Source of the DNA: Candidatus Nitrotoga sp. 1052
Lineage (GTDB): Bacteria > Pseudomonadota > Gammaproteobacteria > Burkholderiales > Gallionellaceae
Reading direction: 5' to 3'
Assembly (NCBI RefSeq): GCF_927312905.1
Contig: NZ_CAKMHQ010000015.1
Span: forward strand, 1 to 35,071
DNA length: 35,071 bases
The notes below the pieces were generated by a model, which made no database searches, had not been told where the DNA came from, and saw nothing but the letters and a program-made list of their open reading frames with translations. The stretch's first letter is position 1; each line of letters opens with the position of its first letter. Of the stretch, positions 1 through 35,071 are shown piece after piece. A program made the translations under genes and the position numbers.

Positions 1-98
1 CTTTCCTTCAATCAATTACAATCGACTCGGCGGTCAACGTTGGGTTGCTACTGATTCCCAGTATAAATGGGGTCATATTCATTATTATCGAGACAAAA

Positions 99-1409
99 AT
101 GAAACTTAACTTAATTGGAATAATAGCCTGTCTTCTTTTAACCAGCGTAATTTCTGCCCATGCTGAGAACGATGAAGATGTCTTCTCAAAGGCACAGCAC
201 TACACAGTACAAATCAGGAAAGCCGTTTCCATTCCATTTGGAAACGATAAAAAAGGTACCGCGTTCGGAGCCGGGTTTGTGGTGGATACAAAGCGTGGCT
301 GGATTATGACCAACGCTCACGTGGTGTCACGCTCACCAGCGCGATTGGAAGTTGCCTTTTTTGGCAGGAAATTCGTGCCAGCAAAAAAGATTTATGTTGA
401 TCCTTTCCTTGATCTGGCCATTATCAGTATTAATGAAGAGATGCAAAACGCTACAGCAGCCTTACCCGAATTAGAGTGCACAAATCTGCCCGGAGTTGGC
501 CGTACGGTGGGCACTTTCGGCCACCCCAACGGCCTGAAATTCACTGGGACGCGCGGCATCATTTCCGGGCATACAGCCAAGTATGAATCGGAAATGCTGC
601 AAACCGATGCTCCAATCAACCCCGGTAATTCGGGGGGGCCGTTGATCAGTCTGTCTTCTGGTCGTATTGTTGGAATCAATACTTCCAGTATGAACGATTC
701 CCAAAACAGCAATTTTGCCGTGCCAATGCACTATGCTTGCCGCGTGCTAGAACTGTTGCGCGAAGGGAAAGACCCTTCGCCCCCTGATTTGCCACTGGCT
801 TTTTTCAAGTCACCCAACGAACGAATGCAACTCAAAATTGCCCGCAGCCTGATTGACCCTGCCAAATTCGATTTTCGGGCAGGCGACGAAATCCTCGGTG
901 TATCCGGTGTGCCCGGTGTGGTGGAGACCGTCGAAAACGAAACCCAACTTATTCATGCCCTCCGTGGAAGGCTCGGCAATGTTGCTTTACAAATCAAGCG
1001 TGAGGGGCAAAAACTTGTAATTAATGGAAAACTTGAACCCGTAAAAAAAGTTAACGACAAAACTTGCATAATGTTTTCGGGCATGCTTTTTTGCGAGACT
1101 CCGCCCTATATGGGACAAGATGATTTCAATCCGGGCAAGATTGCTGTTTATTTCGTCGAAGCAGGCTCAGTGGGGGATTTCAATGAAATTGAAAAGATGG
1201 ATATGTTGAATTCCGTTAATGGAAAGAAGATAGAAACACTAGATGCATTCTATTCAGTGCTCAAAACGTCGCAAGAAGAGAAAAAGCCGATTGACTTTGT
1301 TTTCAGGGATACTGGTGGAAAAGGTAAACCTTCCTATTTTACCTATTCCGAGCGTACACTTCCTGTCGAAAACCTTACTTGGGTAAGCAATGAAAAAAAT
1401 GGTGGTTGA
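99..1409 (+). CDS. Secreted trypsin-like serine protease with PDZ-like domains (HtrA/DegP-like)
   Basis: A 436-aa protein of the S1C (HtrA-like) fold, expected to degrade or chaperone misfolded proteins outside the cytoplasm. Residues 1-22 form a Sec signal peptide (Lys, hydrophobic core, AHA then EN). The catalytic triad is visible: His74 in TNAHVV, Asp105 in DPFLDLAI and Ser178 in NPGNSGGPL. Residues about 245-315 look like a first PDZ domain (AGDEILGVSG), and a weaker second one lies near the C-terminus (KMDMLNSVNGKKIETL). The reading frame is open 18 codons further upstream, to position 45, but those residues would precede an intact signal peptide, so ATG 99 is preferred; its ribosome site is weak. 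The gene stands alone and is followed by a strong terminator. The family is certain; the substrate is unknown. Confidence 0.88.
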   Translation: MKLNLIGIIACLLLTSVISAHAENDEDVFSKAQHYTVQIRKAVSIPFGNDKKGTAFGAGFVVDTKRGWIMTNAHVVSRSPARLEVAFFGRKFVPAKKIYVDPFLDLAIISINEEMQNATAALPELECTNLPGVGRTVGTFGHPNGLKFTGTRGIISGHTAKYESEMLQTDAPINPGNSGGPLISLSSGRIVGINTSSMNDSQNSNFAVPMHYACRVLELLREGKDPSPPDLPLAFFKSPNERMQLKIARSLIDPAKFDFRAGDEILGVSGVPGVVETVENETQLIHALRGRLGNVALQIKREGQKLVINGKLEPVKKVNDKTCIMFSGMLFCETPPYMGQDDFNPGKIAVYFVEAGSVGDFNEIEKMDMLNSVNGKKIETLDAFYSVLKTSQEEKKPIDFVFRDTGGKGKPSYFTYSERTLPVENLTWVSNEKNGG

Positions 1410-1448
1410 TTCATTGATTTGATGTAGTTAAGACTGTATGTAGTTAAG

Positions 1449-1507
1449 ACTCGGCCTGACAGTTAATGATTTTGAGTTGTGCGTCTGTCAGGCCGAGTTC
1501 AGTTTTT
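1449..1507 (+). terminator. Rho-independent terminator after the protease gene
   Basis: A perfect 14-bp inverted repeat (1449-1462 and 1485-1498, ACTCGGCCTGACAG and its complement) encloses a 22-nt loop and is followed by a run of five T at 1503-1507. It lies 40 nt after the protease stop. The left arm overlaps a short direct repeat, in which a 14-bp unit ATGTAGTTAAGACT occurs at 1422-1435 and again at 1438-1451. On the minus strand there is no T run, so it should act only on the plus-strand gene. Confidence 0.85.
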
Positions 1508-1633
1508 CAACTTGTTCATTCCAAATCTGCGTCCTGTATTTTCAGGATTCTGAAAATAAAACCATGAACATCTAAAGCTTAAGAACTCATTGAATAATGG
1601 CTTGCCCGTTTTCCCGAATAGTCCATTAAAATT

Positions 1634-2038
1634 CTACCACTCTTCAGTTAACTGGAGCCTGCTAGGCAATAAATCTATAATTTCTCGTTGTACCAAAATA
1701 TTATATTCTTCATAAAGTGCATCGCTGCAGTGTGCCAATTCTTCGCCAAATTGCTCCATAAACTTCTCACCTTTCCATATCCATTCAACCGGAATGCAAA
1801 CTCCCAGCTCATTTTCTGTAGAAAAGCTGGACAAAACAACTCCAACAGCTTTTACTTTTAGTGCAGCTTGAGTATAGTTTTTAATAAAAACTATATCCTC
1901 AGTCCTGATACTCTGGAATGTTTTAAATAAAACGGCTTCTTTTTCTACCGAGTTATCTATGCATACCACTCCATGCTCAAAAAATTTTTCTGAATTGTGT
2001 TCATCTATTCCGAAAAAGGCGGTCATCGTTTTCACCAT
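1634..2038 (-). CDS. Hypothetical protein, 134 aa
   Basis: I do not recognise this protein. It is 134 aa, soluble, acidic at the C-terminus, with no signal peptide or membrane segment. The middle (DIVFIKNYTQAALKVKAVGVV followed by PVEWIWKG) alternates short hydrophobic strands and resembles in style the small beta-barrel PUA/EVE-like proteins, but this is only an impression. It is AT-richer than the reductase gene upstream. It sits on the minus strand 60 nt after the reductase stop and could be co-transcribed with it. No strong Shine-Dalgarno is visible, and an in-frame ATG four codons in is an alternative start. Confidence 0.6.
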   Translation of the reverse strand: MVKTMTAFFGIDEHNSEKFFEHGVVCIDNSVEKEAVLFKTFQSIRTEDIVFIKNYTQAALKVKAVGVVLSSFSTENELGVCIPVEWIWKGEKFMEQFGEELAHCSDALYEEYNILVQREIIDLLPSRLQLTEEW

Positions 2039-2098
2039 TCCAAATGTAATTTTTTATGCCAATACCGATCGCAAGAACTCTGTTTCGTGAAATTTCAC

Positions 2099-3643
2099 TC
2101 ACATCTTCGAGGCGATACTTCTCTCGAAATTGACTTCCGCGCGTAAGCAGTCAAGATCCCGGTGAACAGTAGCCACTGCCAATTTTTTTGTACCGCGACG
2201 ATATGTGATCGTGCAGTTTCGTGTATCAGCGTCAAGTTGTCCGTCAATTTCGGCTTTGTCCCACCGCTCAGCGTGGCCGACATAAGCAAGGCCGAAATCG
2301 TACTGCTCGGTCCAGAAGAATGGAACAGCGTCAAAACGTTCCCGCTGTCCAAGCATATTGCGCGCCGCAGTCTGCCCCTGACGCTCAGCAACAACCCAGT
2401 GTTCAACGCGGATGTGCTCGCCGGTGAGGCGATCCGGCCAGCGTGCGATGTCGCCAGCGGCAAATATGCCCGCAACACTCGTTTCAAGGTATTCGTTTAC
2501 CGTGACACCGCGATCCATGGCTAGCCCTGCCTGTTCTGCAAGTTCGATTGACGGACGTACGCCAATGCCAACCACAATAAAATCGGCTTGAATTATTTCT
2601 CCGTTCTGCAACGTGATGCCATGTGCATCTATCGAGGTAACAGTCGTATCGAGATGGAACGTCACCCCATGTTCTTCATGGAGTTTGCGGATGAAATTTC
2701 CGACATCCGCTCCCAGAATTTTCTCCATAGGACTTGTCTCTCGCCCAATCACATGCACTTCGATGCCACGATTTCGAAGTGATGCCGCCACCTCCAGTCC
2801 GATGAAGCTTGCACCGATTACTACTGCTCGCTGTGAAGCCAGCGCCTTGGCGACAAGCGTGCGACTGTCAGCCAGAGTACGCAAATAATATACATGAGGG
2901 AGATCTCCGCCAGGCACTTCAAGTCGCACAGGCTCGGCGCCAGTGGCGAGTAGCAGGGCATCATAGGTATAGCGGCTGCCGTTCTCGAGCTGCACGTACC
3001 GATTCGCTGTGTCGATCGTGGTTGCTCGAGTGCCCAACTTCAAATCGATGTCGTGCTCTCTGTAAAACTCTGGTGATCGAAGGAGATTGAACTCCTCAGG
3101 TGTAGTGCCTGAAAGATAACCTTTAGAAAGATTGGGGCGGTCACAGGGTTCTGATTCATCTGCGCTCAGCATGGTGATGCGACCGACATAACCCTCCCGA
3201 CGGAGCATTTCCGCAGCAGCATTGCCAGCTGCGCCACCACCCAGAATAATGATCGGCCCCTGCAGGCTAGCTTCTGTTAGAGATGGTTGCCGCCCTTGAT
3301 TTTCGAGCTTCTCGCGAACATACACAGTGTCATCTAATTGCTCGACGCGCCAACAGGAAATCGGGTTTAGCGCCGGCGCGCGCAGCGCCTCTCCGGTACG
3401 CAGACTAAAGCAGGCATGATGCCAAGGACAACGCAAAGTGTCGCCCACCAGCAACCCCTCATTCAGCGGCGCTCCATAGTGCGTGCAAAAAGCACCAATG
3501 GCAAACAACTCGTTGCCGGATCGCGTGAGCAGAACCGGTTCACCATGTGCATGCCCGAGCAACATCTCGCCTTCTGCTACAACCGAGTGTGCAACGCCTG
3601 TCGCGAAATTCGGGCCGTCCAGTTTTATTTTTTTCACACTCAT
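2099..3643 (-). CDS. Rieske [2Fe-2S] / FAD-NAD(P) oxidoreductase fusion (AIFM3-like ferredoxin reductase)
   Basis: A 514-aa cytoplasmic redox enzyme that passes electrons between NAD(P)H, FAD and an iron-sulfur cluster. Residues 1-110 are a Rieske domain with ligands C53-T-H55 and C72-PW-H75. Residues about 130-430 are a pyridine nucleotide-disulfide oxidoreductase fold: FAD site GGGAAGNAA near 136, NAD(P) site VIGASFIGLEVA near 275, and the second FAD motif GIFAAGDIARW. A reductase C-terminal domain follows. There is no CxxC redox pair typical of disulfide reductases, which fits the ferredoxin-reductase/AIF branch. The start ATG overlaps the stop of a 7-codon leader ORF that has the only good ribosome site. 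The physiological partner is unknown, and no oxygenase lies nearby. A nearby palindrome may be its operator. Confidence 0.9.
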   Translation of the reverse strand: MSVKKIKLDGPNFATGVAHSVVAEGEMLLGHAHGEPVLLTRSGNELFAIGAFCTHYGAPLNEGLLVGDTLRCPWHHACFSLRTGEALRAPALNPISCWRVEQLDDTVYVREKLENQGRQPSLTEASLQGPIIILGGGAAGNAAAEMLRREGYVGRITMLSADESEPCDRPNLSKGYLSGTTPEEFNLLRSPEFYREHDIDLKLGTRATTIDTANRYVQLENGSRYTYDALLLATGAEPVRLEVPGGDLPHVYYLRTLADSRTLVAKALASQRAVVIGASFIGLEVAASLRNRGIEVHVIGRETSPMEKILGADVGNFIRKLHEEHGVTFHLDTTVTSIDAHGITLQNGEIIQADFIVVGIGVRPSIELAEQAGLAMDRGVTVNEYLETSVAGIFAAGDIARWPDRLTGEHIRVEHWVVAERQGQTAARNMLGQRERFDAVPFFWTEQYDFGLAYVGHAERWDKAEIDGQLDADTRNCTITYRRGTKKLAVATVHRDLDCLRAEVNFERSIASKM

Positions 3644-3663
3644 TTTGTTTGATCGAAGCGCAT
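3640..3663 (-). other. Seven-codon leader ORF overlapping the reductase start (ATGA)
   Basis: On the minus strand an ATG at 3663 opens a 7-codon frame (MRFDQTK) whose TGA stop overlaps the ATG of the reductase in the sequence ATGA. The good Shine-Dalgarno sequence is placed for this mini-ORF, not for the reductase, whose own start has only A-rich sequence upstream. Translational coupling through the leader is the simplest reading. Whether the peptide itself matters cannot be told from the sequence. Confidence 0.5.
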
Positions 3664-3667
3664 AGCA

Positions 3668-3675
3668 CCTCTCCT
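3668..3675 (-). promoter_or_regulatory. Shine-Dalgarno AGGAGAGG of the leader ORF
   Basis: AGGAGAGG on the minus strand lies 4 nt before the leader ATG at 3663 (core GGAG about 7 nt). It is about 24 nt from the reductase ATG at 3643, too far for direct initiation there. It therefore supports translation entering through the leader peptide. Confidence 0.6.
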
Positions 3676-3749
3676 TTTATAGAAATAAAACTTGAACAAG
3701 GACTCAAAAGCATCGATATTTTGTTGTAAGTATCCCCGCAATTCTGAAA

Positions 3750-3768
3750 GTGTTATGTGCGATAACAC
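3750..3768. promoter_or_regulatory. Palindrome GTGTTAT-N5-ATAACAC, possible operator
   Basis: A perfect 7-bp dyad (GTGTTAT at 3750-3756 and ATAACAC at 3762-3768, five bases between). It lies in the 298-bp gap upstream of the reductase, about 90-105 nt before the leader ORF. The size and spacing suit a dimeric regulator. No regulator gene is adjacent and no T run follows, so operator is more likely than terminator. I see nothing else convincing in 3664-3941. Confidence 0.35.
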
Positions 3769-3941
3769 ACAGAAATCTCAATGTTTTTATTTTGTCTGCC
3801 TTTAATATGAAAATATGCGATATGCCAACTATCCATTCGCAAAGCTCTTGTGCTGATCGTGAAAAATGAGCGATTTCATTGGACTCCTGAAGCAATAGCG
3901 CCGAGCAGCTGTCAAACCGTAACAACGATCGCGAACCAGAA

Positions 3942-4490
3942 TCAGGAGGGCATCTCATAGGGTGGATAAGTTATTGCCATGCCATCTACCTTGGCAAAAG
4001 AAGTAAGTGCGTGCGCCTGAAGGCGCATTCTGCTCATAATTTCATCGACGTGGATACCGTGTACTAACAATGCATCCGCAATTAACGAGCGATGGCAACG
4101 CCACGGGACAGCCTCAGCACACATCAGCGCCACCCGCTCATGCGTTGCCAGTTCCATCAGGCTCGCCAGATTTTCTGCAAATTCGGCAGTCTGCATGTAG
4201 TCCGCAAAACCGCGGAATGAAGCATTTCGCCAACCCATATTCGGAGACTCCGGACTCGTTCGGCGAAAGCCTCCCAAGCCGGTAGCGTGCGCATAGCGGA
4301 TTCCGGGAAGTTCAAGTGCGGCCGACAACGTGTCGCCATTGAATTGCGGATTGTGACGAGATCTTGGCACGCTACGCACATCAATGAGACTTGTAACTGA
4401 GTGGGCCTTAAGCAGATCGATAAATTCTTTCAGAGGCCGTGTGGAATGGCCTATGGTCAATACGATAGGTTTAGAGCCTTGCTTAGACAT
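3942..4490 (-). CDS. DUF488 domain protein
   Basis: A 182-aa protein of the DUF488 family. It shows the family hallmarks: TIGHSTRPLKEFIDLL at the N-terminus, IDVRSVPRSRHNPQFN, a central GLGGFR segment, FADYM, and the C-terminal LMCAEAVPWRCHRSLIADAL with its conserved Cys and CHR. The length is normal for the family, whose function is not established; members are small soluble proteins often near stress or redox genes. The start ATG at 4490 follows an A-rich stretch with no strong ribosome site. It lies 181 nt after glgP on the same strand. That gap contains two short hairpin-capable palindromes (4594-4608 and 4611-4623) but no T run. Confidence 0.85.
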   Translation of the reverse strand: MSKQGSKPIVLTIGHSTRPLKEFIDLLKAHSVTSLIDVRSVPRSRHNPQFNGDTLSAALELPGIRYAHATGLGGFRRTSPESPNMGWRNASFRGFADYMQTAEFAENLASLMELATHERVALMCAEAVPWRCHRSLIADALLVHGIHVDEIMSRMRLQAHALTSFAKVDGMAITYPPYEMPS

Positions 4491-4671
4491 TTTTTTGCCG
4501 ATCAGGTAGTGTGCACCGGTCTTTCTAGCAAAGAAGAAGTATCTGATTGTTTGCTCAGCTAGCGTGAAGTGTTTCGATCCTCGCGCGCATCACGGGACAT
4601 GGATCCCGCGGCAGATAATCTGCTGCGTGGAGATTTTCCGCAGAATCTTCATGGTGTGGTTTCTGAAAAAA

Positions 4672-7221
4672 TTACCGCTGCCATAGGATGTGAGCTGTTT
4701 CCAAAGGTACCGATACACCGGGGTAATATGGAATTATTCGCGCGGTAAAGTCAGTCGATGGTCGGGTTGCCGACACTGCCCCACTATATATGTACCCGCC
4801 AATCGAATACGCCAGTTGACAGATGCGCGCCATTTCTTGCCGTATCGGACTGCCTCCATTGATGCCATCGGCATACAGCTCGACTCGCACGGCATTCGAG
4901 TCGAGGTCATTGAGGTAGACCTGCACTTCAAATATGTGTTGTTCCCCGTTAGTCTCAACCTTCACTTCGCCGAAGCGTAGCGCGGCCCAGTTTTGATCCA
5001 AATTGTGCCGCCAATTAACTATCTGCACGCCAATTGCGCCCTTTTCGACCATGCGTTCGCGGTAGGCTGAGACAGCGGGAAGATAGTGTTGCTCGGTATA
5101 TTCGCGCACAGTACGGTTCGTGGAAAAGCGCGGCGTTAAGCGTGCCATACTTTCCCGCATCCGCGCTACCCAGGCGGTGGGAATCCCCTCCTGGTTGCGG
5201 TTATAGAACTCCGGGATAACTTCATGTTCAAGCAGGTCATAGAGCGCTTCCGCTTCAGCAGCGTCCCAAGCCGGATCATCGCCGTGTTCTTTGCCGTCCC
5301 CCAATGCCCATCCTACTTCCGGCGTGTAGGCTTCAGCCCACCAACCGTCTAATTCGGATAGGTTGATACCGCCATTGACGAGCACCTTCATGCCGCTTGT
5401 TCCGCTTGCCTCCCACGGTCGCCGGGGCGTATTGACCCAAACATCCACACCTTGCACCAAACGCTCGGCTACCAACATATCGTAATCGGCCAAGAAAATT
5501 ATCGGTGGATGTGACGTGCCCTGACCAATGAACTGCGTCCATCTCTGAATCAGTGCGCGACCTGCCTGGTCCGCCGGATGTGCCTTACCCGCCAAGATAA
5601 TCTGTACCGGACGTTGTGGGTTATTAGTGAGTATGTGCAGCAGCCGACCCAGATCATGCAACAGTAAATCCGGTCTCTTGTAGGTCGCGAAGCGTCGTGC
5701 AAAGCCCAGCGTCAAGGTATTCGGATCCAGCAGATGCTTTGCCCTGTCAACTGCCTCGGTGGATGCACCAGATGCGGCCAGTTGCCGGCATAATCGTTCG
5801 CGTGCATATTCGATGAGAGATTTGCGGCTATCGGTGCGCAGTTGCCAGAGCTTTGCGTCGGGAATATCGCGAATGTCTTGTTCCAAGGTTTCCGTCGCCC
5901 TTAGCCAGCGATCCTTTCCACAAACATTTGTCCAAAGTTCATCGGCCGCTATTGAGTCCCAGGTCGGCACATGAACCCCGTTGGTTACATGTCCGACCGG
6001 CACTTCGTCCAGCGGCCAGTACCGAAAAAGTGGCTCAAAGAGGTGCCGGCTCACTTTCCCATGCAGACGGCTCACGCCATTCACGGCCCCGCTCCCACGA
6101 ATCGCCAAATAGGCCATATTGAAACTTTCCGATGAGTCGTTCGGGTTCAGGCGACCAAGTGCAAGCAAATCGTGGAGCGTTATGCCGAGCTGCTGTTCAG
6201 CATAGTTCTTCAGGTATTGCTCAATCAGAGCCGGAGCGAAACGGTCAAAACCTGCGGCCACCGCTGTATGAGTGGTGAAGAGATTGCCCGCTCGCGTAAC
6301 GGCGAGTGCGACTTCGAACGACTGTCCGGTCAATTTCATGAAACTTCGCGCCCTCTCCAGAATGGCGAAGGCCGCATGCCCTTCGTTCAGGTGACAGACT
6401 TCAGGCTCAATGCCGAGTGCAGCCAGCAACCGCCATCCGCCAATCCCGAGCAGTAACTCCTGCTTGAGGCGCACCTCCGGCCCGCCTCCGTAAAGTTCGC
6501 TGGTAATGCCGCGATGCGCGGGGTAATTCGCTGCATCATTGCTATCCAGCAGGTACAGCTTTACTCTGCCGACCTGAACCTGCCAGGTGCGTAGCCAGAC
6601 CGAATAGCCGGGCAGCACAATCTCTAATCGCAACCACTCACCATTCGGGTGACGCAACGGTGTGATTGGCAACTGCCCGGGCTCGTTAAATGGATAGAGA
6701 GCTTGTTGCATACCATCACTGTCTATCACTTGGCGAAAATAGCCTTGTTGGTAAAGCAGCCCCACGCCGATGACCGGCACACCTAAATCGCTGGCAGCCT
6801 TGAGCTGATCGCCAGCCACATTGCCAAGCCCGCCCGAGTATATGGGAAGATTTTCGCTCAACATAAATTCCATGCAAAAATATGCGACACAGCTTAGGGT
6901 GGATTGCGGATAGGTTTGCTGAAACCAAGCGGGCGCTTTCGCAGAGGCTCGCCTGGCCTGCACCAATTCATCGATTTTCTTGCAGAAGGTGGGATCGGCT
7001 AAATCGCACACAAATTTTTCGCACGGGAGTGTTTGCAAGACAACCCAAGGATTATGAGTCATATCCCAAAGCTCAGGGTTAAGATGCCGCCATATTGAGT
7101 CGGCACCGTGGCTCCATGATGAGCGCATGTCCAATGCAAGCTCGACTAGTGCATCAAATCCTTCCAAGTCCTCGCATGGATGGCTTTCCATCGAATGGCT
7201 GATATGTATTTGTTCTGTCAT
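4672..7221 (-). CDS. glgP: Alpha-glucan (glycogen/maltodextrin) phosphorylase
   Basis: An 849-aa PLP-dependent GT35 phosphorylase that releases glucose-1-phosphate from the non-reducing ends of alpha-1,4-glucans. The N-terminal ~110 residues match the DUF3417-type extension of the bacterial/archaeal long form (WDMTHNPWVVLQTL). The PLP-site motif EASGTSGMK-VLVNGG is intact, with the cofactor lysine near residue 612. Start 7221 is chosen because GGAGG lies 9 nt upstream; the frame is open 33 codons further, but that would overlap the aldolase stop. It is the last gene of the carbon cluster, 52 nt after fba. Its product feeds Pgm, encoded four genes upstream, so the operon links glycogen breakdown to glucose-6-phosphate oxidation. 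Confidence 0.93.
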   Translation of the reverse strand: MTEQIHISHSMESHPCEDLEGFDALVELALDMRSSWSHGADSIWRHLNPELWDMTHNPWVVLQTLPCEKFVCDLADPTFCKKIDELVQARRASAKAPAWFQQTYPQSTLSCVAYFCMEFMLSENLPIYSGGLGNVAGDQLKAASDLGVPVIGVGLLYQQGYFRQVIDSDGMQQALYPFNEPGQLPITPLRHPNGEWLRLEIVLPGYSVWLRTWQVQVGRVKLYLLDSNDAANYPAHRGITSELYGGGPEVRLKQELLLGIGGWRLLAALGIEPEVCHLNEGHAAFAILERARSFMKLTGQSFEVALAVTRAGNLFTTHTAVAAGFDRFAPALIEQYLKNYAEQQLGITLHDLLALGRLNPNDSSESFNMAYLAIRGSGAVNGVSRLHGKVSRHLFEPLFRYWPLDEVPVGHVTNGVHVPTWDSIAADELWTNVCGKDRWLRATETLEQDIRDIPDAKLWQLRTDSRKSLIEYARERLCRQLAASGASTEAVDRAKHLLDPNTLTLGFARRFATYKRPDLLLHDLGRLLHILTNNPQRPVQIILAGKAHPADQAGRALIQRWTQFIGQGTSHPPIIFLADYDMLVAERLVQGVDVWVNTPRRPWEASGTSGMKVLVNGGINLSELDGWWAEAYTPEVGWALGDGKEHGDDPAWDAAEAEALYDLLEHEVIPEFYNRNQEGIPTAWVARMRESMARLTPRFSTNRTVREYTEQHYLPAVSAYRERMVEKGAIGVQIVNWRHNLDQNWAALRFGEVKVETNGEQHIFEVQVYLNDLDSNAVRVELYADGINGGSPIRQEMARICQLAYSIGGYIYSGAVSATRPSTDFTARIIPYYPGVSVPLETAHILWQR

Positions 7222-7273
7222 GCGCTTCCCTCCAGGCGCAACGGTTATGCCATACCGATTGACATGCCCAGTT

Positions 7274-8299
7274 TCATTTTTCCAATTCGGAATTATATTT
7301 ACCACAGCTCGCCCAGCCATTTAGCTGGGCGCGATGGTAAAACACCTGTTGAGCGGCAAACCCATTTTCAGCCTTGCCCGCCCAAGCCTTTAAAGCTGGT
7401 TGCTGCAAGGCGCGTGCATAGGAGAACGACAATGCCCAAGGTGCATTGGGAAACAAAATATTAATAGCGTTAAGGTTGGCCGTCGCTTCCTCGGGTAACT
7501 GACCTCCAGACAGGAAATTTATGCTGGGCACTGCCGCAGGTACCGTGCGGCGCAATACCTTAATCGTAGCCGCAGCCACTTGCTCCGGACTTGCCTTAAC
7601 AGGATGTTCTTTACCCGGCAGCACCATGCTCGGCTTGAGCACGGTGTATTCCATGATCACTCTATGGCGATGCAGCGCTTGAAAGACGGCATGTATCACC
7701 GCCTCGGTAACTTCAAAACAGCGCTCCAATGTGTGATTTCCATCAATTAGCACCTCGGGCTCAACAATAGGCACGAAACCTTCCTCCTGGCAGACAGCCG
7801 CGTAGCGTGCCAGCATTTCCGCATTGGCTTCAATGCCGAGTATCGTTGGATTTTGTTCACTGATCGAGTACACCTCTCGCCACTTGGCAAAACGAGCTCC
7901 TTGTACTTTATAAATGCGGAGGCGCTCGGCCAAGCCGTCTAGTCCCTGAGTGATCTCATCGCCGAATGCGTTTGCCAAGGGAATCTTGCCTTTGTCCACC
8001 TTGACGCCAGGCACAATACCTTTTCTAACCAAGACCTCGGGCAGCGGGGTGCCGTCGTCTGCTATTTGTTCAAGTGTGTCCTCAAACAAGATTGCCCCGC
8101 TAATAAATTTCTCAATGCCTGGCGTAGTAAACAGTAGCGAGCGATAGGCGCGCTGCAACTCGACTGTAGATGTGGCCCCTATTGCTGCAAAACGTTTTGC
8201 TATGGTAGGGGTGCTCTCATCGGCAGCAAGGATGCCCTTGCACGGCACTACCATATCAGTGATAGTTGCCTGCAATTCGTCTTCAGTGCTGCGGTTCAT
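7274..8299 (-). CDS. Fructose-bisphosphate aldolase, class I
   Basis: A 341-aa class I (Schiff-base) aldolase that interconverts fructose-1,6-bisphosphate with DHAP and glyceraldehyde-3-phosphate. Family signatures are GILAADESTPTIAKRF near the N-terminus and VIMEYTVLKPSMVLPG, with the Schiff-base lysine in LKP. The usual Gly after the Glu of that motif is Tyr here (EYTVLKPS). FLSGGQLPEEATANLNAIN is also typical. Start ATG 8299 gives the canonical N-terminus and overlaps the DUF2934 stop by 17 nt. An earlier in-frame ATG at 8362 lies entirely inside that gene and is less likely, although a GGAGG precedes it. Class I aldolases are less common than class II in betaproteobacteria. The enzyme could serve glycolysis, gluconeogenesis or the Calvin cycle. 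Confidence 0.92.
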   Translation of the reverse strand: MNRSTEDELQATITDMVVPCKGILAADESTPTIAKRFAAIGATSTVELQRAYRSLLFTTPGIEKFISGAILFEDTLEQIADDGTPLPEVLVRKGIVPGVKVDKGKIPLANAFGDEITQGLDGLAERLRIYKVQGARFAKWREVYSISEQNPTILGIEANAEMLARYAAVCQEEGFVPIVEPEVLIDGNHTLERCFEVTEAVIHAVFQALHRHRVIMEYTVLKPSMVLPGKEHPVKASPEQVAAATIKVLRRTVPAAVPSINFLSGGQLPEEATANLNAINILFPNAPWALSFSYARALQQPALKAWAGKAENGFAAQQVFYHRAQLNGWASCGKYNSELEK

Positions 8300-8546
8300 T
8301 ATGGAGTTCTGATGACTGGGAAAATAGCTGGCCGATTTCCGCTTCCGCTTCATACCAGTCATTTTCGGGGTTGCCTCCCACGAAGCTGCGCTTCTGGGCT
8401 CGCCGGTATGCTGCTTCAGCGATCATTTGATGGCGTTGCTCAGGGGTGACGCCCATCTCTCTATCGTCCGTAGCAGTTTCCAGCTTGGATCCCTTGGTTT
8501 TAGCCGGAGATGCGGTGTGTTTTTGCGGATGCAATATATTTTTCAT
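8283..8546 (-). CDS. DUF2934 domain protein
   Basis: An 87-aa protein whose C-terminal half matches DUF2934: RHQMIAEAAYRRAQKRSFVGGNPENDWYEAEAEI shows the conserved IAEAAY, GG-P and DW-EAE features. The N-terminal ~40 residues are Lys/Thr/Ser-rich and probably disordered. ATG 8546 is preferred over ATG 8561 because AGGGA lies about 8 nt before it. Function is unknown; members are small and often found near carbohydrate or glycogen genes. It overlaps fba by 17 nt, so the two are likely translationally coupled. Confidence 0.8.
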   Translation of the reverse strand: MKNILHPQKHTASPAKTKGSKLETATDDREMGVTPEQRHQMIAEAAYRRAQKRSFVGGNPENDWYEAEAEIGQLFSQSSELHNEPQH

Positions 8547-8570
8547 GTCATTCCCTTTCATTAGAATAAA

Positions 8571-8711
8571 GGGCGCCTCTAAAAATTAAAGTTTCTAAGC
8601 AAGACAAGGCACGAGTAAAAAATTTGAGCGCGGCATATAGTTGATATGTAAGCGATAATTTTTTTCGAGTAACGCCGTATTGTGACGAAAATTTGATTTT
8701 TAGAGGTGCCC
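8571..8711. mobile_element. MITE-like element with terminal inverted repeats and TAAA duplication
   Basis: A 141-bp non-coding element. Its left end GGGCGCCTCTAAAAAT.. and the reverse complement of its right end GGGCACCTCTAAAAAT.. match at 21 of 24 positions. It is flanked by TAAA on both sides (8567-8570 and 8712-8715), as expected for a 4-bp target duplication. Inside are further complementary stretches (CGAGTAAAAAATT against AATTTTTTTTCGAG), so the transcript would fold into one long hairpin. It has no ORF, so movement would need a transposase elsewhere; the ends resemble IS5-type termini in style. It lies in the leader between pgm and the DUF2934/fba pair. Confidence 0.72.
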
Positions 8712-8856
8712 TAAATAGCAATTAAGAATCGGGTGTTGATACTAAGCGGGTAACAAAAACCATTCCGTGCGGTATCGAACATACCGGGTTCGCCGATGGC
8801 GTCCACTCATACCGCCAAGCAATGCTCGTTTGCAATTATTCTGATTATAATCAGTG

Positions 8857-10551
8857 TCATCCACGCTTTTCAGGCGCTACTGAGTCCGTTGCCAGAGTAT
8901 CGCTGATGATGGTTTGTGCTTCTGTCAGAATGCGGTGTAAATGATCAACTCCACGAAAGCTCTCGGCATAGATTTTGTAAATGTTTTCTGTGCCGGACGG
9001 ACGCGCCGCAAACCACCCTTGTTCTGAAATTACCTTCAATCCGCCAATGGACGCGCCGTTACCTGGCGCGTGGGTCAGGATAGTCTGAATTTTTTCGCCA
9101 GCCAAATCTGTGGAGCGGATCTGCTGTGGCGAGAGTTTCGCCAGCATTTCCTTTTGCGCTGGCGTAGCCGGCGCATCAATGCGTTCGTAAACAGGCTCGC
9201 CGAATTCATGCGTTAACTCGCGGTATATTTCGCCGGGATCACGGTTCATGCGCGCGGTAATTTCCGCCGACAGCAAAGCCAAAATGATGCCATCCTTGTC
9301 GGTTGTCCATACAGATCCATCGGTTCGAAGAAAAGAAGCGCCTGCACTTTCTTCCCCACCAAAACCAAGTGACCCCTCGAACAAGCCATCCACAAACCAC
9401 TTGAAGCCGACGGGTACCTCGTAGAGCTTGCGGCCAAGCTTCGTGGTAATACGGTCTATCATCTGGCTACTTACTACCGTCTTGCCAACTGCCGCTGACT
9501 TGCTCCATTTCGGCCGGTGCTGGAAAAGATAGTTAATGGCGACAGAAAGATAATGGTTCGGCGGTAGCAGACCTGTGCTCCGGGTGACGATCCCGTGCCG
9601 ATCGTGGTCAGTGTCGCAAGCAAAAGCAATGTCGAAGCGATTTTTAAGGCCTATTAACCCTTGCATGGCATAAGGAGAGGACGGATCCATGCGGACTTGG
9701 CCATCCCAATCGACGGTCATGAAGCGGAATGTCGGATCGATGACTTTGTTCACAACCGTGAGGTCCAGGCTATAGCGATGGGCAATCGCGGTCCAGTAGT
9801 GAACGCCAGCGCCGCCAAGCGGATCCACGCCCATGTTAATGTTCGCATCGCGAATTGCGTTCATATCGATTACGCTACCGAGATCGTTTACATAAGCATT
9901 AAGATAGTCGTATCGGTGAGTCGTGGAAGCACGCAGGGCCTGTTCGTAAGGAATTCTTTTCACGCCTTTGAGGCCGTCTTTGAGAAACTCATTGGCCCTG
10001 GTTTCAATCCAGGCTGTTATAGCATTCTCTGCGGGCCCGCCATGTGGCGGGTTGTACTTGAACCCGCCGTCCTGGGGTGGATTGTGCGAAGGCGTGATGA
10101 CTATGCCGTCTGCCAGTCCTTTTTCGCGTCCGCGGTTGTAAACGAGGATCGCGTAAGAAATTACCGGGGTAGGAGTATATTCGTCGTTTTCCGCAATCAT
10201 CACCTCAACACGATTGGCCGCCAGTACTTCCAGTGCGCTGGCGTACGCCGGCATGGATAATGCATGCGTGTCGATGCCGAGGAATAGCGGACCATTGATA
10301 CCCTGCTGCTCGCGGTACTGGCAAATGGCCTGACAGATAGCAAGAACATGCCATTCATTGAAGCTTGTTGCTAATGCTGAACCACGATGTCCCGAGGTGC
10401 CGAACGTGACCTTTTGTGCAGGCACAGATGGGTCCGGTGTTTCCGTGTAGTAGGCGGTAACAAGTTTGGGTATGTCTACCAGCGCCGATAGCCCAACAGG
10501 TTTGCCTGCCAAGGGATTTATTTTTATGTTCGTATCTTCGAAGCTGCTCAT
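8857..10551 (-). CDS. pgm: Phosphoglucomutase (alpha-D-glucose phosphate-specific)
   Basis: A 564-aa enzyme interconverting glucose-1-phosphate and glucose-6-phosphate. It is colinear with the E. coli Pgm type: FGTSGHRGSA near the N-terminus, the phosphoserine loop ITPSHNPPQDGG, the metal-binding DTDHDRHG, the sugar loop GFGGEESAGAS and the phosphate-binding ARPSGTENIYKIY. Start 10551 follows a perfect AGGAGG; the frame is open 65 codons further, but that sequence is antisense-like and overlaps tkt. In this operon it bridges GlgP (glucose-1-P) and Zwf (glucose-6-P). It lies 58 nt after tkt and is followed by a 310-nt gap holding the MITE. Confidence 0.95.
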   Translation of the reverse strand: MSSFEDTNIKINPLAGKPVGLSALVDIPKLVTAYYTETPDPSVPAQKVTFGTSGHRGSALATSFNEWHVLAICQAICQYREQQGINGPLFLGIDTHALSMPAYASALEVLAANRVEVMIAENDEYTPTPVISYAILVYNRGREKGLADGIVITPSHNPPQDGGFKYNPPHGGPAENAITAWIETRANEFLKDGLKGVKRIPYEQALRASTTHRYDYLNAYVNDLGSVIDMNAIRDANINMGVDPLGGAGVHYWTAIAHRYSLDLTVVNKVIDPTFRFMTVDWDGQVRMDPSSPYAMQGLIGLKNRFDIAFACDTDHDRHGIVTRSTGLLPPNHYLSVAINYLFQHRPKWSKSAAVGKTVVSSQMIDRITTKLGRKLYEVPVGFKWFVDGLFEGSLGFGGEESAGASFLRTDGSVWTTDKDGIILALLSAEITARMNRDPGEIYRELTHEFGEPVYERIDAPATPAQKEMLAKLSPQQIRSTDLAGEKIQTILTHAPGNGASIGGLKVISEQGWFAARPSGTENIYKIYAESFRGVDHLHRILTEAQTIISDTLATDSVAPEKRG

Positions 10552-10609
10552 TTGGTGCCTCCTGTACTTGATAAATTCCGCGAACGCGATAGCCCAACGG
10601 GATTCATGC

Positions 10610-12706
<2,097 letters not shown>

Positions 12707-12836
12707 GGTTTACTCCACATCCATTGTTCCTCGCAGCGTTCTGGCGCAATGAGCATGATTGTCTAACATTGAGTTACAAGCTAGCCCCTGCAAAGCCATC
12801 TTTAACTTTATCGCGCAGGGCAACGTGCAGGCATGC

Positions 12837-13922
12837 TTAATTACCTTTCGTCAATTTGTCACTCTTTGATTTGATGCAAGCCATCAGGTCGATCCATGAC
12901 TTGGCAAAAGCTTCGGTGCCTTCGCGCTGAAGGTCGGCGGCTAGTGTTTCATCGTTAATGCCTTCTTCCGTGAATTCGGCGAGTACGCTTTCGGCATAGC
13001 CGCCATCAACCGGCAGGGCGCCATTCACTTCGCCATGATCGGCAAAAGCGAGTAACGTCTTCTCAGGCATGGTATTGATGGTGTCGGGTGCCATGAGCGC
13101 TTCGACGTAAAGGATGTCTGAGGCATCAGGATCCTTGGTGCCTGTGCTGGCCCAAAGCAGACGTTGCTGCTGGGCTCCAGAATTGGCCAGCTTCTGCCAA
13201 CGCGGTGATGCGAGCAAGTCGCGATACGCTTTGTAGGTGCGCATGGCGATTGCAATGCCTAGACGATTGCTTAGCCCAGGCTGAATTTTTTCTTTGATAG
13301 CCGCATCCCAGCGGCTGACAAAAATCGATGCTACGGAATTAACGACAGGATCAAGGCCGCTGGCGATGCGTCGTTCTATGCCGCGCATATACGCTTCGGC
13401 TGCTGCGATGTAATGCTCGCGCGAGAACAGCAACGTGACATTCACCGGCACGCCTGCAAAAATGGCCTCTTCAATCGCAGGTATACCCGCACGAGTGCCT
13501 GGAATCTTGATGAAAAGATTGGGACGGTTTGCTCGCGCATGAAGTTGTATCGCCGCTTTTATGGTGCCGGCCGTATCGTCGGCCAGCAAAGGCGACACTT
13601 CCAGCGATACCCAGCCATCAACCCCGTCAGTGGCATCATGAATCGGACGAAAGAGGTCGGCCGCCTGGGTTAAATCCTCCAGGGCCAGCTCAAGGAACAG
13701 TGCTTCGCCGGATTTGCCCGCTAGCGTTTTTTGACGGATGGACTCGTCGTAGAAAGCGCCCTTATTAATGGCGTTATCGAAAATCGTGGGGTTAGAAGTG
13801 AGCCCCGTTACAGACAATTCGTCAATGTAGCGGCGTAATGTGCCGCTGGTCAGAAGTTCGCGTGTGATGTTGTCGAGCCAGAGTCTCTGACCAAGGTTAT
13901 GCAGTTGTTGTGTGGGCTTCAT
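12837..13922 (-). CDS. tal: Transaldolase (long-chain type)
   Basis: A 361-aa transaldolase transferring a dihydroxyacetone unit between sedoheptulose-7-P or fructose-6-P and erythrose-4-P or glyceraldehyde-3-P. The N-terminal VTGLTSNPTIFDNAI and the Schiff-base segment NLFIKIPGTRAGIPAIEE are diagnostic. The length matches the longer bacterial subfamily often found next to G6PDH. AGGAG lies 7 nt before ATG 13922. The gene is 110 nt after zwf and 130 nt before tkt, the classical partner. Confidence 0.94.
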   Translation of the reverse strand: MKPTQQLHNLGQRLWLDNITRELLTSGTLRRYIDELSVTGLTSNPTIFDNAINKGAFYDESIRQKTLAGKSGEALFLELALEDLTQAADLFRPIHDATDGVDGWVSLEVSPLLADDTAGTIKAAIQLHARANRPNLFIKIPGTRAGIPAIEEAIFAGVPVNVTLLFSREHYIAAAEAYMRGIERRIASGLDPVVNSVASIFVSRWDAAIKEKIQPGLSNRLGIAIAMRTYKAYRDLLASPRWQKLANSGAQQQRLLWASTGTKDPDASDILYVEALMAPDTINTMPEKTLLAFADHGEVNGALPVDGGYAESVLAEFTEEGINDETLAADLQREGTEAFAKSWIDLMACIKSKSDKLTKGN

Positions 13923-14032
13923 GGTTTCTCCTGTTATGCATGAGTGGCTTTGATGGTATCTAGCAATGCGGGCAAATCGAAATTGTCAGATCGCCTATGC
14001 GCTGCACCGTTGATTCAGCTGGCGGGCAGATA

Positions 14033-15478
14033 TCATGTTGCTGCCCCCTCTGGTATGGGATTAAACCAACCTCCGTCTGCTGCTATCAGCGCATCAGATT
14101 TTTTCGGTCCCCAGCTGCCAGGTTGGTAGGGGAGTGCAGAATGATGGGTTGCAAGAACTGGCTCGACCACCGCCCAGGCGGCCTCAATCGCATCCTCACG
14201 GGTAAAAAGCGTGCCGTTACCGGCCATAGCATCTGTCAGGAGCCGCGCATAGGGTGTTTCCTCTTTCGGCTGCTTATAAAACAAATCAAGCTCTTGCTGA
14301 TCGCCGATGAACTCCTTGCCTACGCGTTTAACGCGAGCAGCGAGGGCTATTACGAAACCGGGAGAGAGCCGGAAGCGCAGATAGTTGGCTCGACCATTCG
14401 CCGGAGCTGAATCGTCGAACAGCCTTTGCGGCGGCGGTTTCAGCTGAATCAGCACTTCTGCCGCTGTTGTAGCCAGAAATTTGCCGGAACGCAAGTACCA
14501 GGGTACGCCCGCCCAACGCCACGAGTCGATGAACAGCCGCAGAGCGCAGAAAGTCTCAACGTCGGAGCCTTTCGCCACATGAGGCTCCTTCCGGTAACCA
14601 ACATACTGGCCGCGCACCAAGTCGTCCGGCTGCAGAGGGCACATGGCTTTAAAGATTTTTGCCTTCTCGATGTGTACGGCTTCATAGCCCTGATAGGCCG
14701 GCGGCTCCATGGCAAGCAGCGCAACGACCTGGAACAGGTGGTTCTGAATGACATCGCGCAGACAGCCAGCGCTTTCGTAAAATTCACCGCGACCCTCTAC
14801 GCCGAAATTCTCGGCTAGCGTTATCTGGACACTAGCTATGCAGTTGCGGTTCCAGATCGGCTCCAGGAACGAATTGGCGAAGCGAAAATAAAGAATATTC
14901 ATGATCGCCTCCTTTCCTAGATAGTGGTCGATACGAAATATGGAATCTTCCGGGAATACCGATTTTGCAATGAAGTTAAGCTCACGCGCGGATGCCAGAT
15001 CACGCCCGAACGGCTTTTCCACGATAACGCGCGCATTCTCAGCCAAGCCAGCTGCGCCGAGTCCTTTTATGACCACCGCGAAAAGTTCGGGCGGTATGGC
15101 AAGGTAATGCGCTGGGCGCTGGGCATCTGCCAGCGTCTCCTTGATCGCTTTGTACGTAGCCGGATCGCTATAGTCGCCCGCCACGTACCGGAGCAGGGAA
15201 AGAAGATGACTCAAAGCCTGCTTGTCATCGATCTTGCCGGATTTTTTTATACCGTCCGTCGCCCGTTTTCGGAGCTGTGCCAGACTCCATTGCGAGGAAG
15301 CGACGCCGACCACCGGTACGTTGAGGACGCCGCGCTTCGCCATTGCGTAGAGCGCCGGGAAGATCTTTTTGTAAACGAGATCACCCGTTGCACCGAATAA
15401 CACCAACGCGTCAGACGGCACCGCGCCACTTTTAGTCCCACCCATCTCAACTTTCTCTTTTCTTTTTGCCATACCCAT
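14033..15478 (-). CDS. zwf: Glucose-6-phosphate 1-dehydrogenase
   Basis: A 481-aa dehydrogenase oxidising glucose-6-phosphate to 6-phosphogluconolactone with NADP(+). The nucleotide loop is [18 protein letters not shown], slightly unusual because many homologues have an LARRKL ending. The active-site segment [13 protein letters not shown] and the flanking EKPFGRDL are intact. The start is uncertain: in-frame ATGs at 15478, 15472 and 15445 are all possible, none with a strong ribosome site. The most downstream has a purine-rich AAGAGAAAG before it, but the initiator cannot be fixed by sight. It is the first gene of the carbon operon. No 6-phosphogluconolactonase or 6-phosphogluconate dehydrogenase gene is in the window. 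Confidence 0.94.
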
Positions 15479-15849
15479 CAAACTGCGTTCTTATCGTGGA
15501 GGAGGAGCAAGCCTGTCGACATCGTTGCCATTAGTTCCGGCACTCCAGAGAGCCCAGCGCTGATAATTTGATTTGAATAGACGAGGTTGCTGACTTTATT
15601 GCCTTTTTGCATGTGTCTTTATCTTGCAAGTCTATAATAAGCATGTCATCGAAATGATTTTCGAGTCTGTACGCCGTCGAACATAACGTCATGGAATACG
15701 AGCAATTACTTGTCACATTGTGTTTTATTCACGAATGCTCTACCTATGTTCGACGATCGGGCGCGTATAATTGCTGAGATATCGCGCATATCCAGCCCGA
15801 AAATGTTTCTCATTCAGAAATTGTAAGTCTACTTGGCCATTCTCACCAT
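15479..15849. other. Divergent intergenic region, no gene seen
   Basis: This 371-bp gap separates the minus-strand carbon operon from the plus-strand glycosyltransferases and should hold both promoters. It is AT-richer than its flanks. Short frames here show no family features and no ribosome sites. For the operon I could not pick a confident promoter; for the plus strand see the TATAAT entry. Confidence 0.5.
15766..15771 (+). promoter_or_regulatory. Possible -10 box (TATAAT) for the glycosyltransferase pair
   Basis: A perfect TATAAT lies 78 nt before the first glycosyltransferase start. The bases 16-18 nt further upstream do not resemble TTGACA, so the assignment is tentative. Confidence 0.25.
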
Positions 15850-17271
15850 ATGCCATTAGTACGCCATCAAAACGGAATCCCTGTCTCATCGCGGAACACA
15901 CCTTGCCGATGCAAAAGTGGGCTGCGCTACAAGCACTGCTGTGGTTTGCTGAACAGCAACGCGTCAACTGCGGCAGCGAGACACGAGCGCAATCGTCAGG
16001 CGGGGCTCGCCTTGCAACGAGAGGGAAGGTTCTTTCAGGCTATTGAGGCTTACGATGCCGTCCTCCGGGAACAGAGCGAAGATTGGGAAGTCGCTCACAT
16101 GAGAGCCGTCACGCTCTATCAGCTCGGTCTCATGGATGAATCGCGCGCGGCTTTTGCCGCGTTGCTATCCACCTCCGCCGTGCATTTTCCCGGTTTCTGG
16201 TCCAATCTCGGCTTGCTATTGGCGTCTATCTGTCCGAATCATCTGTCTTCGTTTTTGCAGAATAAACTCGTCGAGTATCGATGCATGCACCCGGCATTTA
16301 CAGGCGCCAAAGCGAACAAAGACCAGCGCAGCCAGACGCCTCCTCCGAAACTTCCAACCGTATCGGTTGTGATGCCGGCTTACATGCACGCACGATATAT
16401 CTCCGAGGCGATCGCTTCAGTGTTTGCCCAGACACGACACCCGCTGGAATTAATCGTGATTGACGACGGCTCCATCGACGGCACGGTTGAACACTGTCGT
16501 GCTGCGCTTGTTGCGGCCCCGTTTCCGGTAACGTTCATCGCCCGCGAAAACCGGGGGGCTGCAGCCACCCTGAACCAGGGCATCGCATTAGCCAAGGGTG
16601 ATTTTATCCAGTTGCTCAATTCCGATGACCGACTGCCGGCAGAGCGCATAGCGACGATGCTGCCCATGTTGCTGGAAAGCAATGCCGATTGGGGCTACGC
16701 GCGTGTTTCATATATAGACACACACGGCCAACCCCTTGGCCACCTTGCCGATGCACGCGTCGCCACATTGATGGCGGCCCAGAATGCAACGGTCATGTCT
16801 TGCACACTTGGTCTGGCGATGCTGCGCGCGAACTCGGCCATTTCCAGCGGCAATCTGATGTTCCGCAAGCGCCTCTGGGAAACCTTGGGTGGGTTTCGCG
16901 ACTATCGCTATAACCATGATTGGGATTTTTGCCTGCGTGCAACGCTGCAGTGCGAGCCGGTATCGGTGCCGCACCCGCTATACGAATACCGCATCCATGA
17001 TCGCAATACCATCACCGAAGCCGCCGGTGCACCGCGCATGGAACACGGCAAGGTCATGGCTGCTTTCGTCAGCCTTGCGCAAAACCAACCCACTTGGCCA
17101 AATCCTTTTGCGCCTACGTTTGCCAACTGGGGCGGTGAGTTTCTTGCCCTGCTGGGTGCAACCGATGCATTGCAACACTTACCGATTGAGTTAATCGAGC
17201 AGGCGCTTCATGTTCCCCTTTCGCTAACACCCTCAAACCGGATTGGAGAAGAATCATGCGAGTTTCTTTAA
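15850..17271 (+). CDS. Family-2 glycosyltransferase with N-terminal SEC-C zinc motif and TPR-like helices
   Basis: A 473-aa protein with three parts. Residues 18-32 form a SEC-C metal motif, C19-x-C21-x8-C30-C31-G, like the zinc tail of SecA. Residues about 44-110 look like one or two TPR-like helix pairs (RQAGLALQREGRFFQAIEAYDAVL). Residues about 168-400 are a GT-A glycosyltransferase 2 domain: SVVMPAYMHARYISEAI, IDDGSIDGT at 204-212 and NSDD at 257-260 for the nucleotide-sugar and metal. It probably transfers a sugar to a surface polysaccharide or a protein. ATG 15850 lacks a clear ribosome site, but no later start would keep the SEC-C motif. It overlaps the next gene by 16 nt. Confidence 0.82.
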   Translation: MPLVRHQNGIPVSSRNTPCRCKSGLRYKHCCGLLNSNASTAAARHERNRQAGLALQREGRFFQAIEAYDAVLREQSEDWEVAHMRAVTLYQLGLMDESRAAFAALLSTSAVHFPGFWSNLGLLLASICPNHLSSFLQNKLVEYRCMHPAFTGAKANKDQRSQTPPPKLPTVSVVMPAYMHARYISEAIASVFAQTRHPLELIVIDDGSIDGTVEHCRAALVAAPFPVTFIARENRGAAATLNQGIALAKGDFIQLLNSDDRLPAERIATMLPMLLESNADWGYARVSYIDTHGQPLGHLADARVATLMAAQNATVMSCTLGLAMLRANSAISSGNLMFRKRLWETLGGFRDYRYNHDWDFCLRATLQCEPVSVPHPLYEYRIHDRNTITEAAGAPRMEHGKVMAAFVSLAQNQPTWPNPFAPTFANWGGEFLALLGATDALQHLPIELIEQALHVPLSLTPSNRIGEESCEFL

Positions 17272-18149
17272 TCGTGGCGTCCGAACCCGATGTTTTTAAA
17301 CACAAACAGCAGAATTTCTTCGCTTCACTCGCAGCCCAGACCTACCCCCATGATGCGTTCGAGGTCATCCTCGTCGATGGACAGGCCAGAGCTTCCACAT
17401 CGCGGGCATTCGCTGAATTTCGCCAACAGCATCCTGCGATTTCGGCGTCATTACTCACTTGTTCAAGCCCGGCGCGGGCGACCCAAAACAACATGGCTGT
17501 CGCTCAGGCCGATGGTGACCTGCTGGTGTTTCTCGCGGACGACTTCGATCCCTCCCCCGGCCTGATTGCCGCTTACGCGGAATACCACACATTGAACCCT
17601 GATCTCAACGCTGTGGGCATAGGCCCGGGGCTATTTCCTGACAACTTCCGAAAAGACATCTTCGCGCGCTGGCTGGAAGACTCCGGCAAAATATTCGGCG
17701 TTCCCATGCGCCGTATTTTAGCGGTCTGGCCCAAGACATTTTTCTATGCCGGCAATGCCTCAATCAAGAAAGCCAAATTCCAGTCGCTCGGCGGTTTTGA
17801 TGAGCGCTTTTTAAACGATGCCTGGGACGACTTTGAGTTCGGCGTACGTTGGGTGGCCAGCGGCGGATATTCCCAGTTCGTTGCGGGCGCCACTGCTGCA
17901 CACCGACATGCCGTCTCATTCGACGAACGCTGCAGGAACATGGAGCACGCCGGTAAAGCCGCCCGGGTATTGGAAAAATTGCACCCCAATCTGGATCATG
18001 CATGGCGTACCATAATTCATCGGGACAACGAACCGCTCCACCCATCACCCGAATCAAACGCCCCCATGCATACCTGGATTGCTTTCTATGTCCAGCAAAT
18101 GGATGCCGAATTTCGGCGCGGTTATCTTGGCGCCGCCAAAGCAGACTGA
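17256..18149 (+). CDS. Family-2 glycosyltransferase
   Basis: A 297-aa GT-A fold transferase. The N-terminal MRVSLIVASEPDVFKHKQQNFFASLAAQTYP, the EVILVDGQ strand, and FLADDFDPSPG carrying a DxD-like metal site are typical. The region around GNASIKKAKFQSLGGFDERFLNDAWDDFEFGVR is the usual acceptor-side motif. The ribosome site GGAG lies 9 nt before ATG 17256, inside the end of the preceding gene. The two are therefore surely co-translated and likely act on the same glycan. Sugar and acceptor are unknown. Confidence 0.85.
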   Translation: MRVSLIVASEPDVFKHKQQNFFASLAAQTYPHDAFEVILVDGQARASTSRAFAEFRQQHPAISASLLTCSSPARATQNNMAVAQADGDLLVFLADDFDPSPGLIAAYAEYHTLNPDLNAVGIGPGLFPDNFRKDIFARWLEDSGKIFGVPMRRILAVWPKTFFYAGNASIKKAKFQSLGGFDERFLNDAWDDFEFGVRWVASGGYSQFVAGATAAHRHAVSFDERCRNMEHAGKAARVLEKLHPNLDHAWRTIIHRDNEPLHPSPESNAPMHTWIAFYVQQMDAEFRRGYLGAAKAD

Positions 18150-18401
18150 AGAACCCGGCTAACGCCGTACTCTGATTTCACGGGTAGAAAGCGAGGCAGA
18201 TGAGTAACGGATGCGACGCCCGGATAAAGATCAGGCGACAACTCAGGCTTCCTATCCGGCGCTTAACGATGGCAGAGACGGGGGTTATTTCGGGGTACAC
18301 TACCTGACGGTAAGTCGCGCAGTGCGTAAATTTGAAGAAGACCGAAAGAAAATGTAGCAAAGTTGGAACCGCCCCCGTTCTTGCGGACGGTTATTTGAAA
18401 C
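18150..18401. other. Intergenic region before the cassette segment, no gene seen
   Basis: Only one weak structure is visible: CGGATA near 18221 and TATCCG near 18253 can pair around a 26-nt loop, REP-like in style. The last bases (TTTGAAAC just before GTTGGAC) resemble the L'-R' end of an attC, but no matching left half was found. Confidence 0.35.
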
Positions 18402-18408
18402 GTTGGAC
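18402..18408 (+). other. Putative integron recombination core GTTGGAC (start of cassette A)
   Basis: GTTGGAC fits the integron core GTTRRRY and is preceded by TTTGAAAC, the same TTGAAAAC-like block seen in the clear attC at 21020-21105. In integrons the first bases of a cassette (TTGGAC) complement the R'' core at its own far end. Here that core, GTCCAAC, is present at 19686, directly after the second gene. The complement supports a 1.28-kb cassette. Confidence 0.45.
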
Positions 18409-18431
18409 CCCATTCCTGGAGCACTGGGACA

Positions 18432-19154
18432 ATGAGTGACGATTCGACCACTGAAACTTACGAACTCACCGAGCCAGAACGCATAAAGATTCGCGCCGAA
18501 GTTCGATACGCACTGATTGCAGCGCGCGAAGCTCGTCCGGCCGAGCCGCCAAAGACTCGACTGGCTCAAGCCCTTGCATACCTGAGCAACGGATTCGTGT
18601 TGCTCCTTGTCGGGTCATTGGTTACATCGGTACTGGTCCCAGACTTTCAGCGACGGTACGAAAATAGGAAGCAACAGGTGGCGCTTATGCAGGACTGTCT
18701 TGCACAGTTTCTTCTGTACAGCAATTCGCTATGGCAGGAGTACTACGCAGTCTTGCCACTGACGCAGCGGGTAGAAATCGATGAGGCCACGTATCTTCAG
18801 TATGTCAACAAGATCGCTGAGATCAAGCTTAAACGCTATGACGCTTATGCAAAGGTACTGGCGCTATCCGTTGTCTTCCAGGAAGTAACTGAAACAACGA
18901 CTGCTCCTTCTATAGACACTGCTCTCAGAAGCTACGCCGTCGGCCTAAACACCGCCTCGGCATCAATTGACAAGTGGCTCACTGGCCTGTACTGCACACC
19001 GACAAACAGAGACCATAGCCCTTGTGCATCCTTCGACCCGACATTTGATTCGTTCGATGAACACACGAAGATAAAGGCCTACGTTGTAGACATAGGAAAT
19101 AAGGGCACTGATAATGTCGCTTCAATGATAGTGAGACAAATCAACCAACAGTGA
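18432..19154 (+). CDS. Unknown single-span membrane protein, 240 aa
   Basis: Not recognised. Residues 1-50 are charged and Arg-rich (cytoplasmic side), residues about 52-70 form one transmembrane helix (NGFVLLLVGSLVTSVLVP), and residues 71-240 are mostly helical with a CxxxxCASF-like pair near the end, probably periplasmic. GGAG and GGGACA precede ATG 18432. The next gene starts 9 nt after its stop and encodes an exported protein, so the two may act together in the envelope. They are the cargo of putative integron cassette A. Defence or stress adaptation is possible but is not shown by the sequence. Confidence 0.7.
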   Translation: MSDDSTTETYELTEPERIKIRAEVRYALIAAREARPAEPPKTRLAQALAYLSNGFVLLLVGSLVTSVLVPDFQRRYENRKQQVALMQDCLAQFLLYSNSLWQEYYAVLPLTQRVEIDEATYLQYVNKIAEIKLKRYDAYAKVLALSVVFQEVTETTTAPSIDTALRSYAVGLNTASASIDKWLTGLYCTPTNRDHSPCASFDPTFDSFDEHTKIKAYVVDIGNKGTDNVASMIVRQINQQ

Positions 19155-19163
19155 GGTTGCACC

Positions 19164-19664
19164 ATGTTCAAGATTCGACGCTGGCACTCAACTCCGCTGC
19201 TTCTTTGTGGACTATTCGCCACAACGGCTTACTGCAATGGCATCAATCCTCCGCGGCCGAGTGGGGCCAGAACCGTTGAGGCTATTTGTACTGATCGAAA
19301 GAGTGGGAACACCACAACCCTTCAGAGGGCACGGATTTCGGTTGACGAACCAACTGGATCTTTGGAGGTACGGGTTGGAGCATCAGCTGCAAAGGTACTT
19401 CAGCTTTCACAGATTGTTCGAGTGAAAATTCCTTCCTCCAAGCTGGCGTCAGACGGCTTTGCCAAGGCCTCGCTTGAGCTTCTTGAGCCGAGCTACAATG
19501 GGCCAGGCTTTGTCAAGCTGAGAGCTAGGGGAAAGCCAGTGCGCCTGTCGGGATTCACCGCTGATCTGGACCGTGTCGAAATGCCGCTCGTAACCTGCAA
19601 GGAACTCGCGTTGAAAGCGTCCCAACCGTCTGAAGCTCAGCGCGGCGAGGTGAGCAAGAAGTAG
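19164..19664 (+). CDS. Unknown exported protein, 166 aa
   Basis: Not recognised. Residues 1-24 look like a Sec signal peptide (KIRRWHSTPLLLCGLFATTAYC). There is no proper lipobox (TAYC has Tyr before Cys), so a soluble periplasmic protein is expected. The mature part is rich in predicted beta strands and carries two Cys (AIC and VTC) that could form a disulfide. GAGG lies 8 nt before the ATG. It follows the membrane protein by 9 nt, and its stop is 22 nt before the GTCCAAC core that would end the cassette. Confidence 0.68.
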   Translation: MFKIRRWHSTPLLLCGLFATTAYCNGINPPRPSGARTVEAICTDRKSGNTTTLQRARISVDEPTGSLEVRVGASAAKVLQLSQIVRVKIPSSKLASDGFAKASLELLEPSYNGPGFVKLRARGKPVRLSGFTADLDRVEMPLVTCKELALKASQPSEAQRGEVSKK

Positions 19665-19685
19665 CCCGCCTATTCGATGTGGGGG

Positions 19686-19692
19686 TCCAACG
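19686..19692 (+). other. Putative R'' core GTCCAAC ending cassette A
   Basis: GTCCAAC fits RYYYAAC and is the exact complement of GTTGGAC at 18402, as expected of the two cores of one cassette. The following GAATAAGGTCAAGGCG could be the L'' region. No R' core follows before the HD-GYP gene, so the attC is incomplete or interrupted. Confidence 0.45.
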
Positions 19693-19714
19693 AATAAGGT
19701 CAAGGCGAGAGACT

Positions 19715-19734
19715 GTTCTCTACTACTCTACCCG
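19715..19734. repeat. Left inverted repeat flanking the HD-GYP gene
   Basis: The 20 bases here, reverse-complemented, read CGGGTAGAGTAGTAGAGAAC and match CGGGTAGAGTAGAGAAC at 20935-20951 apart from a 3-base GTA duplication. The pair brackets the HD-GYP gene at 25 and 29 nt from its ends. It may mark an inserted unit or fold in the transcript. Confidence 0.5.
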
Positions 19735-19759
19735 TTCTTGTTTCTTCGATCTCTGTTTT

Positions 19760-20905
19760 TTAAACCACCTCTTGGTCGCGAAAGCGCTGCTGAATCTCCT
19801 GCACCTTGTCGATGTTTTTAAGCATGGCGTCGACGCAGTCACGATCAAGTTTGCTGTCGGCCAGACGCCGCAGCATGGCGAAGGCGTCATCGTTGCTCCA
19901 CGGTGCCTTGTAGGGGCGGCGCGAGGTAAGCGCGTCGAATATGTCTGCCACGGCACTGATACGCGCCTCTATGGGAATTTCATCTCCCTTTAAGCCTTTG
20001 GGATAGCCGCTGCCATCAATGGCCTCATGATGGTATTCGGCAATATTGCGCATGATACTGACATGGCCAAATGTGCCTAGGCCGAAATCCTCGAGTATGA
20101 CGTCAATAATCTCGCGGCCTTTTTCCGGGTGGGTCATCATCACCTTGAATTCGGCTTCATCAAGCTTGCCTGGTTTGCGCAGGATACAGTCCGGGATACC
20201 GATCTTGCCAATATCATGCAGCGCCGAGAACATAAAAATATGTTCGATCTGCTCGTCGCTGAGATTGTAGCGCGGAGACAGTTCACGCGCGATGAGGCGG
20301 GCATAGTGCGCGGTGCGGTCGATGTGCGAACCGGTTTCAATGTCACGATAGTGGGTCATACTGCGCGCTGCCTGCACCGCAGCCAGCAGGGTGCGGATGG
20401 CGGTCAGTTCATTGATGACCATCAGGGCAATAAGATGACCGTAGATATCGATCTGACGCAGCATTTCAGGCGCGAATGGGTGGGGCTTGAATGAGTTGAA
20501 AAACAAGAAGCCGATGAAAGTGTTGCTCTGGTAGAGCGGCATGGTGTAGCTGGCCTGATAACCCTTGCTCGCTACACGTTTGGTGTGCTCCTGGATGCCA
20601 TGGGCGAAAATAGACATATCCTGCACCACACGCGGACGGCGGCGCCGTATGATCTCGCGCAGTGATGAAGCGGCTGCGAGCGGCACTTCATACGCGGCCA
20701 GTGGACTGGCACCCTCGCTACTATGGGTATAAGTTTTGAGCATGTTAGTTTTTTCATCAAAAAGAGCGATGGCCAGGCGATCGATGAACGGAAAATCCTC
20801 GCGGATCACCTGGTGCAGGAAACGCAGCTTATCGGACAGCGGCAGGCTTTCGTGCAACTGGGCCAAGATATCCTGGTGCGGAAACAAATCCTTTTCTTGT
20901 GACAT
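19760..20905 (-). CDS. GAF-like / HD-GYP domain protein, probable cyclic-di-GMP phosphodiesterase
   Basis: A 381-aa cytoplasmic signalling protein. Residues about 20-165 are a GAF-like sensor ([37 protein letters not shown]). Residues about 185-375 are an HD-GYP domain with HD at 230-231 ([16 protein letters not shown]), HHE at 292-294 and [15 protein letters not shown] around 298-311, followed by [19 protein letters not shown]. All metal and GYP residues needed for c-di-GMP hydrolysis are present. Start 20905 follows AAGGAG; the frame is open upstream into the attC but that part is not credible. The gene faces opposite to the surrounding cassette genes and is bracketed by inverted repeats, suggesting a separate arrival. 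Confidence 0.9.
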
Positions 20906-20934
20906 GGCAGACTCCTTCAAGCAGATATCAAACA

Positions 20935-20951
20935 CGGGTAGAGTAGAGAAC
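20935..20951. repeat. Right inverted repeat flanking the HD-GYP gene
   Basis: CGGGTAGAGTAGAGAAC pairs with 19715-19734. It lies 29 nt upstream of the HD-GYP start, so it could also influence that gene's leader. Confidence 0.5.
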
Positions 20952-21019
20952 GGGCAAAAATCAAGAATGGAAAGGCATAACATAACAAGGGCGGAGGAGA
21001 CAGGTGTACGATAATATGC

Positions 21020-21105
21020 GTCTAACGCCTCGTTCAAGCGAACACCGCTCGCTTCGCTCGCGGTTCACGTTCTACGGGGTATCCCTCAACTTGAAAACGT
21101 TATGC
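21020..21105 (+). other. Integron attC site (59-base element)
   Basis: An 86-bp site with all expected parts in order: R'' GTCTAAC (21020-21026), L'' with GTTCAAG (21032-21038), an imperfect central palindrome rich in CGCTCGC/GCGG, L' with CTTGAA complementary to TTCAAG, and R' GTTATGC (21099-21105). Spacing and sequence are those of proteobacterial attC sites, recognised as folded single strands by IntI. Recombination would fall between G and TT of GTTATGC, opening the following cassette with TTATGC. Its R'' should complement the start of its own upstream cassette (TTAGAC), which I did not find. Confidence 0.8.
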
Positions 21106-21123
21106 GTCACGCGATTACACGCT

Positions 21124-21759
21124 ATGGCCATGAATCTGTTGCTTGAACCAGCTGTTCGTGTCAACGCCCGGTCTCTCAGCCTGTGGGTGGTTCTCCTCCT
21201 TCTTGCTTCGGCGATCGCTGTACTCGCTGCAACGGCTGCAATGCCTGCGGCTTACTCTTGGCGCGCTCACTCGATCAGCGAGTCTGCGGCGCAAGGCTTA
21301 CAGCACGCGTGGATTGCGCGCCTTGCCTTCGTCTGCTTTGGAAGTGCGGTTCTCACATTGTCCATACGAATGCGCCCGGTTTGGGCACGGGGTACGTACT
21401 GGATGCATCTCGTTTTTGCAGCTGCCATGCTCGGGACTGCAGCATTTTCGCATAGGCCGTGGATCTCCGGCGTGCCATTTGACGAATTCGAGGACTTTCT
21501 TCACTCGGTCACCGCAACAGGAATGGGTTTCGCCTTCTGCTTTGGTGTTGTCGCGAGGTTCATGCAGCGTAGCCGAAGCGAACTGCTGGCTCGCTCGCTC
21601 GACGTTTTCACTGTGGCGGTCGCCACCGCAATGCCACTGATCTCCGCGCTGTACCCTTCAAACGGTGGCCTGATCCAACGCGCAATGTTTCTCATAGCGT
21701 ACGTCTGGTATGGCAAGGAAGCACTGGACCCTCGCAGTGCCGCTTCGAGGAGACAATGA
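21124..21759 (+). CDS. DUF998-like integral membrane protein (integron cassette cargo)
   Basis: A 211-aa protein with about six hydrophobic segments (WVVLLLLASAIAVLAA, LAFVCFGSAVLTLSI, LVFAAAMLGTAAF, and three more). The pattern HSISE..., EDFLHSVTATGMGFAFCFGVV and QRAMFLIAYVWYG is that of DUF998 membrane proteins, whose function is unknown. ATG 21124 (or 21130) is the first start after the attC; upstream in-frame codons run through the attC and are not real. No ribosome site is seen, common in cassettes that begin close to R'. It is followed within 2 nt by the GCATAAC core. Confidence 0.72.
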   Translation: MAMNLLLEPAVRVNARSLSLWVVLLLLASAIAVLAATAAMPAAYSWRAHSISESAAQGLQHAWIARLAFVCFGSAVLTLSIRMRPVWARGTYWMHLVFAAAMLGTAAFSHRPWISGVPFDEFEDFLHSVTATGMGFAFCFGVVARFMQRSRSELLARSLDVFTVAVATAMPLISALYPSNGGLIQRAMFLIAYVWYGKEALDPRSAASRRQ

Positions 21760-21863
21760 CGCATAACCTTTCGTTCGAAGCCGACAGCCACCGGCGTACA
21801 GAAAACTCGCAATCAACCACAACGTCCCATCCAACCGGTTCAGCAGCGACTTGGCCTCGCTCA
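21760..21863. repeat. 104-bp direct repeat, copy 1 (half attC fused to intI fragment)
   Basis: Matches 31782-31885 in the same orientation with five mismatches in 104 bp. It begins CGCATAACC and ends CTCGCTCA. The sequences outside both ends are unrelated between copies. The first ~28 bases look like the R''-L'' half of an attC: GCATAAC, complement of the GTTATGC that opens the upstream cassette, then CGTTCGAAGCC. The rest encodes integron integrase on the minus strand. Confidence 0.88.
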
Positions 21864-21864
21864 T
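21768..21864 (-). pseudogene. intI: Integron integrase (intI) fragment, copy 1
   Basis: Minus-strand codons give [28 protein letters not shown], the middle of an IntI catalytic domain, where complete proteins continue with the first catalytic Arg region. Nothing of intI lies on either side: one end stops at the half attC, the other at unrelated sequence. It is a remnant only. Confidence 0.75.
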
Positions 21865-22093
21865 TAAATGATCAGATACCGACGTTTGGATTTACGCCAT
21901 TGCTGTCAGCCATGCGCTGAAGGTCTCAGCTGGGTCGGTTTGCGGCTCTCGCCACAGGCAGAGAGGGCTCATTCACACTGCTGGATTATCACGGCTCCAA
22001 TTCGGCACCTCATGATGACATAGTATGCTGGCAGAATTTAACGGTATCATGCAGACAGCCACCCTCTCCGAATAAATAAAACAAACGGCTCTC
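21865..22093. other. Gap before hsdM, no gene seen
   Basis: No credible ORF, hairpin terminator or strong promoter was recognised. It should contain the hsdM promoter and the left junction of the restriction island. Confidence 0.4.
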
Positions 22094-24253
22094 ATGAACA
22101 AAGAGCAACTCAAAAAGCTGGAAGCCGACTTATGGAGTGCCGCCGACAAGCTGCGTGCCAATTCCGACCTGAAGTCCAGCGAATACGCCACCCCGGTGCT
22201 GGGGCTGATCTTCCTCAAGTTCGCCGACAATAACTATCGCCGCCACGAAACAGAAATTCACGCCGAGTTCACCAAACTCAAAGGCACCCGCCGTGAGAAG
22301 AAAATCTCCGATATAGCCATCGAGAAGTGCGGGTTCTATTTGCCCGATCACGCGCGCTACGAACACCTGCTGAATCTGCCGGAAGAGAAGAACATTGCCA
22401 AAGCACTCAAGGAGGCGATGAAGGCCATCGAGGAATACAAGCCCGAGCTCGAAGGCGTGCTGCCCAAGGACGAATATGCCGCGTTGACGCGGACGGACAA
22501 GACCATCCCGCAGCAGTTGCTGCGAACCTTTGCTGACATCCCAGCCGATACCACTGGCGACCTGTTCGGGCAGATTTACGAATACTTTCTGTCCGAATTC
22601 GCGCGCAGCGAAGGCCAAAAGGGTGGCGAGTTTTTCACGCCGCGTTCCGTGGTGCGCCTGATGGTCGAGATCATCGAGCCGCACGGCGGCAAAGTGTTCG
22701 ACCCCGCTTGCGGCTCCGGCGGCATGTTTGTGCAGTCTGCCCAGTTCATCGCGGAACACCGCAAGGAGCTGAAAGGATCGGAGAGCGGCGTGTATGTCTG
22801 CGGCCAGGAAAAAACGCGCGACACCGTCAACCTCGCCAAGATGAACCTCGCGGTCAACGGCCTGCGCGGCGAAATCAAGCAGGCCAACACCTACTACGAA
22901 GACCCGTACCAGAGTTTTGGTGCATTCGATTACGTCCTCGCCAATCCTCCGTTCAACGTGGACGACGTGAGCCTCTCCAGCGTGGAGAAAGACAAGCGCT
23001 TCAACACCTACGGCATCCCGCGCAACAAATCGAAGGTGAAGAAAGCCGACGAAGGCAAGGAAACCGTACCCAACGGCAACTACCTGTGGATCAGCCTGTT
23101 CGCCACTTCTTTGAAAGAAAAGGGCCGCGCCGCGCTGGTCATGGCAAATTCGGCCTCCGATGCGCGCCACTCCGAAGCCGACATCCGCAAGACGCTGATC
23201 GAGCAAAACCTCATCTACGCCATGCTGACGCTGCCCTCGAACATGTTCTACACCGTCACGCTCCCGGCCACACTGTGGTTCTTCGACAAGGCCAAGACCG
23301 ACGACAAAATCCTGTTCATCGACGCGCGCAACATCTTCACCCAGATAGACCGCGCCCACCGTGAATTCAGCGAAGAACACATCCAGAACATCGCCATCAT
23401 CAGCCAGTTGCACAAAGGGCGGCGCGATAAATTCGTCCAGCTCATAGACCGCTATTTCGCGGCAGGCATGGCACGCCTAGTCGAAAACAAAACCAACGTC
23501 GAACCCGTCGCTACGCAATTGCTCGAAGTGCTGGATGACGCAGGCGGCAAACAAGCCGTGGGCGAACTGGTGCAGCAATGGGCAGGGTTGGCGAAACTCA
23601 AAACCCGTTACGAGAAATATCTGCAACAAAACGCGGCTGTCATTTCGAACACTTCAACTGTCATTCCGAGCGTATGCGAGGAATCTTCCGCGCACTACAA
23701 GATTTCTCCCGTTGGTCGAAATGACAGCTCTGAAATTAACGCCATCAACAAAGCGCAGCAGCAATTGCGCGAAGCGTTCGATCCGTTCTTTGTCGCGTTG
23801 CACGAGGGCTTGAAGCGCCTAGACAAGGTCGTGCGCCAGCACGAGAAGCAGCAGGCCGAACAGGCGCATGCCGAAGGCAAACGCGGCACGACTGACCGCA
23901 AGACCAATGCGCTCAAGGGCGCGTTGGAGGCGCTACACACTGAAGTGAAGAACGCCGAAATCTTCTATCAGCACATCCACTGGCTACAGGAACGCTTTCC
24001 CAAGGCGGAATATGAAGATGTCACCGGCCTGTGCAAACTCGCAAACTCGACAGACTTGAAGGAGCAGGACTATTCGTTGAATGCTGGGCGCTACGTCGGC
24101 GTAGTGATCGAGGAGGACGGGAAGACGGAGGAGGAGTTTATCGAAGAACTGTTGGCGATAAACGATGAACTGGCAAAGCTTAATAAGGATTCGTTGAATG
24201 TTGGATCAGCAATAACCAGTAATATTCGGAGCCTGCTAGGGGATGGTTCATGA
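22094..24253 (+). CDS. hsdM: Type I restriction-modification DNA methyltransferase subunit M
   Basis: A 719-aa N6-adenine methyltransferase subunit that works with HsdS to methylate a bipartite target. Residues 1-150 are the HsdM N-terminal helical domain (LEADLWSAADKLRANSDLKSSEY). The methylase domain has the SAM motif DPACGSGGMF at 203 and the catalytic NPPF at 284. GEFFTPRSVVRLMVEII and NYLWISLFATSLKEKGRAALVM are typical. The C-terminal third is charged coiled-coil. Residues about 516-545 are encoded by a palindromic repeat inserted in frame and are not expected in the family. The ribosome site is weak. Its stop overlaps the hsdS start in ATGA. It appears functional. Confidence 0.93.
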   Translation: MNKEQLKKLEADLWSAADKLRANSDLKSSEYATPVLGLIFLKFADNNYRRHETEIHAEFTKLKGTRREKKISDIAIEKCGFYLPDHARYEHLLNLPEEKNIAKALKEAMKAIEEYKPELEGVLPKDEYAALTRTDKTIPQQLLRTFADIPADTTGDLFGQIYEYFLSEFARSEGQKGGEFFTPRSVVRLMVEIIEPHGGKVFDPACGSGGMFVQSAQFIAEHRKELKGSESGVYVCGQEKTRDTVNLAKMNLAVNGLRGEIKQANTYYEDPYQSFGAFDYVLANPPFNVDDVSLSSVEKDKRFNTYGIPRNKSKVKKADEGKETVPNGNYLWISLFATSLKEKGRAALVMANSASDARHSEADIRKTLIEQNLIYAMLTLPSNMFYTVTLPATLWFFDKAKTDDKILFIDARNIFTQIDRAHREFSEEHIQNIAIISQLHKGRRDKFVQLIDRYFAAGMARLVENKTNVEPVATQLLEVLDDAGGKQAVGELVQQWAGLAKLKTRYEKYLQQNAAVISNTSTVIPSVCEESSAHYKISPVGRNDSSEINAINKAQQQLREAFDPFFVALHEGLKRLDKVVRQHEKQQAEQAHAEGKRGTTDRKTNALKGALEALHTEVKNAEIFYQHIHWLQERFPKAEYEDVTGLCKLANSTDLKEQDYSLNAGRYVGVVIEEDGKTEEEFIEELLAINDELAKLNKDSLNVGSAITSNIRSLLGDGS
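23659..23726. repeat. Palindromic repeat copy 1, in frame inside hsdM
   Basis: The element runs from TGTCATTCCGAG to TCGAAATGACA and contains GAGGAATCTT and AAGATTTCTCC, the hallmarks of the other three copies. A related half unit, TGTCATTTCGAA, precedes it at 23638-23649. The reading frame stays open through it, adding roughly 30 residues (VIPSVCEESS...VGRNDSS). Confidence 0.8.
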
Positions 24254-25506
24254 ATAGGAAGGATGAAATCGCACTCGGCAAAACAAAGACTCAGTTTATT
24301 GATGGTGACAGGTCTTCCCGTTACCCCAAGCGAGAAGAGTATGTAGAGTCGGGGATCATGTTTCTTAATGGCGAATCAATACATGGTGGATTTATTGATA
24401 GAAATGCCGTAAATTTTATTGCTGAGAAAAAATATAGTGAAATTAAAAAAGGCAGGATTGCAAGAAATGATATTGTTCTTACGACAAGAGGAAATAGCGT
24501 AGGGGATGCGGCATTCGTCAATATTGATGACAAGGGCCTAATCAATGCCCAGATGCTAATTTTGCGTGTAGATAGCAAAGAAATTCATCCAAAATTTTTC
24601 TTTTATTACATCACAAGCCAAAGCTTACACAGTTACATATTGAACTTTGCTTCTGGCTCCGCGCAACCACAAATACCAATACGAGATCTTCGGAAAATAC
24701 CAATTTGTCTGCCTAAACATCACATTCAAAGAAAAGTTGCGGCGATACTTACGGCGTATGACGAACTGATTGAAAACAACCAGCGGCGCATTGCGCTGCT
24801 AGAAAAGATGGCCGGAGAAATCTATAGAGAATGGTTTGTCCGTTTTCGTTTTCCGGGCTATTTAGATACGAGGAAGGTAAAAGGTATTCCTGAAGGATGG
24901 AAAGTTGAAAGGCTTGGCAACATTGCATGCTCAGTCAAAGAAAAATATGTTGATCTTGAGCACCAAGAATGGCCGCTGGTCGATTTAGAAAAGATGTCAC
25001 AAAGAAGTCTTGCAGTTACCAACACAGGAAATCCAGCTGAACTGACTACCTCAAGAATTTTATTTGCTCGGAACGACATCTTGTTTAGCACCATACGCCC
25101 ATATCTGTACAAGGTGAATATGGCTCCGTTCCAAGGCGTTACTAATACTTCAGTTATGGTGCTGCGACCCCGCATTCCAGAATATCGAGCATTTGTTACG
25201 ATGACCTTGTTTATGGGCAGCACTATCGCTTGGGCTGACCAGTACAGCGCTGGAACAAAAATGCCAGTGATTTCATGGAACGTATTTCAGAAAATGGAGC
25301 TATTTGATCCTGGATTTTATCTGGCGGCCCAATTTGACGATTTAGTTTCGCCAATCTTGGATCAAATCAATAGCCTGTCTATCCTTAATAGAAGATTGGC
25401 TCAATCCAGAGATATGCTTCTCCCGCGCCTCATCTCCGGCAAACTCTCCGTCGAAAACCTCGACATTCAGTTCCCGCCCGGCATGGAGAAAGATGCCCAT
25501 GCCTGA
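24250..25506 (+). CDS. hsdS: Type I restriction-modification specificity subunit S
   Basis: A 418-aa DNA-recognition subunit. Two target recognition domains are visible: residues about 1-165 ending SGSAQPQIPIRDLRKIPICLP, and about 215-375 with YSAGTKMPVISWNVFQKMEL. A conserved spacer helix (AAILTAYDELIENNQRRIALLEKMA) lies between them, and a related helix at the end (SLSILNRRLAQSRDMLLPRLISGKL). The N-terminal TRD starts a little short compared with usual HsdS. The start overlaps hsdM by 4 nt and has GGGGATGG upstream. The TRD1 sequence is AT-richer than hsdM, as often seen with exchanged recognition domains. The target sequence cannot be predicted. Confidence 0.92.
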   Translation: MNRKDEIALGKTKTQFIDGDRSSRYPKREEYVESGIMFLNGESIHGGFIDRNAVNFIAEKKYSEIKKGRIARNDIVLTTRGNSVGDAAFVNIDDKGLINAQMLILRVDSKEIHPKFFFYYITSQSLHSYILNFASGSAQPQIPIRDLRKIPICLPKHHIQRKVAAILTAYDELIENNQRRIALLEKMAGEIYREWFVRFRFPGYLDTRKVKGIPEGWKVERLGNIACSVKEKYVDLEHQEWPLVDLEKMSQRSLAVTNTGNPAELTTSRILFARNDILFSTIRPYLYKVNMAPFQGVTNTSVMVLRPRIPEYRAFVTMTLFMGSTIAWADQYSAGTKMPVISWNVFQKMELFDPGFYLAAQFDDLVSPILDQINSLSILNRRLAQSRDMLLPRLISGKLSVENLDIQFPPGMEKDAHA

Positions 25507-25537
25507 CTTCATCGCTAAAGACGACCACAAACCAACT

Positions 25538-25604
25538 GTCATTTCGACTGAAAGGAGAAATCTTGCAGTGCGCTTAAGATTCCTCACTTCGTTTCGGAAT
25601 GACA
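25538..25604. repeat. Palindromic repeat copy 2, after hsdS
   Basis: TGTCATTTCGACTG...GGAGAAATCTT...AAGATTCCTC...CGGAATGACA. Same family as the copies in hsdM and near the GIY-YIG gene. It lies 31 nt after hsdS; another half unit (CGGAATGACAG) follows at about 25616-25626. Confidence 0.75.
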
Positions 25605-25642
25605 AAGAGGGTGAGCGGAATGACAGCTTCGCTATGGCGGAC

Positions 25643-26065
25643 TTACAGCGCCCAAGGGTTAAACACCTGCGGGTACAGCGCGAAATCCTGCAAGTTGCGG
25701 GTGACCACGGTGAGGCCGTGGCATTGGGCGGTGGCCATGAGCAGGCCGTCCATCACCGGCATGGGTTGGCCGGCCAGTTCGGAGTGTGCAGCGATTTGCG
25801 CCCAGACGTGGAACGCGGCGGCATCGAGCGGCAGGATGCGCCCGGCAAAGCGTTGCTCCACCTTGCCCAGCCAATTGGTGAGTTTCTGGCTGCGGCGCAG
25901 GTCGGCTTTGCGCAGTTTGAGGATGCCTTTTTCGATCTCTCCCAGCGTGATGACGCTGATAAACAGGCTAGCTTCGTCCTGTTCGTCCAGCCAGGCGATC
26001 ACTTGCTGCGCGGGGGCTTTCCTGGCGTATTCGGAAAGCACGCAGGTGTCCAGCAGCCAGCTCAT
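25643..26065 (-). CDS. PIN-domain toxin (VapC/FitB-like)
   Basis: A 140-aa PIN-domain ribonuclease, toxin of a type II toxin-antitoxin pair. The fold starts with LLDTCVLSEYARK (first acidic residue Asp6), followed by SVITLGEIEKGILKL (conserved Glu), then MPVMDGLLMATAQCHGLTVVTRNLQDF with the remaining Asp residues. All acidic positions expected for Mg-dependent RNA cleavage are present. It overlaps the antitoxin gene by 4 nt (ATGA) and is translated after it. The module is inserted against the direction of the restriction operon, between hsdS and hsdR. Confidence 0.9.
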   Translation of the reverse strand: MSWLLDTCVLSEYARKAPAQQVIAWLDEQDEASLFISVITLGEIEKGILKLRKADLRRSQKLTNWLGKVEQRFAGRILPLDAAAFHVWAQIAAHSELAGQPMPVMDGLLMATAQCHGLTVVTRNLQDFALYPQVFNPWAL

Positions 26066-26313
26066 AGCTCAATGTTGCGCCCGATGTCGCGGCTGCGGGA
26101 AATGTCCAGGTCTTCGGCTGCGAGGTCGGGACGCAGCAGCGCGGCGGAGAGCTTGCCTCGGCGGCGGGTAAGCCGCGCGTATTCTTCCGCCGAAACCACC
26201 ACCGCCGTGGGTTTGCCGTGGACGGTGACCGTTTGGGCATCGCCACTCGCCGCTCGCTTGATGAGCTGGCTGAAGTTGCCCTTCGCTTCTTGCAGTTGCC
26301 ATTCGCTGTGCAT
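26062..26313 (-). CDS. Phd/YefM-family antitoxin
   Basis: An 83-aa antitoxin. The N-terminal WQLQEAKGNFSQLIKRAASGDAQTVTVHGKPTAVVVSAEEYARL is the Phd/YefM DNA-binding and dimer fold; the C-terminal tail (LLRPDLAAEDLDISRSRDIG) would wrap the PIN toxin. GGAGG lies about 7 nt before ATG 26313. Family knowledge suggests it represses its own promoter, which would lie just upstream at about 26320-26400. Confidence 0.9.
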   Translation of the reverse strand: MHSEWQLQEAKGNFSQLIKRAASGDAQTVTVHGKPTAVVVSAEEYARLTRRRGKLSAALLRPDLAAEDLDISRSRDIGRNIEL

Positions 26314-26406
26314 GATTGCCTCCGTTATTCCTGGCGTTAATTCTGGCCAGACTGGGCAGAATTTAACACAAAGCTTGCGGGTTGGCTATGCCTAACTTCA
26401 CTGGGC

Positions 26407-26499
26407 TGTCATTTCGACCAAAGGGAGAAATCCTGTAGTGTGCGTAAGATTCCTCACGGAGCCTGCCCTGAGCGAAGTCGAACGGGTTCGGAATGACAG
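26407..26499. repeat. Palindromic repeat copy 3, between antitoxin and GIY-YIG genes
   Basis: TGTCATTTCGACC...GGGAGAAATCCT...AAGATTCCTC, then a 29-bp insert GCCTGCCCTGAGCGAAG.. and CGGAATGACA. The same insert, inverted, occurs in copy 4. It lies in the probable promoter region of the antitoxin gene. Confidence 0.75.
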
Positions 26500-26558
26500 T
26501 TTTTTTTGGGATGACGGGCTTTTGGGAATGATAGGTTCTGCAATAAGAGGTAAGGCTG

Positions 26559-26873
26559 ATGGGCAAAACCTACTACGTTTACCTGCTGACTAACTGGAAC
26601 AACAAGGTGATGTATATCGGTGTTACCAGCAATCTTGAACTCCGGGTCTATGAGCACAAAAATAAGCTGGTTGAAGGCTTTACTCAAAAGTACAACGTGA
26701 ATAAGCTGGTTTCCTTTGAGAGCACAAACGATGTATTGGCGGCCATTGAGAGGGAGAAACAGATCAAAAAATGGCGGCGTGAAAAGAAAAATCAGTTAGT
26801 GACTGGGATGAATCCGGAATGGAAGGATTTGAGTTTGGAGTGGGGGAAAGATTTCTCCTTGCAGTCGAAATGA
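26559..26873 (+). CDS. GIY-YIG nuclease-domain protein
   Basis: A 104-aa small GIY-YIG protein (UPF0213/YhbQ-like). The N-terminus YYVYLLTNWNNKVMYIGVTSNLELRVYEHK contains the equivalents of GIY and YIG and the conserved Arg; EREKQIKKWRREKKNQLV closes the domain. AGAGG lies about 9 nt before the ATG. The last few codons (DFSLQSK) and the stop lie inside repeat copy 4, so the C-terminus was remodelled by the repeat. Such proteins are common in this repeat-rich context. A link to restriction is not shown. Confidence 0.85.
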   Translation: MGKTYYVYLLTNWNNKVMYIGVTSNLELRVYEHKNKLVEGFTQKYNVNKLVSFESTNDVLAAIEREKQIKKWRREKKNQLVTGMNPEWKDLSLEWGKDFSLQSK

Positions 26874-26933
26874 CAAAGCTTGTCATTCCGAACCCGTTCG
26901 ACTTCGCTCAGGGCAGGCTCCGTGAGGAATCTT
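26849..26933. repeat. Palindromic repeat copy 4, overlapping the end of the GIY-YIG gene
   Basis: AGATTTCTCC...GTCGAAATGACA is followed directly by TGTCATTCCGAACCC..GAGGAATCTTG, an inverted arrangement relative to copy 3, including the inverted GCCTGCCCTGAGC insert. It ends about 50 nt before the hsdR start. Confidence 0.75.
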
Positions 26934-26982
26934 GTAGCGGCTAAAAACTATTCGCCGCTTTTTACAATGATGATTTGAAAAT

Positions 26983-29900
26983 ATGCCTAACTTTATTTCC
27001 GAAGATCAGATCGAGCAGGTGCTGGTGCAGAAGCTCCAGCACCTGCACGGTTTCGATGCGCTCGACTGCTACACGGAAAATGCGGAAGACTTGAACGATG
27101 GCTCAAACCGCGCCAACAAGCGCGATGTGATTCTGGTGGAGCGGGTGCGGGAAGCCGCCATCCGCCTGAACCCGGACATTCCACCTACAGCCATCGAGGA
27201 TGCGCTGGATAAGTTGCTCGACCGGCGGCAGGCATTGACGCTGATCGCCGCGAACCGGGAAATTTATGGCCTGCTGCGCGACGGCATCCCGGTGGAATTC
27301 GACAACGCGCAGGGGGTGCGGCAGCAGGAGCTGGTGCGGCTGCTGGATTTCAACACGCCGGACAACAACCGCTATCTGGTCGTTACCCAGCTGTGGATCA
27401 AGGGCGAGCGCGGTTTCCGCCGCCCAGATGTGTTGCTCTACGTCAACGGCATTCCGCTGGTGTTCATCGAGCTGAAAAACTCGAACGTGAAATTGCGCAA
27501 CGCCTACGACGACAACCTGATGAATTACAAGGCGGAGATTCCACAGCTTTTCCTGACCAACGCATTTTGCGTGCTGACCAACGCTATCGAGACCAAGGTG
27601 GGCAGCATTACGGCGGAGTGGGAGCATTTTTTCAACTGGCTGCGTGCGGATGACGAGAAGGAGAAGATAGACCGCGCCGCAATCCGCGAACAAGGCATCA
27701 GTCTGGAAGGCGTGATTGAAGGTTTATTGCCACAGAAGAGACTGCTGGACTACGTGGAGAATTTCATTCTCTACTACAAGGATAGCTCGAAGATCATCGC
27801 GCAGAACCACCAGTTCATCGGCGTGAACAGGGCGTATGACGCCTTTCTCAGGCGCGAGGAGCTGGCGGGTAAACTGGGGGTGTTCTGGCACACGCAGGGC
27901 TCGGGCAAAAGTTTTTCGATGATTTTTTATGCGCGCAAAATTTTCCGCAAACAGACTGGCAATTTCACCTTCGTGGTGGTGACCGACCGCGACGATCTGG
28001 ACGGGCAGATTTATCGTAATTTCCTGAACACCCGCACGGTCAGCGAGGCCGAAGCCGCTCAGCCTAAGAACAGCGAAGAGATGCGTCGTTTCCTCGGACA
28101 GAACAAACGGCTGGTGTTCACCTTGATCTAGAAGTTCTGCTGGGACAAAGGCCGGGAGTATCCCGAGCTATCAGCGCGCAACGACATTATCGTTATCGTA
28201 GACGAGGCGCACCGCACGCAATACAAGTCGCTGGCGGAAAACATGCGCAAGGGTTTGCCCAGGGCGAACTATCTGGCGTTCACCGGCACGCCGCTGCTGG
28301 GGCGCGAGCGCAAGACTAATGCGTGGTTCGGCGGTTACGTTTCGGAATACAACTTCCAGCAATCCATGGACGACGGCGCGACGGTGCCGCTGTATTACGA
28401 GAAGCGCGTGCCGGAAGTGTTGATCCAGAACGAAGGATTGAGCGAGGAATTCTACGAGATTCTGGAAGACGAGAATCTGGATGAGGCGCAGCAGGCCAAG
28501 CTGGAGCGGCGCTTTTCCACGCAGGTCGAGGTTATCAAACGCGACGACCGGCTGGAGAAAATCGCGCGTGACATCGTCTATCACTTCCCCCGGCGCGGTT
28601 ATCTGGGCAAGGGGTTGTTTGTGGCGGTGGACAAGTTTACCGCCGTGAAAATGTACGACAAGGTGCAGGATCAGTGGAAGGCCGCCTTGAAGGAGATGGT
28701 CGGGCGTATCGGCAAGACGACAAACGACATCGAGAAGGCGCGGCTGAAGAAAATTGTCGAGTACATGCGCTCGGTGGAAATGGCGGTGGTCATCAGCGAA
28801 GACGCAGATGAGGAAAGGAAGTTTGCGGATCAGAAGCTGGACATCAAGCCGCACCGCGAGCGCATGAACAAGCTGGATGCGCACGGTCACGACATTGAAT
28901 TCAACTTCAAGGACCCGGAAAGTCCGCTGCAATTGGTGTTTGTGTGCGCCATGTGGCTGACAGGCTTTGATGCGCCCACGCTGTCGACGCTGTATCTCGA
29001 CAAGCCGATGCAGGCCATACCCTGATGCAGACCATCGCCCGTGCCAACCGCGTTACGTCATGGAAGATCAACGGGGTGGAAAAGCACAACGGCGAGATCG
29101 TGGATTACTACAACGTGTTCCGCAACATGAAGTTGGCGCTGAAGGATTACGCGCAAGGCGGCGATGAGATTGACCCGCCGGTGAAAGAAAAAGCAGAGTT
29201 GTTTATTCTGCTTGACGATGCGATTGAACAAGGCTTGGCGTTCTGCCATGAGAAAGACGTTCCCTTGCGCGAAGTGTTGGGCAGCGCGGATGTGTTCGAA
29301 AAGCTTGGCCGCTTTAATGTCTTTGCCAATGCTTTGCTGGCAAACGATGAATGGCGCAAGGGTTTCAATGTGTATGAGAACACCATCACGTCGCTGTATG
29401 AGGCGTGCAAGCCGGAAGTGCTGGGTCGCGGCAAGGGGCGTGAAGTGGCGGCGTTCCAGTATTTGCGTGGGGTGATAGACAGCCTCATCGGGCAGACGGA
29501 CATCGACGCGATCAGCCTGAAGATTGCCGAGCTGCTGGATGAGAGCGTGGTGGTAAATGATGCGGAGGCATTCAAGGCGCGGCAGTACAACGCGGAATAC
29601 CAGATCATCCAGAAGGGCAAGACTTGGGATCTCAGCAAGATTAACTTCGACAAGTTGCGCGAGGAGTTCAAGCAGGCAACCTACAAGAACATTGAAATCG
29701 CCGACCTGCGCGCCTTCCTGCAACACAAGATCGAATTGATGCTACAACAGAACGCGACGCGCACCGACTTTGCACAGCGGCTGCAGCAGATAATTGACGC
29801 TTACAATTCCGGCGGCTCATCCACCGAAAATTCTTATGAAGAACTGATAAAGTTCACCGAGGATTTACGCGCGGAGGAAGAGCGGCATATTCGCGAGGGG

Positions 29901-30209
29901 CTATCTGAAGACGAGTTGGAACTGTTCGACTTGCTGAAGAAAGACAAGATGACGCAAGAGGAAACGCAGAAGGTGAGGCTCGCGGCGAAATCGCTGCTAC
30001 ATCGCTTGCTGGAAGAACAACCCAAGGTGCTGGTGCAGGACTGGTACAAGGATACGCAAACCAAGAAGATGGTGCGCTCCGCCGTTGAGAAAGTTCTGGA
30101 TAGCAACTTGCCAGAAAGCTATGACCGCGTGCTGTTCCGGGAAAAATGTGACAACGTGTTTTACCTGATGCTCGATTATGCGAGCCATGGCAGGAAATGG
30201 GCGGCTTAA
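26983..30209 (+). pseudogene. hsdR: Type I restriction enzyme subunit R, interrupted by an amber codon and a frameshift
   Basis: About 1,075 codons of an HsdR motor-nuclease, near the normal family length. In order: the nuclease core D149-x13-E163-L-K165 (RPDVLLYVNGIPLVFIELK), Walker A GSGKS at 306-310, DEAH at 407-410, FTGTPLLGRERKTNAW, and DYYNVFRNMKLALKDYAQGG. TAG at 28129-28131 replaces an expected Gln (LVFTLI-Q-KF), a single C-to-T change. Near 29013 one base is missing: CAGGCCATACCC in place of a sequence encoding QAHTLMQTIARANR. After it the protein continues in another frame to 30209. Apart from these two lesions the sequence is well preserved, so loss is recent or an assembly error. 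HsdM and HsdS are intact, so methylation without cleavage is predicted. Confidence 0.9.
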
Positions 30210-30289
30210 GTTTATATGCTTAATCAAGAGACATGACGAATCCCCAGCACGCGACGTAGGACAAGGGGAATTGGAATTATGATGACAAA

Positions 30290-30795
30290 TTCCATGAATA
30301 ATCCGTGCTTGGCCCCTTTCATTCCAGGCATAACAAGATGAACATGGGGGGTGATAATCCAGCCGGCGCGTGTTCGTATGCAACACTGCTATGGCGCCGG
30401 GCGTGCCCTAAAGCTGTCTGTCGTTCTGGCTGAAGGTAGGCACCGTCTCCCAACAACACCGCATGAGCAAATCGTAGACGACGCTCTGGTGCGCAAAGGT
30501 TAGTGCCCTGAATTCTGCGGGCAGGGTGAACGTCAGCAGAAAGTACTCGGCGGGCACCTGCTTCCTCATCTGGCGTTCCAGACATTGCTGACTCTCATGA
30601 TGCTGGCAGTGCGGGCAATGGCGATGGCCGCAGGAATTCGGCACTCACTTCTGATGCTCACATTCCAAGCACTGAACCTGCATCTTGGGGCTGGCTTGCG
30701 TGCGGCCTTGCTTTATGGCCGCGAGTGCCCGATAGTGCCCAGGCCTGAGCCGATCACGGTATTGCGCAAAAAAAGTTCGCCTCGAAGGTTTCGAT
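30290..30795 (-). pseudogene. IS91-family transposase remnant
   Basis: Minus-strand pieces match the N-terminal third of an IS91-type Y2 transposase: [16 protein letters not shown], a zinc finger (CLEC...SCGHRHCPHCQ), then PAEYFLLTFTLPAEFRALTF and VLHTNTRRLDYHPHVHLVMPGMKG. It carries TGA at 30645-30647, TAG at 30408-30410 and an extra base in a six-C run (30347-30352). The catalytic tyrosine part is missing. It directly follows the tyrosine recombinase gene, the usual partner order in some IS91-type elements. Confidence 0.78.
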
Positions 30796-31676
30796 GACTG
30801 AAGCAAGCCGGATCATTTGACCTGCCCCCAGGCGATGCTTGGTCTGGTCAGTCAGATGGGTATATTGGGCCGTGGTGAGAATAGAATGATGGCCGAGGAT
30901 CTTCTGCACCTCGATCAGATCGATACCGGCCTCGATCAGGTGGGTCGCATAGCTGTGGCGCAAGCAGTGTGGCGTGCTCTTTTTTTGAGTACGCAGGCCT
31001 CGACCACCTTGTGCATGGTGGTCTGCACACCGCCACGATCCAGGGGCGTCGTGGCGGTCGCCGTGCCTTTCAAACCGCCGTGGCGATTGGGAAACAACAG
31101 CACGGGGTTGCGATGCACTTGCCAGAAGCTTTGCAAGAGCGTGTGTGTCGCTTGCGGCAGTGGAACAAAACGATCCCTGTTTCCCTTGGCATCGCGGATA
31201 AGCACGCGCCAGCGCGCCGCATCAATATCCCCAACCTGAAGCCGCAGCCCTTCGCCGAGGCGCAGTCCCAGGCTGTAGAGCGTGAAGAAGAATACCCGGT
31301 AACTCAGAACGCGGGTGGCGGCGAATATCCGCTGCGCCTGTGCGATCGTGACGATGTCTGGCAAGCGCTGCGTCTTGGGGGGCTTGATCAGACCGGGAGC
31401 CACCCAGGGTTTACGCAAAACATGTGCGTAGCAAAACTTCAACCCATACAGGTCAAGCTTGACCGAACTCCATGAGTGCGATGCCACAAGATCGGTGAAG
31501 TAGTCCACCAACTGCTGCTCGGACAGACTGTCAATTTGATGATCAAAGAATTCGCCGATTCGGCGGATGGCGCGCGAATAGGCCTCGATGGTTTTTGGCT
31601 GTAGGCATTTAAGCTTCAGGTGCTTCAGATGCGACTGGTAGTTCAGTTTGAAATTTGCGCCGGACAATGCGTCCAT
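30754..31676 (-). pseudogene. XerD-like tyrosine recombinase of an IS91-type element, frameshifted
   Basis: About 305 codons on the minus strand. The SAM-like N-terminal domain ([34 protein letters not shown]) precedes the catalytic domain with Arg in [18 protein letters not shown], Lys in [13 protein letters not shown], then [15 protein letters not shown] and Tyr in YTHLT. The last three are in a different frame because of a one-base shift in a seven-A run (30980-30986). All catalytic residues exist in sequence, so a corrected read would give an intact enzyme. No clear ribosome site precedes ATG 31676. The frame is also open upstream into the intI fragment. It overlaps the transposase remnant. 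Confidence 0.8.
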
Positions 31677-31781
31677 CTTAAGATAACTTCGTAGTTCGTC
31701 ATGGAACAATCCTTCGCGAGAAGGGGTGAGATTATATTTTGACTTCGGCCCGTCGAAACTGCATCCTCCGCGTAGCGGCTT

Positions 31782-31885
31782 CGCATAACCCTTCGTTCGA
31801 AGCCGACAGCCATCGGCGTATAGCAAACTCGCAATCAACCACAACGTCCCATCCAACCGGTTCAGCAGCGACTTGACCTCGCTCA
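31782..31885. repeat. 104-bp direct repeat, copy 2
   Basis: Second copy of 21760-21863 (99 of 104 identical). Here it is part of the longer intI remnant on its right side. On its left it joins a sequence with GTAGCGGCTTC that leads to the recombinase. The two copies bound a 9.9-kb island. Confidence 0.88.
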
Positions 31886-32221
31886 CCGTCAATACCACCG
31901 GCAAGCGTTGTGGTGTTTTTGCCTGCGTCTCATTGTCCAGCCATGGCAACTCCAGCGCCAACACTTTGCGATAAAGAAACAGCAGCGCGCTCTTTGCCTG
32001 ATTTTGGGTCGAACGCCACCTTGCCCGCCACTGCCAGATGCGACAAAAAAGCCTCCAACTCCGGCGCACCCATCTGCGCCGGATGGGTCTTGTGGTGGAA
32101 CAAAATGTAGCGTTTAATCCAATCCAGACAAACACTCTCAGTGCGGATGTTATGGTGCTTCATGTGCAACACGGCTTGCACTTGATCGAGTAATTTTGGC
32201 GGGTTTTCGGGGGGTAGGCAT
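31787..32221 (-). pseudogene. intI: Integron integrase (intI), truncated, two frameshifts
   Basis: The N-terminal ~145 residues of an integron integrase on the minus strand: [53 protein letters not shown], then [62 protein letters not shown]. One extra base lies in the six-C run (32209-32214) after the ATG, and an extra T near 32012 shifts the frame. At 31789 the gene stops at GGTTATGCG; the rest of the catalytic domain, including the IntI-specific insert and the nucleophilic Tyr, is gone. It cannot be active in cis. Confidence 0.85.
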
Positions 32222-32376
32222 AGCGAGGCGTTAAAAACCGGTTAACATCTTGATAAAAATCAGATTGTCTTGATTTTAAATTAAGTTAAAAATTCTTACC
32301 ATGTTTGTAAACCAATCCGATAAAATTTTTAGTGTTTTATTGGGATCTACTTTTCGTTAACTGATGCAGGGGCGAT
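32222..32376 (+). other. AT-rich leader between intI remnant and lipase gene, candidate attI region
   Basis: In an integron, attI and the cassette promoter lie directly upstream of intI on the side facing the cassettes, which is this gap. It is strongly AT-rich compared with its flanks. GTTAACT at about 32357 and GTTAAAA at 32232 resemble but do not exactly fit GTTRRRY. No paired binding sites typical of attI could be recognised, so this rests on position. Confidence 0.3.
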
Positions 32377-33312
32377 ATGAGCTTTGATCAACGTTTTCGA
32401 GATGCGCTCAATGTCGCTTCCAAGGTGACAGACTGGGATGATCCCTACTTCACTTGGGAGAAGGCATATATCGCATCTGTCTTTTCACTTGCGGCATACC
32501 AGCACATTCCCGAGTTCGAGATCGAGAACGCCGAGAGAGCGAAGTTAATCCCGTGTGAGGAGTACCAAGCGACCTTCGCAAGCCAGTCTTTCACCGCTGC
32601 GCAAAGCTCCCTACAAACGCAAGATGCTGCAAACATCTTTGTTGTTGTGCGGGAAAAGGTGGTAGTTGTCCTCTCGAAGATCAAGACTGCGCTCTTCATA
32701 TCCTTGCGTGGCACCCAGAGCCTCTACGATCTCGCCGCAGACCTGGATCTTCGGAGGGTGCGTTTTCCTCCTGAGAAGGATTCGTTGATTCAACTACATC
32801 GAGGGTTTTTTGAGGCAGTCGCATCTTGTTTGCAAGAGGTCATCGCTCGGGCCGCCGAGCGCTTAGACGACGACACGCCGCTGTACATAACTGGCCACTC
32901 GCTGGGCGGCGCTATGGCTGCCATAATGAACGCTCAGATGCTCGCCGGCGTGGCTTGGCGTTCTCGTGCATTCGTGCGGCGCCCCTACTGGCGGCTACTT
33001 CCAACAGCCTGTTTCGCTTTCGGAATGCCGCGCTACGGGAATCGCTATGCGGTTTCGCAACTTGCATACCCCTTCCACGTTTACAACGAGCGCGATGTCG
33101 TTCCAACCATTCCGCCTCGTCTCCTCGGCTTTGCCGACAGCCCCGACGAATACTGCTTAACCGCTGCCGGAAGGCTCTTGCGGCCGCACGAGAAGGGCGG
33201 AGGTCTATTCAGACTACGGGGTGGAAGGCTGCAGGCCCTGGGCGCAAAGGAACACAAGATGGAGCGCTACGTGGAACGGGCAGAGTCAGCGCACAAGAAT
33301 GGCGTCAGCTAA
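32377..33312 (+). CDS. Class 3 lipase-family protein
   Basis: A 311-aa alpha/beta hydrolase. The nucleophile elbow TGHSLGGAM sits near residue 173, preceded by LFISLRGTQSLYDLAADLDLRRV and LHRGFFEAVASCL, the standard class 3 lipase pattern. NERDVVPTIPPRLLGF supplies the catalytic Asp; the His is less certain (perhaps RPHEKGG). No signal peptide is visible, so it appears cytoplasmic unless exported otherwise. CAGGGG lies about 7 nt before ATG 32377. It is the first gene beyond the intI remnant, in cassette orientation, but no attC follows. The substrate is unknown. Confidence 0.85.
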   Translation: MSFDQRFRDALNVASKVTDWDDPYFTWEKAYIASVFSLAAYQHIPEFEIENAERAKLIPCEEYQATFASQSFTAAQSSLQTQDAANIFVVVREKVVVVLSKIKTALFISLRGTQSLYDLAADLDLRRVRFPPEKDSLIQLHRGFFEAVASCLQEVIARAAERLDDDTPLYITGHSLGGAMAAIMNAQMLAGVAWRSRAFVRRPYWRLLPTACFAFGMPRYGNRYAVSQLAYPFHVYNERDVVPTIPPRLLGFADSPDEYCLTAAGRLLRPHEKGGGLFRLRGGRLQALGAKEHKMERYVERAESAHKNGVS

Positions 33313-33322
33313 CGAGTAAGGT

Positions 33323-33353
33323 AGGTTGGGCTGAATGAAATGAAGCCCAACCT
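33323..33353. repeat. Hairpin AGGTTGGGCT / AGCCCAACCT
   Basis: A perfect 10-bp stem with an 11-nt loop, 10 nt after the lipase stop. It could terminate or protect the lipase transcript, but no T run follows. The sequence resembles a REP-like repeat common downstream of proteobacterial genes. A half-related CTCAACCTACC occurs at 34143-34153. Confidence 0.55.
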
Positions 33354-33406
33354 GCCAGGCTGATCAAGCAGCCCTTAACTTTTCGCCATTTACATGGAGA
33401 GTAAAA

Positions 33407-34138
33407 ATGCACATAACGAACAAGCAGTCTGGGACGAATATTTATGAAGTTGCGGATGGGATTTACCGCATCAATACGCCGGTTGTTATAGAAGGCGGGC
33501 TCGGCGGGTTCTCATTCAATCAGTTCCTTATTGTCGATGATGCGCCATTGCTCTTCCACACCGGACCGCGCAAAATATTTCCGCTGGTTCGGGAGGCGGT
33601 CGCGAGCGTGTTGCCCGTGGAGCGGCTGCGCTACATTGGCTTATCGCACGTTGAAGCAGATGAGTGCGGTTCGCTCAATGACTGGCTCACGGTGGCGCCA
33701 CAGTCCTCACCGCTATGCGGCAAGGTGGCAGCGCTGGTGTCAATTGATGATATGGCCGACCGACCGGCGCGCGCACTCGCGGACGGGGAAACGCTTACGC
33801 TTGGAAAACATACCATGCGCTGGTTCGACACGCCGCATCTGCCTCACGCGTGGGAATGCGGTTTTATGATGGAAGAACAAACGCGGACATTGCTATGCGG
33901 CGATCTGTTTACACAGGGCGGCGCTGAACATCCAGCCATCACTGAGTCGGATATCTTGGGGCCGAGCGAGGCGTTCCGTCAGGTGATGGATTATTATTCA
34001 CACACTCAGAACGCGCGCGTGATGCTTGAAAGACTGGCCTCCGCCGAGCCGACAACGCTTGCGTGCATGCATGGCAGCACATGGAAGGGCGACGGAGCGA
34101 AGCTTTTGCGCGCGCTTGCCGATGTGCTGTCGCCATAA
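33407..34138 (+). CDS. MBL-fold protein of the oxygen-binding di-iron (ODP/FprA-like) type
   Basis: A 243-aa metallo-beta-lactamase-fold protein. The usual HxHxDH is replaced by SHVEADECGSLNDWL, the form found in di-iron flavodiiron-like and ODP proteins (H-x-E-x-D). LPHAWECGFMMEEQTRTLLCGDLFTQGG supplies further ligands, and CMHGSTWKGDG the last His. There is no flavodoxin domain, so if it reduces O2 or NO it needs a partner, or it acts as an oxygen sensor. GGAGAG lies about 9 nt before ATG 33407. It stands alone between the lipase and peptidase genes. Confidence 0.85.
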   Translation: MHITNKQSGTNIYEVADGIYRINTPVVIEGGLGGFSFNQFLIVDDAPLLFHTGPRKIFPLVREAVASVLPVERLRYIGLSHVEADECGSLNDWLTVAPQSSPLCGKVAALVSIDDMADRPARALADGETLTLGKHTMRWFDTPHLPHAWECGFMMEEQTRTLLCGDLFTQGGAEHPAITESDILGPSEAFRQVMDYYSHTQNARVMLERLASAEPTTLACMHGSTWKGDGAKLLRALADVLSP

Positions 34139-34192
34139 TGACGCTCAACCTACCGGGCTATCCCGATTAGCCGTCTTCTGGCCGAGCCAATC

Positions 34193-35017
34193 ATGCGTCA
34201 TTTTCGGATCATCGTTCTTCTACTGACCGCAAGTCTCCTCAGCGGATGTAGCGTTCTTCAAGGAGGCAAACTCCTTGCACCAGAGAACTTCGGTTTAACT
34301 CCGGTTGCCCCAAGAATCTATGTTGAGACAGGTGCAGACGAAGCGATACGGGGCAAGCTCCGCGAGGCCATGGATAAAGCAGAAGACGCTATACGTGCCG
34401 CATACGGCAGCGTGAACTCACGTCCCATAGTCCACGCTTGTATCACCGAGGGATGCTATGAAGCATTCGGAGGGCGGGGCTCTGTGGCGAAGGTCTACGG
34501 CGATCGCATCCTGCTTTCGCCGCGTGGGCTGAACTGGCATTTTCTCGCTCACGAATGGTCACACGCTGAAATGCGCTCCCGTCAGACCCTCAGCGCATGG
34601 TGGCATTTGCCGGAATGGTTTGATGAAGGTGTGGCAGTTGCGGTAAGTGAGGCACCAGAGCACTCTGAAAGTCACTGGCAATTCTTGGTGGCGGCCAATA
34701 TTCCTCGCCCAACGCGCGAAGAATTGCATACCTTCAAGTCATTGAGGCAGTGGCTTGACGCAGTTCACCGATACGGCGAGGACAAAAATATTGAACGCAA
34801 AGCTAAGGGTGAACCTGAAATTAGTCCGGTCTATGCAACGGCGGGGCATGAGCTACGGCCTTGGCTCGCGAAAGTTGGTAGCCATGGGCTTCTTACTTTC
34901 ATAGCGCGGCTGAATGGCGGAGAGGAATTTGAGTCCGCTTACCAGACTGGTAACATTGCGGTCGTGAGGGACGCTCCGCAAGCGGCGTTGCCGCTCGCTA
35001 CGCGCCCCTCACCTTAA
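34193..35017 (+). CDS. Lipoprotein with gluzincin-type metallopeptidase motif
   Basis: A 274-aa envelope lipoprotein. Residues 1-19 are a lipoprotein signal with lipobox LSGC (Cys19). The middle has LAHEWSHAEM, an HExxH zinc motif, followed by LPEWFDEGVAVAVSE whose Glu would be the third zinc ligand, as in peptidase MA-like enzymes. YGDRILLSPRGLNWHF precedes it. Two Cys (HACITEGCYE) may pair. ATG 34193 has only weak ribosome-site sequence. It begins 55 nt after the di-iron gene and may be co-transcribed. The substrate is unknown, and no exact family name is offered. Confidence 0.75.
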   Translation: MRHFRIIVLLLTASLLSGCSVLQGGKLLAPENFGLTPVAPRIYVETGADEAIRGKLREAMDKAEDAIRAAYGSVNSRPIVHACITEGCYEAFGGRGSVAKVYGDRILLSPRGLNWHFLAHEWSHAEMRSRQTLSAWWHLPEWFDEGVAVAVSEAPEHSESHWQFLVAANIPRPTREELHTFKSLRQWLDAVHRYGEDKNIERKAKGEPEISPVYATAGHELRPWLAKVGSHGLLTFIARLNGGEEFESAYQTGNIAVVRDAPQAALPLATRPSP

Positions 35018-35071
35018 CGTTGAGGCTGTAGAAAAACCCAAATCCACCCAAAAATCCACCTCACAATCTGC

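Follow-up and report, generated by a model that had tools for sequence, protein, structure and literature searches.

Why should a restriction gene cluster in the genome of Candidatus Nitrotoga sp. 1052 lie between two direct repeats that both begin, with a sharp edge, at the core of a half attC? We analyzed this stretch of DNA at its full length of 35,071 nucleotides (the window), together with 158 genomes of the family, that of the host included. The sharp repeat edge is probably the end of a little-described mobile element that lands on attC sites, and this targeting of attC arms is the most interesting result of the analysis.

Direct repeats in a relict integron

A repeat search of the window revealed one family of direct repeats, with two copies of 104 nt (95% identity) at a spacing of 10,022 nt. 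Local alignment of the copies is gap-free with five mismatches (99 of 104 bases equal) and can be extended on neither side. Exact repeats in the window reach a length of 51 nt, compared with 13-15 nt in 20 two-base block shuffles. Each copy consists of the 5' arm (R''-L'') of an attC and a piece of intI, and starts one base ahead of the core GCATAAC, which refines the start given in the initial annotation. The half attC at 31783-31813 resembles the 5' arms of other attC-like sites, with three non-self matches scoring at least 15 in 0.66 Mb of loci; no match of this type occurred at 1869 core-anchored positions of shuffled sequence. The left copy starts right after the stop codon of the ORF at 21004-21759.

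On the intI side, the minus strand from 32199 to 31800 aligns to residues 5-138 of the 320-aa IntI of the host in two pieces (55% and 72% identity) that lie in different frames, and DNA similarity to 17 other intI loci begins 28-50 bases into the repeat (31809-31831). The right copy runs on into the N-terminal 43% of a decayed intI; the gene in the window is a fragment only, and the intact intI of the host is located on contig C67. Thus, the initial annotation was right about the repeats and their different surroundings, about the half attC with its core GCATAAC and the attached intI piece (arm matches and IntI protein alignment), and about the long intI remnant at the right copy. The comparison with intI genes that it had proposed confirmed the match in both protein and DNA.

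The window holds a relict integron with attCs and cassettes (Table 1), and the old chromosomal integron proposed earlier is borne out by two complete attCs detected with a covariance model. Rfam and tRNA scans of the window gave no matches, and a stem-complementarity attC finder missed the window's own attCs in both of its versions. Apart from the window itself, matches in the 158 family genomes extend at most a few bases past the half-attC/intI junction; one 38-base match to the repeat region (G031, contig C37) stops at 31820. A search of relatives for the empty site and the circular junction had also been suggested, and neither of them, nor a parent version, was found in these 158 genomes. 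The five differences between the copies give no clear direction of ancestry: the right copy is favoured as ancestral at two sites (13 of 13 and 17 of 17 homologues), and the left copy weakly at two others (2 of 2 and 6 of 13).

Table 1. Features of the window, with positions counted from its first nucleotide
Feature	Position	Strand	Basis or remark
Complete attC ahead of the last left-hand cassette	21020-21105	+	attC covariance model, E=6e-4
Cassette with DUF998 gene (ORF 21004-21759)	21102-21759	+	Start core GTTATGC complements the R'' core (GCATAAC) of the left repeat
Left repeat	21760-21863	+	R''-L'' arm of the cassette's attC joined to intI piece
Unassigned stretch with putative illegitimate left join at 21863/21864	21864-21992		21858-22000 matches only itself
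Type I restriction module	21993-30219	+	Pfam; borders from G011, G016 and G018
hsdM; hsdS; unknown gene; hsdR (three ORFs)	22094-24253; 24250-25506; 25493-26395; 26983-30209	+	Pfam
Insert with GIY-YIG gene	26399-26982		Between perfect 53-bp inverted repeats (26446-26498 and 26881-26933)
IS91-type element remnant: tyrosine recombinase (start near 31676) and truncated IS91-type transposase	30327-31782	-	Outer end at 31782
Right repeat	31782-31885	+	Core GCATAAC and L'' arm (31783-31813), then intI
Second intI, N-terminal fragment with frame change	31800-32199	-	tblastn with the host's intact IntI
Presumed attI of second integron	32183-32358	+	Similarity to G009 (85% over 32117-32358) stops at GTT core (32356-32358)
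Right-hand genes: lipase-like 32377-33312, ODP-type 33407-34138, 34193-35017	32357-35025	+	Ending in complete attC
Complete attC, right end	34948-35025	+	attC covariance model, E=1.5e-7

An IS91-type element with a tyrosine recombinase

Directly left of the right repeat lies the terminus of an element that encodes a tyrosine recombinase and an IS91-type transposase, which the initial annotation had missed. Some 107 bp separate the repeat from the start of the recombinase gene, and the remnant shares 64% DNA identity with an element of genome G313 over 31659-30327. The zinc-binding domain PF14319 and Y2_Tnp (PF04986) are present in the full-length transposases of G313 and of an Escherichia coli plasmid; the window has a remnant only. 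Besides PF00589, these two were the only Pfam domains found on the element, plus a weak TrwC match. A further host copy on contig C85 scored 92.8 bits against NF033538 (transpos_IS91; cut-off 125), and its recombinase scored 129 against the integron integrase model TIGR02249 (cut-off 265), for which the host IntI reached 486. One match in another genome (G041, contig C40) spans an element end and an attC arm.

In G313, which has 34 equal-scoring copies, the unit is 2449 bp long and moves without hsd genes, as it does in G009, which has two copies (99.0-99.7% identical). IntI is intact in G313 and in the host; in G009, no IntI match exceeded the family cut-off and the best one has two stops. 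The unit is bounded from G|TT to G|TT, and its last ~63 bp form an attC-like hairpin, the first core of which complements the unit start in G009 according to a stem search. This hairpin is not detected by the attC model.

Element ends on attC cores

A total of 27 element ends were counted, five in the host (window included) and 22 in relatives; repeated lines were counted once, and eight chance pattern rows and four attI-type rows were left out. The pattern used demands a core-like heptamer, and an end with the core GTCTAAC (G015, contig C76) escaped it. Exact 16-base termini searched without any core condition numbered ten, window included, and a core-like heptamer follows all of them. Ten of the 27 ends adjoin an attC detected by the covariance model (nine at E≤0.04 and one at 0.16), in each case with R'' at the element end; those in G009, G001 and G010 have common flank sequence and may represent one event. 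The remaining 17 have no model-detected attC, which counts against the explanation favoured below; the model is narrow. Of 26 selected attCs, 23 were used (L153:5952, L078:2115 and L026:944 were left out).

Occupied attCs of the main family carry the element-type core GTYCAAC in seven of eight cases and ATCCAAT in one, so the idea that the core is target-derived in every copy was rejected. Among 53 unoccupied attCs, GTYCAAC occurs once and GCATAAC four times. The core of the window, GCATAAC, is of the target type, unlike those of the occupied main-family attCs, and flank duplication was seen at one of the 27 ends in the examined loci, namely that of the window; both findings also count against the favoured explanation.

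The target is best defined in G313, where GTT stands left of the element at all 32 scored junctions and T at position -14 in 31 of them. These 32 leave out the copies in L243 and L267, whose ends differ, as well as the one on the right in a tandem pair. Their consensus, CTYGAA-N6-GTT-R, equals the R''-L'' arm in duplex form, and the arm of the window read on the other strand, TTCGAACGAAGGGTT, fits it. Of the 32 junctions, 18 show TYGA-N6..8-GTT; among the 2655 GTTs of the concatenated loci, a background drawn from the same loci with element copies included, 84 do. A right-hand GTT is present in 31 of the 32 listed flanks, or in 29 of 30 when only independent ones are counted; two flanks are not independent, as that of L248 enters the next copy and the first L266 row lacks an exact end and was given the end of the copy that follows. 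A detected attC adjoins nine of the 32 junctions, and its absence from the other 23 counts against the favoured explanation. These 23 junctions and the undetected end hairpin also led us to soften the view that the unit is outright a gene cassette. In the E. coli plasmid, a similar element is situated at an attC beside aadA1; the 2339-bp plasmid stretch had no match in E. coli genomes and was found in two plasmid records, one of which is itself. An IS91-type lineage may have acquired a tyrosine recombinase as well as ends that resemble those of a cassette, and may now land on the duplex R''-L'' arm of attCs (in a second subfamily, on presumed attI cores), a view whose chances we consider evenly balanced.

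Relation to known systems

The attC has mostly been studied as a folded single strand read by the integron integrase. If the view above is true, attC arms would be recognized as duplexes by a recombinase that is not IntI, and the element would form a living link between insertion sequences and gene cassettes. A transposon that chooses R''-L'', with many copies in G313 and a case next to a resistance cassette on an E. coli plasmid, would make duplex attC function testable, as well as the way in which transposase genes get into cassette arrays and change their shape. A half attC at an odd border can then be the scar of such an element and not of cassette exchange.

IS91 has a tetranucleotide target, and the enzyme of group IIC-attC introns is a reverse transcriptase. 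The full-length copies share PF14319 and PF04986 with the IS91 family, whereas here a tyrosine recombinase gene precedes the transposase and the target is attC-arm-like. Like integron gene cassettes, the unit has G|TT at both boundaries and an attC-like end hairpin, but this hairpin escapes the attC model and most G313 copies lie outside detected attCs. The recombinase differs from integron integrases in its score below the TIGR02249 cut-off. The IS91-like ISShvi3 adjoins an attC in Shewanella sp. Choline-02u and is said to give a new gene cassette structure (PMC9229058); it likewise lies beside an attC, but is a single case, and the passage describing it states neither a target rule nor a recombinase. 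No IS that interrupts an attC is reported in that paper, which describes IS1111-type elements and group IIC-attC introns as landing on attC (PMC9229058). The attC-targeting IS1111-type transposase is of the DEDD type (PMC11187229). Our element resembles IS1111-attC elements in landing on attC (R'' at 10 of 27 ends; 9 of 32 junctions in G313), but has no IS110/IS1111-type transposase; it works like them and is not a member. SE-6945 and SE-6283 of Vibrio alfacsensis also use tyrosine recombinases, with a 6-bp crossover region, but their target sites are described as having no attC/attI-like motif (PMC9345347).

The type I restriction module

Pfam domains of the hsdM, hsdS and hsdR subunits confirmed the type I restriction-modification cluster between the repeats. 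Its hsdR is not intact but split over three ORFs, and the three corresponding matches in G018 start in one frame. The GIY-YIG insert is missing from G018, where its neighbours abut. The similarity of G011 to the hsd block ends near 21993, that of G016 near 22072 and 30219, and that of G018 near 30205; the attC covariance model found no attC at E≤1 in these three hsd stretches. The module therefore has its own borders in three relatives, and the earlier suggestion of an integron rebuilt around it is unsupported. The hsd genes were also rejected as part of the mobile element, given these borders and the short element unit of G313. The stretch 21858-22000 found no copy but its own in the 158 family genomes.

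Origin of the locus

Our best explanation, to which we give an evenly divided verdict, combines a relict integron, an element on the core of the right-hand arm, and a duplication by illegitimate joining and crossover. The cassette that ends at 21759 would have lost the 3' half of its attC, and the R''-L'' arm that remained would have become attached to a decaying intI, at the middle of that gene. This arm matches the duplex site of the element. As comparison with other copies shows, such an element adjoins the core of the right-hand arm, its recombinase-side end facing that core, and the hsd module lies on its inner side. Our best guess for the duplication is one illegitimate join, putatively at 21863/21864, and one crossover between a version with hsd, element, arm and intI and a version with cassette, arm and intI. 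The crossover could have been the integration of a circle by a single exchange within the 104 bp, which was one of the two readings of the initial annotation, or an unequal exchange between sister or incoming DNA. The positions of the left copy on its own cassette and of the right copy on intI/attI speak for this explanation, as do the hsd block's own borders, the recurrence of the element end on cores and at R'' of detected attCs, and the target consensus of G313 that the arm of the window fits. The failure to find a parent version, an empty site or a circle counts against it, and so does the lack of a clear direction in the five differences.

Alternatively, the arm-intI junction might first have been duplicated locally in tandem, after which the element hit the second copy and hsd entered between, accompanied by deletions. 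The five copy differences suggest that the repeats are not recent, and element and hsd have separate borders elsewhere; this order needs more steps, and a tandem version was not found in the 158 family genomes, so we consider it unlikely, but worth serious attention. Somewhat less probable is the site-specific integration at the R'' core of a 10-kb circle with its own tyrosine recombinase, the repeats being attL and attR. As in genomic islands of this kind, direct repeats flank the block, with the recombinase gene beside one of them; the same core opens both, and two-strand exchange with a 6-bp overlap would be in keeping with a core of the target type next to the element. Nevertheless, the recombinase belongs to the short element that moves without hsd in G313 and G009, and the flank duplication is absent at the other 26 ends.

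The initial annotation had also proposed that one repeat received a different left neighbour through integrase-type exchange at the core. The edge does lie at an attC core, the R'' box is known to serve when the top strand of an attC recombines (PMC2727003), and intact IntI is available in G313 and the host. However, the neighbour is a fixed element end that recurs on many cores, and G009 has two near-identical copies yet lacks an IntI match above the cut-off. Because element ends elsewhere sit on such cores, the edge needs no cassette exchange by IntI, which we reject as the main cause and regard as very improbable. An assembly artefact is the least credible of all: the genome is a draft of 99 contigs and the window is one whole contig, but ordinary reads should resolve repeats of only 104 bp with five differences, and both contexts are coherent. 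Conversion of the core from the left copy was considered as well. One-ended IS91 transposition that overran the recombinase-side end and took the 104 bp with it fails to give the observed left neighbour. Under the favoured explanation of an element on the right-hand arm followed by one join and one crossover, the present locus looks like a decayed scar, with a truncated transposase, hsdR in three ORFs and a cut intI.

Two repeats with apparently separate native contexts

The window forms an entire contig (C15) of a 3.23-Mb genome in 99 contigs. A repeat search and alignment bore out the two 104-bp direct repeats reported by the initial annotation: the copies are identical at 99 of 104 positions with similarity ending at both edges, and the longest exact repeat in the window (51 nt, versus 13-15 nt in 20 block shuffles) lies far beyond chance. 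The composition proposed for them, half an attC joined to an intI fragment, also stands. Bases ~1-31 after the first base are not intI sequence and resemble attC 5' arms among the loci examined, with the core GCATAAC (R'') followed by L'', and the remainder matches intI.

Features of the window and their coordinates
Feature	Position	Strand
Complete attC preceding the DUF998 cassette	21020-21105	
Left direct repeat	21760-21863	
Type I restriction-modification (hsd) block	21993-30219	
Insert with GIY-YIG gene, ahead of hsdR	26399-26982	
~90-bp repeat between hsdR and the element remnant	30233-30325	
Element remnant	30327-31782	-
Frame change in the recombinase gene	~30960	-
Right direct repeat	31782-31885	
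Similarity to genome G009 in the presumed attI	32117-32358	
Complete attC, right-hand genes	34948-35025	
Contig-end repeat	35002-35071	

In the left copy, the arm comes directly after the stop codon of a cassette-borne DUF998 gene, and this cassette starts at the core GTTATGC of a complete attC; GTTATGC and GCATAAC are mutually complementary, as the cores of one cassette would be. The right copy runs on, on the minus strand, into an N-terminal part of intI (residues 5-138 of 320), present as two pieces with 55% and 72% identity to the intact IntI of the host (contig C67). Related intI genes occur in named records that include Burkholderiales, Nitrosomonadaceae and Accumulibacter MAGs. Beyond the fragment lies a presumed attI, 85% identical to its counterpart in G009, where similarity stops at a GTT core, and downstream of it are a lipase-like gene, more genes and a complete attC. 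Judging from the flanks and cores of each copy, the left repeat looks native to the DUF998 cassette and the right one to intI and attI. When both copies were compared with homologues, two sites favored the right copy (positions 43 and 95; 13/13 and 17/17 homologues) and two leaned towards the left (positions 32 and 40; 2/2 and 6/13), so that the five differences do not polarise cleanly.

Element ends on attC-like cores

Immediately left of the right copy, a remnant element encoding a tyrosine recombinase and a truncated IS91-type transposase comes to its outer end. When such ends were searched by a pattern with no core required, all 10 exact 16-base ends, including that of the window, were followed by a core-like heptamer. 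With a pattern that itself requires the core, 27 ends were counted: the host has 5, the one in the window among them, and relatives have 22. For 10 of these 27, a covariance model built from 23 attCs without an element put an attC precisely on the core (E<=0.04 for nine, 0.16 for one), and each of these has R'' towards the element's recombinase-side end. Those in G009, G001 and G010 have common flank sequence and may represent one old insertion. At the other 17 ends, the window's among them, the model detected no complete attC. In the main family, 7 of 8 occupied attCs have the element-type core GTYCAAC and the eighth has ATCCAAT, versus GTYCAAC in 1 of 53 unoccupied attCs; unlike these occupied sites, the right core of the window is of the target type.

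Copies in two genomes outline a mobile unit. In G009, the two stretches that a pair of copies has in common are 99.7% and 99.0% identical, and the unit extends from G/TTGGAC to G/TT after an attC-like hairpin. G313, a genome from another family, gave 34 recombinase matches with practically equal scores, and five copies compared were 99.96-100% identical over ~2449 bp; the full-length transposase has domains PF14319 and PF04986. Each of the 32 junctions scored in G313 has GTT to the left of the element, and 31 have it to the right (29/30 for independent right flanks alone). The target consensus is CTYGAA-N6-GTT-R, with T(-14) in 31 of the 32, A(-11) in 26, G(-12) and C(-15) in 23 each, and A(-10) in 22; TYGA-N6..8-GTT is found in 18/32 targets versus 84/2655 GTTs in the same loci. 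By its sequence, this consensus is the attC R''-L'' arm on the opposite strand, and the arm in the window agrees with it. At nine of the 32 junctions the model detected an adjoining attC (E<=2e-5 for eight, 0.06 for one), and at the remaining 23 it detected none. The half attC (R''-L'') appears to be the entire site that such an element needs.

Similarly built elements are found elsewhere. The E. coli IncC plasmid NZ_LT985243.1 (L268) carries one in a class 1 integron array between aadA1 and qacEdelta1, its recombinase-side end lying on an attC-type core, which, judging from position and sequence, probably belongs to the aadA1 attC. Across two collections, of E. coli genomes and of plasmids, no other record held this particular copy. 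In G014 and G073, a second recombinase/IS91 subfamily (30% recombinase identity) occupies the GTT core directly ahead of intI, the presumed attI, and the terminus of this subfamily recurs in two further intI loci (L087 and L104; with L154 and L092, four in total). A literature search, largely of openly available papers, found no description of an IS91/tyrosine-recombinase element with attC-arm specificity, the nearest match being a single sentence on ISShvi3 adjoining an attC in Shewanella (PMC9229058).

In the window, an A7G run marks a frame change in the recombinase gene, and recombinases of G313, G009, G218 and G404 show the same -1 shift at A7G or A8G. The host copy on contig C85 has the run, yet its listed ORF continues through it without interruption, and a G015 copy (A6G) and two plasmid copies are in one frame throughout. 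Since the change recurs at A7-8G, a programmed frameshift seems likelier than decay at this site.

Origin of the repeat edge and the duplication

The initial annotation considered an integrase-type exchange at the core and an integron rebuilt around the restriction genes. The repeat edge falls on the core because such elements end on such cores, and this recurrent end accounts for the edge without cassette exchange. IntI recombination at R'' is documented for cases in which the attC top strand is used (PMC2727003). IntI above the family cut-off is present in G313 and the host and absent from G009, which argues weakly against IntI as the mover of the two similar copies there. The rebuilding was not upheld: hsd similarity ends at ~21993 in G011, at ~22072 and ~30219 in G016 and at ~30205 in G018, so that the restriction module is, from these limits, a block separate from the element, and no attC was found at E<=1 in the hsd-bearing stretches of these three genomes.

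Within the loci examined, flank duplication was seen in the window alone (1 of 27 ends). The structure calls for one illegitimate join (21863/21864) and one crossover, and the 104-bp duplication may have arisen through a circle, by unequal exchange or from an old tandem duplication. The target-type right core would be explained by a two-strand exchange overlapping by 6 bp or by gene conversion with the left copy as donor.

Other features

In the insert ahead of hsdR, the GIY-YIG gene lies between perfect 53-bp inverted repeats; G018 lacks this insert. Many genomes of the genus contain the ~90-bp repeat after hsdR, at ~80% identity, and several contain short N-terminal intI fragments with varied cut points (L013, L018, L021, L022, L026, L028). 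Several attCs (L003, L164, L167, L096, L053) have the contig-end repeat (also L053:9922-9991 and L052:1-54) after their R' core, and this repeat is possibly another element landing beside attC; in L053, a 507-aa transposase-like ORF comes next after it.
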